Below, in pieces: positions 1-60,717 of a DNA stretch of 60,717 bases. Each line of letters begins with the position of its first letter. Position 1 is the first letter of the stretch. This stretch comes from Methylomonas sp. (GTDB lineage: Bacteria > Pseudomonadota > Gammaproteobacteria > Methylococcales > Methylomonadaceae): NCBI GenBank assembly GCA_002929135.1, contig PESC01000042.1:1-60717 (forward strand). Direction: 5' to 3'. The position numbers and the translations under genes are program-made. The notes under the pieces are model-generated. The model was not told the DNA's origin. It did not search any database and was given only the letters and a program-made list of their open reading frames with translations.

Positions 1-49
1 TATGATGGTAAAAATCAGGCAGGCGCCCCATAAACGCTCCGGGCGGTGC

Positions 50-766
50 TCAATACTCGGCGTCGTGATAGACGTTTTGAACGTCGTCCAGATCGTTCAG
101 CAGATCAAGGAATTTTTCGAATAGTACCATGTCCTCACCGCTGATGACTGTCGCAGCTTTCGGCAGGAACTGGATTTCGTCGACATCAAAATCGATGTCG
201 CCCAACAGCCCCGTCAGCGTTTCCCTGGCCTTGGCGTAATCAGACTGCGGGGTGAAAACCGTGATTTTGCCGTCTTCACTTTCAACATCGCCGACATCGA
301 CATCCGCCGCCAGCAACGCCTCTAGCACGGCATCCTCGTCGTCGTGCCGAAACCCCAGAATCGCCGAATGATCGAACATGTGGCTTACACTGCCCGGTGT
401 GCCGATTTTGCACTTGGTCTTGGTGAAACATAAACGGACATCGTTAAAGGTGCGATTGGGGTTGTCGGTCAGGCAATCGACGATCACCATGCAGCCGCCG
501 GGGCCGAAGCCCTCGTAACGTGCCGGAGTAAAATCTTCACCGCCGCCGCCTTTGGCCTTGTCGAGCGCTTTGTCGATGACATGGCTGGGCACCTGATCCT
601 TCTTCGCGCGTTCGATCAACCCGCGCAAAGTCAGATTGCCTGCCGGATCGGTACCTCCGGCTTTGGCACACACATAAATCTCCCGCCCGTACTTGCTGTA
701 AACCTTGGTTTTGACACCGGCAGTCTTAGCCATCGACACTTTCCGGTTTTGATACGCCCTACCCAT
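50..766 (-). CDS. YebC/PmpR (TACO1) family protein
   Basis: A 238-residue protein, the usual length for the YebC/PmpR family, whose members are described as DNA-binding regulators or ribosome-associated translation factors. The family signature is clear: MGRAYQNRK at the N terminus, a Lys/Gly-rich stretch ([11 protein letters not shown]), [15 protein letters not shown], the SVSHMFDH block and an acidic C terminus ending in [12 protein letters not shown]. The reading frame stays open further upstream, but the start at 766 is chosen because homologues begin MGR and a GGAG lies 11 bases before it. It is close to the PmpR-like paralogues of pseudomonads rather than canonical YebC, and it is not next to ruvC. 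It is followed upstream by a separate gene in the same direction after 175 bases. Confidence 0.9.
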
Positions 767-941
767 GAGTTTGCTACTCCAAATTGAAAAAGACAAAGAT
801 GACCATTCAGTGCAAGTTAGATATCGCTGTGGCAACGACTTGCAAAACAGGTACGACAATTTTAACGATTTGAAGCATGAACACTTGGGTTTTCTGGCGG
901 GCGTGGCGTAAGTTCGGTTGGCCTGAAGACAGATCGTTTGT

Positions 942-1946
942 CTACTCGACAACCAGCATAACCGTCTGGCCATCGACGGTTTCGATGTTGTAAGTACCCT
1001 GCGGCGCAAACACATTGCCAATCACGTCGCCGTTTTGCGTTTGCGCCAGATACAAGCGGTAGAACTCGCTGGCATCGTCCATCGTACCCACCCAGCTTAA
1101 CGTGCCGTCTTCCATAGTCACCATGCTGGCCTGACTGACGCTGAAACTGCCGAGCGGCAAATCGACCTCCATGCTGCCGCCCTCCGGCAACGCCGCCAGT
1201 GCCGCCGCCGGAATGACGACAGGCACACCTTGCCGTTGCTCGAATGCCCTGTCATCTTCCGCTTGAGCGATGGCAACTTCATCGGCCTGCGGCTTTTCAC
1301 CGCCCTGATAACCCGTAATGAAAACCGTCTTGACGCTCTTGCGTTCCTGAATCGTCGAGTAGTTGTAGCCTTGCAGCAATTGCGGCAGTGCGTCTTGCCA
1401 GCTGTTTGCGGCCAGCGTCGTGTTGATCCTGTCGTTTTCGACCGCTGCGTTGAATTTGAAAACAATGCCCGATAGTCGCGAAATCGTATGAGCCACATCG
1501 GCCAGCGTCTGATTCTTGCAGACCAGCGACACACCGGATGACAGCGGATCGATGCCAGCACTCATGTCATGCCGTTGATCCCGCCCGACTGCCTGCGCTG
1601 TCGTCACCATAGACAGACAAAAACTCAATACCACCGCCATTTTTCGCCGGTTTTTCCCAACAGATCTGTCGCCGGAACGCGCATCTTCCTTGAGATGAAT
1701 ACCGTGCTGTTTGCAAATGGCCAGCAACGCTTGGTACGCAACGGGCGCGGTTACGCTCAACTGCCTTGTGCACACGATGGCCGGGCTACCGCCAATTTCG
1801 CACGCTTGAATGTAGTTATGACCGGGAAATGCCTGGTACCAGTGTTGCAACTGAGATGACAATGCCTTTCTGTCCCCGACCGGCCACGAGGCCACTTGAT
1901 GAATATCTGCAACAAAACAGACCTCTTGTTCTTGAAGCTCCGACAT
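942..1946 (-). CDS. membrane protein with periplasmic STN domain
   Basis: A 334-residue protein I cannot name. Residues 1-101 look cytoplasmic; residues 103-119 form one hydrophobic segment preceded by KNRRK; residues about 138-213 fit the STN fold (secretin and TonB short N-terminal domain), with [22 protein letters not shown] and [14 protein letters not shown]-terminal part (about 240-334, with DGTLSWVG and [13 protein letters not shown]) resembles the N-terminal region of some secreted M12-type metallopeptidases; that is only a pattern match. The start at 1946 has a G-rich ribosome site just upstream. It is transcribed divergently from a TonB-dependent receptor that itself has no STN domain, so a role in sensing receptor occupancy is an attractive inference. 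The alternative is a signal-peptide protein starting at residue 103. Confidence 0.6.
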
Positions 1947-2091
1947 TTATACCCCCCCTCTCTTGCCAAACGCAGATGATGTTGGGCGCGTGAACACGCA
2001 ACTAACCACTGGAACCTGCGGTGTGGTACTTGTTTGCCAACAACCATAGCAGCCCCGTAATAACGGGTAAAGGCCGAAACCATCACTGCAA

Positions 2092-2133
2092 GATGCGTGA
2101 TATGGCCAAATCGGTTACGACATATCACACATC
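2092..2133. promoter_or_regulatory. 13-bp inverted repeat between divergent genes
   Basis: GATGCGTGATATG (2092-2104) and CATATCACACATC (2121-2133) are inverted copies with one mismatch, separated by 16 bases. The pair sits near the middle of the 380-base gap between the STN-domain gene and the TonB receptor, about 145 bases from the first and 195 from the second. The rest of the gap is AT-rich towards the receptor, with a TATAAT at 2180-2185 but no convincing -35. A dimeric regulator acting on both genes would fit; no known operator consensus was recognised and no clear Fur box was found. Confidence 0.45.
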
Positions 2134-2326
2134 CGCAATCGGCACCAAACGCGCAAAAACATAATAACCAATTGAAAAATATAATAATTAAGTTTGGCCT
2201 GCATTTTGCTTATGAACGAGACCTGCTAAAGCCCGATGCATCCGCCTGCTGCTACAGATATCCATTATTTTTTAATTGCAAACGAAATCCATGACCGCCC
2301 AAACAACGCTCTTTCCATTGCCGCCC

Positions 2327-4624
2327 ATGAACAAACGCCTACTGACGCTTGCCTTGTTCACCGCCTTGTTGAGTAATCAAAGTCGCGCCGCTGAACAAGT
2401 CAGCGAAAAACCTGCGGAGCCGACGAAAAAAACCGAAACAGTATCGAAAAAACCAGCGAAAAAAACCGATAACAGCACACCCACCGAAACGCTGCCGACT
2501 ATCGCTGTCACAAGCTCCATACTCAATCCGCCCAACCAAAAACCGCAACTCGATGTTAAAACCATGACCGGCAGCCGTCTGGGCTTGACGGCAAGGGAAA
2601 CGCCCGCTTCGATCACTGTCATCGATCGCGCCACTCTGGAAAAGCGAGGCGCACAAACCACGCAAGAGGCGTTGTCCAGAGCGCCGGGCGTCACGGTATC
2701 GTCGCAACCCGGTGCGCCCGGCTCGGTATCGATGCGCGGTTTTACCGGCGCACAAATCACCCAGTTATTCAACGGCATTACCGTGCAATACGACGTAATA
2801 GCCGCCAGGCCGATAGATAGCTGGCTCACCGATCGAGTGGAAGTATTGGGTGGGCCATCAACCTTTCTGTACGGCCAGGGCGCAGTCGGCGGCTCGGTCA
2901 ACTATGTCAGCAAAATTGCACATCGTGGCAAAGACGAGCACCACGCCATGGTTTCGCTTGGTGAGTATTTGCATCGCCGCGCTTCTTATGGCTTCAACGG
3001 CCGCCTGGCCGAAACCGATAACTGGCTGCAAGCCGACATCAGTTATTTGGGTGAAGAGGGGGCTATCGACAATACCCAGGCCAATTCCGGCGCAATGTCG
3101 TTCTCGCTTTTGAGCGACATTACCGACAGACTGTCGCACACCATCGCCTTCGAACACCAACGAGAAGACCGCAATGCTTACTGGGGTACGCCGGTGCTGA
3201 ATCCCACGGTAAACGGCAGGATCGTACCGTGGGGCACGGCAGGCCTCGGCCCAACCGAAGGCCAGATCGACCCTGGCACCCGTTTTCGCAACTACAACTC
3301 GGCCGATCCTACATTCGACCAGCAAGTGTTCTGGCTACGCGACATCATCGATTACCAGTTCAACGACGACACCCAGCTCAAAAACACCTTTTACTACTAC
3401 GATGCCACCCGGCAATGGCGCAACGTGGAAGGCTACGACTGGAACAACACCAACACCTTGATCACTCGCAACAACTCGTTTGCCACCGACCACAATCAGT
3501 CTGTGGTCGGCAACCGCATGGAATTGGTACACGATATGGCCTTGTTTACCTTGCCGACCAGGTTTTCAGCGGGCGTCGATGTGGCCTACAACAAACAACG
3601 ACGCCCGTCCAGTACGGAAAGCGCGGGTACCACGGTGAGCACAGTCAATCCGTACAATTTCACCGTCGGCACTTATTACGACAATCCACAGGCCACAGGC
3701 GCCATACCCAATGCCCTCAACGAGATGCTCACCGTGGCCGGTTACGCCGAAAACCGTTTGACACTGATGCCGGATTTGAATCTGGTCACCGGCTTGCGGG
3801 TCGATGACATCCAATTGGACAGGTTCAATTTGCGTCCGCCCACAGCGGCTAATCCCGCCCATTTCGACCGCCACTGGACAGCCGTCACCTGGCGGGCTGG
3901 CCTGATGTACGACATTACGTCCACATTTAACGTCTATGCCCAATACAGCACCGCCGCCGATCCGCCAGCCGGCATATTGATGACAGGCAACCTCGCCACC
4001 TTTCAAAATTTCGACCTGACAACCGGACGTCAGGCGGAAATTGGCAGCAAATTCGACTTCTGGCAGGGCAAAGGTTCGGCGACCGTGGCCGGTTACTACA
4101 TCGAGCGCGCCAATTTGGCGATGCGCGACCCGGAAGATGCCAACCGAGTACTGCCGATCGGTGCCCAATCGTCTGTCGGCATGGAGGCCACCGTGGGTAT
4201 GCAATTGACGCCGCAATGGAGCATGCAAGGCAATATGGCGTATGTCGACGCTCAGTTCGACCAATTTAACGAGTCAATCGCCGGACGCTCGGTATCCCGC
4301 GCCGGTAATCGCCCCACCAACGTCGCCAATTGGCTGGCCAACGCCTGGTTGACTTGGGATTTCGCGACCGATTGGCAATGGAACTTCGGTTCCCGCTATG
4401 TCGGCGACCGCTTTGTTGATACCGCCAACATCGTCAAAGCACCTGCCTTTTCGGCTTTCGATACGCAAATGGCTTGGAAATTTCACCCCAAAGCTCGTGT
4501 TACTGCCCGAGTCATGAACTTGACCGACGAGCAATTCGTGGAGTGGGGTAGTGGCGGTGCGCAACCCTTGTTTTTCATCGCCCCGCCGCGCACCTTCATG
4601 ATGGAAGTGAAACTGGATTTTTGA
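2327..4624 (+). CDS. TonB-dependent siderophore receptor
   Basis: Outer-membrane receptor of about 765 residues. A signal peptide (MNKRLLTLALFTALLSNQSRAA) is followed by a Lys/Glu/Pro/Thr-rich linker, a TonB-box-like LPTIAVTSS, a plug domain (TPASITVIDRATLEKRGAQ, LSRAPGV, MRGF, VEVLGGPSTFLYGQGAVGGSVNYVSK) and a long beta-barrel ending in the aromatic terminus VKLDF. The barrel contains the siderophore-receptor-like stretch FNVYAQYSTAADPP. The start at 2327 is preferred because it places the basic n-region directly before the hydrophobic core; ATG 2291 and TTG 2276 are in-frame alternatives, and none has a strong ribosome site. The next gene, 37 bases on, encodes a PepSY membrane protein, which supports a role in ferric-siderophore uptake. 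The exact substrate cannot be told from sequence. Confidence 0.88.
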   Translation: MNKRLLTLALFTALLSNQSRAAEQVSEKPAEPTKKTETVSKKPAKKTDNSTPTETLPTIAVTSSILNPPNQKPQLDVKTMTGSRLGLTARETPASITVIDRATLEKRGAQTTQEALSRAPGVTVSSQPGAPGSVSMRGFTGAQITQLFNGITVQYDVIAARPIDSWLTDRVEVLGGPSTFLYGQGAVGGSVNYVSKIAHRGKDEHHAMVSLGEYLHRRASYGFNGRLAETDNWLQADISYLGEEGAIDNTQANSGAMSFSLLSDITDRLSHTIAFEHQREDRNAYWGTPVLNPTVNGRIVPWGTAGLGPTEGQIDPGTRFRNYNSADPTFDQQVFWLRDIIDYQFNDDTQLKNTFYYYDATRQWRNVEGYDWNNTNTLITRNNSFATDHNQSVVGNRMELVHDMALFTLPTRFSAGVDVAYNKQRRPSSTESAGTTVSTVNPYNFTVGTYYDNPQATGAIPNALNEMLTVAGYAENRLTLMPDLNLVTGLRVDDIQLDRFNLRPPTAANPAHFDRHWTAVTWRAGLMYDITSTFNVYAQYSTAADPPAGILMTGNLATFQNFDLTTGRQAEIGSKFDFWQGKGSATVAGYYIERANLAMRDPEDANRVLPIGAQSSVGMEATVGMQLTPQWSMQGNMAYVDAQFDQFNESIAGRSVSRAGNRPTNVANWLANAWLTWDFATDWQWNFGSRYVGDRFVDTANIVKAPAFSAFDTQMAWKFHPKARVTARVMNLTDEQFVEWGSGGAQPLFFIAPPRTFMMEVKLDF

Positions 4625-4661
4625 TAAAACCTTCGATAGCCGTCGACTTGGGACATAAATA

Positions 4662-6194
4662 ATGAAACGTATGCTGTATCTGAGCCACCGCTGGCTGGGC
4701 ATCATCTTATGCCTGTTTATGGCCATGTGGTTCGTATCCGGCATCGTCATGCTTTATGTAGGCTACCCCAAACTCACGCCTGCCGAACACCTAGCGCATT
4801 TGCCGCCGCTGGCATCAGACCGTCTGCACATCGATTTGGCTCAGGCTCTGCAAAGTACCGGCAAGGCCGAAACGCCAGACACGGTACGTTTGACCAGCAT
4901 CAACGCTGCGCCACGCTTCGTGTTCGGTTACGGCAAAACTCAAATTGCGGTAGACGGTGAAACCGGCGAAAAAATAGTCGGTATTAGTACCAACCAAGCC
5001 TTGACTACTGCTACTGGATTTTTAGTGGATGCCGATGCCGAATATCTGGGCAAGATCGATGAAGACCCCTGGACGCATTCGCGTGCGCTAGACCCGCATC
5101 GACCGTTACATCGTGTGCAGATGGCCGACACCGCCAACACCCTGCTTTACATTTCTGACAGCACCGGGGAGGTCGTGCGCGACGCACCTCGGCAGGAGCG
5201 CCTGTGGAACTGGATAGGCTCATGGCTTCATTGGCTGTATCCGTTTCGTGGAGGTGTGCTGAATGCCTACGCCGCCGACATCATCATCTACTCCGCGTTG
5301 GCGGGCAGCCTGTTGTCTTTGGTCGGCCTATCGGTGGGTTTGTTGCGCTGGCGATTTTCCGGCCATTATCGTCGCGGCGGCAAAAGTCCTTACCGTGACA
5401 ACTGGCTACGCTGGCATCATCTGACGGGCCTGGTATTCGGGCTGTTCACGCTGACCTGGGTCGCCAGTGGTCTGTTCTCGATGAATCCCTGGAAAATGTT
5501 CGACTCCGGCTTCACTCCGAACGTAAAACATTACCAAGGCGGTGACATAACGCCCATGCATTTCGTCCTGCCTGTTCCGCAAGCGATACAGCATTTTCAA
5601 AACCAGGGCTTCAAGCCATGCGAGCTGGAATGGCGACTGGTCAACGGCAACGCTTATTATTTGGCAATGGATGCCGCAGGCCACAGCCGACTGATAGCAG
5701 CCAACGGATTGAATACGACGGTTTTTGAACGCATCGACTGGCAAATACTCAAGCAGGCTGCACAAGCCATGCTGGCTCCTGCCCAACCATCAGCAAAACA
5801 GATACTGCAACAATACGATTTTTATTATTACGCCCGTGCCGCTCACACCATGACCGGCCATATCGAAAAGCGTTTACCGGTACTGCGCCTGGAATTCAAT
5901 GATTCAGTCGGCACCTGGTTGCAGATCGACCCCTACACCGGCGATTTTCAAAAACTGGATAGGCTGAAGCGCCTCAGTCGCGTTTTATTTGGCTTGCTGC
6001 ACAGTTGGGACTGGTTGCCACTGCTGGGCAGTCGGCCACTTTGGGATGGGTTGATGATTTTTTTCAGTCTGGGTGGATTTATGCTTTCCCTGTTCGGCGC
6101 GGTGATCGCCTGGCGACGGTTGCGCATCAAGTTCGGCAGCAAAAAATCGACCCGCGCTGCTGCCCACTTTCATCAAAGTACGGCAAATCAGTAG
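4662..6194 (+). CDS. PepSY-associated inner-membrane protein
   Basis: A 510-residue membrane protein of the PepSY_TM family. Residues 5-35 form the first membrane helix with the typical HRWLGIILCLFMAMWFVSGIVMLY; further helices lie near 205-230 (SALAGSLLSLVGLSVGLLRW), 247-270 (WHHLTGLVFGLFTLTWVASGLF, with the family's HHLTG) and 455-485. A large periplasmic portion with PepSY-like segments lies between them. Related proteins (FoxB, FpvG-like, PiuB) are thought to help reduce or release iron from siderophores at the inner membrane. A GGGA lies 12 bases before the start, and the gene follows the receptor by 37 bases, so the two are probably co-transcribed. Confidence 0.82.
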   Translation: MKRMLYLSHRWLGIILCLFMAMWFVSGIVMLYVGYPKLTPAEHLAHLPPLASDRLHIDLAQALQSTGKAETPDTVRLTSINAAPRFVFGYGKTQIAVDGETGEKIVGISTNQALTTATGFLVDADAEYLGKIDEDPWTHSRALDPHRPLHRVQMADTANTLLYISDSTGEVVRDAPRQERLWNWIGSWLHWLYPFRGGVLNAYAADIIIYSALAGSLLSLVGLSVGLLRWRFSGHYRRGGKSPYRDNWLRWHHLTGLVFGLFTLTWVASGLFSMNPWKMFDSGFTPNVKHYQGGDITPMHFVLPVPQAIQHFQNQGFKPCELEWRLVNGNAYYLAMDAAGHSRLIAANGLNTTVFERIDWQILKQAAQAMLAPAQPSAKQILQQYDFYYYARAAHTMTGHIEKRLPVLRLEFNDSVGTWLQIDPYTGDFQKLDRLKRLSRVLFGLLHSWDWLPLLGSRPLWDGLMIFFSLGGFMLSLFGAVIAWRRLRIKFGSKKSTRAAAHFHQSTANQ

Positions 6195-6385
6195 ACGAAC
6201 ACCAACGATTCAGCTCAACCTACATTCGCCAGTTACCTGCGGTTCTGCACCCCCTAGTCCACTCTCCCAAACCAGCCGTCGGCGCAATTGCTATCGCGTA
6301 TAATCCGCCGCGTGGTGGGGCTTGCTGCCGTTTCCGCGCGCGACGGCTTCGCCACGACATCATTGGCAACTTACAGAGCATGGAC

Positions 6386-6676
6386 ATGACTGAAATCAAA
6401 ATCGAACACAACCCCAGCGAAGCGCGTTTACAGGAACTGGCGGTCGCCGACTGGCCGATCTGGGAAAAAGAAGTTTCAAAATTCCCGATCGACTTCGACG
6501 AAACCGAAACGGCTTACGTACTGGAGGGTGAAATCCTGGTGACGCCCAAAGGTGGCCAGCCGGTACGCATCCTGCCGGGGGATCTGGTGGTGTTTCCAGC
6601 CGGTCTGGATACCGACTGGGAAGTCGTCAAACCCCTGCGTAAACACTACAGCTACGATTTCCCCAACGGCGTCTGA
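6386..6676 (+). CDS. small cupin-fold protein (DUF861 type)
   Basis: A 96-residue single-domain cupin. MTEIKIEHNPSEARLQELAVADWPIWEKEVSKF is the family's N terminus; ETAYVLEGEILVTPKGG and ILPGDLVVFPAGLDTDWEVV are the two cupin motifs, and the protein ends KHYSYDF. The frame is open further upstream, but ATG 6386 matches the family start and has AGAG 9-12 bases before it; ATG 6380 is an alternative. Members of this group have been linked to ureidoglycine metabolism or are simply uncharacterised, so no substrate is assigned. A strong hairpin terminator follows directly. Confidence 0.8.
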   Translation: MTEIKIEHNPSEARLQELAVADWPIWEKEVSKFPIDFDETETAYVLEGEILVTPKGGQPVRILPGDLVVFPAGLDTDWEVVKPLRKHYSYDFPNGV

Positions 6677-6697
6677 AAAATCCGCACCGCCTCTTTC

Positions 6698-6725
6698 AAG
6701 GCATCGTCAAGATGCCTTGTTTTTA
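6698..6725 (+). terminator. rho-independent terminator after the cupin gene
   Basis: AAGGCATC and GATGCCTT form a perfect 8-base stem around the loop GTCAA, followed by GTTTTT. It lies 22 bases after the cupin stop codon. Confidence 0.8.
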
Positions 6726-6840
6726 GCGTATTAATTTTCCCATCAGTTCTTGCAACATCTGGTTCAGGGCAGTGTCAGCCAAGAACTTATGCAAAAATCA
6801 ATACCCATTCAATATCCCATGACAGCATTGTCATCGTCTT

Positions 6841-8049
6841 ATGCCTGAGACATCGGGTCTGAAAACACGCAAACGCTGGCGCAAGACCATTGCTGTTTCA
6901 TCGGCGCTGACCTTGGCGACGGCTGCCAGCATCTATTGGTACACGGCGCATCACGAACAACGGCAGCAGCAGGAAACGGTCACGATTACGCTCGACGACA
7001 TCGAAGAAACCGTCACATCGCACGGCAAGCTCGAACCCAAGGAATATGTCGATGTCGGCGCCCAGGTGACCGGGCAATTGCAGAAGCTGTACGTCGAAAT
7101 CGGCAACGACGTAACAGAAGGCCAATTGCTGGCCGAAATCGACCCACGGCTTTACGTCGCCCGCGTTCAGGCCAACGAGGCCAACATCAGAAACCTTGAA
7201 GCGCAACGGGCCGGGCAACAGGCCAACATCGTGTTCGCCCGCCAGTTGTTCGAACGCAATCGTGAACTCATCAAAACCAACGGGGTCAGCGAGCAGGATT
7301 TCCAGAACAGCGAATTTGTTTTCAGACAAGCCGTAGCCACGGCGGATTCGATAAGCGCCCAGATCGAGCAGGTCGAATCCACCCTGCGTGGTGATCGCGC
7401 CAACCTGAGTTTCACCCGGATATTCGCGCCCATCGCCGGGACGGTGGTGCAACGCACCGCGCGGCTGGGGCAAACCCTGAACGCCAACCAGACCACGCCG
7501 ATGATTCTGCAACTGGCCAAACTCGACGCCATGACGGTACGGGCACAAGTTGCCGAAGCCGACATCACCCGCATCAAGCTGAATATGCCGGTGTATTTCC
7601 TGACCCTGGGTTCGGGCGATCGCCGCTGGCAGGCGACGGTGCGGCAGATTTTGCCGTCGCCGGAAACCATCAACAATGTCGTGCTGTACAACGTCCTGGT
7701 CGATGTCGACAACCACGACCGCCAACTGATGACCGGCATGAGCACGCAAATGTTTTTCCTTTTGGGTCGCGCCGAAAAAGTGCCGGTAATACCGGTATCG
7801 GCTCTGGGGCGTCGCCGGGCCGATCTCGACGATGAACGCGGTCTCGCCTACGAAATCCACAAACAGGTCGATGCCACCAGCCAGCCCGGCATCGTGCATG
7901 TCGGCCTGCAAAACCGGCGGTTTGCCGAAGTGCGTAGCGGTGCTGACGTTGGCGATGCCATCGTCCTGCCAAATCAACACCACGGCACTGAAACAACGGG
8001 CGGCAGGAAAGACAAAGGCTATACGCCGCCAGGTGTGCCCAGGTTATGA
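6841..8049 (+). CDS. macA: MacA-like periplasmic adaptor (membrane fusion protein)
   Basis: A 402-residue HlyD/MacA-type adaptor that would bridge an inner-membrane MacB pump and an outer-membrane channel. A single N-terminal anchor (residues about 16-33) is followed by a lipoyl half-motif (VDVGAQVTGQLQKLYVEIGNDVTEGQLLAEID), a coiled-coil hairpin (about 100-165), the second lipoyl half (FTRIFAPIAGTVVQRTARLGQTLNA) and beta-barrel domains (VYFLTLGSGDRRWQATVRQILP). No good ribosome site precedes ATG 6841, so the start is less certain than the product. The stop overlaps the macB start by four bases (ATGA), which indicates translational coupling. Confidence 0.9.
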   Translation: MPETSGLKTRKRWRKTIAVSSALTLATAASIYWYTAHHEQRQQQETVTITLDDIEETVTSHGKLEPKEYVDVGAQVTGQLQKLYVEIGNDVTEGQLLAEIDPRLYVARVQANEANIRNLEAQRAGQQANIVFARQLFERNRELIKTNGVSEQDFQNSEFVFRQAVATADSISAQIEQVESTLRGDRANLSFTRIFAPIAGTVVQRTARLGQTLNANQTTPMILQLAKLDAMTVRAQVAEADITRIKLNMPVYFLTLGSGDRRWQATVRQILPSPETINNVVLYNVLVDVDNHDRQLMTGMSTQMFFLLGRAEKVPVIPVSALGRRRADLDDERGLAYEIHKQVDATSQPGIVHVGLQNRRFAEVRSGADVGDAIVLPNQHHGTETTGGRKDKGYTPPGVPRL

Positions 8050-9998
8050 CGATACCGACCATCGAACACAAACCGTTGTTACACCTTGAAAACGTCGAGC
8101 GACATTACCCGAACGGCGATTCAGTCGTGCGCGCCCTGAACGGCGTATCGCTAACCGTCTGGCCGGGCGAGTTCGTCGCCATCGTCGGCCAATCGGGTTC
8201 CGGCAAATCGACGCTGATGAACTTGATCGGCTGCCTCGACCAAGCCGACAGCGGCCACTATCGGGTACTGGATCGCGATGTGGCAAACCTGGACGCCGAC
8301 CAGCTGGCCGCGTTGCGGCGGGAAACCTTCGGCTTTGTGTTTCAGCGTTACAACCTGCTGAATACCGCATCGGCGGCGGAAAACGTCGAAATTCCTGCCA
8401 GCTATGCCGGCATGAGCAAACCACTGCGTCGGGCCAGGGCACTGGCACTGCTTGAACAACTCGGCCTAGCCAACCGTAGCGATCACCGGCCCATGCAGTT
8501 GTCGGGTGGCCAGCAGCAGCGGGTTGCCATTGCTCGCGCCCTGATGAACGACCCGCCGGTGATTCTGGCCGACGAACCCACCGGCGCACTCGACAGTCAG
8601 AGTGGCCGCGACGTCATGGCCTTGCTGGAGGATTTACACCGCCAGGGCCGCACGATACTGCTGATTACCCACGACGAAAGTGTCGCCGCCCACGCCCGCC
8701 GTATCATCCACATCCGCGACGGCCACATCGTCAGCGACAGCGGCGAACAGCACGACGGTTGCCTGGCGGTGCCACCGCCACACCGCGAACCGGGCACTAC
8801 CGGCCTGCTGGCCGACCTGAGTGAAGCTGGCAAGAGCGCGACGCGCTCGTTGCGCGTCAATCTGTTTCGCACCGCACTGACCCTGCTGGGCATCATCATC
8901 GGCGTATCGGCGGTGGTGACCATGATGGCCGTGGGACAGGGCAGTCAAAAGAAAGTCATGGATCAAATGACCGCGATGGGCACCAATCTGCTGTTGATCC
9001 GCCCCGGCGCACCGGGCTTGCGCGAAGGCGGCGATGTGGCCACCCTGTCACCGGACGATGCCGATGCGCTGGCCTATCTGGACAATGTGCAATGGGTGCT
9101 GCCCGAACGCAGCGCACGCTTGACGGTGCGTCACGGCAATGTCGATTACGCCACCAGTGTGCAGGGTGTCAGCCCCAACCTGGTGCAGGTGCGCGACTGG
9201 CCGGTTGCCAGCGGCGATTTTTTCAACGACAACGACATGACGCGCTTCGCACCGGTGGTGGTGCTGGGGCAAACGGTTGCCAACATCCTGTTCCCCTTCG
9301 GCGAAGACCCGCTGGGCCGTCATATCCTGATACGCAACATTCCTTTCGAGGTCATCGGTGTGTTGACGGCCAAAGGCGCATCTGCCTCCGGTACCGATCG
9401 CGATGACGGCGTGTTCGTGCCGTTGACCACCGGCCTGGTTCGCCTGTTCGGCCAGAATCATCTCAATGGCATCACTGTGCGGGTATTCGATGTCGATGCC
9501 ATCGAAGCCACCGAACAAGCCATCACCGAGTTACTGATCCAGCGCCATCAAACCCAGGATTTTCGTGTGCGCAACATGACATCGATACTGGTCACTGCCG
9601 CTGAAACCCAGAACACCTTCACGCTGATGCTGGGCATCGTCGCCGCCATTTCGCTGATCGTCGGCGGCATAGGGGTCATGAACATCATGCTGGTCAGCGT
9701 CACCGAGCGCACCCGGGAAATCGGTATCCGCATGGCGACCGGTGCCCGTCGCCGCGACATCCTGCTGCAATTCAACACCGAAGCCGCCCTGGTCTGCACC
9801 TTGGGCGGTGTCATTGGCGTGGTGCTGGGTTTTGGCCTGGGCGGGTTGCTGGCCTGGTTCGGCATGACGGTGGTGTTTTCACCCCTGCCGGCGCTGCTGG
9901 CGTTTTCCAGTGCCTTCGGCACCGGTTTGTTGTTCGGCTTTCTGCCGGCCCGCAAAGCCGCTCTGATGGATCCAGTCGTGGCACTGGCGGCAGAGTAA
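8046..9998 (+). CDS. macB: MacB-like ABC transporter, fused ATPase and permease
   Basis: A 650-residue protein with the MacB layout: an N-terminal ATPase (Walker [10 protein letters not shown] near 56, signature [15 protein letters not shown], Walker [14 protein letters not shown]-loop LLITHD), one membrane helix near 280 ([23 protein letters not shown]), a large periplasmic domain, and three C-terminal helices ([34 protein letters not shown] is the FtsX-like signature). Family members drive efflux of macrolides, peptides, toxins or siderophores across the outer membrane as mechanotransmission pumps. Coupled to macA upstream; the outer-membrane factor starts two bases after the stop. Confidence 0.93.
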
Positions 9999-10000
9999 CG

Positions 10001-11347
10001 ATGAAACGGGCTGGGCTGACCATGGCTGTCAGCGCATTTCTGACGACGGCTTGCAATCTGATGCCGGATTTTGTGCTCGATAGTGGCCATCTGCCGGATC
10101 AGTGGCGCAACGCCGAGCATGGGGTCACGGATTCGCCGATAGCGCCGGGCTGGTGGCAAACCTTCGGCAGCCAGGAACTCGATCAACTGATAACCGAGGC
10201 CTTGCAGTACAACAACGACCTGGCCGCCGCCACGCAGCGCATCGAACAGGCGCGGGCGCAAACGATGATAGCCGGTGCCGAGTTGTGGCCCATTCTGGGC
10301 GCCGATGCCAACATGAACAGCACCCACAACGAACTGGGCGAAAGTCGGCGCCGCAGCGGTAACGTCACCCTGGCCTATGAAGTCGATTTGTGGGGTGCCA
10401 ACCGGGGGCGCCGCGATGCCGGCCAAGCGCGCTACCTGAGCGAAGTCTTCGCCCGTGAGGCCTTGCAACTGGTAGTCATGGCCGATGTCAGCTCTGCCTA
10501 CTTCGCTTTGCTGGCAACTGCCGAACGCAAGCGCATCACCGAAAGCTTCATGAAAAACACCGAAGACATCATGCTCATCGTCGAGTCGCGTTTCCAGGCA
10601 GGTGCGGTATCGGCGCTGGCTGTCGCCCAGCAACAAACCGAAGTGGCAAACGCGCGGGCCAATGTCGATCTGGTGACTCAACAACAGGCGCTGGCTGAAA
10701 ACACGCTGGCCATTTTGCTGGGACGGCCACCGGTCGAGTTCAACGTCCGACGACAACATTTCTCCGATTTGACGCTACCCGTCGTACCCTCGCAACAACC
10801 GCTGACCCTGCTGCAACGCCGCCCGGATTTGCGTCAGGCCGAGATGAGCCTGCAAGCCGCCAACCTTGAAGTCGGCATCGCCCTAGCCCAGTTTTTCCCT
10901 AGGTTGACCATCAATCTGGATACATTGCTGGCCAACCCGCAACCAGCCGGGGTAGCCTTGGCCATGGCGGCCGGTCTGGCCCAACCCCTGTTTCAAGGTG
11001 GCCGTCTGGAAGGTGGGCTGGCCAGCGCCAAAGCGCGCAACGCCGAGCTGGTTGAGCGCTATCAGCAAAGCCTGCTGGTGGCATTCAAGGAAGTCGAAGA
11101 CGCTGCCGCCGTGCGCAATCATTCGTCGCAGCGCCTGCAAGCTTTGAACGAAGCCGTCACCAGGGCGCGCGAGGCTTACATCATCGCCCGCGATCAATAC
11201 CGCGTCGGCGCCGTCGACTACCAGGCCTTGCTCATCACCCAGCGCAGCCTGCTGAACTCCGAAACCGCCCAGGTACAAGCGCGTCTTGATGTCTTGCAGG
11301 CTCTGGTGCAGCTTTACAGAGCCTTTGGCGGTGGCTGGCAGGGTTAG
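10001..11347 (+). CDS. outer-membrane efflux lipoprotein, NodT/OprM family
   Basis: A 448-residue TolC-like channel. The N terminus MKRAGLTMAVSAFLTTAC carries a lipobox ending at Cys18. PGWWQTFGSQELDQLITEALQYNNDLAAATQRIEQARAQ is the family's first repeat, and RRPDLRQAEMSLQAANLEVGIALAQFFPRLTIN begins the second half; the helical repeats are present twice as expected. It is the third gene of a macA-macB-outer-membrane-factor operon, giving a complete tripartite exporter. Length and domain order are normal. The gap of 128 bases to the next gene shows no terminator. Confidence 0.92.
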   Translation: MKRAGLTMAVSAFLTTACNLMPDFVLDSGHLPDQWRNAEHGVTDSPIAPGWWQTFGSQELDQLITEALQYNNDLAAATQRIEQARAQTMIAGAELWPILGADANMNSTHNELGESRRRSGNVTLAYEVDLWGANRGRRDAGQARYLSEVFAREALQLVVMADVSSAYFALLATAERKRITESFMKNTEDIMLIVESRFQAGAVSALAVAQQQTEVANARANVDLVTQQQALAENTLAILLGRPPVEFNVRRQHFSDLTLPVVPSQQPLTLLQRRPDLRQAEMSLQAANLEVGIALAQFFPRLTINLDTLLANPQPAGVALAMAAGLAQPLFQGGRLEGGLASAKARNAELVERYQQSLLVAFKEVEDAAAVRNHSSQRLQALNEAVTRAREAYIIARDQYRVGAVDYQALLITQRSLLNSETAQVQARLDVLQALVQLYRAFGGGWQG

Positions 11348-11475
11348 CCTGCATGACGCTCACATCGACACGGCGGCAAGGCAACCGGGCTTTCCGCTGA
11401 TTATTCGGCCATTTTGCGAGAGTCTTACTAGACTTGGCGTCATCGACAGCTTGACCCAGCCATTTCGCACCCTGC

Positions 11476-13110
11476 ATGAAATCGATACTCACCGGCAAAA
11501 CCCTATTGATCGTGGAAGACTACCCTGCGATGCGCAAGGCGATCCGCGACATGCTGCATACCGTCGGTGCCGATGTCATCGTCGAAGCCGAAAACGGCGC
11601 TAATGCATTGAACACCCTGAGCAAGCAAGCCTTCGACATCATTCTGTGCGATTACAACCTCGGTGCCGGCAAAAACGGCCAGCAGGTACTGGAAGAAGCC
11701 CGGCATCGCAACCTGATCGATCATAGTGCAATTTTCATCCTCATCACCGCCGAACAAACCCAGGCCATGGTATTGGGCGCCATGGACAGCAAGCCCGATG
11801 AATACCTGACCAAGCCTTTCAACGCCCAGCAGTTGTATGCACGTATCGAACGCAATTTGCAACGCAAGGCCTATCTTGGCACGGTTGAACGTGACATGGC
11901 GCTGGGGCGTTACCCCACCGCCATCGTGCAATGCGACAGGCTGCTGGCCGAAGGCCATGCCAGGATGCGGATGCCGTTGCTGCGCCTGCGCGCCGAACTG
12001 GCGCTACTGACCGACGACAACGATACGGCGGCTAGTGTTTACCGCGAGGTAGTGATGGAACGCGATTTGGCCTGGGCACGCTTGGGATTGGGCATCGTCG
12101 AGTTCAATCAGGGACAAACGGCACAGGCCGCCGCATCATTTGCCGACGTCATACGCGACAACCCCTTGTGCATGGAGGCTTACGACTGGCTGGCCAAAGC
12201 CTGCTTGCAACTCGGCCAACCGGATGAAGCAGAATCGGTGTTACAGCAGGCGGTTGAGCTGTCGCCACAATCGATACGCCGCCAAAAGACGCTGGCCGCC
12301 ACCGCCGACAGCAATGGCAATGTCGAACTAGCCCTGCGCACCTACAAAGCAGTGGTTGCGCTGGGCAAGCATTCGATACACAAATCGAGCAGCGATTTCG
12401 CCAACCTGGCCAAACTCTATTGCAAAACCCAAGCCATCGGCGATGCGCTCAGCCTCTTGAGCCAGATGCGCCAAACCTACCCCAACGACGCCGAAGCCGA
12501 GTTGCGGGCGCTGACGCTGGAAACGGCGGTTTACAACGCGATGGGCGATGCAGACGCCACGCGTGACGCCCTGGAAAAATCGCTGGCCTTGAGCGAACGG
12601 CTGGGCAACCGCGTACCGAAAGACCTGCAACTGGAGCTGATCCATGCCTGCTTCGTGAATGATGAAGCCGGTCATGCCGATACTCTGATGGAAAGTCTTA
12701 TCAAATCGCATGTCGACGACGACGAATTCATGGCCGCCGTGCGCACGATGCACGCAGGGCTGGGCATGGAACATCGTAGCGAGGCCTTGATCCAGGCCAC
12801 GAAAAAAGCCATGGTGTCCGCCAACAACAAGGCGGCGACCCTGTACAAGCAAGGCCAGTACACGGAGGCCATGGCACTGTTAGAACGTGCAATGGTGGCC
12901 ATGCCAGGCAACAAGACCCTCATCATGAATGCGCTGAACATCATCATTCACGACCTGAAAACCACCAGCATCAGCAACGACAAAATCCTGAAAGCGCAAA
13001 AACTGCTCAAAAGCGCCAAACAGCTAGGGGTAGAACGCCACAAGCTGGCGGTACTGGAACACGAATTCGTCCAATGGTCGCATCAACGAAACAAAGCCCC
13101 CATTTCATGA
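11476..13110 (+). CDS. response regulator with TPR-like C-terminal repeats
   Basis: A 544-residue protein with an N-terminal receiver domain (residues 8-125) and a long helical C-terminal part. The receiver keeps the acidic pair Glu14/Asp15, phospho-acceptor Asp59 (in CDYNLG), a Thr in ITAEQ and Lys113 in LTKPF. The remainder is built of repeats of TPR character (for example LAKACLQLGQPDEAESVLQQAVELSP and AATLYKQGQYTEAMALLERAM). No DNA-binding or enzyme output domain was seen, so output is probably through protein contacts. Similar CheY-TPR proteins occur in pseudomonads and Shewanella. The kinase gene immediately downstream is the likely partner. Confidence 0.85.
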   Translation: MKSILTGKTLLIVEDYPAMRKAIRDMLHTVGADVIVEAENGANALNTLSKQAFDIILCDYNLGAGKNGQQVLEEARHRNLIDHSAIFILITAEQTQAMVLGAMDSKPDEYLTKPFNAQQLYARIERNLQRKAYLGTVERDMALGRYPTAIVQCDRLLAEGHARMRMPLLRLRAELALLTDDNDTAASVYREVVMERDLAWARLGLGIVEFNQGQTAQAAASFADVIRDNPLCMEAYDWLAKACLQLGQPDEAESVLQQAVELSPQSIRRQKTLAATADSNGNVELALRTYKAVVALGKHSIHKSSSDFANLAKLYCKTQAIGDALSLLSQMRQTYPNDAEAELRALTLETAVYNAMGDADATRDALEKSLALSERLGNRVPKDLQLELIHACFVNDEAGHADTLMESLIKSHVDDDEFMAAVRTMHAGLGMEHRSEALIQATKKAMVSANNKAATLYKQGQYTEAMALLERAMVAMPGNKTLIMNALNIIIHDLKTTSISNDKILKAQKLLKSAKQLGVERHKLAVLEHEFVQWSHQRNKAPIS

Positions 13111-13131
13111 CCAAATCTCATGACCAAATCT
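13105..13131 (+). repeat. 13-bp tandem duplication at a gene junction
   Basis: TCATGACCAAATC occurs twice back to back (13105-13117 and 13118-13130), followed again by T. The first copy holds the stop of the response-regulator gene and an ATG that would overlap it as ATGA but is closed by TGA after eight codons. The second copy holds the start of the kinase gene. The duplication appears to have separated a pair that was formerly overlapped. Confidence 0.9.
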
Positions 13132-13803
13132 GAACATCATTCGGCGTTTCCAACGCTGCTGGCCTCGACGGTGCACGACATCAAAAACTCGCTGGGTACG
13201 CTGCTGGCACTGGTTGAACAACTGGAACAAACCGGTGCCTCGAACCTGACCGACGATTGCCGACACTTGCGCTTCGAAGCCACTCGCATCAACCACAGCC
13301 TGATGCAGCTTCTGGTGCTGCACAAAATCGACACGCGCAAGTTCGCGCTGGCCATCGATCAGTACCCGGCGCTCGACCTCATCAACGAAGCCAAAGCCCA
13401 GCAAGACCGCCTGGCCTGGCTGAACCGGCTCGATGTCAGAGTGCAATGCACAGGCGATCTGGTGTGTTATTGCGATTACCAGATCGTCAGCAACGCCCTG
13501 GGCACGGTGCTGAACAATGCCCAGCGTTACAGCCGCCGCTGCATTCTGATGTCGGCCAGCCAGCAAGACGCTTACCTGCGTTTTTGCATCGAAGACGACG
13601 GCGAAGGCTACCCGCCGCACCTGTTGGCTGCCGATCTCGGCAGCCAGGACAGGTTCGACTGGGCCACGGGTAACAGCGGGCTGGGCCTGTATTTCGTCGC
13701 CGCCGTGGCCAGCCTGCACAAAAACCAGGGTCGCAGTGGCTTCGTTCAAATCGACAACGACAGCGCCCTGGGTGGCGCCCGCTTCAGCCTGTATTTGCCG
13801 TGA
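13120..13803 (+). CDS. soluble sensor histidine kinase
   Basis: A 227-residue kinase core without membrane segment or sensor domain. His19 in STVHDIKNSLG is the phospho-accepting histidine; the N box is SNALGTVLNNAQRYSRR, G1 is EDDGEGYPP and G2 is GNSGLGLYFVAAVASLH. The short form suggests that it takes its signal from another protein, plausibly through the TPR part of the regulator encoded just upstream. The start at 13120 lies in the second copy of a 13-base tandem duplication. A 48-base perfect palindrome begins eight bases after the stop. Confidence 0.85.
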   Translation: MTKSEHHSAFPTLLASTVHDIKNSLGTLLALVEQLEQTGASNLTDDCRHLRFEATRINHSLMQLLVLHKIDTRKFALAIDQYPALDLINEAKAQQDRLAWLNRLDVRVQCTGDLVCYCDYQIVSNALGTVLNNAQRYSRRCILMSASQQDAYLRFCIEDDGEGYPPHLLAADLGSQDRFDWATGNSGLGLYFVAAVASLHKNQGRSGFVQIDNDSALGGARFSLYLP

Positions 13804-13810
13804 ATGTCGA

Positions 13811-13860
13811 CGCAGGAGCGGGCCACGCCTGCGAAGTCGCAGGCGTGGCCCGCTCCTGCT
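13811..13860. repeat. REP doublet (REPIN-like) palindrome
   Basis: A 22-base arm (13812-13833) is repeated exactly inverted at 13838-13859 with four bases between, of which the outer A and T also pair. Each arm contains an imperfect inner palindrome, GCGGGC-CAC-GCCTGC, and begins GCAGGAGCGGGCC, which is like the REP sequences of pseudomonads and other gammaproteobacteria. It could also stop transcription of the kinase operon, but it lacks a T run. No RAYT transposase gene is present in the window. Confidence 0.75.
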
Positions 13861-14020
13861 GACAGACGGCAAATGAACCGCATCGATCAAGAAACATCAA
13901 CGATACGATTCGCGCCTCACCGCCTACGGGCTGTATTAGACCAAGCGACGGACGTCAAGCCAAAACCCTGCAATCGCCAGCAGACCCGAGTAAGCCGCAA
14001 GCCCCGGCGGCGGCTGTCGT

Positions 14021-14047
14021 TTCACAGGTTGCCGTCTGTGTGATAAT
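14021..14047 (+). promoter_or_regulatory. candidate recA promoter
   Basis: TTCACA (14021-14026) and an extended -10, TGTGATAAT (14039-14047), are spaced 15 bases apart, 35 bases before the recA start. CTGTCGTTTCACAG (14014-14027), a 4+4 palindrome, overlaps the -35; it is shorter than the usual gammaproteobacterial LexA site, so SOS control is possible but not shown. Confidence 0.35.
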
Positions 14048-14081
14048 GCGCGGCTTTCAGGCTCATCATCCGGGTAAGCAA

Positions 14082-15137
14082 ATGGACGAAAACAAGAAAA
14101 AGGCGCTGGGCGCTGCATTGATGCAAATCGAAAAGCAGTTCGGTAAAGGCTCGGTCATGCGCATGGGTGATGTCGCGGCCAGTCGCGACATCGAGGTGGT
14201 GTCGACCGGCTCGCTGAGCATCGATATTGCTCTGGGTTGCGGTGGTTTGCCGCGCGGGCGCATCGTTGAGGTATTCGGCCCGGAGTCGTCCGGCAAAACC
14301 ACGCTAACCCTGCAAACCATCGCCCAGATGCAAAAGCTGGGCGGTACGGCGGCTTTCGTCGATGCCGAACATGCTCTTGACCCCGCCTATGCCCAAAAAA
14401 TTGGCGTCAACATCGACGACTTGCTGGTGTCGCAGCCCGATACCGGCGAGCAAGCCCTGGAAATCACTGACATGCTGGTGCGTTCCGGCGCAGTCGACAT
14501 CGTGGTTATCGACTCGGTAGCAGCGCTGACGCCGAAAGCCGAAATCGAAGGCGACATGGGCGATTCGCACATGGGGCTGCAAGCGCGGCTGATGTCGCAA
14601 GCCTTGCGCAAACTCACCGCCAACATCAAGCGTTCCAACACGCTGGTGATTTTCATCAACCAGTTGCGCATGAAAATTGGCGTAATGTTCGGCAGCCCGG
14701 AAACCACCACCGGTGGTAACGCGCTGAAATTCTATGCCTCGGTGCGGCTGGATATTCGCCGCATCGGCGCCATCAAGAAAGGCGATGAGGTCATCGGTAA
14801 CGAAACCCGCGTGAAAGTCGTCAAGAACAAGGTCGCTCCGCCGTTCAAGCAGGCCGATTTCGAAATTCTCTACGGCGAAGGCGTATCGTTCTTCGGCGAA
14901 TTGGTGGATTTGGGCGTGGAGTTCGGTTTCGTGCAGAAATCCGGCTCCTGGTACAGCTACAACAACGAGAAAATCGGCCAGGGCAAAGACAATGCCAAGC
15001 AGTTCTTGCGAGACAACCCGGACAAAGCCGCCGAACTGGAAAAAGCCATCCGCGAGAAAGCCTTTGTCAGCCGGGTGACTGCGGCACCCGTAGATGACCA
15101 CGACGCAAACGACGCCGAATTCATCGACGGCGACTGA
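14082..15137 (+). CDS. recA: recombinase RecA
   Basis: A 351-residue RecA, the expected length. [30 protein letters not shown] is the canonical N terminus and fixes the start at 14082 although the frame is open 42 bases earlier. Walker A is [10 protein letters not shown], Walker B is [12 protein letters not shown], loop L2 and the polymer interface follow ([27 protein letters not shown]), and the acidic C terminus ends [11 protein letters not shown]. It promotes strand exchange and LexA self-cleavage. recX begins inside the last 44 bases, so the two are co-transcribed and probably coupled. Confidence 0.98.
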
Positions 15138-15612
15138 GCGGCGTCGGCAAATCGAAGCGGTTTGTTTAAGGCTGCTGGCCCGGCGCGAACATAGCCGCCG
15201 GGAGTTGTTCGATAAACTGGCGTTGCGGGGATACGAACGCAGCGAGGTTGAAGTCGTCATCGACGAACTGGTCGGGCAAAACTGGCAAAGCGACGAGCGC
15301 TACACCGAAATTTACGTCCGCGATCGCATTGCCAAAGGTTACGGTCCGCTGCGTATCGCTTACGAATTGCAGCAGCGGGGTATCGAGGGTGTCGATCTGG
15401 ACGCGCAGGCTGACGAACAGGGCGGTTGGCTGAATCTGGCTTTGGATGCTTACCAGGGCAAATACGATGACGCCAAGGCGTTGGCTCTGAGCGAATGGGC
15501 CAAGCGCAGCCGGTTTTTGCAGCAACGGGGTTTTAACGGCGAAACGATTAAACAGGTGTTTGGCGAGTTGAAAATCAAGCTGGCCAAGGCTGATGCTAAA
15601 AAAATATCGTAA
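15094..15612 (+). CDS. recX: RecA regulator RecX
   Basis: A 172-residue RecX with its three-helix repeats: [71 protein letters not shown], and [20 protein letters not shown]. RecX binds the RecA filament and limits its activity. The start at 15094 overlaps recA by 44 bases; later in-frame starts cannot be excluded. The stop codon (15610-15612) lies in the left arm of an inverted repeat, so the repeat may define the gene's present end. Confidence 0.92.
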
Positions 15613-15708
15613 CTATTCAGCGACATCCACGGATGCGCGATAGGGAAAAACCGTTCTAGTGCCTCAGAGTGTGGACAGGATAAGCCAGCTGGACGCCGAA
15701 TAGTTACG
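15608..15708. repeat. small element with 15-bp terminal inverted repeats
   Basis: CGTAACTATTCAGCG (15608-15622) is matched by the inverted copy CGCCGAATAGTTACG (15694-15708) with one mismatch, framing about 71 bases. Related motifs of the form CGTAAC-N-ATTC occur at 34792-34832 and 55870-55884. It looks like a miniature inverted-repeat element. Nothing else was seen in this gap before the next gene at 15756. Confidence 0.55.
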
Positions 15709-15755
15709 TTTATATGTATATTTTGAAACCTTAGCGGATACAGGACGAATCGACC

Positions 15756-16409
15756 GTGAGCCTCGCAATTTTTGATCTCGACAACACCTTGATTGCTGAT
15801 GACAGTGATTTTTTATGGGGCCAATTTCTGGTTGAACGCGGCATCGTCGACAAAGACCTGTATGCAGATGCCAATAAAAAGTTCTATGAAGACTACAAGC
15901 AAGGTTGTCTGAACATCGTCGAGTTTCTAAATTTTTCGCTGGCGCCATTGGCACGGCACGATGCCGATCAACTCTATCGCTGGCGAGCGGAATTCGTCGA
16001 GGACATCATACGCCCTATCGTGCTGGAGGCCGCGCAAACGCTGGTTGATCGCCATCGCGATGCAGGCGATGTGTTAATGGTCATTACTGCTACCAACCGC
16101 TTCGTGACTGAACCCATTGTTCGATTGTTCGGCATCGAACATTTGCTGGCAACCACACCCGAAAAAATTGATGGCCAATACACCGGCAAATTCATCGGCA
16201 CACCGTCTTTCCAGCAAGGCAAGGTCAGTCTGCTGCAACAATGGCTTGCAGGTAATGCCTACGACTTGAAAGGTAGTCATTTCTATAGCGACTCTCACAA
16301 CGATTTGCCGTTGTTGAATCTGGTGGAAAATCCGGTTGCGGTCGATCCAGACGACAAACTTCGCCAACTGGCCCACGCGGCCAACTGGCCCATCATCAGC
16401 TTGAGGTAA
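15756..16409 (+). CDS. HAD-IB phosphatase (histidinol-phosphatase-like)
   Basis: A 217-residue HAD hydrolase of subfamily IB (SerB-like). Motif I is FDLDNTL (catalytic Asp7 and Asp9), motif II is VITATNRF, the conserved lysine is in QQGKVSLLQQWL, and motif III/IV is FYSDSHNDLPLL. The overall sequence, including SDFLWGQFLVERG, TATNRFVTEPI and VAVDPDDKLRQLA...NWPIISLR, resembles the pseudomonad HAD protein assigned as HisN-type histidinol-phosphatase, so that reaction is a reasonable guess but not proven. GTG is the start. It stands alone between repeat DNA and the RegB/RegA pair. Confidence 0.85.
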   Translation: MSLAIFDLDNTLIADDSDFLWGQFLVERGIVDKDLYADANKKFYEDYKQGCLNIVEFLNFSLAPLARHDADQLYRWRAEFVEDIIRPIVLEAAQTLVDRHRDAGDVLMVITATNRFVTEPIVRLFGIEHLLATTPEKIDGQYTGKFIGTPSFQQGKVSLLQQWLAGNAYDLKGSHFYSDSHNDLPLLNLVENPVAVDPDDKLRQLAHAANWPIISLR

Positions 16410-16503
16410 TCGCTGTTCAGTTCCGATACCAAGCGGCTAGCCCGACGGACAACGACCGGTTTTTGAGTACCATAACCCCCCTTGCCGCCGTCCTGCCATT
16501 GCC

Positions 16504-17853
16504 ATGCTGTCACATATTCTGCCCAAAGCCGAAATCTCGATCCGGGAAAACCTGACCTGGCTGTACATCCTCAGAAACCTGATGCTGTTCGCCGTCATCA
16601 TCGCCATGTTCATCGCGGTACACGGCCTGGGGGTAACACTGCCGATGAATCAGCTCTGGTTGGCGATATTCGCCATGTCGACGCTGAATCTTTACACCTG
16701 GTTGCGGCTGCGAACGCCGGAACCCGTGACCGAGCACGAGATTTTTTCGCAGATTTGCGTGGATGTCGTTGCCCTGTCTTACCTGTTGTATCTGACCGGC
16801 GGCGCCTCCAATCCCATCATCTGGGTGTTTCTGCTGCCCCTGATCGTCACCGCCATCATGTTGCCGCAGGCCTATGCTTGGAATATGGTCATCATCACCT
16901 CCTGCGCCTACACGGTGTTGATTGCCTACAACGTGCCGCTGCCAGCCCTGGCGCCCAAAATGCACCACATGAGCGGCATGACGCCGGAGATGAGTTTGCA
17001 GATGCAGTTGCTGGAAGACCGTCGTCATTTCAACCTGCACGTACTTGGCATGTGGTTTGGTTTTGTGTTCAGTGCCGGTCTGGTGGCGTTTTTCGTCATC
17101 GCCCTGTCGAAAAGCCTGAGAGACCGCGAACGCAGTCTGGCCGAGGCGCGGGAAAGCGCATTGCGCGACGACCGCGTGGTGTCGCTGGGTACGCTGGCCG
17201 CCAGTGCAGCGCATGATATGGGAACACCGCTGGGCACCATCACGATACTGGCGCACGAAATGGAAGAAGACCTGCCCGAGCATCGTTACCCGGAGCTCCA
17301 TCAAAAACTCAAAATCATGCAGCAGCAGCTCAGCCGCTGCAAACAGGCTTTGTCGGTGATGTCGGCATCGGCGGGCGAAATGCGTGCCGAATCGGGCAAG
17401 CGTATGACGGTGAGCCATTACATCGACGATGTGTTGAATCAGTGGCGCACCCACAAGGCATCGACCAAACTCAAACGCTACATCGACAGCCGGGTCGACC
17501 CCGCTGCCGAAATCATCGCCGAGCGCACCGTCACCCACTCCATCATCAACATTCTCAACAACGCGGCGGAAGCCACCCAGCCAGAAAAAGGCATCGAATT
17601 TCATGCTACCTGGAACAGCGACATGCTGTATCTGACGGTTCGCGATCATGGGCCGGGCTTGCCGCCCGATTTACTGGAGTTTGCCGGCCAGCAACCGGTG
17701 CGTAGCAACAAACAGGGCATGGGAGTGGGCCTGTTTCTGACCTATACCACCATCAAGCGCCTGGGCGGTACCATACAATTCAGCAATCTCGAATCCGGCG
17801 GCGTCAACGTCGAAATCGGTTTGCCCCTTTTTGCCAAGGAACGTCATTCATGA
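16504..17853 (+). CDS. regB: RegB/PrrB-type redox sensor histidine kinase
   Basis: A 449-residue kinase with about six membrane helices in residues 20-205 and a cytoplasmic kinase core. GGASNPI between helices corresponds to the quinone-binding heptapeptide GGxxNPF of RegB, with Ile in the last place. His237 in AAHDMGTPLGTI is the phospho-acceptor, with the RegB-specific HDMGTPL form. Cys279 in SRCKQAL sits about 40 residues later, where RegB has its redox-active cysteine. The N box (INILNNAAEATQ), G1 (DHGPGLPP) and G2 (GMGVGLFLTYTTIKRLGG) are intact. The downstream RegA-like regulator overlaps by four bases. Known RegB/RegA systems tune respiration and carbon metabolism to redox state. Confidence 0.88.
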   Translation: MLSHILPKAEISIRENLTWLYILRNLMLFAVIIAMFIAVHGLGVTLPMNQLWLAIFAMSTLNLYTWLRLRTPEPVTEHEIFSQICVDVVALSYLLYLTGGASNPIIWVFLLPLIVTAIMLPQAYAWNMVIITSCAYTVLIAYNVPLPALAPKMHHMSGMTPEMSLQMQLLEDRRHFNLHVLGMWFGFVFSAGLVAFFVIALSKSLRDRERSLAEARESALRDDRVVSLGTLAASAAHDMGTPLGTITILAHEMEEDLPEHRYPELHQKLKIMQQQLSRCKQALSVMSASAGEMRAESGKRMTVSHYIDDVLNQWRTHKASTKLKRYIDSRVDPAAEIIAERTVTHSIINILNNAAEATQPEKGIEFHATWNSDMLYLTVRDHGPGLPPDLLEFAGQQPVRSNKQGMGVGLFLTYTTIKRLGGTIQFSNLESGGVNVEIGLPLFAKERHS

Positions 17854-18410
17854 ACCAGGACAGCCATCAAGACAGCCAGGACAAGCCCAATCTGCTGCTC
17901 GTCGACGACGACGAAACCTTTTGCACCGTATTGAAACCGGCGTTGGAGAAACGCAATTTTCAGGTCACGGTCGCCTGCGATGTCGAAACAGCCATTCGCC
18001 TGGCCGAAGAAACCGAACCGGAATATGCCGTCATCGATTTACGCATTGGCTACGATTCCGGGCTGGAAATGGTGAAAAAACTGATTTCGCTCGACGGCAA
18101 CACCCAGATTGTCATGCTGACTGGCTATGCCAGCATCGCCACCGCCGTCGAAGCCATCAAACTGGGCGCGATTCATTACCTGACCAAACCCGCCAGCCCC
18201 GATGAAATCGTCAGTGCGCTGCACAAGAACGAAGGCGATGCCAGCGTGGCCATCAGCGACAATCCGCTATCGGTCAAACGACTGGAATGGGAACATCTGC
18301 AAAAAGTGCTGATGCAGCACGACGGCAACATCTCGGCGGCGGCACGGGCACTCAACATGCATCGCCGCACCTTGCAACGCAAACTGGAAAAACGACCGGT
18401 ACGGGAGTGA
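17850..18410 (+). CDS. regA: RegA/PrrA-type response regulator
   Basis: A 186-residue two-domain regulator. The receiver carries LLVDDDETF (acidic pocket), phospho-acceptor Asp63 in VIDLRIG, TGYAS and Lys113 in LTKPAS. The C terminus is a Fis-type helix-turn-helix (GNISAAARALNMHRRTLQRKLEK), the RegA/PrrA arrangement. It starts within the kinase stop (ATGA), so the pair is translationally coupled. The VanZ-like gene begins two bases after its stop and is likely in the same transcript. Confidence 0.9.
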   Translation: MNQDSHQDSQDKPNLLLVDDDETFCTVLKPALEKRNFQVTVACDVETAIRLAEETEPEYAVIDLRIGYDSGLEMVKKLISLDGNTQIVMLTGYASIATAVEAIKLGAIHYLTKPASPDEIVSALHKNEGDASVAISDNPLSVKRLEWEHLQKVLMQHDGNISAAARALNMHRRTLQRKLEKRPVRE

Positions 18411-18411
18411 T

Positions 18412-18777
18412 ATGAACACGACCAAATGGCTGGACTGGACGGCCTTGATTGCCTATTGCGGACTCATCTTCTGGCTGTCGTCACAGTCGATGCTGCCCGT
18501 GCCTTCGGTGTTCAACGCTCAGGACAAGGTCATGCATGCCGGTGCCTATTTCGTCATGGCCCTGCTGGCCTGGCGGGCGCTGCGCCATGCTGGGTTGTCC
18601 GGCAAACTGACCCTGATACTGGCTGCGTTATTTTGCAGCCTGTACGGCATATCCGACGAATGGCACCAAAGCTTCGTGCCGGGGCGCAACCCCGACGTCA
18701 CCGACTGGCTGGCCGATACCGTGGGCGCCGTCGGCGGCGTTGTTTTACTGCACCATATCCGCAAGCGGTTTTTTTGA
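18412..18777 (+). CDS. VanZ-like membrane protein
   Basis: A 121-residue protein with four predicted membrane helices (about 9-25, 45-60, 66-83, 98-114). The VanZ-family signature is present: QDKVMHAGAYFVMALLAW, followed by YGISDEWHQSFVPGRNPDVTDWLADTVGAVGG. VanZ gives low-level teicoplanin resistance in enterococci, but the function of proteobacterial members is not known. It follows the RegA-like gene by two bases. Confidence 0.8.
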   Translation: MNTTKWLDWTALIAYCGLIFWLSSQSMLPVPSVFNAQDKVMHAGAYFVMALLAWRALRHAGLSGKLTLILAALFCSLYGISDEWHQSFVPGRNPDVTDWLADTVGAVGGVVLLHHIRKRFF

Positions 18778-18852
18778 AGTAACGCGGCGCGGTTAGGATG
18801 CGGTTACAAATTCTCGTTCTCACGCGCGGCAAAAGGAATGCAGCAGGGGCGC

Positions 18853-19195
18853 CTATGCGCCCAACAACCGTCTCGCCAGCACCGACTGCATATCACGGCG
18901 CCCGTCAGCCAATCAGGTAGATGATGACCTGGTTGCCCGCAACACGATACATCACCCGATACGGCTTGAAGACGGTCTGGCGGTATTCCTTGATGCCAAG
19001 GCCGACCAGTTCCCTTGGATAACTGCCGCGCTCCTGGAGCTTGGCCAACCCTTCCACAATTGCCACCAACCCATCCAGCACGGCGTTGGCATTGGCCATA
19101 GAATCGAACTCGGCAATGTAGTCGTAAATGGACTCCAAATCCTGCTCCGCACCCTGGGTAAGCACTACCTCGTAGCGACTCGGTCTGCCGACCAT
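18853..19195 (-). pseudogene. RelE/ParE-type toxin, frameshifted near the C terminus
   Basis: The open part (19195 down to 18905, 96 residues) is a RelE/ParE toxin: YEVVLTQGAEQDLESIYDYIAEFDS, LVGLGIKEYRQTVFKPYRVMYRVAGNQVIIYLIG. Homologues continue with IADGRRDMQSLLxRRLL. One extra G (a C at 18909-18910 on the given strand) turns this into a stop; removing it restores ADGRRDMQSVLARRLLGA and a stop at 18853. The lost segment belongs to the conserved end of the toxin, so activity is probably reduced or gone. The start overlaps the antitoxin stop by four bases (ATGA). A sequencing error would also explain the shift. Confidence 0.82.
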
Positions 19196-19470
19196 CAGGT
19201 CGTTGCCTGCTTCGCGCGCAAACGCACCGCCACGTCAGCCACCGGCTTGACCTTGCCTGCTTCCACATCCTGGTTGCCCAGTGCCAGGATTTTCAGCAAG
19301 GCCAGTGTTTCCTGAGTTTCCTCGAACGAGGCCACATCTTGCAGCACAGCCTTGGCCTCACCGTTTTGAGTGATGACCAGGGGTTGGCGCTGTTCAGCGA
19401 TGTAAGACAACACCTCGGCAGCGTTGGCCTTGAGATAGCTGATGGGTTTGATTTGGGATGAGTAATACAT
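19195..19470 (-). CDS. Phd/YefM-type antitoxin
   Basis: A 91-residue antitoxin. MYYSSQIKPISYLKANAAEVLSYIAEQRQPLVITQNGEAKAVLQDVASFEETQETLALLKIL is the Phd/YefM pattern: a DNA-binding N-terminal half, then an acidic toxin-binding helix. The frame is open further upstream, but 19470 matches the family start and has AGGAG eight bases before it. It overlaps the toxin gene by ATGA, the usual co-expression arrangement, and would be expected to repress its own promoter. Since the toxin is frameshifted, the antitoxin may now be free-standing. Confidence 0.88.
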   Translation of the reverse strand: MYYSSQIKPISYLKANAAEVLSYIAEQRQPLVITQNGEAKAVLQDVASFEETQETLALLKILALGNQDVEAGKVKPVADVAVRLRAKQATT

Positions 19471-19586
19471 GGTTTGGCTCCTGATTGATGCGCCAGCCAG
19501 TGAAAGCCGATGTGTTCCTGCTCCAGCCGCAAGCCAGCCTGAATGCGGTTGTCGCGCAGATCGTCGTAGAGTTTTCTGGTTTTTCT

Positions 19587-19612
19587 GGTTCCCACGGTCT
19601 CCGTGGGAATCC
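19587..19612. repeat. short hairpin repeat (GTTCCCACG family)
   Basis: TCCCACGG and CCGTGGGA form an 8-base stem with loop TCT; the full motif is GGTTCCCACGGTCTCCGTGGGAATCC. It resembles a common intergenic hairpin of methylotrophs and other proteobacteria; diverged relatives occur at 22641-22660 and 55801-55860. In the 304-base gap 19471-19774 I see no further gene, only short open frames. Confidence 0.5.
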
Positions 19613-19774
19613 ATACCGAACTTGATACACAGGAGAGCTGAAATCAGTCTTTCATGTAAATCATTGTAATCAAAGCCCTTGACAGGCTTGATTCGTCGCC
19701 TTGCTCAGGCTCATGTGGCATTGGACAAGGCGGGTTTTCATGTATCATGTGCGGCCATTTTTCGCCTCGGCATC

Positions 19775-20758
19775 ATGCGCATCGGCCCTTACACGCTTCC
19801 CAATAATCTGATCCTGGCGCCCATGGCGGGCGTGACGGATTTGCCGTTTCGTCGCCTGTGCGCTCGATTCGGCGCCGGGTTGACGGTGTCTGAGATGGTC
19901 ATCTCGCAAGCGCATTTGCAAACATCGCCCAAGATGCTCAGAAAAATCGAATACGCAGCGGATACGGGCATCCACTCCGTGCAGATATTGGGCACCGAGC
20001 CTAAGCAAATGGCCGATGCGGCGCGTTTGAATCAGGATCGCGGTGCGCAGATCATCGACATCAACATGGGCTGTCCGGCCAAAAAAGTTTGTTCGGTCAT
20101 GGCTGGGTCAGCCTTGTTGCGTGACGAGGCCCGAGTCGAAAGCATACTGGTGGCGGTGGTCAAGGCCGTTCAGGTGCCGGTGACGCTGAAAATCCGTACC
20201 GGCTGGGAGCCTGCGCAGCGCAACGCCGTGCGGATTGCGAACATTGCCCAATCGGCAGGCATTCAGGCGCTGACCATTCATGGCAGAACCCGCGCCTGTC
20301 GCTTCAATGGCCAGGCCGAATACGACACGATCCGCGACGTCAAACACAGCGTTGCCATTCCCGTCATTGCCAATGGCGACATCGACAGCGCCGACAAGGT
20401 GCGAGCGGTGCTAGCCCATACTGGTGCGGATGCCGTGATGATAGGCCGGGCGGCGCAAGGTCGGCCCTGGATTTTCGCCGAATTGTGTCAGGCATTGCCC
20501 GTCGAATCGCCCGCCGTGGCACCGCCGACGCTGACCGAGATACAGACAACGATACGCCAGCATTTGGACGCGCTTTATCATTTTTACGGTAACGACGCCG
20601 GTGTTAAAATCGCTCGCAAACACTTAGGCTGGTACTTCCGGCAACTCGGCGGCATCCCCCCGGATCAAGCACGGCAAATCAATCAGGCCGAACACCCCGC
20701 CCAGCAACTGGCACGGGTGAACGCCTCGTTCCACAATCTGAATTCAAGAGTCGCTTAA
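19775..20758 (+). CDS. dusB: tRNA-dihydrouridine synthase B
   Basis: A 327-residue flavin-dependent Dus enzyme that reduces uridine to dihydrouridine in the tRNA D loop. MRIGPYTLPNNLILAPMAGVTDLPFRRLCARFGAG is the canonical N terminus and sets the start at 19775, although the frame is open earlier. The active-site cysteine lies in NMGCPAKKVC; FMN-binding motifs are TLKIRTGW, LTIHGRTR, PVIANGDI and VMIGRAAQGRPWIF. No strong ribosome site is seen. fis starts at the base after its stop, the classic dusB-fis operon in which fis is expressed from the dusB promoter. Confidence 0.96.
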   Translation: MRIGPYTLPNNLILAPMAGVTDLPFRRLCARFGAGLTVSEMVISQAHLQTSPKMLRKIEYAADTGIHSVQILGTEPKQMADAARLNQDRGAQIIDINMGCPAKKVCSVMAGSALLRDEARVESILVAVVKAVQVPVTLKIRTGWEPAQRNAVRIANIAQSAGIQALTIHGRTRACRFNGQAEYDTIRDVKHSVAIPVIANGDIDSADKVRAVLAHTGADAVMIGRAAQGRPWIFAELCQALPVESPAVAPPTLTEIQTTIRQHLDALYHFYGNDAGVKIARKHLGWYFRQLGGIPPDQARQINQAEHPAQQLARVNASFHNLNSRVA

Positions 20759-21022
20759 ATGGACAACAAGACACTCGATAGCTCCCACAGTAGCGGCCTG
20801 ACATTGGCGCACCATGTTCGTCAATGTCTCGATGACTATTTTGCGCATCTGGACGGACACGAACCAGCCAATTTGTATGAGCTGGTGCTGAATGAGGTCG
20901 AAAAACCCTTGATCGAAATCGTGCTGAAACAGGCCCATTTCAATCAGAGCCGGGCAGCAGAGATTCTGGGTATCAGCCGTAGCACCTTGCGCAAGAAAAT
21001 CGCGCTATTCGGCATTGGTTGA
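20759..21022 (+). CDS. fis: Fis-family nucleoid/transcription factor
   Basis: An 87-residue Fis. The core region [49 protein letters not shown] contains the four helices with the C-terminal helix-turn-helix ([20 protein letters not shown]). It is shorter at the N terminus than E. coli Fis, as in many other gammaproteobacteria. It follows dusB with no gap and precedes purH by 29 bases. Confidence 0.95.
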
Positions 21023-21051
21023 TTTTTCATCGTTTGTTTTTTGAGGTTGAC

Positions 21052-22611
21052 ATGAACAAAAATGTGACGCGCGCCTTGGTCAGTGTGTCGGACAAAACCG
21101 GGGTACTGGCATTTTGCCAGGCGCTGCAAGCACTAGGCATCGAACTGCTGTCGACCGGCGGCACTGCGAAATTGCTGGCCCAGCATCAGGTTCCGGTCAC
21201 TGAGGTTGCCGATTACACCGGGTTTCCGGAAATGATGGATGGCCGGGTGAAAACCCTGCATCCGAAGGTTCACGGCGGCATTTTGGGGCGACGCGGCACC
21301 GATGACGATGTCATGGCCGAGCACGGCATCCAGCCGATCGACATGGTAGTCGTCAATCTGTATCCATTCGAACAAACTGTGGCCCATCCCGATTGCGACC
21401 TGGCAAGCGCCATCGAAAACATCGACATCGGCGGGCCGACCATGCTGCGGGCTGCCGCCAAGAACCACGCCGATGTCGCCGTCATCGTCGATCCCGCCGA
21501 TTACGATGCCGTACTGGCCGAATTGCAGGCCAATCAAACGGCTTTGAGCCACGATACCCGTTTCAGGCTGGCCCTGAAAAGTTTCGAGCATACCGCGCGT
21601 TACGACACTGCCATTGCTGCTTACCTGAGCAAAACCGTCGAGGCCGGTTTTCCGCAAACCCTCAATCTGCAATTCCATCGTCTGCAAGCCATGCGCTACG
21701 GCGAAAATCCGCATCAGAACGCAGCGTTTTATACCGAGAAACAGCCACCGGTCGGCACGATTGCCGCTGCACGCCAATTGCAGGGCAAGGAGCTGTCGTT
21801 CAACAACATCGCCGATGCCGACGCCGCGCTGGAATGCGTCAAGGCATTCGCTGCCCGACCAGCCTGCGTTATCGTCAAACACGCCAACCCCTGCGGCGTG
21901 GCGGTGGCCGATACGCTTTTCGACGCTTACGACCGCGCCCATGCCACCGACCCCACCTCGGCATTTGGCGGCATCATCGCCTTCAACCGCGAACTCGACG
22001 AACAAACCGCTAACGAAATTGCTACCCGGCAATTCGTCGAGGTCATCATCGCGCCTGCCGTTTCAGCGGCAGCAAAACAGGCGCTGGCCAAAAAACACAA
22101 TGTTCGGTTACTGGAATGCGGATTTTGGACGGATGCCAACGCGGCCGCACTGGATTTCAGGCGTGTCGGCGGTGGCCTGCTGGTTCAGGATAAAGATAGC
22201 GGGCACATCGGTGTCGCCGACATCAAGGTGGTCAGCAAACGCACCCCCAGCGAGCAGGAAATGGCCGACTTGCTGTTTGTCTGGACAGTGGCCAAGTTCG
22301 TCAAATCCAACGCCATCGTTTACGGCAGGGATGGTCGCACCATCGGTGTCGGCGCCGGACAGATGAGCCGGGTGTATTCGGCGAAGATCGCCGGTATCAA
22401 GGCGGCTGATGAAGGTTTGATCGTGCCGGGTTCGGTGATGGCGTCCGATGCCTTCTTCCCGTTCCGCGATGGTATCGACGCCGCTGCGGCAGCCGGCATC
22501 ACCGCCGTCATTCACCCCGGCGGCTCAGTGCGCGACGCCGAGGTCATCGCAGCAGCCGACGAACACGGCATCGCCATGGTGTTGACCGGCATGCGCCATT
22601 TCCGTCATTGA
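21052..22611 (+). CDS. purH: bifunctional AICAR transformylase/IMP cyclohydrolase
   Basis: A 519-residue PurH catalysing the last two steps of IMP synthesis. The N-terminal cyclohydrolase domain has [22 protein letters not shown] and the [15 protein letters not shown] segment; the transformylase domain has [73 protein letters not shown] and the C terminus [36 protein letters not shown] 21052 is chosen over an upstream in-frame start because GAGG lies about six bases before it and the protein begins as in homologues. Confidence 0.97.
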
Positions 22612-22640
22612 CGCAATCTGATCGTGTAAAGGTTCGGCTC

Positions 22641-22660
22641 GCAGAGCGTGGAAATGAGAA
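22641..22660. repeat. fragment of the GTTCCCACG-type repeat
   Basis: GCAGAGCGTGGAAATGAGAA is nearly identical to 55840-55859 (GCAGAGCGTGGAAACGAGAA, one difference). Both lie between genes, and only the second keeps an opposing arm. Confidence 0.4.
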
Positions 22661-22771
22661 AACGCCGACAGCCTTTTCTGGCTCGGATGGACGGTAACGC
22701 TTGATCTGGCCGTTCACTCATATCGAATTCAGACAAACGGCTGACGTAGCCTGGATCATCAAACAGGCGAT

Positions 22772-23686
22772 ATGAATTTGCATCCGCGCCTGTTGGCCTT
22801 CGAGGCCGGACTGGCGCCCAGTCCTGTCGTGACCATAGACGACCCGGAACTGGCCGGTTTCGGGGTCGAGCTTTCGATCAAGCGCGACGATTTGCTGCAC
22901 GCTGTCGTGTCCGGCAACAAATGGCGCAAGCTCAAGTACATTCTCGATCACGCTCTGACCATAGGTGCCGATACCTTGGTCAGCATGGGCGGCAGCCATT
23001 CCAATCATCTGCATGCATTGGCCTATGTTGGCCGCTGTCTGGGGCTGAAAACCGCCGCCTTCGTTCGAGGCGAACCGCCTCAAATACTCTGCCCGACGTT
23101 GCGCGATGTGGTGGCATTCGGCATGACGCTGCATTTCGTGTCACGCGAACACTACCGTGCGCTGCGGCAGTATCGCGCACACGATGCACTGCCGGGCCTG
23201 CAAGCCGGGCAGTACTGGGTGCCGGAAGGCGGCGCGTTGCCGCTGGCGCTGAACGGGGTAGGCGATATGGCTGTTGATATCGAGGGACGGGCGGATGTCG
23301 TGGCGCTTGCCTGCGGTACGGCGACGACGCTGGCCGGACTGGTTGCGGCGCTGGATGAGAGAACCCGCGTCATCGGCATTGCCGCCTTGAAAGGCGCGGC
23401 ATTTCTGAACCAGGATGTCGAACGCTTGCTGGCCGGTCATGGCCGTCCGCAACCCGAGTGGCGCATCGCGCTGGACTATCATCACGGTGGCTTCGGCAAA
23501 ACCTCGCTGCCGCTGCGGCATTTCATCGACCACTTTCAACAGGCGCACAGCATTCCGTTGGACGCGGTTTACACCGGCAAAGCCTTGTACGCGGTTTACG
23601 ACCTGATACGGCGTCGTTGTTTTGCACCCGGCCAGCGTATTCTGGTCATTCACACCGGCGGATTGCAGGGCACTCGAACGGTTTGA
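22772..23686 (+). CDS. PLP-dependent enzyme, ACC deaminase/D-cysteine desulfhydrase family
   Basis: A 304-residue fold-type II PLP enzyme. Lys50 in SIKRDDLLHAVVSGNKWRKLKY is the expected Schiff-base lysine; MGGSHSNHLHALAYVGRCLGL and EGGALPLALNGVGDMA with ACGTATTLAGL make the phosphate-binding pocket. The family includes ACC deaminase and D-cysteine desulfhydrase; the SGNK...SHSN...CGTATT pattern alone does not separate them, and this shorter form is often left unassigned. A TATAAT sequence after the stop (23692) may belong to the next gene. Nothing nearby specifies its substrate. Confidence 0.82.
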   Translation: MNLHPRLLAFEAGLAPSPVVTIDDPELAGFGVELSIKRDDLLHAVVSGNKWRKLKYILDHALTIGADTLVSMGGSHSNHLHALAYVGRCLGLKTAAFVRGEPPQILCPTLRDVVAFGMTLHFVSREHYRALRQYRAHDALPGLQAGQYWVPEGGALPLALNGVGDMAVDIEGRADVVALACGTATTLAGLVAALDERTRVIGIAALKGAAFLNQDVERLLAGHGRPQPEWRIALDYHHGGFGKTSLPLRHFIDHFQQAHSIPLDAVYTGKALYAVYDLIRRRCFAPGQRILVIHTGGLQGTRTV

Positions 23687-23835
23687 CAGCGTATAATCCC
23701 CCCGCGCTCAAGAGGGTCATGACAGGTTTGTGGCTGTCGACACCGGCGCAAACGAGGACGAGTGCCCAACCGATTCATCCGCATCGCAACGGCACCCCCG
23801 TCTTCTCTCGATAATTATGAAAATGGAGGTGTGCC

Positions 23836-24228
23836 ATGTTGGCCAAAATCGCAGTTGCCGATTATATGTCGACCCATATCGTCAAGGTTTCACCGGATAC
23901 CGACGTATCGAAGGCAATAGCTTCATTGCTGAGTCATAAGATCACCAGTATGCCGGTCGTCGATTCGCGCGGAAAACTGGTGGGGCTGTTCTCCGAGAAG
24001 GATGGTATTCGCATCGTCGTCGAATCGGCCTACAACCAAAGCATGCCGGGTACCGTGGACGAATTCATGACCCGGAACCCCGTCGTCGTCAATGCCGAAG
24101 ACAGCCTGATCGATGTCGCCAGCAAGTTCGAAAATTCGCTGTTGCGCAGCTTTCCGGTATTTCAGAGCGGCGAACTGGTGGGCATGATTAGCCGGATCGA
24201 TGTGTTGCGCGCCTTGCTGGCGATCTGA
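23836..24228 (+). CDS. CBS-domain pair protein
   Basis: A 130-residue protein made almost entirely of two CBS motifs: VADYMSTHIVKVSPDTDVSKAIASLLSHKITSMPVVDSRGKLVGLFSEKD and VDEFMTRNPVVVNAEDSLIDVASKFENSLLRSFPVFQSGELVGMISRIDVL. Such Bateman modules bind adenosyl ligands (AMP, ATP, SAM) and regulate partners; no fused effector is present. A strong GGAGGT lies eight bases before the start. Confidence 0.9.
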   Translation: MLAKIAVADYMSTHIVKVSPDTDVSKAIASLLSHKITSMPVVDSRGKLVGLFSEKDGIRIVVESAYNQSMPGTVDEFMTRNPVVVNAEDSLIDVASKFENSLLRSFPVFQSGELVGMISRIDVLRALLAI

Positions 24229-24330
24229 AATATTGCTTAGTCCCACATTACGCTCAAGCGGGGCGCGCTAAAAATGGTGCGCTCCTTGGCTCGTGTTTAG
24301 TTCCGCACGATCACTCGACATGAAGTCCGC

Positions 24331-25743
24331 ATGATCTTCAGGAGGCGACGACTCATCGTTCGATCGCTCGCTGTCGTCGTTCTAGGTGCGCTCAGCTTCG
24401 GCGGCTGGCTCTTGCACGACACGCTCGTCGTCGGTGTAGGCTACAAGGCCAAAATGCTTTGCTCGGGCGTTTTCGTTTCCAGGCTCGATCCTGAAGCCGT
24501 TCTCACCGACCTTCACGCCGAGGATCTCGGCGCCCTGCGGCACATCGATGCCTCGATTGATCGGGGTGCCGAAGCAGTGACCGCAAGCTTCCTGGGCACT
24601 GTCAGACGCCGAGCGGTTTACCGCAACGGCTTGGGATGTACCCTCGTTCTGGATGGCCTGATCCCGCCCGCGCTGCCAGATAACCAGTCGACCCGCGAGC
24701 CAGCCGCAGCAGTAGCGCCGCTGCGGCGAGCAGTTGAGCAGCGAACCCAAGACGGTGTCGGGGACGCCTCTCTCGGAAACGTTCAGGCCGCCGTCAACCG
24801 GGCATTTGCTGAACCGGATCCGCAGCATCTACGGCGTACGCTCGCGGTGGTTGTCGTGCATCGTGGGCAGATTGTCGCGGAGCAGTACGCTCCAGGCATC
24901 AGTCCCGACACGCCGCTTGCCGGTTGGTCGATGACGAAGAGCGTCATGAATGCTCTAATCGGTATTCTGGTACGCGACGGCGTGCTTGCGCTTGGATTGC
25001 CTGTTCCAGTGCCTGAATGGCAGCACGCCGGTGATCCAAGAGCCGCCATCACGCTTGACCAGTTGTTACGAATGAGCAGTGGGTTGCGCTTCGACGAGGG
25101 AATGGTGAGTCCAAGCTCGGATGTCATGCAGATGTTGTTCGGAGCCGGTGATGTCGCGGCATTTGCGGTGAACAAGGAGCTTGCATCCGCTCCCGGTACG
25201 ACGTGGGAGTACGCGAGCGGCACGAGCAACATACTCGCCCGGATAATCCGGAAGGTACTGCGCGATCAGTCGGCTTACCTGACTTTTCCTCGACGTGCCT
25301 TGTTCGATCGGATCGGCATGTTGAGCGCCACGCTCGAAACCGACGCAGCGGGCACATTCGTGGGCTCCTCGTACATGTACGCGACGGCTCGGGACTGGGC
25401 ACGCTTCGGGATATTGTACTTGCAGGACGGTGTGTGGAACGGAGAACGGATACTTCCCGAAGGCTGGGTCGCGTACACGACATCCCCCGCTCCGGCGGAC
25501 GACCAAGGGCGCTACGGCGCTCACTTTTGGCTTCGGGTGCCGGATGATTATGCAGGAACAGACGCTCACCTTCCGGTGCAGGCCTTTCATGCCGCTGGGC
25601 ACGAAGCGCAGTTCGTCACCATCGTGCCATCACATGAGTTGGTTATCGTTCGCTTGGGCCGCACACGGTATCCGCAAGCGTGGGATCATCCCGCTTTTGT
25701 TCGTGATGTTGTAGAGAGCAAAGCAGGATTCCGTCACAAATAA
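24331..25743 (+). CDS. serine hydrolase, beta-lactamase/AmpC-like fold
   Basis: A 470-residue membrane-anchored hydrolase of the class C beta-lactamase/penicillin-binding superfamily. One N-terminal helix (12-32) precedes a long linker; the catalytic Ser200 and Lys203 are in WSMTKS, Tyr294 is in WEYASGTSN, and HAAGH (His420) takes the place of the KTG box. It is most like the 6-aminohexanoate-dimer hydrolase/esterase group. Codon choice looks different from neighbours (more even use of third positions), suggesting acquisition. The last residues GFRHK and the stop are encoded by the left end of an inverted-repeat element (25725-25822), so the native C terminus has been replaced. Confidence 0.82.
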   Translation: MIFRRRRLIVRSLAVVVLGALSFGGWLLHDTLVVGVGYKAKMLCSGVFVSRLDPEAVLTDLHAEDLGALRHIDASIDRGAEAVTASFLGTVRRRAVYRNGLGCTLVLDGLIPPALPDNQSTREPAAAVAPLRRAVEQRTQDGVGDASLGNVQAAVNRAFAEPDPQHLRRTLAVVVVHRGQIVAEQYAPGISPDTPLAGWSMTKSVMNALIGILVRDGVLALGLPVPVPEWQHAGDPRAAITLDQLLRMSSGLRFDEGMVSPSSDVMQMLFGAGDVAAFAVNKELASAPGTTWEYASGTSNILARIIRKVLRDQSAYLTFPRRALFDRIGMLSATLETDAAGTFVGSSYMYATARDWARFGILYLQDGVWNGERILPEGWVAYTTSPAPADDQGRYGAHFWLRVPDDYAGTDAHLPVQAFHAAGHEAQFVTIVPSHELVIVRLGRTRYPQAWDHPAFVRDVVESKAGFRHK

Positions 25744-25822
25744 CTTCCTTATTTTCCCCTCACCCCGGCCCTCTCCTGTGGGCGAGGGAGAGCAATGTGG
25801 AAGTTATTTGTGACCATATCCT
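25725..25822. mobile_element. MITE-like element, family A, copy 1
   Basis: Terminal inverted repeats of 24 bases with three mismatches: AGGATTCCGTCACAAATAACTTCC at the left end and the inverted AGGATATGGTCACAAATAACTTCC at the right. A second copy lies at 49711-49825. The core contains CCCCTCACCCCGG and GGCGAGGGAGA. No coding capacity. It supplies the stop codon of the serine hydrolase gene. Confidence 0.82.
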
Positions 25823-25960
25823 GAGTCTTGGCCGGTGAGGCGAACTCGGCTCATCGGATCGGTTTGCTTTGAAGAAAAACTGGTAATGCTTGCTGGGACT
25901 GCCAGTCGAAAGATAACACCTGAATCTGTGACTAAACGGCTATTCAACTCCGGCTTTATG

Positions 25961-26953
25961 TCATCGATTCTGTCGCATCGATTGAATGTACGGCACGAAG
26001 CTCCGGCGTATGGCCTGGGCTTTGTGGCTTGCGCACAGTGCGCTGCCGATAACCGATGCCTTGCAGCGTATGTCGAGAAATATCTGCTGTTGATGCTGGT
26101 TGCCAATCAAAGACAGCGACAGACTCATGTCGTCGTCGGTTAGCGGAGCTGCTCTGACGATGAGGCTGTCGGTTTCCACGTCTTTTGCGGTCGTGGCGTG
26201 TTGGTCGACGAATCCGGCGGCAATTTTCCAGGCTTGCTGGCAGTCGTCGGCGTTCTTGCACAGATAAAGGCCGATCGCGTCGTCGGCTGCGGTGTTGCTT
26301 GATTTGTCGGTAGATGTATTGCCTGCTTCGCTACCTTGCGTCAAAAACTGAAAACGCGCGATGTCGGCCTTGAAATCGGCTTCGTAGCGTTCGCGCTCCC
26401 ATTGATTGCGCTGGATCGTTTGTTTGACGGCATCGGTTTGCCGCTTGCTGGCATCTATGTCGCTCAACAGTTTTGCCGGAACGGTCTTGCCGTTGCGTTC
26501 GAAATCGGCGGCCTGTTGTTGCTGGCTGCGTAATTGTTTGTCCAGCAATTGCAGATTACCCTCGTGCAGTTTTCTGTCGGCATCGAATCCTTGCCGTTTT
26601 TTATCGAAGGCGGTTTGCATGTCGTCGAGGCTGCGATAGGTTGAAAGCAGTACCTTGTCTTCCGCCGATTGTTTGACAATGAGTTTTTCCTGGTGTTTGT
26701 GCAAGGCATCCAGGCGTTTTTGCTGTTCAAGCTCTTCGATCGTTTTGGCTTTTTCGACGCTGTCGACTACCCGCGCCTTGTTGCTGAGGGTTTCACGCTT
26801 GTGCTGAACCTGATCGGGCGGCACCACATCGGAGAAGAACACATTGCCCTGCTCATCAACCCAGCGGTACATTTTCCTGGCATGTGCCGTACCGCCGCCA
26901 AACAGCAGGGCTATCGATAAGGCAAGCCATGCAACTCCCGGCAATCGACGCAT
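25961..26953 (-). CDS. exported DUF4124 protein with coiled coil
   Basis: A 330-residue protein. A signal peptide (MRRLPGVAWLALSIALLFGGGTAHA) is followed directly by the DUF4124 motif KMYRWVDEQGNVFFSDVVPPDQ, then a charged Gln/Lys/Glu-rich region (about 60-215) likely to form coiled coils, and a C-terminal domain with paired cysteines (YLCKNADDCQQAWK; DIRCKASVIGSALCASHKAQ). Function unknown. The start is set by the signal peptide; the gene begins two bases after the yggT stop, in an operon with proC and yggT. Confidence 0.78.
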   Translation of the reverse strand: MRRLPGVAWLALSIALLFGGGTAHARKMYRWVDEQGNVFFSDVVPPDQVQHKRETLSNKARVVDSVEKAKTIEELEQQKRLDALHKHQEKLIVKQSAEDKVLLSTYRSLDDMQTAFDKKRQGFDADRKLHEGNLQLLDKQLRSQQQQAADFERNGKTVPAKLLSDIDASKRQTDAVKQTIQRNQWERERYEADFKADIARFQFLTQGSEAGNTSTDKSSNTAADDAIGLYLCKNADDCQQAWKIAAGFVDQHATTAKDVETDSLIVRAAPLTDDDMSLSLSLIGNQHQQQIFLDIRCKASVIGSALCASHKAQAIRRSFVPYIQSMRQNR

Positions 26954-26955
26954 AA

Positions 26956-27537
26956 TCAAATCGTGCTCAGCAGGCTCACCAGTTGCTGCAAGGGCGGCAA
27001 AATCATCATTTTGGCAAGCTGCAACAGAAGCAATGCAATCAGGGGAGACAGGTCTATGCCGCCAATATCGGGCAGCAACCGTCGGCATACGTTCAGCACA
27101 GGCTCGGTCAGGCTGTAGAGTATCGACGCAGCCGAGCCATAACTGCCTGCCGCAAACCAGCTCAGGATGGCTCCGGCGAAAATGGCATAAATGAAAATGT
27201 CGATGACCATTTCCAGAATGTCGCTGAAGGACAGCAGCAGCAAGGCAGGGAAGCCGAGCGAGACACCCTTGATGGCAAGAATCGTCACATTGGCCATGGC
27301 CTGTAACACCAGTGCAAGCACCAGTGACGAGGTGTCGATGCGGCCCATTGCCGGGATGAATCGCCGCATCCAGCGCAGCGGCGGATGGGTGATTTTGAGC
27401 AGAAACTGGGAAACTGGGTTGTAAAAATCTGCCTGTGTCCACTGCAGCAGAAAGCGCAGCAATACAGCCAGTACATACAGGGAAAACAGGGTGTCTATCA
27501 GAAACACCAACGGGTTGGTAACGTAATTGGTGCCCAT
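26956..27537 (-). CDS. yggT: YggT family membrane protein
   Basis: A 193-residue protein made of two copies of the YggT unit, each a pair of membrane helices: FLIDTLFSLYVLAVLLRFLLQWTQADFYNPVSQFLLKITHPPLRWMRRFIP and IFIYAIFAGAILSWFAAGSYGSAASILYSLTEPVLNVCRRLLPDIGGIDLSPLIALLLLQ. YggT proteins often follow proC and relate to cell-division factor SepF/YlmG in other bacteria; the bacterial role remains vague. Its start overlaps the proC stop by one base. Confidence 0.9.
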   Translation of the reverse strand: MGTNYVTNPLVFLIDTLFSLYVLAVLLRFLLQWTQADFYNPVSQFLLKITHPPLRWMRRFIPAMGRIDTSSLVLALVLQAMANVTILAIKGVSLGFPALLLLSFSDILEMVIDIFIYAIFAGAILSWFAAGSYGSAASILYSLTEPVLNVCRRLLPDIGGIDLSPLIALLLLQLAKMMILPPLQQLVSLLSTI

Positions 27538-28364
27538 CAGATTGCTCCCAGTTGTTGACTCATTTCCACCGAACGATCACGCGCCGCCATCAAGGCTTGC
27601 GCGACGATGTCAGCAAACGCATGGCTCTGGAAGGTTTCGATGGCTTTTTGCGTGGTGCCGCCGGGGGATGTCACGCGCTGGCGCAATTGCATCGGCGATT
27701 CGGTGGATTCCAGCGCAATTTTGGCCGCGCCCAGCGCTGTTTGTTGAATCAGCAGGCGCGCCGTGTGTTCGTCCAGCCCCATGTCCTGCGCCACCCGCTC
27801 CATGGCTTCCATCAACAGGAAGAAATAGGCAGGCCCGCTGCCGGACAGGGCTGTGACGGCATCCAGTTTGGATTCATCATCGATCCACAATGCCAGTCCT
27901 ACGGCCCGGAGGATGTTTTCGGCCAGGTCTTTTTGCTCGTCATTGACCTGGGCGTTGGCATGCAATACCGTCGCGCCGGTTTGAACCAGGGCGGGTGTGT
28001 TGGGCATGCAGCGCACGATGGCGCTATCGGCACCCAGCCAGGCCGACAGGCTGGCCTGTGAAATACCGGCGGCGATGGATACGATCAATGGCCGCCTTTG
28101 CTGTACGGCAGGTGCAATCGCCATGGTCACTTCCCGCATGAATTTGGGTTTGACCGCCAGCACGACTACGTCGGATTCTGCCGCCACCTTGCTGTTGTCC
28201 TCGCTGGTATTGACCTTGAGTTCATCCCGATGCGTTTGTAGAGTGACGTGTTGCGTATCCGACACCCATATCTGTTGCGCAGAGTGGCCGCTGGCGATCA
28301 GTCCGCTCATCAAGCTGGTGGCCATGTTGCCACCGCCAATGAATCCAATGGTTCTTGTGTTCAT
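27537..28364 (-). CDS. proC: pyrroline-5-carboxylate reductase
   Basis: A 275-residue ProC, final step of proline synthesis. The Rossmann motif is IGFIGGGNMATSLMSGLIASG; VVLAVKPKFMREV and SIAAGISQASLSAWLG follow; VRCMPNTPALVQTGATVLHAN is the substrate region, and the C-terminal dimer domain contains ALSGSGPAYFFLLMEAM, the proline-binding motif, and SPGGTTQKAIETF. Length is normal. First gene of a proC-yggT-DUF4124 operon on the reverse strand. Confidence 0.97.
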   Translation of the reverse strand: MNTRTIGFIGGGNMATSLMSGLIASGHSAQQIWVSDTQHVTLQTHRDELKVNTSEDNSKVAAESDVVVLAVKPKFMREVTMAIAPAVQQRRPLIVSIAAGISQASLSAWLGADSAIVRCMPNTPALVQTGATVLHANAQVNDEQKDLAENILRAVGLALWIDDESKLDAVTALSGSGPAYFFLLMEAMERVAQDMGLDEHTARLLIQQTALGAAKIALESTESPMQLRQRVTSPGGTTQKAIETFQSHAFADIVAQALMAARDRSVEMSQQLGAI

Positions 28365-28449
28365 AATTTTCTCAAAACGTGTGGTTGGCTGCTTCGAAGC
28401 CCGGTAGGCCGGGCGATTTTACATGACTATGGTGGTGCGACAGAAAATC

Positions 28450-30024
28450 TCAAGTTCCTCGGGCCTTGTTCAGCAAATGGCCGAATCTGAAACCGGCAAT
28501 GAACAAACTGACGACGTAAATCAGGGCGGCCTCGAAAATCGTCCATAGCAAACGAGCGCTTCTATCCAGTCCGCTGGCAGATAAACCGTCCGCAGACAAT
28601 CCGTTCGCAAACAACCAGTCGGTTGCGTCGACCGTCTGCCAGAGGAATGCCGTCATCGCCAGATTGGCCAGCATGACCCGTGCGGTGAAAACGCCCCATT
28701 CCGCCCCGAACCGGTAAATGTTTTGCCGGATCAATGCCGCCAGCAGCAAGGCGACATTGAGATAAGCCGATAATGTGGTCGCCAGGGCGATACCGGCATG
28801 GGCCAGAGGCACGACCAGCAGCAAGCTGAGTACGATATTGCTGATGACCGAGTAAATGCCGAAGCGCGCCGGTGTGCGTGCATCCTGACGTGCCGTGAAG
28901 CCTGGTACGACGACTTTTATCATGACGAAGGCCAGTAAACCCAGCGCGAAGGTTTGCAGGCTGCGCCCGGACATCATGACGTCGTTGGCGTCGAATGCGT
29001 TGTATTGAAACAGTGTCGATAGCAGCGGGTTGGCCAGCATCACCAGCCCTATGGTTGCCGGTGCCCCGGCGACAAAAACTAGCTTCAAACCCCAGTCCAG
29101 CGACATTGAAAAGGCAGGGGCATCGTTGCTGGCATGGCTGCGCGACAAGCTGGGCAACATGACGGCACCCACTGCAACGCCGAGCATGCCGATCGGAAAT
29201 TCGACCATCCGGTCGGAATAATAAAGCCAGGACACGCTGCCCTGCTCCAGAAACGAAGCCACCACGGTATCGAACAACATGTTGACCTGAACCACCGACG
29301 CGCTGAATATCGCTGGCAGCATCAGCCCTGCCACGCGGCGGACGCCGCTGTCGTGCCAGCCCCATTGCAATCTGGGCAATAAACCCAATCGCAACAGGGG
29401 TGGAATCTGGAATAGCAGTTGAATGATCCCGGCCACAGCCACGCCCCAGCCCAATGCCATGATAGGTTCGGCACAGAGCGGCGATAGCCAGATGGCGGCG
29501 GCGATCATGGTCAGGTTCAGGATGACCGGGGTGAGCGCGGGAATGGCGAAGCGGCCATAAACATTGAGTATGGAGCCTGCTAATGCCGTCAGCGAGATGA
29601 AAAACACGTAAGGCAGAGTGATTCTGAGCAGTTCGACCGCAAGCCGGTGCTGGTCACCCTCATTGGGAAAACCCGGCGCGAATACGATGATGAGCCAGGG
29701 TGATATGACGACGCCCAGCAGCGTCATACCGATCAGCAGTACTGCCAATGTACCGGTGGTACGGTCGATGAATGCCTTGATACCGGCTTCGCTCTCGTGT
29801 TGTTTGTACAGGCTCAAAACCGGCACGAAGGCATGGGCGAATGCGCCTTCCGCAAATAAGCGGCGCAGGAAATTCGGTATCTTGAATGCCACGAAAAAGG
29901 CATCGGTTGCCTCTGACACACCGAACAGGCTGGCAATCAGCATGTCTCTTACAAACCCCATGACGCGGGAAATCAGCGTCATGACACTGACAATAGCGGT
30001 CGACTTGTATAGTTGCTGACTCAC
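28450..30024 (-). CDS. murJ: lipid II flippase MurJ
   Basis: A 524-residue MOP-superfamily flippase with about 14 membrane helices. N-terminal KSTAIVSVMTLISRVMGFVRDMLIASLFGVSEATDAFFVAFKIPNFLRRLFAEGAFAHAFVPVLS is the MurJ hallmark and includes the conserved arginines of the central cavity; SRSHASND and VKVVVPGFTARQDARTP are also typical. A small local repeat, ANGLSADGLSASGLD, lies in the last periplasmic loop. It is divergent from rpsT, a common gammaproteobacterial arrangement. Confidence 0.96.
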   Translation of the reverse strand: MSQQLYKSTAIVSVMTLISRVMGFVRDMLIASLFGVSEATDAFFVAFKIPNFLRRLFAEGAFAHAFVPVLSLYKQHESEAGIKAFIDRTTGTLAVLLIGMTLLGVVISPWLIIVFAPGFPNEGDQHRLAVELLRITLPYVFFISLTALAGSILNVYGRFAIPALTPVILNLTMIAAAIWLSPLCAEPIMALGWGVAVAGIIQLLFQIPPLLRLGLLPRLQWGWHDSGVRRVAGLMLPAIFSASVVQVNMLFDTVVASFLEQGSVSWLYYSDRMVEFPIGMLGVAVGAVMLPSLSRSHASNDAPAFSMSLDWGLKLVFVAGAPATIGLVMLANPLLSTLFQYNAFDANDVMMSGRSLQTFALGLLAFVMIKVVVPGFTARQDARTPARFGIYSVISNIVLSLLLVVPLAHAGIALATTLSAYLNVALLLAALIRQNIYRFGAEWGVFTARVMLANLAMTAFLWQTVDATDWLFANGLSADGLSASGLDRSARLLWTIFEAALIYVVSLFIAGFRFGHLLNKARGT

Positions 30025-30061
30025 GCTTTAGATAGAATGCCAACGCTGCACGATTTAAGGG

Positions 30062-30090
30062 TTGACAATCATAGCATCCAAAAAGATAAT
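30062..30090 (+). promoter_or_regulatory. sigma-70 promoter of rpsT
   Basis: TTGACA (30062-30067), a 17-base spacer and GATAAT (30085-30090), 37 bases before the rpsT start: a near-consensus promoter, as expected for a ribosomal protein gene. Confidence 0.8.
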
Positions 30091-30126
30091 GCCGTGTTTT
30101 CAATTATCCGCAAGAGCTGATGTTCC

Positions 30127-30390
30127 ATGGCTAATTCACCCCAAGCTAAAAAAAGAGCGCGTCAGGCAGAAAACAGCCGTATTCGCAATGCCGGACAGCG
30201 TAGCAATCTCCGCACCTTCATCAAAAAAGTCATTGCTGCCATCAGAGCCGGTGACAAAGAACAGGCGCAAGCGGCCTTCAAAACTGCCGTACCCATCATT
30301 GATTCAGCCGTCAACAAAGGTTTGATTCATAAAAACAAGGCCGCCCGCAACAAAAGCAGGCTAAACGCCAGACTGCGCGCTATGGCTTAA
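30127..30390 (+). CDS. rpsT: 30S ribosomal protein S20
   Basis: An 87-residue basic protein with the S20 sequence [35 protein letters not shown] and ending [20 protein letters not shown]. It binds 16S rRNA early in 30S assembly. It is monocistronic, between a near-consensus promoter and a strong hairpin terminator. Confidence 0.98.
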
Positions 30391-30413
30391 ATCGCTGCCA
30401 TCTGAGTTTTCAT

Positions 30414-30450
30414 AAAAAAAGCCGCACTCTTTCGGGAGTGCGGCTTTTTT
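30414..30450. terminator. bidirectional terminator between rpsT and reductase gene
   Basis: A7, then a 9-base stem GCCGCACTC/GAGTGCGGC with loop TTTCGG, then T6. It would end rpsT on the forward strand and the reductase gene on the reverse strand. Confidence 0.9.
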
Positions 30451-30499
30451 ATGGGGGGTTATCCACAAGGGTGCGCCTCTCGAACAACCTCCTGTAGCA

Positions 30500-31483
30500 T
30501 CATTCCTGTGTCGATGAGGCGACGTGAAAGGCGTCACTGTGAATATCCTGCAAGCGTGCGCCCTGCATGAATGCCTGACGCTTGCTTTGGTTGACCATAT
30601 CGGGGTGGCCACATAAATACAGTCGCCAGTCTTTCAATTGCGGTATCGCCGCCAGTGCCACGTCGTTGGCGCGGCCTTGGGCGATACCTTGCGGTGCGTT
30701 GCCGCGCGAAATACACGGTGTGTAATGAAAATGGGCGTGGCGTTGTGCCAGTTCGCGCATTTCATCGACCCAGTACAGACCGTCAACTTCCCGGCTGCCG
30801 TGGTAAAGATGAATCTCGCTGCTGTGGCCCTGATGCAAGGCCTCCTCGATAATCCCGGCCAACGGTGCCAGTCCGCTGCCGGTGCCAATCAACAACATGT
30901 TCCGCTCCTTGTCGTCCGGTAGGTAGTAACACAGGCCTTGCGGATCGGATACCTCGATGTCGTCGCCGACATTCAGTTCACCATGCGCCCATTCGCTGAA
31001 GCGGCCACCCGGCAGGCGGCGAATGTGAAAGCTGAGTCTGTGGGCGTGGCGTCGACTATTGGCGATCGAGTAACTGCGGCTCAAACCGTCGGCGCGTTTC
31101 AGATGGACGAACTGGCCAGCATGGAAATCCATGACTCCATGACAATGCAGGGTTAGCAACAGTGTTTCGCTGTTGAGGGGTTGCTTGCCAATGACTGTTG
31201 CCCGGTTGAATTGCTGCGACGTATGTCGCCCGACCCGCATGTCGCGCTGCGGATAACACAAGCAGGCCAAAAAATGGTTTTGATGGCGCAGAACGTCTTT
31301 CAAGCCGTTTTGCGCTTCCGGCGGTGGGGCGCCGTCCAGGCTTTTCATCATGCAGCTCTGGCAGGCGCCCTGTTTGCAGCCATGGGGAATGTCGATATGC
31401 TCACGCAACAGTGCATCGAGCACCGATTCGCCCGTTTGACAGGCAACCGGGCGGTCTTCGAAGGTGATGGTTGTGGTCGACAT
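30500..31483 (-). CDS. ferredoxin-type flavin oxidoreductase
   Basis: A 327-residue electron-transfer protein with an N-terminal [2Fe-2S] ferredoxin domain (Cys36, Cys41, Cys44 and Cys74 in HGCKQGACQSC and LACLC), an FAD domain (RSYSIANS) and an NAD(P)H domain (LLIGTGSGLAPLAGIIEEAL, YLCGHPDM). Architecture matches reductases such as the MMO/benzoate-dioxygenase reductase components and CDP-6-deoxyhexulose reductase. The gene lies 13 bases after the truncated haemoglobin gene, so it most likely serves as the haemoglobin's reductase; no oxygenase component is nearby. Confidence 0.85.
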   Translation of the reverse strand: MSTTTITFEDRPVACQTGESVLDALLREHIDIPHGCKQGACQSCMMKSLDGAPPPEAQNGLKDVLRHQNHFLACLCYPQRDMRVGRHTSQQFNRATVIGKQPLNSETLLLTLHCHGVMDFHAGQFVHLKRADGLSRSYSIANSRRHAHRLSFHIRRLPGGRFSEWAHGELNVGDDIEVSDPQGLCYYLPDDKERNMLLIGTGSGLAPLAGIIEEALHQGHSSEIHLYHGSREVDGLYWVDEMRELAQRHAHFHYTPCISRGNAPQGIAQGRANDVALAAIPQLKDWRLYLCGHPDMVNQSKRQAFMQGARLQDIHSDAFHVASSTQE

Positions 31484-31496
31484 CCCGTAGCGTCCG

Positions 31497-31877
31497 TCAG
31501 CGGTTCAGCACGTCGTCGCGAGTGCTTTCGGCAATGGCGGCTACCTGATCGATCAGGTTTTGCGGCGCGTTGAGTTCCTTCAACGTGGCGGTGAGATGCT
31601 CCATCACGGCATCGAAATGCGAGTCATCCAGGCCGAATTTTTCCACCAGATGAGCATGGGCAGTGCGCATATCGGTGCCGGTGTAATTGTTGGGGCCGCC
31701 GAACGCCATGGTCAGAAAGGCTTTTTGTTTCGCCGCCTGTCTTTCCATGTCGGTGTTGTTGAAAAAACGGTTGATGCGATAGTCTGCCAGCACCTTGCGG
31801 TAAAAAATATCGACCGCCGCATTGACGGCAGCTTCGCCGCCCAGTTGTTCGTAAAGCGATGGGGTATTTTCGGTCAT
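31497..31877 (-). CDS. truncated haemoglobin, group I
   Basis: A 126-residue globin. SLYEQLGGEAAVNAAVDIFYRKVLADYRINRFFNNTDM is the group I N terminus with the CD1 Phe region, KQKAFLTMAFGGPNNYTG is the typical glycine-containing stretch, and AHAHLVEKFGL holds the proximal histidine (probably His74). Group I globins bind O2 and NO and in several bacteria detoxify NO. ATG 31877 is preferred over one 36 bases earlier because GAGGAG lies nine bases before it and homologues start there. Followed by a reductase in the same transcript and divergent from an Fe-S type regulator. Confidence 0.93.
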   Translation of the reverse strand: MTENTPSLYEQLGGEAAVNAAVDIFYRKVLADYRINRFFNNTDMERQAAKQKAFLTMAFGGPNNYTGTDMRTAHAHLVEKFGLDDSHFDAVMEHLTATLKELNAPQNLIDQVAAIAESTRDDVLNR

Positions 31878-31961
31878 GCGGGTTCTCCTCTCGTTGATTT
31901 GTCGGTATGACATTGCAAACTCTGGGGTTTTGCGGGGTACAAGGTAAGTGAAGCACCCCTC

Positions 31962-31985
31962 TTTTGCAATAATTTTATTGTGAAA
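31962..31985. promoter_or_regulatory. palindrome in the globin/regulator intergenic region
   Basis: CAATAA-TT-TTATTG (31967-31980) flanked by TTT and AAA gives a 24-base dyad with two mismatched pairs. It lies 85 bases upstream of the globin gene and about 143 upstream of the divergent regulator gene, in an AT-rich stretch where promoters are expected. Confidence 0.45.
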
Positions 31986-32069
31986 GCTGATATATTGCGG
32001 TTCAGGCCACCCTCCGTATCAGGACTTTCTGTGTCATTATCCGGCAATACCTCCCTTTCACCTTTAGGT

Positions 32070-32141
32070 GTTTCCCGTTTTTATACCCCTGTTGCCGTTC
32101 TTTGGGAGAGGGCAGGGTGAAGGGGGTATGAAAACGGAAAC
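32070..32141. repeat. inverted repeat enclosing a ribosome site and start codon
   Basis: GTTTCCCGTTTTTATACCCC (32070-32089) is inverted at 32123-32141 as GGGGTATGAAAACGGAAAC with one missing base and one mismatch. The right arm carries the start codon (ATG 32128), and its ribosome site AAGGGGG lies at the arm's edge. The intervening sequence (TTTGGGAGAGGGCAGGGTGA) is like that of common intergenic repeats. Confidence 0.65.
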
Positions 32142-32754
32142 CGGCACCCGCCAGGCACAACTGATGACCTTGCTGCTCGACTCGGAATCGGGCTTGAGTA
32201 TCGACGAACTGGCGGCAAAACTCGGCATTTCGCGTAACGCAGTAAAACAGCACCTGGTGGTGCTGGAGAAGCGGCAACAGGTGTTCGAAGCTCACTTGAG
32301 CAATACCGGCGGTCGGCCAGCCAGAATTTATGCCCTGACCCAGGACGGCATCCAGCAGTTCCCCAAGCAATACGCCTGGTTTTGCAACCTGCTGCTGGAC
32401 GAACTGGCAGCCGATCTGTATCCGGATGCTTTCGAGCGACTGATGTGGAACATGGGTGTCAAGCTAGCGACATCGCTGTTGCCGCAGTTCACTGGGTTGA
32501 CTGCAATTCAAAAGCAGCAGGCGCTGGTCGAGTTGATGCAAAACCTGGGCTATCACGCCGAATTACGCCACGAAGACGGTCAGGCCGTCATTCGCGCAAG
32601 TCACTGTGTTTATCACGATCTCGCACTGAAACATCCAGCGTTATGTCAATTTGACAAGGCTTTGATGGCGACATTGCTGAATGCCCCGGTGGCGCAGACG
32701 CACTGTATGGCCAGAAAAGATTGCGATTGCCGATTCAACCTTGGCAAGGATTGA
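32128..32754 (+). CDS. Fe-S type winged-helix regulator (SufR-like)
   Basis: A 208-residue regulator. Residues 8-75 form a winged helix (DELAAKLGISRNAVKQHLVVLEKRQ and a wing with GGRPARIYALT). The C-terminal half has a cysteine set, Cys160, Cys173, Cys193, Cys199 and Cys201, in HCVYHDLALKHPALC and THCMARKDCDCRF, the arrangement used by SufR-type regulators to hold an Fe-S cluster. ATG 32128 is preferred (strong AAGGGGG) over an in-frame GTG at 32068. Divergent from the globin-reductase pair, which it probably controls; NO, oxygen or iron supply are candidate signals. Confidence 0.78.
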   Translation: MKTETGTRQAQLMTLLLDSESGLSIDELAAKLGISRNAVKQHLVVLEKRQQVFEAHLSNTGGRPARIYALTQDGIQQFPKQYAWFCNLLLDELAADLYPDAFERLMWNMGVKLATSLLPQFTGLTAIQKQQALVELMQNLGYHAELRHEDGQAVIRASHCVYHDLALKHPALCQFDKALMATLLNAPVAQTHCMARKDCDCRFNLGKD

Positions 32755-32860
32755 GCTGCGATTGTGACGAGCTGCGGGTCGGTCTGATGTCGCTGGAGCG
32801 ATGCCTGGGTAAGCTGCTACCATACGCAGCTTTCAAAATCACTTGCAAAGGAGAGTGGGG

Positions 32861-34246
32861 GTGGCTCAAATCCAGGATATAACCAGCCCGATGACCCGCA
32901 CGGAGAAGCGGGCTACCGCATCGCTGGCCAGTATTTACGCACTCAGAATGCTGGGCTTGTTCATGTTGTTGCCGGTGTTGTCGCTGTTTGGCGAGCAAAT
33001 GCCCGGCGCAACGCCAAAACTGGTCGGTCTGACCATGGGCATCTACGGCCTTACGCAAGCCGTGCTGCAAATTCCGTTTGGCTTGCTGTCCGATAAATTC
33101 AATCGTAAAGGCGTAATCGTCATCGGCTTGATATTGTTTGTCGCCGGTAGTGTCGTGGCTGCACTGGCAACCGATATTTATGGTGTCTTGATCGGTCGCG
33201 CCCTTCAGGGTTGCGGCGCGGTATCGGCGGCGGTGATGGCTTTGCTGGCGGATTTGACGCAGGAGGTGCATCGCACCAAAGCCATGGCAACCATAGGCGC
33301 CAGCATTGGTGTTTCGTTCGGCGTGGCGATAACCCTAGGGCCGGTCGTTGCCCATCACTTCGGCATCAGCGGCATTTTCTGGCTGATTGCCATTTTGGCG
33401 GCGCTTGCCATCCTTGTCGTGCTGTTCGTCGTACCCGATCCGGAAAAAATCAAAATTCATCGCGATGCCGAATACATCCCGTCGGAACTGGGCAGCGTCA
33501 TCAGGAATGCCGATCTGCTCCGCCTGAATTACGGCATTTTCGCGCTGCATCTGATCCTGATGGCCAGCTTCATCGTGGTGCCATTGCTGCTGCGCGACGC
33601 CGGTTTGGGCGTGGGCAGACACTGGCTGGTATATCTGCCGGTGTTGACGACATCATTGGCCGCCATGATTCCGTTCATCATCATTGCCGAGAAAAAACGC
33701 AAGATGAAGCCCGTATTCATTGGCGCCATTTCGATGCTGATCGTAGCCAACCTGGGCTTTATGACGCTACATGGCCATTTGATCGGCCTGATTGCCTGTT
33801 TGTGGGTTTTCTTTTGTGGTTTCAATTTGCTGGAAGCTACCCTGCCGTCCTTGATTTCCAAAACCGCACCTGCCGATTTGAAAGGGACGGCTATGGGGAT
33901 TTACTCCAGTGCCCAGTTTCTGGGCGCTTTTCTGGGGGGCGCCAGTGGTGGCTGGTTGTACGGCGAGTTTGGTGCCGGTGGCATATTCGTGTTTTCTGTT
34001 GCTGTGGCGCTCAGCTGGGTTTTGATCGCGGCCTTCATGTCGACACCGCGTTACCTTGCCAATCTGTTGTTGTCGCTGAACGATCTGGCGCCGGAGCGTC
34101 AGGCGGATTTCAGCCAGGGATTATTGGCGATAGCCGGTGTGGAAGAAGTGACTTTACACCTGGACGAGAATGCCGCGTATCTGAAAGTAGACAGCCAGCG
34201 TCTCGACAAAGCGGCATTGAACCAGTTTTTGCAAACCTGGCGCTGA
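32861..34246 (+). CDS. yajR: MFS transporter, YajR type
   Basis: A 461-residue major facilitator with 12 membrane helices and a cytoplasmic C-terminal domain. Motif A is [42 protein letters not shown] begins helix 1. The last 65 residues ([31 protein letters not shown]) match the ferredoxin-like YAM domain of E. coli YajR. GTG 32861 has AGGAG eight bases before it and is preferred; ATG 32891 is an alternative. In pseudomonads the same MFS gene precedes ssb, as it does here. Substrate unknown. Confidence 0.85.
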
Positions 34247-34284
34247 TTGCGGGCGTCCACCTCTTTATATTTTTGGAGAACTTC

Positions 34285-34755
34285 ATGTTGAACAAAGTCA
34301 TGTTGATTGGTCGCCTCGGTGCCGATCCGGAAATGCGCTCTATGCCCAGCGGCGATGGCATTGCCACGATCAATCTTGCCACTAATCGTCGCTGGAAGGA
34401 CCGCAACAGCGGCGAGCGCAAGGAAGAAACCGAGTGGCACCGTGTGGTATTTTTCGGCGCCATCGCCAAAATCGCGGGCGATTACTTGCGCAAGGGCAGC
34501 CAAGTTTATGTCGAAGGCAGGCTAAGGACGCGCAAATGGCAAGGGCAGGACGGTCAGGATCGCTACACCACGGAAATCGTTGCCGACGAAATGACCATGC
34601 TGGACAGCCGCAGCGGCGGCACCGCCAATTATTCCGACAACACTCCACCACCCTCGGCTTACGACAGCCGCGTGTCATCCGGCCCGGCTGCCGCCGTACC
34701 GGCGTCGTCTGCGCCACCGGCTTACGATAATTTCGATGACGATATTCCGTTTTAA
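34285..34755 (+). CDS. ssb: single-stranded DNA-binding protein
   Basis: A 156-residue SSB. The OB fold ([37 protein letters not shown] to VADEMTMLD) is followed by a Ser/Pro/Ala-rich tail and the conserved acidic tip NFDDDIPF that recruits partner enzymes. A GGAG lies seven bases before the start. Translation begins 36 bases after the MFS gene. Confidence 0.97.
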
Positions 34756-34791
34756 ACCCGTCTGTGCCCCGCCCTGGATTGCATGTTTCCA

Positions 34792-34832
34792 AAACGTAAC
34801 AATTCCGTGGCTTGCGCTGAATCGTTACGTTT
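34792..34832. repeat. hairpin with CGTAAC-N-ATTC arms
   Basis: AAACGTAACAATTC (34792-34805) and its inverted copy GAATCGTTACGTTT (34819-34832) differ at one base and flank 13 bases. It follows ssb and precedes cutA. There is no T run, so it is not a standard terminator; the arms resemble those of the element at 15608-15708. Confidence 0.5.
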
Positions 34833-34847
34833 GCTGACGTGATTTCT

Positions 34848-35165
34848 ATGTATCACCTGATTTTCTGTACCTGCCCCAATGCGGAAACGGCCCGTGCCAT
34901 TGCCCACCATCTGGTGACGCAGCAGCTTGCCGCCTGTGTCAATGTGCTGCCGGGCGTAACATCGATTTACCGCTGGCAGTCGCAGGTCGAAACCGCCGAG
35001 GAACATTTGCTGATTATCAAAAGTCGACAGGCCGCTTACGATGCCATCGAAGCCGCAATCGAGCAGCTTCACCCCTACGATGTGCCCGAGGTTATCGCCG
35101 TCACACTGGATCGAGGATCCGAGGATTATTTGCAATGGGTAGGCTCATGCGTTGCTGCTCGATGA
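34848..35165 (+). CDS. cutA: CutA1 divalent-cation tolerance protein
   Basis: About 105 residues with the CutA1 pattern: MYHLIFCTCPNAETARAIAHHLVTQQLAACVNVLPGVTSIYRWQSQVETAEEHLLIIKS and YDVPEVIAVTLDRGSEDYLQWV. Trimeric ferredoxin-like fold; linked to copper tolerance in E. coli, but its molecular role is unsettled. GTG 34839 is an in-frame alternative start. dsbD begins inside its last 31 bases, as in E. coli where cutA and dsbD are adjacent. Confidence 0.93.
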   Translation: MYHLIFCTCPNAETARAIAHHLVTQQLAACVNVLPGVTSIYRWQSQVETAEEHLLIIKSRQAAYDAIEAAIEQLHPYDVPEVIAVTLDRGSEDYLQWVGSCVAAR

Positions 35166-37390
35166 TCTGGCTGCTTGCTTGTTTCGCGTTGCTGTCGTTT
35201 GGTAGCGGTGCGGTTGCGGATGATATTTTGCCGGTCGAGCAGGCCTTCAAACTGGTTGCGACAGGGCAAAGCCGCGACAGTGTGCGGTTGAGCTGGCAGA
35301 TTGCCGAAGGTCATCATTTATACCGCGAGCGTACTTTCGTCGAATCGCAGACAGACGGCATTCAGCTTGGTACGCTGGTTTTGCCGGAAGGTGCCGTCGA
35401 ACACGACCCGGCGTTTGGCGATGTCATGGTGTTTCGCGATGGCTTGGACGTTGATGTGCCTTTGCTCAATCCCGGCAATGCCGCCGTAGTCAAGCTGCTG
35501 GTCAAATATCAGGGCTGCGCTGACCGTGGCGTTTGTTATCCGCCGCAGAAAGTGGCAATCAATGTCGATTTGCCTGCTGACGTGCCGAGTCCCAAAAACA
35601 ACGGCCATGTGTTCGATGGCTTCGTCAAGGGCTTCAAGAACCTGACGCCGGGATTGTTCAACAGCGAATTATTGCCGCCAGAGCAGGCATTTGGCTTTAC
35701 GGCACAACTCAAAGACGAACATAACCTCAGGCTGATCTGGCGCATCGCTGACGGCTACTATCTGTATAAAAACAAGTTTTCGGTCGATTTTGGCGCGGCG
35801 GAGACGGTTAATCTGCCAGCCTTGCCGTTGCCTACGGGTAAGCCTCATCTCGATGAAGAGTTCGGTCAGGTCGAGGTGTACCGGAACGAACTCGTCGTTG
35901 ATGTGCCGCTGATTCGACAGTCGAAAGCGGCGGAAACGCTGACGTTGACCGCGCACTATCAAGGCTGTGCCGACAGAGGGGTTTGTTACCCACCCATGCA
36001 GACCCAGGTTGCACTGGAATTGCCAGAGGCTACGACTTTGCCAGCCAGTGCAACGCCCATGCCGGCAACAGACGCCGAACTGTCGGAACAGGATCGCATC
36101 GTCAGTGCGTTGCAGCAGGACAGCCTGTGGCTGACCCTGCTGAGTTTCTTTGGATTCGGTCTGCTGCTTTCGTTTACGCCTTGCGTGTTTCCGATGATTC
36201 CCATTCTGTCCGGCATCATCGTTGGCCAGGGCGATGACATCACTACCCGGAAAGCCTTTCTGCTGTCGCTGTGTTTCGTGCTGGCATCGGCACTGATGGA
36301 TACGCTATTCGGTATTCTGGCGGCGCTGTTCGGCAGCAACTTGCAGGCAAGCTTTCAGGAACCCTGGGTGATTTCAGTGTTTTCCGGTTTGTTCGTACTG
36401 CTGTCGCTGTCGATGTTCGGTTTTTACGAGCTGCAAATACCGTCGTCGCTGCAAGAGCGTTTGAACCGTTCCAGCGAGGCGCATCGCGACGGTTCCTATT
36501 TGGGGGCGGGCATCATGGGAGCGCTGTCGGCGCTGATCGTCGGGCCTTGCGTGGCGGCGCCGCTGGCGGCGGCGCTGATGTATATCGGCCAGACCGGCGA
36601 TGTCGTGTTGGGCGGTTCTGCGCTGTTCGTCATGGGCTTTGGCATGGGCGTGCCGCTGCTGGTGGTGGGGGCGTCGGCAGGCAAGCTGCTGCCGAAAGCC
36701 GGGCATTGGCTCGATGTCACCAAGTCGGTGTTTGGCGTCATCATGCTGGCCGTGGCCTTGTGGATGTTATCGCGGGTCTTGCCGGATGGTGTGACCCTGT
36801 TCCTGGCTGCGATGCTGCTGATCGTGCCGGCGATTTTCATGAATGCGGTGGATCCCTTGCCGCACCCGGTGTCGGGTTGGAAAAAGCTGTGGAAGGGACT
36901 GGGGATTGCAATGCTGACCTTCGGTGTGTTGCAGTTGATCGGCTTGAGTGCCGGTAATACCCATCTGCTACAACCCTTGGCCGGATTGAGGCTGGCAAGT
37001 GGTTCGCAAGCCGCCGATTCACCTGATCACGCCTTGAATTTTCAGCGCATCAAAACAGTTGCCGACCTGGAGCGCAAAGTTGCCGAGGCCAAAGCCAACG
37101 GCCAGCGGCTGATGCTGGATTTTTACGCCGACTGGTGCATATCGTGCAAGGAGCTGGATGCCTACACCTTCACCGATGCCAGGGTACAGGCGGCATTGCG
37201 TGACTTCGTCGTCATTCAGGCCGATGTGACAGCCAACGATGCCGACGACAGGGCGCTGCTCAAGCACTTCAATGTGGTGGGACCACCTGCCATCATTTTC
37301 TACCAGCCCGACGGCCAGGAAAAAACCTCGGCGCGTGTCATCGGCTTTCAGAATGCCGATGCCTTCCTCGGTACATTGAGAAAATTATGA
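35135..37390 (+). CDS. dsbD: thiol:disulfide interchange protein DsbD with duplicated N-terminal domain
   Basis: A 751-residue DsbD, longer than usual because the periplasmic alpha domain occurs twice. After the signal peptide, copy 1 (about 30-150) has Cys128/Cys134 in YQGCADRGVCYPP and copy 2 (about 180-300) has Cys278/Cys284 in the same motif. The membrane part begins with LLSFTPCVFPMIPILSG and contains GALSALIVGPCVAAPLAAALMY, holding the two membrane cysteines; the C-terminal thioredoxin domain has DFYADWCISCKELDAYTF. It passes reducing power from cytoplasmic thioredoxin to the periplasm. The start at 35135 has GAGG ten bases upstream; ATG 35147 and 35162 are alternatives. A TlpA-like gene overlaps its end by four bases. 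Confidence 0.95.
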   Translation: MGRLMRCCSMIWLLACFALLSFGSGAVADDILPVEQAFKLVATGQSRDSVRLSWQIAEGHHLYRERTFVESQTDGIQLGTLVLPEGAVEHDPAFGDVMVFRDGLDVDVPLLNPGNAAVVKLLVKYQGCADRGVCYPPQKVAINVDLPADVPSPKNNGHVFDGFVKGFKNLTPGLFNSELLPPEQAFGFTAQLKDEHNLRLIWRIADGYYLYKNKFSVDFGAAETVNLPALPLPTGKPHLDEEFGQVEVYRNELVVDVPLIRQSKAAETLTLTAHYQGCADRGVCYPPMQTQVALELPEATTLPASATPMPATDAELSEQDRIVSALQQDSLWLTLLSFFGFGLLLSFTPCVFPMIPILSGIIVGQGDDITTRKAFLLSLCFVLASALMDTLFGILAALFGSNLQASFQEPWVISVFSGLFVLLSLSMFGFYELQIPSSLQERLNRSSEAHRDGSYLGAGIMGALSALIVGPCVAAPLAAALMYIGQTGDVVLGGSALFVMGFGMGVPLLVVGASAGKLLPKAGHWLDVTKSVFGVIMLAVALWMLSRVLPDGVTLFLAAMLLIVPAIFMNAVDPLPHPVSGWKKLWKGLGIAMLTFGVLQLIGLSAGNTHLLQPLAGLRLASGSQAADSPDHALNFQRIKTVADLERKVAEAKANGQRLMLDFYADWCISCKELDAYTFTDARVQAALRDFVVIQADVTANDADDRALLKHFNVVGPPAIIFYQPDGQEKTSARVIGFQNADAFLGTLRKL

Positions 37391-37932
37391 AAAAAAACAT
37401 CGTGATCGGATTGGTCGTGCTGGTCGCCCTGGCTGGCGGGCTTTGGGTGCAGGTCTTACGGCAAGCGCCGGTATCGACGCCTCCCGGCATTGGTGCCGCC
37501 AGCCTGGATTTTGCGTTCCCTGATGTCGATGGCCAAATGCAAAACATCCGGCAGTGGCAGGGCAAGATATTGGTCATCAACTTCTGGGCCACCTGGTGCG
37601 GGCCTTGCCTCCAGGAAATCCCGGAATTCATCCGCTTGCAGGATGAATACGGCGGGCGCGGTGTGCAATTCGTCGGCATCGCCATCGAAGACCGCGAAGC
37701 GGTCGCTGCGTATCTCAAGGGTGTCGCCGTCAATTATCCCGTGATGGTCGCGGGCGATGCCGGCAGTTATCTGGCCCGGCAACTGGGCAACATCATCAAC
37801 GCCGTACCGTTTACCGTCATCGTCGATCATCAGGGGCAAATCGTCCATCGCCAACCCGGTGAGCTGTCCCGGCAACAGTTCCAACGCATCGTGGAGCCGT
37901 TGTTAACCGCACCGCTGTTGGCGGCAAAATAG
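37387..37932 (+). CDS. TlpA/ResA-like periplasmic thioredoxin
   Basis: A 181-residue membrane-anchored thioredoxin. A helix at residues 5-23 precedes the fold; the active site is FWATWCGPC (Cys71, Cys74), followed by IPEFIRLQDEYGGRGVQFVGIAIED and the cis-proline region AVPFTVIVDHQG. TlpA/ResA proteins reduce disulfides in apo-cytochromes or copper-site assembly factors and draw electrons from DsbD or CcdA, which fits the four-base overlap with dsbD. Confidence 0.92.
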   Translation: MKKNIVIGLVVLVALAGGLWVQVLRQAPVSTPPGIGAASLDFAFPDVDGQMQNIRQWQGKILVINFWATWCGPCLQEIPEFIRLQDEYGGRGVQFVGIAIEDREAVAAYLKGVAVNYPVMVAGDAGSYLARQLGNIINAVPFTVIVDHQGQIVHRQPGELSRQQFQRIVEPLLTAPLLAAK

Positions 37933-38029
37933 GTGAAAAAAGTCGGTATCTGCCAGGAAAAAGGATTATCTGGACAAAAACTGCCAATTTAGGCAGAATT
38001 CCCGCACTTTTTGACCACGTTCTGTGCAA

Positions 38030-38476
38030 ATGGCAAACCTCACCGTTATCAATGGCCCCAACCTGAATTTGTTAGGTGTGCGGGAGCCGGGGTTGTATGG
38101 CAAGCAAACCTTACAGGACATTCAAAACAATCTTGAGCGCATGGCGCGGGATTTGGGCCATACGCTGGCTTTTCATCAAAGCAACGCCGAATACGCCATC
38201 ATCGACACCATACACGCCGCCCATGCCCAGGGTTGCGATTTCATCATCATCAATCCGGCGGCCTTCACCCATACCAGTGTGGCGATTCGCGATGCCTTGC
38301 TAGCCACTCAAATTGCCTTCATCGAAGTGCATTTGTCCAATGTCCACGCCCGCGAGCCGTTCAGGCGGCATTCCTATTTTTCCGATATTGCCGTCGGCGT
38401 GATATGCGGGCTAGGCGCACGCGGTTACGAACTGGCCTTGCTGGCCGCTCATCAGCTATTACAAGAGAGAACTTAA
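38030..38476 (+). CDS. aroQ: type II 3-dehydroquinate dehydratase
   Basis: A 148-residue type II dehydroquinase (shikimate pathway). [19 protein letters not shown] carries the N-terminal binding motif and catalytic Tyr, [31 protein letters not shown] and [19 protein letters not shown] complete the site with catalytic His. GTG 38024 is a possible earlier start. It directly precedes accB-accC, the order seen in many gammaproteobacteria. Confidence 0.97.
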
Positions 38477-38481
38477 GCGCT

Positions 38482-38919
38482 ATGGATATTAGAAAAATAA
38501 AAAAACTCATTGATCTCATCGCAGAATCCGATATTGCCGAGATAGAAATTTCTGAAGGCGAGGAATCGGTTCGCATCAGTCGTTATTCGGCGTCCGCCCC
38601 GGTTCAATTGGCCGCCCCCGTTGCCGTTGCGGCGCCGGTTGCCGCCACTGTGCCGCCTGCTGTCCCCGCCGAGGAAAAAATCAGCGGCCATGTCGTCAAA
38701 TCGCCGATGGTAGGAACCTTTTATCGCTCGGCATCGCCGGGTTCGGCTTCGTTTGTCGAAGTGGGCCAGTCGGTCAGCGCAGGCCAGACCTTGTGCATCA
38801 TCGAAGCCATGAAAATCCTCAATCAGATCGAATCCGACAAAAGCGGCAAGATCAAGCAGATTCTGGTCGACAATGCCCATCCGGTCGAATATGGCCAGCC
38901 CTTGTTCGTCATCGAATAA
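38482..38919 (+). CDS. accB: biotin carboxyl carrier protein of acetyl-CoA carboxylase
   Basis: A 145-residue BCCP. The N terminus [32 protein letters not shown] is followed by an Ala/Pro/Val linker (38-62) and the biotinyl domain, with biotin attached at Lys111 in EAMKI and the thumb-region sequence [19 protein letters not shown]. It starts six bases after aroQ. Works with AccC encoded next. Confidence 0.97.
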
Positions 38920-38937
38920 TCGACTGGGGGATTTGTC

Positions 38938-40281
38938 ATGTTCGAAAAAATTGTCATCGCCAATCGTGGCGAAATTGCGTTGCGTGTGCTGCGTGCCTGC
39001 CGTGAACTGGGTATCAAGACGGTTGCGGTGTTTTCCGAGGCCGACCGCGATCTCAAGCATGTGCGCCTGGCCGACGAAGCAGTCTGCATAGGCCCGGCAG
39101 CCTCTGCCAGCAGCTACCTCAACATTCCGGCCATCATCAGCGCGGCCGAAGTGACCGACGCCCAAGCCATTCATCCCGGATACGGCTTTTTGTCGGAAAA
39201 CGCCGATTTCTCGGAAAAAGTCAGCCAAAGCGGCTTCGTGTTCATTGGGCCAAGACCGGAAACCATCCGCATGATGGGCGACAAGATCGCCGCCAAGAAA
39301 GCCATGCTGGCCGCCGGTATTCCCTGTGTGCCGGGTAACGGCGAGCCGCTGGGTGACAACGACGAAATCAATGTGGCCATGGCGCGCGAGATCGGCTATC
39401 CGGTCATCATCAAGGCCGCTGGTGGTGGTGGTGGTCGCGGTATGCGCGTGGTGCATACGGAAGCGGCGCTCGTCAATGCCATCGAGCTGACCAAAGGCGA
39501 GGCAGGTACGGCATTCGGCAACAGTACGGTGTACATGGAGAAATACCTGGAAGACCCGCGCCATATCGAATTTCAGGTACTGGCCGATTCGCATGGCAAC
39601 GCCATCCACCTGGGTGAACGCGATTGCTCGATGCAGCGTCGCCATCAGAAAGTGGTGGAAGAAGCCCCGGCGCCCGGTCTGACTGACGAACAGCGCAAGA
39701 CTATGGGCGAACGTTGCGCCAACGCCTGCAAGGAAATTGGCTATCTCGGTGCCGGCACCTTCGAGTTTTTGTACGAAAAAGGCCAGTTCTTTTTCATTGA
39801 AATGAACACCCGGGTTCAGGTCGAACATCCTGTAACTGAAATGATTACCGGTTTCGACATCGTCAAGGAGCAATTGCGCATTGCCTATGGCTTGCCGTTG
39901 TCCATCACCCAGGAGCAGGTACGATTCACCGGTCATGCCATCGAGTGCAGGCTGAATGCCGAAGATCCGAAAACCTTCATGCCCAGCCCCGGCATGATCG
40001 ATCAGTTCCACATGCCGGGTGGCCCCGGCATTCGCTGCGAAACCCACATCTATAACGGCTACAAGGTGCCGCCGTATTACGATTCGATGATAGGCAAACT
40101 GATCGCCCACGGCGACGACCGCGCTAGCGCCATTGCCCGGATGAAAACCGCCTTGAGCGAAATGGTGATCGACGGCATCAAGACCAACATCCCGTTGCAG
40201 CAAAGCATCATGGCCGATGCGGCATTCGAAGCCGGTGGCCAGAACATCCACTACCTGGAAAAAAAACTGGGTATTCACTAG
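38938..40281 (+). CDS. accC: biotin carboxylase subunit of acetyl-CoA carboxylase
   Basis: A 447-residue biotin carboxylase. [32 protein letters not shown] is the N-terminal domain, [14 protein letters not shown] the ATP-binding glycine loop, [38 protein letters not shown] and [31 protein letters not shown] the catalytic segments. It carboxylates biotin on AccB for malonyl-CoA synthesis. An 18-base gap follows accB. Confidence 0.98.
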
Positions 40282-40336
40282 GCAAGGCGGGGCGCTCAAT
40301 GTGTTCGCCCATCCGCAGCCGTTGAGCAGGCAATCC

Positions 40337-41221
40337 ATGGCATGGCATCAACTTTCCGTCGTCACCGATGAGTCGACCGCACCGGCACTGGCGGATTTTT
40401 TCAGTGAACTGGGCGCCGTTTCGGTCACTTACAGCGATGCCGAGGATGAGCCGGTCTACGAACCGGCGCTCGACCAAACCCAAATCTGGAGCAACACCCG
40501 GGTTACCGCGCTGTTCGAACTCGACAGCGATCCCGACATCATCCACACCCTGACCAGCAGCCAGTTTCCAGGGCAGCCGCTGCAACAATGGCTGGTCGAA
40601 GTGATTCAGGATCAGGCCTGGGAGCGGGCGTGGATGGATCACTTTCAGCCCATGCTGTTTGCCGATCGTCTGTGGATTTGCCCGAGTGGTCAGGAACAAC
40701 AAGGCGAAGGCACGGTGTGCATGACGCTGGATCCCGGCCTGGCGTTTGGAACCGGCACTCACCCGACCACGGCGTTGTGCCTGGAATGGCTGGCCTCGCG
40801 CGATCTCACCGGCAAAACCCTCATCGATTATGGCTGCGGTTCCGGCATTCTGGCGGTTGCGGCACTGTTGCTGGGTGGCGGATCGGCACACGGTGTCGAT
40901 ATCGATCCACAAGCCTTGGAAGCGACACAGTACAACGCGGAAAAAAATGCGGTGGCCGAACGCCTGCGCTACGACCTGCCGCAACGCTTTCATGGCTTCG
41001 AGGCCGATGTCGTCGTGGCCAACATTCTGGCCAAGCCGCTGATGGAGCTGGCAGCAAACATTGCCGCTCTGGTCAAGCCGGGCGGCGATTTGGTGCTGTC
41101 GGGCGTACTGGCGGAACAGGCCGATGCGGTGGCGCAAGCCTATCAAGCCCTGGGATTGTCGGTCGAAGCCTGTTTGCAGCAGGGCGATTGGTGCCGGATC
41201 GACATCCGCAAACCGGCGTGA
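40337..41221 (+). CDS. prmA: ribosomal protein L11 methyltransferase
   Basis: A 294-residue PrmA. The N-terminal substrate domain begins MAWHQLSVVTDESTAPALADFFSELGAVSVTY, which fixes the start. The SAM-binding domain has DPGLAFGTGTHPTTALCLEWL, LIDYGCGSGILAVAALLLGGGSAHGVDIDPQA and DVVVANILAKPLMELAANIA (NIL motif). It trimethylates L11. AccC-prmA order is common in gammaproteobacteria. Confidence 0.96.
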   Translation: MAWHQLSVVTDESTAPALADFFSELGAVSVTYSDAEDEPVYEPALDQTQIWSNTRVTALFELDSDPDIIHTLTSSQFPGQPLQQWLVEVIQDQAWERAWMDHFQPMLFADRLWICPSGQEQQGEGTVCMTLDPGLAFGTGTHPTTALCLEWLASRDLTGKTLIDYGCGSGILAVAALLLGGGSAHGVDIDPQALEATQYNAEKNAVAERLRYDLPQRFHGFEADVVVANILAKPLMELAANIAALVKPGGDLVLSGVLAEQADAVAQAYQALGLSVEACLQQGDWCRIDIRKPA

Positions 41222-41224
41222 TTG

Positions 41225-41836
41225 ATGTACAGCCGCTGTCCGCATTGTGAGCATCAGCAAACCGTATCGACCGCACAATTGCGTGAAGGCCGGGGTTTGC
41301 TGCGCTGCCGCTATTGCGCAAACACCTTCGATGCCCTGGCCAGCTTGAGCGACGAAAAAGACGAGACGATCGTCTTGCCGCTAGACATAGGTTTGCCGTT
41401 CGACGGCGTGGCACCGGTCAGGCCTGTGCGGCGAATCTGGCGCGTTGCCAATCTGTGTGTGCTCAGTCTGCTGCTGCTTCAGGCGGTTTATTTCGAGCGT
41501 GATCGCTGGTCGAGCGTTGCACAGGCTGCCGGTTTTCGCTTGCCCGGCTATTACGACCCGGCGCAGTGGTCGCTGTCGCATGGCGAATTGCGCAGGGCAG
41601 GGGATAGCCATTACGTGTTCGAGGCCGTACTCACCAACCAAGCCAGCATCGGCCAGTCCTTCCCGGCGCTGAAACTGACGTTGACCGATTTCAATGGTGT
41701 GGCGGTTGCCGAACGCATCTTCGATGCCAGCCTGATCGGTGCGGGCGAACTGGCCGCCGGTCAAAGCCAGTCCGTGCATCTGGCGCTGATCGTCAGGCGT
41801 GACGATATTGGTGGTTTTATCCATTCCCTGATTTGA
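41225..41836 (+). CDS. zinc-ribbon DUF3426 membrane protein
   Basis: A 203-residue protein with an N-terminal zinc ribbon (CPHC at 5-8 and CRYC around 28-31), a linker, one membrane helix (about 74-88, VANLCVLSLLLLQAVYF) and a periplasmic DUF3426 domain ending LIVRRDDIGGFIHSLI. The family follows prmA in pseudomonads and relatives; function unknown. Start lies three bases after the prmA stop. Confidence 0.88.
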   Translation: MYSRCPHCEHQQTVSTAQLREGRGLLRCRYCANTFDALASLSDEKDETIVLPLDIGLPFDGVAPVRPVRRIWRVANLCVLSLLLLQAVYFERDRWSSVAQAAGFRLPGYYDPAQWSLSHGELRRAGDSHYVFEAVLTNQASIGQSFPALKLTLTDFNGVAVAERIFDASLIGAGELAAGQSQSVHLALIVRRDDIGGFIHSLI

Positions 41837-41839
41837 GCG

Positions 41840-43036
41840 ATGAACCTTCCCGAACTGTTTCTGAAAAAGCATGAAGACAAGCGTCTGCGCAACGGCCATC
41901 TCTGGGTGTTCAGCAACGAGATCGACAGCCACCGCAGTCCGCTGGAGCAATTCGGCGCAGGTGATCTTGCAAGCTTGCACGACCACACCGGCAAGCCATT
42001 GGGTATTGTCTACGTCAACCCGGCCACGCTGATTTGTGCGCGACTGCTGACGCGCAAACCCAACAGCGCCATAGGCAAGACGTTTTTCAAAAACCGGTTG
42101 ACGCAAGCCTTGAACTTGCGTAACCGCTTGTTCGCGCAGCCGTTTTATCGTCTGGTTTTCGGCGAGAGTGACGGCCTGCCGGGATTGGTGATCGACCGCT
42201 TTGGCGACGTGCTGTCGCTACAGATCACGACGGCGGGCATGGAAAGACTGAAGCCGCTGCTGATCGATGTGCTGATCGAGCTGTTGACACCGGCAGCGAT
42301 TTTGCTGAAAAACGACAGCAGTCAGCGCCAACTGGAAAATCTGGTGCGGGAGCCGGAAGTAGTGCATGGCAAGCTGCCGCAGACGATCGTCGTCGAGGAG
42401 AACGGCGCACGCTTCATTACCGACATTGCCCAAGGCCAGAAAACCGGCTGGTTCTACGACCACCGTTGCAGCCGCGCCCAACTGGCGGCGTGGGCCAAGG
42501 GTATGACGGTGCTGGATTTGTTCAGCTATGCCGGGGCCTGGGGCATTACCGCCGCGCTGGGGGGCGCGGAGACTGTGGTTTGTGTCGACAGTTCGGAATC
42601 GGCGCTGGCGCTGGCCAAGGAAAGCGCAGCATTCAACGGCGTTGCCGATCGAGTACAGTTCGTACGCAGCGATGTGTTCGATTTTTTGAAACAAGCGCGC
42701 GAAGCCCAGCAGCGTTTCGATGCCGTGGTGCTCGACCCTCCGGCGCTGATAAAGCGTAAAAAAGACTACAAAAATGGCTACGAAGCCTATCGCCGCCTGA
42801 ATCATCTGGCTTTGCAAGTCATGGAAAGCGATGGCCTGCTGGTGTCGGCGTCGTGCTCGCATCATTTGCAGCGCGATGACTTGCACGAAATACTGCGCTC
42901 GTCGGCACGCCACATCGACCGTCACCTGGTTTTCATCGCAGAGGCTGGCCAGGGGCCAGATCATCCCATCCATCCGGCGATGCCCGAAACTGAATACCTG
43001 AAGACCTTCTTCTGTTCCGTTTCAGCCTGCATGTGA
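41840..43036 (+). CDS. rlmI: RlmI-type 23S rRNA cytosine-5 methyltransferase
   Basis: A 398-residue class I methyltransferase with an N-terminal PUA domain (LFLKKHEDKRLRNGHLWVFSNEID), a central EEHEE-like region (GLPGLVIDRFGDVLSLQ) and a Rossmann domain with VLDLFSYAGAWGITAALGGAETVVCVDSS, LDPPALIKRKKD and SASCSHHL (catalytic Cys motif). RlmI methylates C1962 of 23S rRNA in E. coli. In pseudomonads the position after DUF3426 is held by dusB, so this gene sits at a rearranged junction. The stop overlaps the next start by one base. Confidence 0.93.
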   Translation: MNLPELFLKKHEDKRLRNGHLWVFSNEIDSHRSPLEQFGAGDLASLHDHTGKPLGIVYVNPATLICARLLTRKPNSAIGKTFFKNRLTQALNLRNRLFAQPFYRLVFGESDGLPGLVIDRFGDVLSLQITTAGMERLKPLLIDVLIELLTPAAILLKNDSSQRQLENLVREPEVVHGKLPQTIVVEENGARFITDIAQGQKTGWFYDHRCSRAQLAAWAKGMTVLDLFSYAGAWGITAALGGAETVVCVDSSESALALAKESAAFNGVADRVQFVRSDVFDFLKQAREAQQRFDAVVLDPPALIKRKKDYKNGYEAYRRLNHLALQVMESDGLLVSASCSHHLQRDDLHEILRSSARHIDRHLVFIAEAGQGPDHPIHPAMPETEYLKTFFCSVSACM

Positions 43037-43239
43037 TGAATCGATTGTCATTTTTTACGACGAAGCCTGTCGATCATGCTTGCGACCTGTGTGGGCAACC
43101 GGTGAAAGTGCCCGGTTTTGAATTGCCTGTCCCTCAAGCCAGCGGCAAAAAATTCTGCTGCGCAGGCTGCCTCAGCATTTATCAATTGCTCAACCCCGAA
43201 ACAATAACCAACGACAATAAAACGGAGAACCTTTCATGA
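43036..43239 (+). CDS. small cysteine-rich protein, P-type-ATPase metal-binding-domain-like
   Basis: A 67-residue protein with two metal-site motifs: CDLC (Cys16, Cys19) and FCCAGC (Cys41, Cys42, Cys45). The pattern CxxCGxPV...FCCxGCxxVY is that of the N-terminal metal-binding domain of FixI/CtpA-type copper ATPases, here as a free protein without ATPase. The start overlaps the rlmI stop (TGATG); the stop overlaps the next start (ATGA). A metal chaperone or sensor role is inference. Confidence 0.72.
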   Translation: MNRLSFFTTKPVDHACDLCGQPVKVPGFELPVPQASGKKFCCAGCLSIYQLLNPETITNDNKTENLS

Positions 43240-43763
43240 AAGCCTGCGATTCCTGTTCCGACCGCGTCCATATCGGCTGCAACCACAGAAAGATGTCGGT
43301 GCTGTCCCGCGCCATTGGCCTGGTGTTGATCTACCTGCCGATACTGACCCTGCCATTCATCTTCACCAGTGCTTATCTGGTGTATTTCAGTCTGAAATTT
43401 TGCGGTGCCGAGAACGTCAAGCGCTATTCCGACTTCATCCCGGATCGTGCCAGCCACCGTTACGATCTGAAAAGCCAGATCGTGATGAATCCGGCTACCC
43501 GTATCAATCTGTCGCAAACCAAACTGTTCTGGATACTGAACTGCACCTGGTATTGCCCTTACAGCGTCGCGCTGTTCGAGTGGCATGCTTACATGGTCAA
43601 GGTTGTCGAAAACTGGTGGTGCCCGTTTGGCCATGAACGCAAAAACGACTATGGCGATGGCGCCATCGATCAGTCGTTCTGGCATATTTATCCCGACGAA
43701 AAAGCCAAATTGAACGACGAAGACCGCAATAACCCCATTTTTACCGAGAATCCCGACGCTTGA
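43236..43763 (+). CDS. cysteine-rich membrane protein of unknown function
   Basis: A 175-residue protein I do not recognise. It begins with a Cys/His-rich segment (Cys4, Cys7, Cys15, with GCNHRK), has one clear membrane helix at about 24-52, and then a soluble region with further cysteines at 56, 103, 107 and 129 (CTWYC, WWCPFGHERK). It is translationally coupled to the preceding metal-site protein, so the pair probably acts together, perhaps in copper or iron handling at the membrane. A perfect bidirectional terminator follows. Confidence 0.7.
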   Translation: MKACDSCSDRVHIGCNHRKMSVLSRAIGLVLIYLPILTLPFIFTSAYLVYFSLKFCGAENVKRYSDFIPDRASHRYDLKSQIVMNPATRINLSQTKLFWILNCTWYCPYSVALFEWHAYMVKVVENWWCPFGHERKNDYGDGAIDQSFWHIYPDEKAKLNDEDRNNPIFTENPDA

Positions 43764-43776
43764 TGCCAGATTGCAG

Positions 43777-43812
43777 GCAACAAAAAGGCGCCGAATGGCG
43801 CCTTTTTGTTGC
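43777..43812. terminator. bidirectional terminator between convergent genes
   Basis: GCAACAAAAAGGCGCC and its exact inverted copy, 16 bases each, flank the loop GAAT; both strands end in a T run. Confidence 0.92.
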
Positions 43813-43826
43813 TAGCCTTGCGCGGT

Positions 43827-44993
43827 TTAACGGGCTGCCGAACGATAATACTCAAGCGCCGCACCCACGCCGCTGCCGGCTTTGATGTCGAAGCTGTGAT
43901 CCAGCATGGCCATTTCGACACCGGCGATTGCGCCCAGTAGTGCAACCTCATTCATGTCGCCGATATGACCGATGCGGAACACCTTGCCCGCTACCTCGCT
44001 CAAGCCTGCGCCCAATGACAGGTTGTATTTGCTGTAAGCGGTGCTGATGACATCGCGCGCATCCTTGTCGGCGGGTACCACGACAGCGGTTACCGTGTCG
44101 GATTCAAAACCCGGGTGTGCGCAAAGTTGCAAACCCCAGGCTGCAACGGCGCGGCGCACACCTTCAGCCAGGCGGTAGTGACGGGCATAAACAGTGTCCA
44201 TGCCTTCGGCCAGCAACAGCTCCAGGGCTTTTTTCAGACCATGCAGCATCGGTGTCGATGGCGTGTAAGGGGTGTAGCCATCTTTGTTCGATGCCGCCAT
44301 GTCTTGCAATGAAAAGAACGAGCGCGGAAAGTTGCTGGTTCCGGCAGCAGCCAGGGCTTTCTGGCTAAAGCCCAGAATCGCCAGGCCAGCGGGCAGCATG
44401 AAGCCTTTTTGTGAACCGCTGATGGCGGCGTCCACACCCCATTCATCCTGGCGGAATTCAATGCTGGCGATCGAGCTGACGCCATCGACGAACAGCAGAG
44501 CCGGGTGATGGGCGGCATCCAGGGCCTTGCGAACGCCCGGAATCGAGCTGGTGACGCCGGTCGAGGTTTCGTTATGGGTTGCCAGCACGGCTTTGATTTC
44601 ATGGTTTTTATCGTCTTTCAGGCGTGCCTCCAGATGATCCAGCGGAATACCTTTGCCCCATTCGACCTGATGAACTTCCACATCGAATCCCAGGCGTCTG
44701 GCTGCTTCGGCCCACAAATGGCCGAATTGGCCAAAGCGATAGATCAGCACCTTGTCGCCCATGTTCAGACAGTTGGTCAATGCCACTTCCCAACCGGCAG
44801 TGCCAGTGGCCGGAAACACGAAGCATTGGCCGGTTTCGGTACGAAATGTGGTTTTCAGGTCTTGAAGAATTGGAAACAACAGTTTGGGAAAAATCGGCGA
44901 GCGATGATCTTCCATCGGCAAATGCATGGCGCTAAGCACGTCATGCGGCGTGTTGGTTGGGCCTGGCACGAAAAGGTGGTTACGACCTGCCAT
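43827..44993 (-). CDS. sgaA: serine-glyoxylate aminotransferase
   Basis: A 388-residue fold-type I PLP enzyme of the alanine/serine-glyoxylate aminotransferase class. RNHLFVPGPTNTPHDVLSAMHLPMEDHRSPIF is the family N terminus, FVFPATGTAGWEVALTN binds the cofactor phosphate, FVDGVSSIAS and SGSQKGFMLPAGLA contains the Schiff-base lysine (SGSQKG). It converts glyoxylate and serine to glycine and hydroxypyruvate, a serine-cycle step in methylotrophs. The start at 44993 has AAGGAG eight bases upstream; the open frame extends earlier. Other serine-cycle genes are not in the window, so the flux it carries here cannot be read. Confidence 0.92.
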   Translation of the reverse strand: MAGRNHLFVPGPTNTPHDVLSAMHLPMEDHRSPIFPKLLFPILQDLKTTFRTETGQCFVFPATGTAGWEVALTNCLNMGDKVLIYRFGQFGHLWAEAARRLGFDVEVHQVEWGKGIPLDHLEARLKDDKNHEIKAVLATHNETSTGVTSSIPGVRKALDAAHHPALLFVDGVSSIASIEFRQDEWGVDAAISGSQKGFMLPAGLAILGFSQKALAAAGTSNFPRSFFSLQDMAASNKDGYTPYTPSTPMLHGLKKALELLLAEGMDTVYARHYRLAEGVRRAVAAWGLQLCAHPGFESDTVTAVVVPADKDARDVISTAYSKYNLSLGAGLSEVAGKVFRIGHIGDMNEVALLGAIAGVEMAMLDHSFDIKAGSGVGAALEYYRSAAR

Positions 44994-45165
44994 CGATAGT
45001 CTCCTTGAGGATTCGGATTGAAATGGAACGATTGAAAATCGCGGGATGGTGTCATATTTGCCAGTCTTCGGCAAGCCGCAGCCTTGTACAATGATGCAGG
45101 CTCCTGGCAGCTTCTAAAATCTACATCGCCTCATCGATTACCCACTTGCGAGGTTTACGCACCCG

Positions 45166-47745
45166 ATGTCCGTTAATTCCCAGCACAGCCCGCCTCATTC
45201 CGCCTTTGACCTGAACCAAACCATCGATCACATCGCCCACTGGCTACCCAGCCAGGGACCACTCAAGGATTTCATTCATCACAACACCCTGCATGCGGTG
45301 CAGGACAGGCCGTTTCACGACGGCGTGGCGATGGCGGCACAGGTGTACGGCGCCAACAGCTATTTGCCACTGAGCGATTATCAGCAGCGCTTTCGAGAAG
45401 GCCGCATTACCCAGCAGGCACTGGATTGGGCCATTACCCAGACCCATTGCGATGCCGCGACCGAACAGGCGTTGCGCGCCGAGCTGTTCGAGCTCGATTA
45501 TCACAGCCACTACCCGCCGCAATCGCTGGCCCATCACGGCCTGCGCAGTGCCTGGCTGAACCGGCTGGCAATCGACCTGAACGCACTGGTGCATCCGGTG
45601 ATGTTCCGCCTGTTGAGCAACTTTCTTGACCAAGGAATCAGCCGCTGGGCGCTACCCAAGCTGGGTGAGAGTTTCTGGGATTGTGTGCTGCGACTGGTGC
45701 ACAACAGCCTGTTGCCCTTGTATCCCTTCCACCGGCGTCGCGTGCGTGAACTGCTGAGCGCTGGCCCCGAGCATGTGATCGTGCAATGCCTGGATGCCAT
45801 CGTCGGTGATGAAGGTCTGTATGGGCAATATCTGCTGGAATTGTTACTGGCCCACCCTGGTTGGTCGGGCATGGTGCGGGTTATCGAAACCCAGCCACAA
45901 ACCTTGCTGGCACCGCGTGACATCACGCTGAAGCAACTGTTGGCGGTGGAGCTGGCTTGCGAGCTGGCTTTCATCGACAAACTACGCGGCACCCGATTCA
46001 TCAAGATTGCCCAACTGCCCGATTTAGCCAGCATTGCGTTACTGGAAGGCGATGCCGTCAAACCCAGGGTACCGCTGAAAATGCGGGTCTGGCATGAAGC
46101 CATGGAGTGGTCGCTGTATTGCGAACTACTGGTCGGCTTGCGTTCGCAGCCAAAGCCATCCAGCCAAACGACAGCCAGTCCAACAACACCCAGTCCCACG
46201 GTACAAGCCCTGTTCTGCATCGACGACCGCGAGTGTTCAGTGCGCCGTTATCTGGAAGAACTGGATAGCCAGATCGAAACCTTCGGCACGCCGGGTTTTT
46301 TCGGCATCGACTTTCTTTACCAGGGGCTGGAAGACGCCTACCCGGTGGCGCAATGTCCGGCAGTGGTCAAGCCCAAACACCTGATTCTGGAATCGACAAC
46401 CCAGCCCAGGCCGGATAAAAAAATCGGCGGTGAAACACTGTCGACACTGCATTTCAGCAGCCACTCGATGTTTCGGGGCTGGCTGTATACGCAAACTTTA
46501 GGCCTGGCCTATGCGCTACGCCTGGGCTGGAGTGTGTTGCGGCCCGGCGGTCAGTTGCCGGGTATTCAAAGCTTGAGCGAGATAGAGGCTCACGGCCATT
46601 TGCATTTGCTGCGCGAAAACGACGAACCCAACGAAGACGGCTATTTGCTGGGGTTTTCTTTGCCGGAAATGGCGGACCGTGTGGAGGGGGTATTGCGAAA
46701 TATCGGTTTGATCGAGCAGTTTGCGCCACTGATTATGGTAGTAGCGCACGGCTCCAGCAGCGTCAACAATCCGCATTTCGCCGCCTACGACTGCGGAGCC
46801 TGCGCCGGAAAACCCGGCGCGCCCAATGCCCGGGCGTTTGCCTGGATGGCTAATCATCCGCCGGTCAGGGAAATTCTGCGTGAGCGCGGCATAGTCATTC
46901 CCGACGGCAGCCGTTTTGTGCCAGCCCTGCACAACACCAGTCGCGACGACATCCGCTATTTCGACCTCAACGATCTGGACAAATCCAGCCGTTCCGCGCT
47001 GCATGCCTTTCAACACACCATGCACCATGCTTTACAGCTCAATGCCCGCGAACGCTGCCGCTGGTTCGAACTGGGGCCAAAATCGCCCGACAACCAAGAT
47101 GCCCACAACCATGTCATCGCGCGGGCTTCATCAATTTTCGAGCCGCGACCGGAGCTGAATCACTCCAACAATCTGTATTGCGTGGTCGGCAGACGCAGCC
47201 TGACCCGGCATCTGTTCATGGATAGGCGGACATTCTTGCAATCCTACGATCCTCAAGGCGATAACGATGGTTCGATACTGCTCAAGGTGCTATCGGCGGT
47301 GATTCCGGTCTGTGGTGGCATCAATCTGGAATACCTGTTTTCGCGCATCGACAATTCGGTTTACGGTGCTGGCACCAAGCTGCCGCACAACGTCATCGGC
47401 CTGCTGGGCGTGGCCAACGGCGTGGAAGGCGATTTACGCACCGGCCTGCCGGCGCAAATGATCGAAGTCCACGAACCGGCGCGGCTGTTGATGGTGGTGG
47501 AACAAACCACCGCCATCGTCGATCGGGCGATTGCCCAACTGGGTTCGCTGCGCGAGTGGCTGGATAACGAATGGATACGCTTCGTGGTCTGCGACCCCAT
47601 GACACGCGCCTTGTTTTTATATGGTCGCGACAAATGGCAAAGCGTGGAAGCCGTCAGCGTCAATCCGCCACAGGCCAAACGCTCGGAAACCATCCTCGTC
47701 GGTCAGAGCCGGACCATAGCGGTACATGCAGTGGAAAGGAGATAA
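45166..47745 (+). CDS. dabA: DabA, catalytic-like subunit of inorganic-carbon pump (DUF2309)
   Basis: An 859-residue DUF2309 protein. The zinc-site residues of Halothiobacillus DabA are all present: Cys351 and Asp353 in LFCIDDREC, His528 in VVAHGSSS and Cys543 in YDCGAC, with the same 15-residue spacing between the last two. DabA resembles a beta-type carbonic anhydrase site and, with DabB, hydrates and traps CO2 as bicarbonate using the ion gradient. The N terminus WLPSQGPLKDFIHHNTLHAVQDRPFHDGV is typical. dabB starts four bases after. Divergent from serine-glyoxylate aminotransferase. Confidence 0.93.
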   Translation: MSVNSQHSPPHSAFDLNQTIDHIAHWLPSQGPLKDFIHHNTLHAVQDRPFHDGVAMAAQVYGANSYLPLSDYQQRFREGRITQQALDWAITQTHCDAATEQALRAELFELDYHSHYPPQSLAHHGLRSAWLNRLAIDLNALVHPVMFRLLSNFLDQGISRWALPKLGESFWDCVLRLVHNSLLPLYPFHRRRVRELLSAGPEHVIVQCLDAIVGDEGLYGQYLLELLLAHPGWSGMVRVIETQPQTLLAPRDITLKQLLAVELACELAFIDKLRGTRFIKIAQLPDLASIALLEGDAVKPRVPLKMRVWHEAMEWSLYCELLVGLRSQPKPSSQTTASPTTPSPTVQALFCIDDRECSVRRYLEELDSQIETFGTPGFFGIDFLYQGLEDAYPVAQCPAVVKPKHLILESTTQPRPDKKIGGETLSTLHFSSHSMFRGWLYTQTLGLAYALRLGWSVLRPGGQLPGIQSLSEIEAHGHLHLLRENDEPNEDGYLLGFSLPEMADRVEGVLRNIGLIEQFAPLIMVVAHGSSSVNNPHFAAYDCGACAGKPGAPNARAFAWMANHPPVREILRERGIVIPDGSRFVPALHNTSRDDIRYFDLNDLDKSSRSALHAFQHTMHHALQLNARERCRWFELGPKSPDNQDAHNHVIARASSIFEPRPELNHSNNLYCVVGRRSLTRHLFMDRRTFLQSYDPQGDNDGSILLKVLSAVIPVCGGINLEYLFSRIDNSVYGAGTKLPHNVIGLLGVANGVEGDLRTGLPAQMIEVHEPARLLMVVEQTTAIVDRAIAQLGSLREWLDNEWIRFVVCDPMTRALFLYGRDKWQSVEAVSVNPPQAKRSETILVGQSRTIAVHAVERR

Positions 47746-47748
47746 CGG

Positions 47749-49629
47749 ATGAATGTCTTGTTACTGGCCTGCGTGTTATTGCCGCTGCTGGGCTTTGTGT
47801 TGATTTTGTGTAGCCCTGACAACGAACATCGCATAGCGGCCATCAGCCTCTGGATTACTCGACTCAAGGGCGTGGCGGTGCTGGGCCTGCTGGCTGGCTG
47901 GGCCATCGGCGGCTTTGCCAATTATGAATATCAATGGCTGATGCTGTATCAGCACGACAATTACCAGTTTCCGCTACTGTTTTTCCTGGACAAGGTTGGT
48001 GCAGCGTATTTGTTCGTGGTCTGGGCAATCTTTTCGGCCATCGTCAAATACTGCCGGGTCTATCTGCACCGCGAGCCAGGTTACAAGCGCTTTTTCAAGA
48101 CCATCTTCGGCTTTGTATTCGGGCTGAATCTGATCGTACTGGCAGGCAGCATCGACATGCTGTTCGCCGGCTGGGAAATCGTCGGCATCTCCTCGTTCTT
48201 GCTGATCGCCTTTTATCGGCAACGTCCGCAACCGATCCGCAATGCCTTGCGGGCCTATACCATTTATCGCTTCTGCGACGTGGGGCTTTTGATCGGCACC
48301 TGGATGAGCCACATGCTGTTTCATGAAAGCCAGCACTTTAGCGAGCTGCTGACCCTGTTCGATCACCACAACCTGCCGCCGGCCGGCTATGCGGCGCTGG
48401 CGATCATGTCGTGGCTGATCATCCTGGCGGCATCCGGAAAATCGGCGCAGTTTCCGTTTTGCTTCTGGCTGCCGCGCGCCATGGAAGGCCCGACGCCGTC
48501 CAGCGCGATTTTCTACGGCGCCTTGTCGATTCATCTGGGCGTGTTTCTGCTGCTGAGAACCCTGCCGATCTGGAGTTATCACTATTTGCCGCGGCTGATC
48601 GTACTATCGATTGGTGCCCTGACGGTGCTGATTGCCTCGCTGTCGGAAAAAACCCAATCCAACATCAAGGGTCAGGTGGCGTATGCCTCGATTACCCAAG
48701 TGGGTTTGATGTTCATCGAACTGGCGCTGGGCCTGGAAAGCCTGGTACTGCTGCATTTCATGGGCAACGCTTTCCTGCGCTGCTATCAATTGCTGGTTTC
48801 GCCGTCGATCGTCGCCCATTTGCTGCGGGTAGAAGGCAATGTCGATGGCGATTTTTATATCAATAGCGAGGACAAACTGAGTTTTTTACCGGTTTCGATT
48901 CGTCAGTCCGTGCCGGAAGTGCTGCAAAACACCCTGTACGTGTTCGCCCTGCAGGAAGGCCATCTGGAATTGCTGGTGCGAACACTGCTATGGAATCCGC
49001 TGAAAACCCTGGGCAAGCAATTCAATGCGCTAAGTCTGTGGATCAAATGGTTGGCGGCGCTGGCGCTGCTAACCATCATCGCCATCGCGGCATCCGATGT
49101 TAGCGGCATGGCCAAAATCTATCTGTCGATGCCGGTCTCGCTGGCGATGGCGGTGGTATCGCTGAGCGCCTTCAGCAACAAGCACAGCCCTTATCAAGTC
49201 TGGCATAGCGTGACGCTGAGCAGCCTGCTGGCCGGGGTGGCGGTATGGATGATGGCACCGGACGCCAGCTTCGATGTGCTGCTGTTCTTCAGCGGCATCC
49301 TTCCCTCTTGGGCGTTGGGTGTGGTGGCGATGGCCGTATTGCTGCGCAATGACAATTTTGCCGCATCACCGTTCGTGTTTCGCGCCTTTGCGCAAACCCG
49401 GCCTGGTTGGTCACTGGCGCTGCTTTTGAGCTTTCTGGGCCTGATCGGCTTCCCCATCACCCCGGCCTTTCTTGGCGAGGACTTATTGCTGTCGCACGCC
49501 AGCAGTCAACACCCCTGGTTTGCCTTGTCGATCACCATTTCCTTCGTCATCAACGGCATCGCCGCCGCTAGGATGTATCTGCGCTTGTGCATGGGCCAGC
49601 CGGTCGAGCTGAGAAGCTCGGGCGATTGA
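47749..49629 (+). CDS. dabB: DabB, NuoL-like membrane subunit of inorganic-carbon pump
   Basis: A 626-residue membrane protein related to the proton-translocating antiporter subunit NuoL/MrpA. WEIVGISSFLLIAFYRQRPQPIRNALRAYTIYRFCDVGLLIG, LAASGKSAQFPFCFWLPRAMEGPTPSSAIFYGALSIHLGVFLLLR and ASITQVGLMFIELALG are the conserved helices with the key Lys and Glu residues. It is longer than usual DabB, with about 100 extra residues of helices at the C terminus. Here it follows dabA, whereas dabB-dabA order is more common. Confidence 0.88.
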   Translation: MNVLLLACVLLPLLGFVLILCSPDNEHRIAAISLWITRLKGVAVLGLLAGWAIGGFANYEYQWLMLYQHDNYQFPLLFFLDKVGAAYLFVVWAIFSAIVKYCRVYLHREPGYKRFFKTIFGFVFGLNLIVLAGSIDMLFAGWEIVGISSFLLIAFYRQRPQPIRNALRAYTIYRFCDVGLLIGTWMSHMLFHESQHFSELLTLFDHHNLPPAGYAALAIMSWLIILAASGKSAQFPFCFWLPRAMEGPTPSSAIFYGALSIHLGVFLLLRTLPIWSYHYLPRLIVLSIGALTVLIASLSEKTQSNIKGQVAYASITQVGLMFIELALGLESLVLLHFMGNAFLRCYQLLVSPSIVAHLLRVEGNVDGDFYINSEDKLSFLPVSIRQSVPEVLQNTLYVFALQEGHLELLVRTLLWNPLKTLGKQFNALSLWIKWLAALALLTIIAIAASDVSGMAKIYLSMPVSLAMAVVSLSAFSNKHSPYQVWHSVTLSSLLAGVAVWMMAPDASFDVLLFFSGILPSWALGVVAMAVLLRNDNFAASPFVFRAFAQTRPGWSLALLLSFLGLIGFPITPAFLGEDLLLSHASSQHPWFALSITISFVINGIAAARMYLRLCMGQPVELRSSGD

Positions 49630-49710
49630 GGTCGCAAAGCCAATCACGACTCATTCACACAGGCCAGCGACCTGATTCCGAGGTGGTTCTTACTCCCGGA
49701 CAGGCTCTTT

Positions 49711-49825
49711 AGGATTCCGTCACAAATAACTTCCTTATATTCCCCTCACCCCGGCTCTCTCTTCGGTCTATACACTCCCTGCGGGCGAGGGAGAACAATG
49801 TGGAAGTTATTTGTGACCATATCCT
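49711..49825. mobile_element. MITE-like element, family A, copy 2
   Basis: Same ends as the copy at 25725-25822: AGGATTCCGTCACAAATAACTTCC on the left and GGAAGTTATTTGTGACCATATCCT on the right. It is 17 bases longer because of an insertion in the core (TTCGGTCTATACACTC region). It lies in the 289-base gap between dabB and the leuB-like gene, where nothing else was found. Confidence 0.82.
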
Positions 49826-49918
49826 CAGCACGTATGCCTTTGCTGCGCGAGGGAGCGCACACACTCGAAGTTGTATCGAGCCTGTGCGTGTAACAGTCCT
49901 GAGAAAAACTGACGATGG

Positions 49919-51028
49919 TTAGCCAACGCTTGGTGTGGCACGCAGTTTTTCGACGACTTTGTCGCCGAATGCCTGGGTGCTAATCATGGTTACACCGCTG
50001 CCGGGTTTGGACAGGTCGGCGGTGGAAAATCCCTCACCGAATACGCTTTGCATCGCTGCCCAGACGTTTCTGGCCTCTTCCGCCATGCCGAAACTGTTTT
50101 CCAGCATCATGGCCACCGAGCCTATCATCGAATAAGGATTGGCAATGTTCTTGCCGGCGATGTCCGGTGCCGAGCCGTGCGACGGCTCGTAATAGGCTTT
50201 TTCCGGGCCGATGCAGGCCGACGGCATCAAGCCCAGCGAACCCAGAATGCCGCCGCCCTGGTCGCTCAGAATATCGCCGAACATGTTTTCCATGACCATC
50301 ACGTCGAACTGGGTTGGCTTCAGGCACAAGGCAGTGGCGGCAGCATCGACCAGATAGTTCACCACTTGCACGTCCGGATATTCCTTGGCGACTTCTTCCA
50401 TCACCTCGTTCCACAACACACTGGATTTCAGCACGTTGCTTTTGTGAATGTTGTGCAGCAACTTGCGGCGTTTTTGCGCCAGCTTGAAGGCTTCGTGCAG
50501 GATACGGCGGATTTGCTCCTCGTCGTATTCCAGGGTTTCGCGCACGTAACGCAAACCTTGCTCGTTGACGCCCATTTCCTTTGCGCCGAAATACAGGCCA
50601 CCGACCAATTCGCGCACCATGATCAAATCGATGCCGTCACCGATGACTTCTGCTTTCAACGGCGAAAAATGTGCCAGCGATTTCGGCAGCGATACCGGGC
50701 GAAAATTGGCGTAGGTGTTGTAACGACGACGCATCGGCAGCAAGGCGCCGCGCTCGGGTTGTTTGTCGATGGGGATTTTTTTCGACTCCTCGTGACTCAA
50801 GCCGATTGGGCCTTTCAAAATGGCGTCGGCCTGATCGCAGATGGCGATGGTTTCGGCCGGGAAGGCATCGCCGGTCGCGAAATAAGCGCAGGCGCCGAAC
50901 AAGGCGGGCATCAGCTCGAATTTGACGTCGTTGCGTTGTTCGATAACGTGCAAAACCTTGATGGCTTCTGCGGTGATTTCAGGGCCGATGCCGTCGCCGG
51001 CCAAAACTGCGATTTTGTAGTGTTTCAT
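49919..51028 (-). CDS. leuB: isopropylmalate dehydrogenase-family protein (LeuB-like)
   Basis: A 369-residue beta-decarboxylating dehydrogenase. IAVLAGDGIGPEITAEAIKVL is the N terminus, GALLPMRRRYNTYANFRPV the substrate-binding arginine motif, VRELVGGLYFG the metal-side loop, and MENMFGDILSDQGGGILGSLGLMPSACIG with EPSHGSAPDIAGKNIANP the active-site signature. Details such as RRRYNTYANFRPV depart from the common gammaproteobacterial LeuB, and leuC/leuD are not adjacent, so a paralogue acting on another malate is possible. Confidence 0.8.
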   Translation of the reverse strand: MKHYKIAVLAGDGIGPEITAEAIKVLHVIEQRNDVKFELMPALFGACAYFATGDAFPAETIAICDQADAILKGPIGLSHEESKKIPIDKQPERGALLPMRRRYNTYANFRPVSLPKSLAHFSPLKAEVIGDGIDLIMVRELVGGLYFGAKEMGVNEQGLRYVRETLEYDEEQIRRILHEAFKLAQKRRKLLHNIHKSNVLKSSVLWNEVMEEVAKEYPDVQVVNYLVDAAATALCLKPTQFDVMVMENMFGDILSDQGGGILGSLGLMPSACIGPEKAYYEPSHGSAPDIAGKNIANPYSMIGSVAMMLENSFGMAEEARNVWAAMQSVFGEGFSTADLSKPGSGVTMISTQAFGDKVVEKLRATPSVG

Positions 51029-51224
51029 GGATGGGATGACGTATTGAATGAAGTAAAAGTGGATTCGACCATGATAGCTGGGCGCGGCAGTTTAACAGAA
51101 CGCATTAGTCGCCAGAGCCCGATCGTCGCAGGGAATCGCCTGGAAAACGCAGTTGAGCGCACGGGCTGCCGAGGTGTTTGACAAACTACGCAGATGGCCA
51201 ACTTTAGTCAGCCACTACACGCCC

Positions 51225-51992
51225 TCAGTTTTTAATGCCCACCCCTTTGTGCAGCAGTATCAGGCTGAATACGATCAGCAGCACGATGACGCTGCCCGTC
51301 ATCTGGAAAGCCAGTGTGACATCGACATCTGATACGCCGATCAGGCCGTAGCGAAAGGCATTGATCATGTACAAAATAGGATTGCCACGGGCGATGGTTT
51401 GCCAGATGGGCGGCAGCATGGCCAGCGAGTAGAACACGCCGCCGAGGTAACTCAACGGCGTCAGCACGAAGTTGGGGATGATGGAAATAGCATCGAAGCT
51501 GTCGGCGAAAACCGCATTGATGAAACCGGCCAGCGCAAACAGCGTGGCGGTCAGCACCAGCACGGCCAGTGCAATATCCCAATGCTGAACTTCGATGGGC
51601 GTGAACAGTCTGGCAATACCTGCCACCACGCCGCCGACCAGTATGCCCCGCGCCACGCCGCCGCAGACGTAACCTGCCAGGATGACGGCATTAGGCACCG
51701 GCGCCACCAGCAATTCCTCAATGTGATGCTGAAATTTGGTGGAATAAAACGACGACACCACGTTGGCATAGGAATGGCTTATCACCGACATCAAAATCAC
51801 CCCGGGTACGATGTAATCCATGTAACTGACGCCACTGACACTGCCGATGCGCTCACCAATCAACCTGCCGAAAATCAGGAAATACAGGGCGGTGGTAATG
51901 GCTGGCGGCAGCAGGGTTTGCGGCCAGATGCGGGCGAAGCGGCGAATTTCCTTGATGAGTATGGTGTTGAAGGCGACAGTATGAATGGTCAT
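51225..51992 (-). CDS. yadH: ABC-2 type permease, YadH-like
   Basis: A 255-residue permease with six membrane helices, close to E. coli YadH: KEIRRFARIWPQTLLPPAITTALYFLIFGRLIGERIG, YMDYIVPGVILMSVISHSYANVVSSF and HHIEELLVAPVPNAVILAGYVCGGVARG. The start overlaps the stop of the ATPase gene by four bases. Together they form an exporter of unknown substrate. Confidence 0.92.
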   Translation of the reverse strand: MTIHTVAFNTILIKEIRRFARIWPQTLLPPAITTALYFLIFGRLIGERIGSVSGVSYMDYIVPGVILMSVISHSYANVVSSFYSTKFQHHIEELLVAPVPNAVILAGYVCGGVARGILVGGVVAGIARLFTPIEVQHWDIALAVLVLTATLFALAGFINAVFADSFDAISIIPNFVLTPLSYLGGVFYSLAMLPPIWQTIARGNPILYMINAFRYGLIGVSDVDVTLAFQMTGSVIVLLIVFSLILLHKGVGIKN

Positions 51993-52894
51993 TGCACCAG
52001 GTCGATGAATAATTGTTCGAGGCGGTTGGATTTGTTTTTCATGCTGACAATGGCGATGCCCTGCGCCGTTAGCCCATGAAACAGCGGGTTGAGGCCCAAG
52101 GCTTTGGGTACGGCGACATGCAGAGCGCTGCGATTGACCAGTTCGATGGTGTAACCGGCTATGACGGGCGGCGATGCCAGCGGAGTGGCCATGTCGAGCA
52201 CGAAATGATCGGTCTGTATCCGGCCCAGCAAGCTGTTCATCGCCGATGTTTCGATAATCTCGCCGTTGTTGATGATGGCGATACGCCGACACAGACTTTC
52301 GGCTTCTTCCAAGTAGTGGGTGGTCAGGATGATGGTGGCGCCTTGGTCGTTGACCGTTTGCATCATCTGCCACATCGAACGGCGGATTTCGATGTCGACA
52401 CCGGCTGTCGGTTCGTCGAGTATCAGCAAACGCGGTGCATGCACCATGGCGCGGGCTATCATCAACCGACGCTTCATGCCGCCGGACAAGCGGCGGGATA
52501 CCATGTCGCGCCTGTCCCACAAGTCCATCTGTTTCAGACAATGCTCGACGCGGGGCATGGCCTGACGCCGGGGAATGCCGTAGTAACCGGCCTGATTCAG
52601 CACGATATTCCTGACTGTTTCGAACTGGTTGAAATTGATTTCCTGCGGCACCAGACCTATGCAACGCTTGGCATTGGCGTTATCGCGGTCGAGATCGTGG
52701 CCAAAGAGGCTGACCTGGCCGCTGCTCTTGTTGACCAGCGAGCTGATGATGCCTATCAATGTCGATTTGCCGGCACCGTTCGGCCCGAGCAGGGCGAAGA
52801 AGTCGCCGCTTTCGACGTCGAGATCAATGCCTTTGAGGGCCTCGAAGCCGTTGTCGTAGGTTTTTCGCAGATTTTGAATGGCTAAAGCCTTCAT
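51989..52894 (-). CDS. yadG: ABC transporter ATPase, YadG-like
   Basis: A 301-residue ATPase. Walker A is LLGPNGAGKSTL, the signature RRLSGGMKRRLMIARAM, Walker B LLILDEPTAGVD, H-loop ILTTHYLEEAE. The GGMKRR form and overall sequence fit the YadG group paired with YadH. It precedes the permease gene with an ATGA overlap. Confidence 0.93.
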   Translation of the reverse strand: MKALAIQNLRKTYDNGFEALKGIDLDVESGDFFALLGPNGAGKSTLIGIISSLVNKSSGQVSLFGHDLDRDNANAKRCIGLVPQEINFNQFETVRNIVLNQAGYYGIPRRQAMPRVEHCLKQMDLWDRRDMVSRRLSGGMKRRLMIARAMVHAPRLLILDEPTAGVDIEIRRSMWQMMQTVNDQGATIILTTHYLEEAESLCRRIAIINNGEIIETSAMNSLLGRIQTDHFVLDMATPLASPPVIAGYTIELVNRSALHVAVPKALGLNPLFHGLTAQGIAIVSMKNKSNRLEQLFIDLVQ

Positions 52895-53011
52895 GCGCTG
52901 GTTTATAATCGCTGTCGGTCAGTTGGTTGGCAGCCCGGATTACCCAGGCCGGGCGCGGCAGTTTATCAGAACACGTTCCCAGATTGACCCATCTCCCCGA
53001 CGCGCGAACAG

Positions 53012-54514
53012 GTGACACTCTTGCCGAACTCAATCCCCACCCATGTTGCCGCCGTAGACCTTGGCTCCAACAGTTTTCACATGATTATTTGCAGCCTGAA
53101 GGACGGCAAACTGCAAGTCATCGACCGGCTGAAAGAGATGGTCAGGCTGGCTGCCGGTCTCGATCACAACCGCCATCTGGATGTCGGCGCCCAGGAACGG
53201 GCGCTGGCCTGTCTGGAGCGTTTCGGCCAGCGCATCCGCGACTTCCCCCCCAACAGCGTTAGCATCGTCGGCACCAACACGCTACGTATGGCCAAAAACG
53301 CCCAGCAATTCATCAGCAAGGCCGAACATGCGCTTGGCCACCCGATTCACGTCATTTCCGGCATCGAGGAAGCACGATTGATTTACCAAGGCGTGGCGCA
53401 CAGCCTGGCGGGCAGCGCCAGCAAGCGTTTCGTGATGGACATCGGCGGCGGCAGCACCGAATACATCATCGGCCAGCAAAACGTGCCGCAGACCAAGGAA
53501 AGCCTGAACATGGGCTGTGTCACGGTCAGCCAGAACTTCTTCAAACAGGGCAAAATTTCCAAGAAGAACTTCCGCAAGGCGGTGCTGTTTGCCGAACAAC
53601 GACTGGAGCCGTTCCAGGATCGCTTTACCAGCCGACATTTCGACGAGGCGATCGGCGCCTCGGGCAGTCTGAAAGCCATCAGCAGCGTCATCCAGGCAGC
53701 GGGCTGGAGCAACAATGGCATCACCATGGAAGGTTTGGAGCAACTGGTTGCCACCTTGCAGACGCTGACCCATTTCGAGCAGCTCAATTTTCCGGGGCTG
53801 AGCATCGAGCGCCGCCCGGTATTCATCGGCGCCGTCGCCATTATTTACGCCAGTTTCAAGATGCTGAACATCAAACAAATGACGGTTTCCGATGGCGCTT
53901 TGCGTGAGGGGCTGATTTATGATCTGGTGGGCCGCATCTACAACGACGATATTCGATCGATCACCAGTCAGACGGTAGCGGAGCGTTATCACAGCGATCG
54001 CCAGCACAGCGAGCGCATCAAGCAAACCCTGCGCTGCATGGTGCAGCAACTGCAAGATCATCCCTGTTTCCACGACAATCCCACCAGTCTGCAATTTCTG
54101 GAATGGGCGGCTGATCTGCATGAAATCGGTTTCGAAATCGCCCACAGCCAATATCACAAACACAGCGCCTACATCATCGAAAATGGCGACCTCGCCGGTT
54201 TTTCCCAGCAGGATCAGGCAATACTGGCCAGCCTGGTCAAGAGCCACCGCAAAAAATTCAGCAGTGCACGCTTTGCCGACTTGCCGATGCCCTGGCGTCA
54301 GCATGTGCCGGTATTGGTCGTCATTTTCCGGCTGGCGGTGTTGCTGCACCGCAACCGCCACGCGGTATTGCCGGATTTCCGCATCGACATCGAAGGCCAA
54401 GGCGTTCACCTGAGCTTCCCTGAAGCCTGGCTGGAGCAATCGCCATTGACCCAAGCCGATCTGGAACAGGAGATCCAATACCTGCAAGAAGCGCGTTTTC
54501 AACTGGCGTTTTGA
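53012..54514 (+). CDS. ppx: exopolyphosphatase/guanosine pentaphosphate phosphatase
   Basis: A 500-residue Ppx/GppA enzyme. The ASKHA nucleotide fold is clear: HVAAVDLGSNSFHMIICS, GTNTLRMAKNAQQFISKAEHALGHPIHVISGIEEARLIYQGVAHSL, and MDIGGGSTEYIIG; the C-terminal HD-like domain contains WAADLHEIGFEIAHSQYHKHSAYIIENGDLAGFS. GTG 53012 is used; TTG 53021 is an alternative. It degrades polyphosphate and possibly pppGpp. Confidence 0.94.
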   Translation: MTLLPNSIPTHVAAVDLGSNSFHMIICSLKDGKLQVIDRLKEMVRLAAGLDHNRHLDVGAQERALACLERFGQRIRDFPPNSVSIVGTNTLRMAKNAQQFISKAEHALGHPIHVISGIEEARLIYQGVAHSLAGSASKRFVMDIGGGSTEYIIGQQNVPQTKESLNMGCVTVSQNFFKQGKISKKNFRKAVLFAEQRLEPFQDRFTSRHFDEAIGASGSLKAISSVIQAAGWSNNGITMEGLEQLVATLQTLTHFEQLNFPGLSIERRPVFIGAVAIIYASFKMLNIKQMTVSDGALREGLIYDLVGRIYNDDIRSITSQTVAERYHSDRQHSERIKQTLRCMVQQLQDHPCFHDNPTSLQFLEWAADLHEIGFEIAHSQYHKHSAYIIENGDLAGFSQQDQAILASLVKSHRKKFSSARFADLPMPWRQHVPVLVVIFRLAVLLHRNRHAVLPDFRIDIEGQGVHLSFPEAWLEQSPLTQADLEQEIQYLQEARFQLAF

Positions 54515-54517
54515 ATA

Positions 54518-55786
54518 ATGCCGGGATACACCGTTCTGAAAACAGGATTCAGGTACACCGGTTATCTGCTGCTTGGACTGTTTGCCATTGTCGTGACCCT
54601 GCTGTTTTTCGCGCTCGACGATACGCCGCAAGCCAAACGCCTGCCCCCATTGAGCCGTGACGACATCCAGCGGGCCAAGCACATCCTCAGCGTATCGCAA
54701 GGCGAACAGGGCGAGCTGAAAACCATAAGATTGAATCAGAACGACATCAACATCGCGGCCAGCTACCTGCTCGATCATTTCATTGAAAACGCCGTGCAAA
54801 TCGATGTTGGCGATCGTCAGTTGCGCTTTCAGATTGAACTCAATGTTCCCGAGAACTTCTGGGGCCGCTATCTCGACATTCATTTCAAGCTGCTGCAAAG
54901 CGGTGAGGAGTTTTGGGTCAAGTCATTGAAAGTCGGTGAGATTTCGATACCCGGCCCGGCAGCCAACACCTTGATGCGCGCGGCACTCAACACGCCACCG
55001 CTGGATGCGCATTGGGATATGGTCAAACGCTATGTCAAGCGGCTGAACATTGCCGATACCGGCGTTGAGATCAGCTACCTGAACTCTATCGTCAGCGAAG
55101 CTAGGCAACAGGCCATCGACAAGCACCGCGACTACCCCAACCTGCATCGTTACCAGGCCCAGATCAACGATGTCGTCGCCAGGCATGACCCGGCCTGGCG
55201 CCTGTCGATCAGCGATCTCCTGCAACCCTTGTTTATCACGGCCTACCAGATTGCCGATGAGTCCACGGCGATTCGGGAAAACCGCACTGTCGTCATCGCG
55301 ATGGCCAGCTACGTTTACAAACAGGCGCTACAGCGTTTTTTACCGATCGGGCTGGTGTACAACAAGGACTATCCGGTGTACGCCTACAAGCGCATCGACA
55401 TTCCACAACACTTCGTCATATCGGCCTTACTGGCGATGGTCGATGACGCCGTACTCGGCGAGCAACTGGGTATAGCCAAGGAACTCGGCGATGCCGAGCA
55501 GGGTGGTAGCGGCTTCAGCTTCGTCGATTTGAGCGCAGACAGAACCGGCACCCGCTTTGGCCGCCTGGCCGTTGCCTCGCCACACCAGGCGAGGGCCTTG
55601 CAGAAAATCATGGCCAGCACCAACGACTACCGTGCCTTCATTCCGTTCGCCCTGGATTTGCCTGAACAGATGGACGACGCCAGCTTCCGCAACCGCTTTG
55701 GCCATGTCGGCAGCCCGGCCTACGAGGATGTCATCAAGGAAATCGACAAACGCATTGATGCGTTGCCGATTTATGGCCAACCGTGA
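54518..55786 (+). CDS. membrane-anchored protein of unknown function
   Basis: A 422-residue protein I cannot name. One hydrophobic segment at about 15-33 suggests an anchor with the rest in the periplasm. The body mixes helical and beta segments without a recognised catalytic motif; GFSFVDLSADRTGTRFG and DIHFKLLQSGEEFWVKSLKVGEI are well-formed and the gene shows normal codon use, so it is real. It starts three bases after ppx and is likely in the same transcript, but this does not reveal its job. Confidence 0.7.
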   Translation: MPGYTVLKTGFRYTGYLLLGLFAIVVTLLFFALDDTPQAKRLPPLSRDDIQRAKHILSVSQGEQGELKTIRLNQNDINIAASYLLDHFIENAVQIDVGDRQLRFQIELNVPENFWGRYLDIHFKLLQSGEEFWVKSLKVGEISIPGPAANTLMRAALNTPPLDAHWDMVKRYVKRLNIADTGVEISYLNSIVSEARQQAIDKHRDYPNLHRYQAQINDVVARHDPAWRLSISDLLQPLFITAYQIADESTAIRENRTVVIAMASYVYKQALQRFLPIGLVYNKDYPVYAYKRIDIPQHFVISALLAMVDDAVLGEQLGIAKELGDAEQGGSGFSFVDLSADRTGTRFGRLAVASPHQARALQKIMASTNDYRAFIPFALDLPEQMDDASFRNRFGHVGSPAYEDVIKEIDKRIDALPIYGQP

Positions 55787-55800
55787 AACAGGATTTATCC

Positions 55801-55860
55801 GCTCGTTCCTTTGCTCTGCGTCCCGAACCCTCGTGCCGGGCAGAGCGTGGAAACGAGAAT
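55801..55860. repeat. degenerate hairpin repeat of the GTTCCCACG type
   Basis: CTCGTT-C-GCTCTG on the left (55802-55818) and CAGAGCG-GGAAACGAG on the right (55841-55857) are imperfect inverted copies. A close match to the right arm occurs at 22641-22660. A CGCTGAACGGTTAC motif lies next to it (55870-55883), similar to the ends of the element at 15608. Confidence 0.45.
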
Positions 55861-55890
55861 GCAACTGAACGCTGAACGGTTACAGAATTT

Positions 55891-56061
55891 CTAATTTCCA
55901 CTGCCAGCCTGCTGCGGTTGTGATTGCGTTACCGGCGCCGATTCGCTGCCGACAGTCGCCCGCTGTTGATGAATGTAGGTACCGCCCGCCAGAAACGCCA
56001 TGATCAGCAAATAAATGATCGCAGCGATACGTCTGACTTTTTTGCCTTCACTGTCTTGCAT
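55891..56061 (-). CDS. small single-helix membrane protein, 56 residues
   Basis: An unnamed small protein: MQDSEGKKVRRIAAIIYL, then LIMAFLAGGTYIHQQRA and a Gln/Pro/Ser/Ala-rich tail ending QQAGSGN. Residues about 12-30 form a membrane helix after a basic stretch (KKVRR), so the N terminus is probably cytoplasmic. A strong ribosome site (AGGAGGGGGAG directly before ATG) and the position 27 bases after the NUDIX gene on the same strand support expression. No known family was recognised. Confidence 0.68.
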   Translation of the reverse strand: MQDSEGKKVRRIAAIIYLLIMAFLAGGTYIHQQRATVGSESAPVTQSQPQQAGSGN

Positions 56062-56088
56062 CTCCCCCTCCTAAAAAAACCAATGACA

Positions 56089-56532
56089 TCAAACCAGTGG
56101 TCGTAACGCTGCAACCTGGCCACTTGCAAGCCAGTGCCGGTAATCATCCAGCACCATGGCATGATCGAACGCCAGAACCGTCGGCACGTCATCGAAGCTA
56201 AATACAGCGCAGTTTTTGGCATCGTCAGCCGCAACCGGCTGGCCGTGTGCCTCGGCAACGTAAACCGCCGTCACGGTATGGTTGCGCGGATCACGCGCCG
56301 GATTGGAATAAAGGCCCAGCAAGGCTTTCAAGGTCACGGTGAGACCGGTTTCTTCCCGAGCTTCGCGAATCGCCGCCTGCTCGACCGTTTCGCCGACATC
56401 GACAAACCCACCCGGCACCGCCCAGCCATAGGGCGGATAGGCGCGTTCGATCAACACGAACGGCCGCTGCGGCAAATCGATCAATTCAATCAGAATATCG
56501 GCGGCAAGCAATGGCGTCGTCGGTACCGGCAT
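56089..56532 (-). CDS. NUDIX hydrolase
   Basis: A 147-residue NUDIX enzyme. The box is [24 protein letters not shown], preceded by [15 protein letters not shown] and followed by [24 protein letters not shown], which is typical of ADP-ribose or NADH-type pyrophosphatases. The start at 56532 has AGGGAG before it and begins [19 protein letters not shown]. Upstream lie 441 bases with no gene except a small inverted-repeat element. Confidence 0.9.
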
Positions 56533-56730
56533 GGTTTTACTCCCTGGAAAAAGCCGGGATTCTAAAAGCCTGGCCAGCAAATGGCCAGCACGACCAGACG
56601 GATAGCGGATGGCACGATTCGCGGGATGAATCAGGGGTAAAAAGGCTGCGATCTGGCGGGGAGTTTTTCTCGCTACCATGTGCCTGCGTGGCAGTAAGTC
56701 GCGGATTGAACCAGAACGCAGCGGGTAGCG

Positions 56731-56896
56731 CTAGGAGGCTGTCCGAGAATAGAGAACTTACTGCGGCAAAGCCCTTTTGGCCAGATTTCCCGCTCATTTT
56801 CGTTAAAGAGCGCAGCTGTTCGCCTCAAATGATCAAAAAATCTGACTCAAAAGAGCTTTTCCTCGCTACGGTTCCTATTTTCGGACAGCCTCCTAG
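56731..56896. mobile_element. MITE-like element, family B
   Basis: CTAGGAGGCTGTCCGAGAATAG (56731-56752) and the inverted copy CTATTTTCGGACAGCCTCCTAG (56875-56896) match at 21 of 22 bases and frame about 122 bases with no open frame. The outer CTAG on both sides may be the duplicated target. The TIR style is that of a DDE insertion sequence, so this is probably a non-autonomous derivative. It occupies the otherwise empty 441-base gap between the kinase gene and the NUDIX gene. Confidence 0.8.
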
Positions 56897-56973
56897 GTGT
56901 TTGGGTGTTTGCCATCATCGAGTGTACCGACGCGATGTGCGGCAAGTTCACTGTGCTGCGCTGATCTGTTGGC

Positions 56974-58563
56974 TCAGGTTGTGGCGGTCTGTTGCGATTG
57001 CGTGGCGTTCGTCGCCGGTAATCGTACCGTGAAGGTGGTGCCGTGATCTTTCTGACTCTCGACGCCTATTTCCCCGCTGTGCGCGGTGATGATGGTGTGC
57101 GCCATGGCCAGCCCCAGGCCCGAGCCTTCCGGGCAGTTCTCCACGGCATTGGCGCTGCGAAAATGCCGTTCGAAAATATGCGGCAAATCCTGGGCGGGAA
57201 TGCCGATGCCTCGGTCGGTGATGCGAAAAACCACATGATCGGTCTCGGTTGTCAGGCTGATTTGAATGTGGCCACCGTCTATGGAATAGCGGCAGGCATT
57301 TTCACCGAGAATGAATAGCACTTGCCGAAGGCGTTGCCGATCACCACGTACGATCACGCCAGTCTCCAGTTCTGTGCAACTTGCCGTTTGCTGCCGCTCC
57401 CTGACCATGACTTGTATGTCTTCCAGGGTGTTGTTCACCAGTTCGCTCATGTCGACATCGTCCCACTCGAATTGCAGATTGGCACTTTCGTTACGGGCCA
57501 GAAACAATAGGTCGTTGACGTACTTACCCAGTTGCATGGCCAGTTCGACGATGCGTTGCAAGCTGTCTTTATACTCGGTGACGTCGCGGTCGCGACCGCG
57601 CAGTGTCACTTCGGCTTCACCGCGAATCACCGTGATCGGTGTGCGCAGTTCGTGGCTGATGTCGGTCAGAAATGCTCGTCGTGCCTGATCCATGCGCTGC
57701 AAGGCCTGGTTGGTTTGTTGCAATTCATTGGTGCGTTCTTCGACTTTGTATTCCAGCAAAACCCGGCTTTCGCGGAGTTTTTCCTGCTGCAGGGCGAGTT
57801 TTTGCACCATCAGGTTGAAATGGCTGGCCAGATAGGCAAATTCGTCTTTGCCTTTCAGCGCGATACGGTACTTCAGGTTGCCTGATGCGATTTCATCGGT
57901 TCCTGTCATCAGTGCGGCGATGGATTTTCTCAGGTCGTTCAATAGTTTGACGCCGGAAATCCAGCCGAATAACGCTGCCGCGATAATTGCCCCCATGGCA
58001 AGTCGGCGGGATTGCGCCGCCTGCTGCCTCATGATGGCTGTCGCTTTATCGACCTTTTTTTGTTCATGAGCGATGGCATCGTCGATCAAGGGTTGAAAGT
58101 GGGTGTCGATGTCTTGCTCGGAAAATGTCGACAGCATTTGGAAAGCGAGCGCATGGTCGCCTTTACGCTTGAGGCGCTCGATGTCATCGAAACGATATTC
58201 GCTGGCTGCCAGAAAGGCTGTCAACTTGGCAACACGTTCGAGTTCTGCGGTGTTGTGTTCATTTGCGGCGATGAGGGTGATTCGTTTGCGCAAAATATCG
58301 ATAGCGTGTTGTAGTCGCTGCGAAGATTGGTCGATTTGTCTGCGGTCGGCAGGGCTTTCTGTCAACAGGTGATCCATGCGTTGCTTGAAATGCCGATAAG
58401 CCTGTTGTGACACATGTTCGTAAGCAATCAGCGTGTTGTGGGCGTTCTCGCTACGTTGGACATGGTGGGTAATCTTGCTTGTACTCCAATAGAGTATGGC
58501 CGCCAGCAAAACCACGAAAGTGAATGAAATGGCAATGACCAACGCAAGCTTGAGGTGATACAT
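56974..58563 (-). CDS. membrane sensor histidine kinase with HAMP domain
   Basis: A 529-residue kinase. Two membrane helices (about 5-27 and 187-205) enclose a helical periplasmic sensor; a HAMP domain follows (about 206-258, ALMTGTDEIASGNLKYRI), then a coiled coil, His304 in LTDISHELRTPITVIRG, N box (LFILGENACRYS), G1 (DRGIGIP), F box (IFERHFR) and G2 (GSGLGLAMAHTII). It is the third gene of a reverse-strand set after a kinase-like protein and a lipoprotein. No response-regulator gene follows; instead there is a MITE-like element. Confidence 0.9.
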   Translation of the reverse strand: MYHLKLALVIAISFTFVVLLAAILYWSTSKITHHVQRSENAHNTLIAYEHVSQQAYRHFKQRMDHLLTESPADRRQIDQSSQRLQHAIDILRKRITLIAANEHNTAELERVAKLTAFLAASEYRFDDIERLKRKGDHALAFQMLSTFSEQDIDTHFQPLIDDAIAHEQKKVDKATAIMRQQAAQSRRLAMGAIIAAALFGWISGVKLLNDLRKSIAALMTGTDEIASGNLKYRIALKGKDEFAYLASHFNLMVQKLALQQEKLRESRVLLEYKVEERTNELQQTNQALQRMDQARRAFLTDISHELRTPITVIRGEAEVTLRGRDRDVTEYKDSLQRIVELAMQLGKYVNDLLFLARNESANLQFEWDDVDMSELVNNTLEDIQVMVRERQQTASCTELETGVIVRGDRQRLRQVLFILGENACRYSIDGGHIQISLTTETDHVVFRITDRGIGIPAQDLPHIFERHFRSANAVENCPEGSGLGLAMAHTIITAHSGEIGVESQKDHGTTFTVRLPATNATQSQQTATT

Positions 58564-58567
58564 GGCC

Positions 58568-59122
58568 CTAATTGCCCTCGCTGCTTTCGTCCATCTGTTT
58601 TTCGACGTTCCGGATGGCTTCCAGCTTGTCCCGCAGTAATTGGACTTCATCTCTGGTGGTTTCTTGCGTCTCTTTCGCGGGCGGTTCAACCAATATGCTT
58701 TTGGATTTGCGATGGCTGGCTGCGGGCTTTTTACGCTGACTCAACAGATTGACCAGTGCTTCGGTATGGATGGCGACAAGCAGTTGCAATCGCGTATCGT
58801 TCAGTTCCAGAGTCTTGATTTGATGGATGATTTCGGTAATGTTGCCGCAATGGCTGGACAACAGGCGACCGGTCATCAATTTCAGATGGATTCTGGTGTC
58901 GGTTTGTTTGGTCAGGGCTTTGCAGATTTCGGCACGTTTGACCGGCGTCATGTTGGCCATTTCGGCACCGAAACGCAGTAAATCGTCGAATTCGGACGAG
59001 GTTTCTACAGCTTCGATGATAGGTGCGGGTGGCGACGGTTTGGCTTCATGTTGTGCGCAGCCAGGCAGTATTATCGGCACAGCGCTAAGCAGCATTAGCG
59101 GCAATGGTTTGAATTTCATCAT
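58568..59122 (-). CDS. lipoprotein, YfhG/QseG-like position
   Basis: A 184-residue lipoprotein. The signal ends in ILPGC with Cys22 as the lipid site. The mature part is helical and charged (LLRFGAEMANMTPVKRAEICKALTKQTDTRIHLKLMTGRLLSSHCGNITEII) and ends in a coiled-coil-like acidic tail. Location between two kinase-type genes resembles the GlrK-QseG(YfhG)-GlrR cluster of enterobacteria, in which the lipoprotein tunes the kinase. The start overlaps the stop of the upstream gene (ATGA). Confidence 0.75.
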   Translation of the reverse strand: MMKFKPLPLMLLSAVPIILPGCAQHEAKPSPPAPIIEAVETSSEFDDLLRFGAEMANMTPVKRAEICKALTKQTDTRIHLKLMTGRLLSSHCGNITEIIHQIKTLELNDTRLQLLVAIHTEALVNLLSQRKKPAASHRKSKSILVEPPAKETQETTRDEVQLLRDKLEAIRNVEKQMDESSEGN

Positions 59123-60579
59123 GCGGTCATTTCGGAAGGTAAAGGCAATCTGACCCGAATCAGTGTGCCTGGTGTTTCACGTTTGCTGTCGACCAATTCG
59201 ACCGTGCCGCCATGGCAGTGAGCGTGATGTTTGACCATGGCCAAACCTATGCCATGCCGGTTGCGGTCGCTGTCGGCGGTCAACGGGTAGCGGAAAAACG
59301 GTTGAAATACCCAGTTGCGATGTTGATACGGAATGCCGGGGCCTTGGTCTTCCACCTCCAGTAACAAATGGCCGTCGTCGGCTTGCAGCAGGATGCGAAT
59401 CTCGCCATGGGTTGGCGAGTGGTCGATGGCGTTATCGAGCAATTCCAGCATCATGTCATGCAGGGGTGTTTCCCACCCCGGCAGCATCAAGGGACTGAGC
59501 GCTGTCACCAGATGAATCGACTTGGCTTTCAGGCGCGGTTGAACTTCGTTGATGATGCGCAGTACCAAATCCTGCACATTGACACTGCGGATGGGTTCTT
59601 GCGGTTCTCGCTCCAATTGGGCCAGGCGCATCAGTGTATCGACCGAGGTATCGATGGTTTGATCGTGGCTTTTCAGGGTTTGCGCAATGGTTGCCAGATC
59701 GGCATCGAGCCGAATCAATTCGTGTTGCGCCAGTTCATCCAGTGTTTTGTCCAGCCTTGCCAAAACGGGCGTCAAGTCTTCGGCAAGTTGCATCATGAAA
59801 CGGTGTTTGGCAGCCGTTACGGCGATGACATGTTCGCGCAGCTCGTCCATGTGGGCGGCAATGTCGCGGACATCGGTAGGCGCATCGGCTATGGCCTGGC
59901 GGGCAAGGTCATCGAGGGCGAAACAGTCGATGGCTGCATCAAGGGTGCGCAGGCTTAGGTTTGTCGCTCGTGTTAGCCATAATGCAATCAGGCCGGCAAA
60001 AATCATTAGGGCAGTACCCGTCGCCAATAGCGTTGTCTGCAACGTGTCGGATTGCTGGCGCAAGGCTCTAAATGCTTGGTCGACGCGCGATTGTAGTGCG
60101 GTAGACAGTGCCATGGCGGAATCGCGCAAGCCTTGAAAGGCCGTGTCCATTGCTGCATCCGGGCTGTTCGGGGATGTGCTGGCAGTCAGTCGCTGATAAA
60201 TCAGAGTTTCCTTTTCGCCTAGTTCGTGCGCAACGAGTGCGATATTGCTGTCGAGTTTCATCGCCAGCAGCGATGATAATGCCTGATGGAAGGCAGCGCG
60301 GGCTGCCTCATAGGATTCGCGCTCATAGGGTTGTTTAATATCCGGGGCGGACAGCAGCAGGAATAATCGGGCCTTGCGCTCGACATCTGCCGCTTTCTGT
60401 AAGACTTGCGACAGCGTCCGGGTTTGCTCGAATATCTGGATGGAGGTCTGTTTGTTCAATGTCGAGGTTTCTCTGACGGAAAATGACATCCAGACCAGCG
60501 CCAGGTATAGCGGTACAACCGCCAGTGCAAAGCCTGATCCGATCAGAAACTTCAGCGAAAACGTGCGCTTGAAAGACAT
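59119..60579 (-). CDS. histidine-kinase-like protein lacking the phospho-acceptor histidine
   Basis: A 486-residue membrane protein with the GlrK/QseE-like layout: helices at about 10-32 and 184-203 around a helical periplasmic domain, then a dimerisation region and an ATPase domain. The ATPase boxes are intact (N box DMMLELLDNAIDHSP, G1 VEDQGPGIP, F box VFQPFFR, G2 RHGIGLAMVKHHAH). At the H box, however, the sequence is HRFMMQLAEDLTP (259-271), without the histidine of the usual SHELKTP. It may bind ATP and act by contact with the partner kinase rather than by phospho-transfer. Confidence 0.8.
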   Translation of the reverse strand: MSFKRTFSLKFLIGSGFALAVVPLYLALVWMSFSVRETSTLNKQTSIQIFEQTRTLSQVLQKAADVERKARLFLLLSAPDIKQPYERESYEAARAAFHQALSSLLAMKLDSNIALVAHELGEKETLIYQRLTASTSPNSPDAAMDTAFQGLRDSAMALSTALQSRVDQAFRALRQQSDTLQTTLLATGTALMIFAGLIALWLTRATNLSLRTLDAAIDCFALDDLARQAIADAPTDVRDIAAHMDELREHVIAVTAAKHRFMMQLAEDLTPVLARLDKTLDELAQHELIRLDADLATIAQTLKSHDQTIDTSVDTLMRLAQLEREPQEPIRSVNVQDLVLRIINEVQPRLKAKSIHLVTALSPLMLPGWETPLHDMMLELLDNAIDHSPTHGEIRILLQADDGHLLLEVEDQGPGIPYQHRNWVFQPFFRYPLTADSDRNRHGIGLAMVKHHAHCHGGTVELVDSKRETPGTLIRVRLPLPSEMTA

Positions 60580-60687
60580 GGTGAGTGTGATGGGCAGGAG
60601 GGCGCGTAACTACAATGACCGACCGGAGTTATGATACAGGATTGTCGGCGCGATCATGCGCATCCCCGCAGCATGCAAAACAACTTC

Positions 60688-60715
60688 TTGACAATTTATG
60701 AAGTAGTTGTAAAAT
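60688..60715 (+). promoter_or_regulatory. sigma-70-like promoter reading out of the window
   Basis: TTGACA (60688-60693), a 16-base spacer and TAAAAT (60710-60715) on the forward strand, divergent from the pseudokinase operon. ACAACTTC before and GAAGTAGTTGT within form a rough dyad around it. The gene it serves lies beyond the right edge. Confidence 0.6.
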
Positions 60716-60717
60716 TC

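Follow-up and report, generated by a model that had tools for sequence, protein, structure and literature searches.

A GlrK/QseE-derived pseudo-histidine kinase as a probable membrane co-receptor for a second sensor kinase in Methylococcales methanotrophs

Gene 1 of a three-gene cluster in the window, i.e. the whole stretch of 60,717 nucleotides of Methylomonas sp. DNA analyzed here, encodes a GlrK/QseE-type sensor kinase that has probably turned into a non-phosphorylating membrane co-receptor tuning the kinase encoded by gene 3. Gene 1 has lost the phospho-accepting histidine, and some relatives have lost the whole kinase core, yet it stays beside the genes of a lipoprotein and of a second kinase, which suggests a co-receptor. 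On the level of sequence, the comparison establishes that the acceptor is lost while the main residues for QseG binding are kept, that the operon is conserved and its genes co-occur, and that the core has been lost stepwise in relatives.

In the mechanism that we propose, the periplasmic sensor of gene 1 would still bind the QseG-like lipoprotein (gene 2), and the signal would be passed sideways to gene 3 via periplasmic and transmembrane contacts; in most species HAMP and DHp contacts probably carry it as well. His304 of gene 3 would then phosphorylate an OmpR-type regulator; the ancestral output, GlrR with sigma-54, has been lost from the genus. What we infer is that gene 2 binds gene 1 and that genes 1 and 3 are in contact, as well as the sign of the effect. 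An earlier sequence-only reading had gene 1 modulate gene 3 through the lipoprotein; we consider the order lipoprotein, gene 1, gene 3 likelier, because by homology to QseG and QseE the lipoprotein is gene 1's own ligand.

The three-gene unit and its relation to QseE and QseG

The three genes lie on the reverse strand (Table 1), gene 1 overlapping gene 2 by 4 nt and gene 2 being separated from gene 3 by a gap of 4 nt. This agrees with the sequence-only reading, which had described three overlapping or nearly overlapping genes with a lipoprotein between the kinases and a complete kinase in third place: gene 2 is QseG-like and has a lipobox, and gene 3 has the SHELRTP motif together with HAMP, HisKA and HATPase_c. 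Pfam detected HATPase_c in gene 1 (E 8.8e-23) and in gene 3 (E 6.2e-27), while HisKA and HAMP were matched in gene 3 only and not in gene 1. Among the best 25 NCBIfam matches listed for each kinase, all names were under their own cut-offs.

Table 1. Positions of the genes and sequence features in the window
Feature	Position	Strand	Description
Gene 1	59119..60579	-	486 aa; GlrK/QseE-derived pseudo-histidine kinase
Gene 1 domains			TM1, periplasmic helical sensor, TM2, HAMP-like linker, DHp without acceptor His, intact-looking ATP-binding domain
Glu267 codon of gene 1	59779..59781	-	Column aligned with QseE His259
Gene 1 periplasmic motif DVERKARLFLLLSAP	60343..60387	-	Counterpart of the QseG-binding segment of QseE
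Gene 2	58568..59122	-	184 aa; QseG-like lipoprotein, lipobox Cys22
Gene 2 C-terminal helix LLRDKLEAIRNVEKQMDE	58586..58639	-	Counterpart of the QseE-binding helix of QseG
Gene 3	56974..58563	-	529 aa; complete sensor histidine kinase: sensor, HAMP, HisKA, HATPase_c
His304 codon of gene 3	57652..57654	-	Phospho-accepting, in SHELRTP
MITE-like element	56728..56896	none	49-nt inverted ends; downstream of gene 3

The suspected link to GlrK/QseE holds, gene 1 being derived from this family with the acceptor lost. A profile of 16 gene-1 proteins matched the QseE chain 9m08_C over positions 8-482 with an E of 2.1e-52, and the window protein alone did so over 8-482 with an E of 1.5e-13; gene 1 is homologous to QseE over its full length, including sensor, HAMP, DHp and ATPase. 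The predicted fold has a mean pLDDT of 78.4 and a pTM of 0.41, and its top Foldseek match was DivL (4q20), nearly tied with ordinary HisKA kinases.

In QseE, E69 and R70 contact QseG, and the mutation R70A abolished QseG binding (PMC12691602). The equivalents of both residues are invariant in all 64 gene-1 proteins (the rows left after 15 duplicates were taken out), and the position of R73 is occupied by Arg in 43 and by Lys in 21 of them. The window motif DVERKARLFLLLSAP contains the equivalents of E69, R70, R73, V77, L78 and P81, with Ala in place of D80. Gene 1 of the window forms a very long branch (2.06), and together with the loss of the D80 equivalent this means that the copy could be decaying in this genome.

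For gene 2, the helix KLEAIRSMEKQLDE corresponds in the alignment to KLENLTDIERQLST from QseG of E. coli K-12, the residues equivalent to L209, E213 and R214 of QseG being I, E and K; R219, a contact residue of QseG, has no conserved counterpart in the gene-2 lipoproteins. The protein has a lipobox, its gene is placed directly after that of a GlrK/QseE relative, and its best structural matches are QseG chains. No QseG match for the lipoprotein family was found in PDB sequences, Pfam or NCBIfam, and therefore the case for a QseG-like protein is built on the position of its gene, its helix motif and, less clearly, its fold. Strong sequence divergence of QseG is stated in the published QseG paper.

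Gene 3 keeps the SHELRTP motif in 67/67 rows, and in relatives an OmpR-type regulator gene directly follows it; 56 of 62 regulator rows have the strict LDLGLPD motif, where one row ends at a contig end (164 aa) and both row counts, 67 and 62, include duplicates between two genome sources. In the window, the spot where relatives carry the regulator gene is occupied by the MITE, which had been noted before and is real; further partial copies are present elsewhere in the genome. The claim that the cluster has no regulator stands locally but not for the unit, since relatives have an OmpR-type regulator and an orthologue, 73% identical to that of a relative, lies in the window genome at G000:C5:41690-42391, alone on contig C5 and unaccompanied by a kinase gene. 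We thus rejected the lack of a regulator as a feature of the system, and the unlinked regulator on C5 is presumably the partner of gene 3 in this genome. Gene 3 itself stands after gene 2 in place of a GlrR-type sigma-54 regulator. Among 37 genomes of the same genus, including the window genome, no GlrR orthologue was found, with no match above 47% identity; order-level genomes with GlrR gave matches at 57-74% identity.

Loss of the acceptor histidine and of the kinase core

It had been claimed that gene 1 keeps all ATP-binding boxes of a histidine kinase but lacks the acceptor. Both parts were confirmed: the N, G1, F and G2 boxes are all present, and the alignment with GlrK/QseE homologues that had been suggested for the H box gives LAEDLTP in gene 1, with Glu267 in the acceptor column, where QseE (PDB 9m08) has His259, and no histidine placed there. 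The QseE-H259A mutant of the autophosphorylation site is reported to be inactive in E. coli (PMC6075780), and a hybrid kinase without the conserved histidine is mentioned in PMC11481889.

Across 58 distinct gene-1 proteins the acceptor position is occupied by ten different residues (R in 41, H and L in 4 each, E in 3, and N, Y, K, C, I and T once each), i.e. the acceptor is lost in 54/58; the remaining six of the 64 rows do not have the position, because L066 and L160 end before it and L154-L157 are without DHp. Close relatives with a normal H box did not turn up, as the only four His-bearing proteins form one clade nested among Arg-bearing ones and read VAHEIEAPL. All 11 GlrK outgroup kinases have the acceptor histidine, compared to 4/58 gene-1 proteins, and the three-gene order recurs in 26 loci of the same genus. 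Therefore, the gene-1 pattern is more than chance.

The N, G1 and G2 boxes persist in most gene-1 members, and purifying selection acts on the ATPase domain, with dN/dS between 0.046 and 0.199 in 13/13 pairs. These findings count against a pure co-receptor, since they imply that the ATPase has a role for which such a protein would have no use. The ratio is low in every gene-1 domain of all 13 pairs. It is higher in the DHp than in the sensor half in 11/13 gene-1 pairs, whereas the DHp has the lower value in 11/12 gene-3 pairs (one tie) and in 3/3 GlrK pairs; the codon ratios are NG86 estimates for pairs of our own choice, and one row is common to two of the three GlrK pairs.

The kinase parts have been lost step by step in relatives. 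L051 (of which L150 is a duplicate) and L053 have a complete operon, but in both gene 1 has a destroyed ATP site. In L154-L157 (by length the same contigs as L187, L186, L185 and L184, in this order) gene 1 has neither DHp nor ATPase, and in L190-L192 the HAMP domain is gone as well. After the core-less gene 1, the lipoprotein gene and gene 3 follow in four of these seven loci (L154, L190-L192), the other contigs ending first, and L154, L190 and L191 also carry the regulator gene. The operon is kept in every contig of the loss lineages that is long enough to show it, and the 4-nt overlap between gene 1 and the lipoprotein gene is present in L154 and L155 after loss of the core. As to the proposal that gene 1 is an ATP-binding partner, the boxes are there in the window, but ATP binding is not an essential property of gene 1, since the ATP site or the whole core has been lost in relatives that keep the unit. 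For the same reason we rejected the role of an ATP donor as a universal function of gene 1. That acceptor and core are dispensable, as in RocA, is suggested by natural variation among the relatives of the window protein.

Conservation and co-occurrence of the unit

Many Methylococcales methanotrophs share the gene order pseudokinase, QseG-like lipoprotein, kinase and OmpR-type regulator, and a search of related genomes for the three-gene order, as had been proposed, yielded the 26 loci. The idea that the two kinases form a unit is borne out by this conservation and by their co-occurrence, which extends to genomes where they are not linked. Of 61 genomes, 29 have an orthologue of gene 3, and the same 29 have one of the regulator; the joint absence of the two within the genus was checked among the genomes listed without a match.

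Among 301 genomes of the order, 70 have both gene 1 and gene 3, 223 have neither, and 4 each have only gene 1 or only gene 3; this co-occurrence is confounded by shared ancestry, of which the Fisher test takes no account. Presence of gene 1 (74 genomes) and of gene 3 (74 genomes) was sorted by hand from scores. Counted as gene-1 family were matches of at least 398 bits, G000, and the high-identity N-terminal partial matches in G270, G134, G118, G143, G077 and G022. Short gene-1 forms can escape these thresholds, G115, G122 and G125 being examples, and three of the four genomes counted as having gene 3 alone actually carry a sensor-only gene 1. In four genomes (L144, L145, L146, L149) gene 1 and the lipoprotein gene form a stand-alone pair, with gene 3 elsewhere, and G057 also holds gene 3 elsewhere in the genome.

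A few genomes depart from the joint pattern. G077 (99% complete, with a core-less gene 1) and G143 gave no gene 3 match, also at a looser E of 1e-60; G022 has a gene-1 fragment only, at a contig end, and G270 is 75% complete. Conversely, gene 1 went unmatched in G017 (77% complete) and G145 (72% complete), both of which carry gene 3 and the regulator. Among 20 that were checked of the lower-scoring matches left out, 16 are ordinary GlrK types with SHE[IL]KTPL, L217 is not readable, and three are without the histidine: L207 (G109) and L208 (G097), both with N, and L212 (G104) with D. Because G097 and G104 are already counted, this leaves G109, where L207 is a GlrK relative of a more distant kind and gene 3 was not matched, as a genome that could be the fifth with gene 1 only.

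Known systems and rival explanations

The closest known system is GlrK/QseE-QseG-GlrR/QseF of enterobacteria and other Pseudomonadota, which shares with the present unit a near full-length alignment of gene 1, a lipoprotein gene directly downstream and, still recognizable, the main sensor residues for QseG binding and the helix by which the lipoprotein binds. Here, however, the acceptor histidine is lost, the genus has no GlrR orthologue, and the output side is taken by another kinase, of orthodox type, with an OmpR-type regulator. RocA of group A Streptococcus is likewise a relative of sensor kinases that acts on another kinase without kinase activity of its own, an action that for gene 1 we only infer. 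RocA interacts with CsrS in the membrane, its transmembrane domains being reported as sufficient (PMC6635533), and its predicted acceptor histidine is described as dispensable (PMC7028121); it differs in its sensor, which has six putative transmembrane helices, and no lipoprotein is mentioned for it in the passages cited. By analogy, our best reading is that gene 1 may tune gene 3 much as RocA tunes CovS (CovS/CsrS).

FasBCA, also of group A Streptococcus, resembles the unit in having two kinase-like proteins and one regulator per locus, and one of its kinase domains is reported as dispensable (PMC12675982). The proposed pseudokinase FasC, as described there, has the acceptor histidine and needs no kinase domain, whereas gene 1 is without the histidine and its partner is complete. 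In DivL-CckA (PMC4211667) and RetS-GacS (PMC12675982), a histidine-kinase-like protein is described as modulating a second kinase. Sensors and partners are different in both. To our knowledge, neither includes a QseG-type lipoprotein. In laboratory-evolved Corynebacterium glutamicum, inactivated ChrS is reported still to heterodimerize with HrrS and to change the output (PMC9491836), although this is a laboratory mutation of the ATPase domain and not a conserved natural family.

In the open-access literature, searched by title and start of abstract for methanotrophs, pseudo-histidine kinases and two-kinase operons, the unit was not described, and the published pseudo-histidine kinases that we found amount to a handful of experimentally studied examples, for the most part individual proteins. 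In the Methylococcales, by comparison, nature supplies graded deletions of a single pseudokinase within one order, and the QseG-QseE complex of its ancestor has been solved structurally; this makes two questions testable, namely what a non-phosphorylating kinase keeps and how a membrane sensor can pass its signal to another kinase. Genes 1-3 suggest a route by which an outer-membrane lipoprotein sensor may be rewired to a new regulator. We see an even chance that the entire envelope-sensing front end of QseE sensor and QseG lipoprotein moved from a sigma-54 to an OmpR-type pathway by the change from kinase to a co-receptor signaling sideways within the membrane to another kinase, and that the Methylococcales preserve the steps, with loss of acceptor, ATP site, kinase core and HAMP. 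If confirmed, methanotrophs, which are important for methane removal, would gain an envelope-response pathway not found in the literature searched.

Could the core of gene 1 still be at work in catalysis or in signaling? The ATP-binding domain might phosphorylate His304 of gene 3 within a heterodimer, as proposed for FasB on FasC, and the retained boxes and the selection on the ATPase fit this, as does the published FasBCA model, in which the kinase domain of one partner phosphorylates the histidine of the other (PMC12675982). Gene 3, however, owns a complete ATPase domain, L051 and L053 have a destroyed ATP site in a complete operon, and the ATPase is absent from L154-L157 and L190-L192, where gene 3 comes after the lipoprotein gene in each of the four contigs that extend far enough. 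We regard this explanation as quite unlikely, while it could still hold where the gene 1 ATPase is intact, as in the window. It is also unlikely that gene 1 acts in the cytoplasm like RetS or DivL, both known modulators of a second kinase. In that case its pseudo-DHp/ATPase core would itself bind either the regulator or the gene 3 core and so determine the balance of kinase and phosphatase activity, with the sensor half serving as input only. In favor of this, most members retain the core, the fold predicted for it seems intact and DivL is the top, if nearly tied, structural match; against it, the core-less lineages keep the unit and the gene-1 DHp is under weaker constraint than the sensor half.

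The co-receptor reading also has to be weighed against two explanations that give gene 1 either no function or its old one. Ten acceptor residues, repeated domain losses and the long branch of the window copy are what one would expect of a decaying GlrK relic kept only as the upstream part of an operon needed for gene 3 and the regulator. We consider this very unlikely in view of the low dN/dS in every domain, the unchanged E69-R70 equivalents, the gene 1-lipoprotein pair retained in genomes with gene 3 elsewhere and the 4-nt overlap that persists in L154 and L155. Alternatively, gene 1 would still be an active kinase if the acceptor had moved to another residue, such as His259 of the window protein, 8 positions before the acceptor column (-8), or the histidine at -4 found in 30/58 members. 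A histidine at -8 occurs in 3/58 members in all, that of the window included, with Gln in 49/58, and position -4 is Gln in 17/58 and another residue in 11/58. Because these nearby histidines are not conserved, a shifted acceptor was rejected as extremely improbable. Also against an active gene 1, the Thr of the phosphatase motif HExxT is kept in only 4/57 members.

The pseudokinase locus and its ancestry

The window is contig C16 in full, from a genome of 2.57 Mb in 63 contigs. The sequence-only reading had described here a reverse-strand cluster of a kinase-like protein lacking the phospho-accepting histidine (G1), a lipoprotein (LIP) and a complete kinase with His304 (G3), followed by a MITE. 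The coordinates and gene junctions are borne out, as is G3 as a complete kinase. Alignment with QseE and GlrK homologues, the check proposed at the time, places Glu267 of G1 in the column of the acceptor His259 of QseE; the acceptor of G3 is His304. The MITE is multi-copy: contigs C31, C50 and C54 bear nearly identical but incomplete copies (109-122 nt), and other places in the genome hold shorter ones.

Features of the locus in the window and the orphan regulator of the same genome
Feature	Position	Strand	Remarks
G1 + LIP + G3 block	60579-56974	reverse	
G1, kinase-like protein, 486 aa		reverse	first of three genes; HATPase_c the sole Pfam domain above cut-off
LIP, lipoprotein, 184 aa		reverse	4-nt overlap with G1
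G3, complete kinase, 529 aa		reverse	4-nt gap after LIP; Pfam HAMP, HisKA, HATPase_c
MITE-like element, 169 bp	56728-56896		after G3; 49-nt inverted ends, 80% complementary
Orphan OmpR-type regulator	C5:41690-42391		entry L110:7685-8401 = G000:C5:41684-42400

A profile of 16 G1 proteins aligned over positions 8-482 with chain 9m08_C (E 2.1e-52) of 9M08, given in excerpts of PMC12691602 as the QseG-QseE structure, and placed a G1 arginine opposite QseE His259 (counted along that chain). E. coli QseE-H259A is inactive according to an excerpt of PMC6075780. In a midpoint-rooted tree, 57 G1 rows split from 11 rows of ordinary GlrK kinases with full support; the window copy has the longest end branch (2.06) and its placement is unsure. 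An acceptor histidine, sought among the relatives as evidence of a normal H box, was found in only 4 of 58 G1 proteins, all in one nested clade with the box VAHEIEAPL. The acceptor codon is CGC (Arg) in L028 and CAC (His) in L029, and this histidine is best read from the sequences as a reversion in which the remainder of the box stayed unrestored. The clade comprises L029, L032, L034 and L037 of Methylomonas, and L115 and L151 (M. koyamae) are copies of L029 and L037.

One genome (G057) carries a separate, full GlrK-QseG-GlrR system (L055) beside its G1, and 16 of 20 other GlrK-like matches checked have a normal His box, several of them from genomes also holding G1. G1 is therefore a paralogue able to coexist with a normal GlrK. 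Three more distant GlrK relatives also lack the acceptor histidine (Asn in L207 of G109 and L208 of G097, Asp in L212 of G104), and two of these genomes already hold both a G1-family member and a normal GlrK; judged by sequence, the histidine may have been lost around GlrK more than once.

LIP is a QseG relative by gene position and C-terminal helix (KLEAIRSMEKQLDE in LIP vs KLENLTDIERQLST in E. coli K-12 QseG), and weakly by fold; the R219 contact of QseG is missing, and sequence-profile searches with LIP gave no QseG match.

Constraint and a natural deletion series

The equivalents of QseE E69 and R70 are invariant in 64/64 distinct G1 proteins, and the R73 position is always occupied by R or K. 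According to excerpts of PMC12691602, Salmonella QseE R70A abolishes QseG binding and R73A reduces it. Ten different residues occupy the acceptor column among the 58 G1 proteins that have it, and the ATP-site Asn is present in 55 of the 57 proteins in which its position exists. The Thr of the phosphatase motif HExxT is kept in 4/57 G1 proteins, and SHELRTP in 67/67 G3 rows (duplicates counted). All G1 domains have dN/dS below 0.2 (13 pairs), the DHp evolving faster than the sensor half in 11/13 pairs, whereas it is the slower in 11/12 G3 pairs (one tie) and 3/3 GlrK pairs. Together these ranks and counts indicate that the phosphotransfer helix of G1 is free of special constraint while the whole protein is still maintained.

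The relatives form a natural deletion series. The acceptor histidine is present in the GlrK outgroups and gone in 54/58 G1 proteins; in L051/L053 the ATP site is destroyed as well, in a complete operon. L154-L157 lack DHp and ATPase and retain HAMP with a tail of 54-83 residues; G3 and the regulator follow in L154, and the contigs of L155-L157 end before. In L190-L192 HAMP is gone too, leaving TM1, the sensor and TM2 followed by a short tail. LIP and G3 follow in all three, with the regulator in L190 and L191 (the L192 contig ends too early). All seven core-less proteins keep the ERKAR motif, and the QseE-binding helix is kept in the lipoproteins of L154, L155 and L190-L192; the L156 lipoprotein is truncated where its contig stops, and none was seen for L157. 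The L190-L192 genomes measure 2.2-2.9 Mb, and their G1, short and only ~30% identical, was for that reason missed by the first genome search.

The regulator and co-occurrence across genomes

The earlier statement that the cluster has no regulator holds beside the window G3, where the MITE lies, but not for the system: an OmpR-type regulator, mostly of 241-245 aa, directly follows G3 in 26/26 same-genus loci with the order G1-LIP-G3, the order whose search had been suggested. It also follows G3 in 36/40 genome_contigs loci with G3; in the other four the contig ends within ~210 bases of G3. The window genome has an orthologue on C5, 73% identical to the regulator of L028 (39% for the second-best match), which adjoins no kinase and whose neighbours, judged by eye, resemble genes for pyruvate kinase and an RND pump; it is likely the displaced partner of the window G3. 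GlrR orthologues were found in 0/37 same-genus genomes searched, and GlrR shares the locus of GlrK in 11/11 outgroup loci fetched.

The relatives are Methylococcales methanotrophs, the 50 loci including Methylomonas, Methylobacter, Methylovulum, Methyloglobulus, Methylocaldum and others, plus an assembled genome titled Methyloversatilis (L146) and another titled as an uncultured proteobacterium (L125). Orthologues of G3 and of the regulator are present in an identical set of 29/61 genomes. Across 301 genomes of the order, sorted by hand and checked by 20 fetched GlrK-like matches, G1 and G3 occur together in 70, G1 only in 4, G3 only in 4 and neither in 223. Three of the G3-only genomes (G115, G122, G125) do have, ahead of LIP and G3, a G1 that is very short. 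G077, at 99% completeness, is a real G1-only exception unless a gap in the assembly hides its G3. In genera g1, g13, g15 and g20, listed members lack both genes, which the other members have. Four genomes whose G1-LIP locus stands alone hold G3 elsewhere in the genome, as does G057, and the regulator adjoins the unlinked G3 in 3/3 checked (G057, G117, G139). Stand-alone pairs are L144, L145, L146, L149 and L054; in G117, G139 and G080 the pair lies ~22-35 kb from G3. G134 has two G3-regulator pairs (L198, L199) on different contigs, one G3 being cut short, through duplication or a mixture of strains.

A putative membrane co-receptor

G1 proteins without a cytoplasmic signalling domain are unable to phosphorylate anything, and they are still in an operon with LIP and G3. 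The simplest reading of these sequences is that G1 may be a membrane co-receptor: LIP would bind G1, and the pair would tune G3 via periplasmic or transmembrane contact. QseE is activated by QseG, so activation is a first guess for the effect on G3. The proposal that G1 is an ATP-binding partner of G3 agrees with the conserved unit and with the widely retained ATP-site Asn, but the ATP site or the whole core is gone in L051/L053, L154-L157 and L190-L192. Where the core persists, it might add DHp contacts or ATP-dependent tuning, a role that would explain the continued purifying selection on it.

The best functional parallel to G1 is RocA, and each single element is already known from QseG-QseE, RocA, DivL or FasBC. 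Among the papers listed by searches of an open-access library, none described a G1-LIP-G3-regulator system, and the combination of elements and the deletion series appear new. The window G1 itself could be decaying, to judge from its branch length and the loss of its D80 equivalent.
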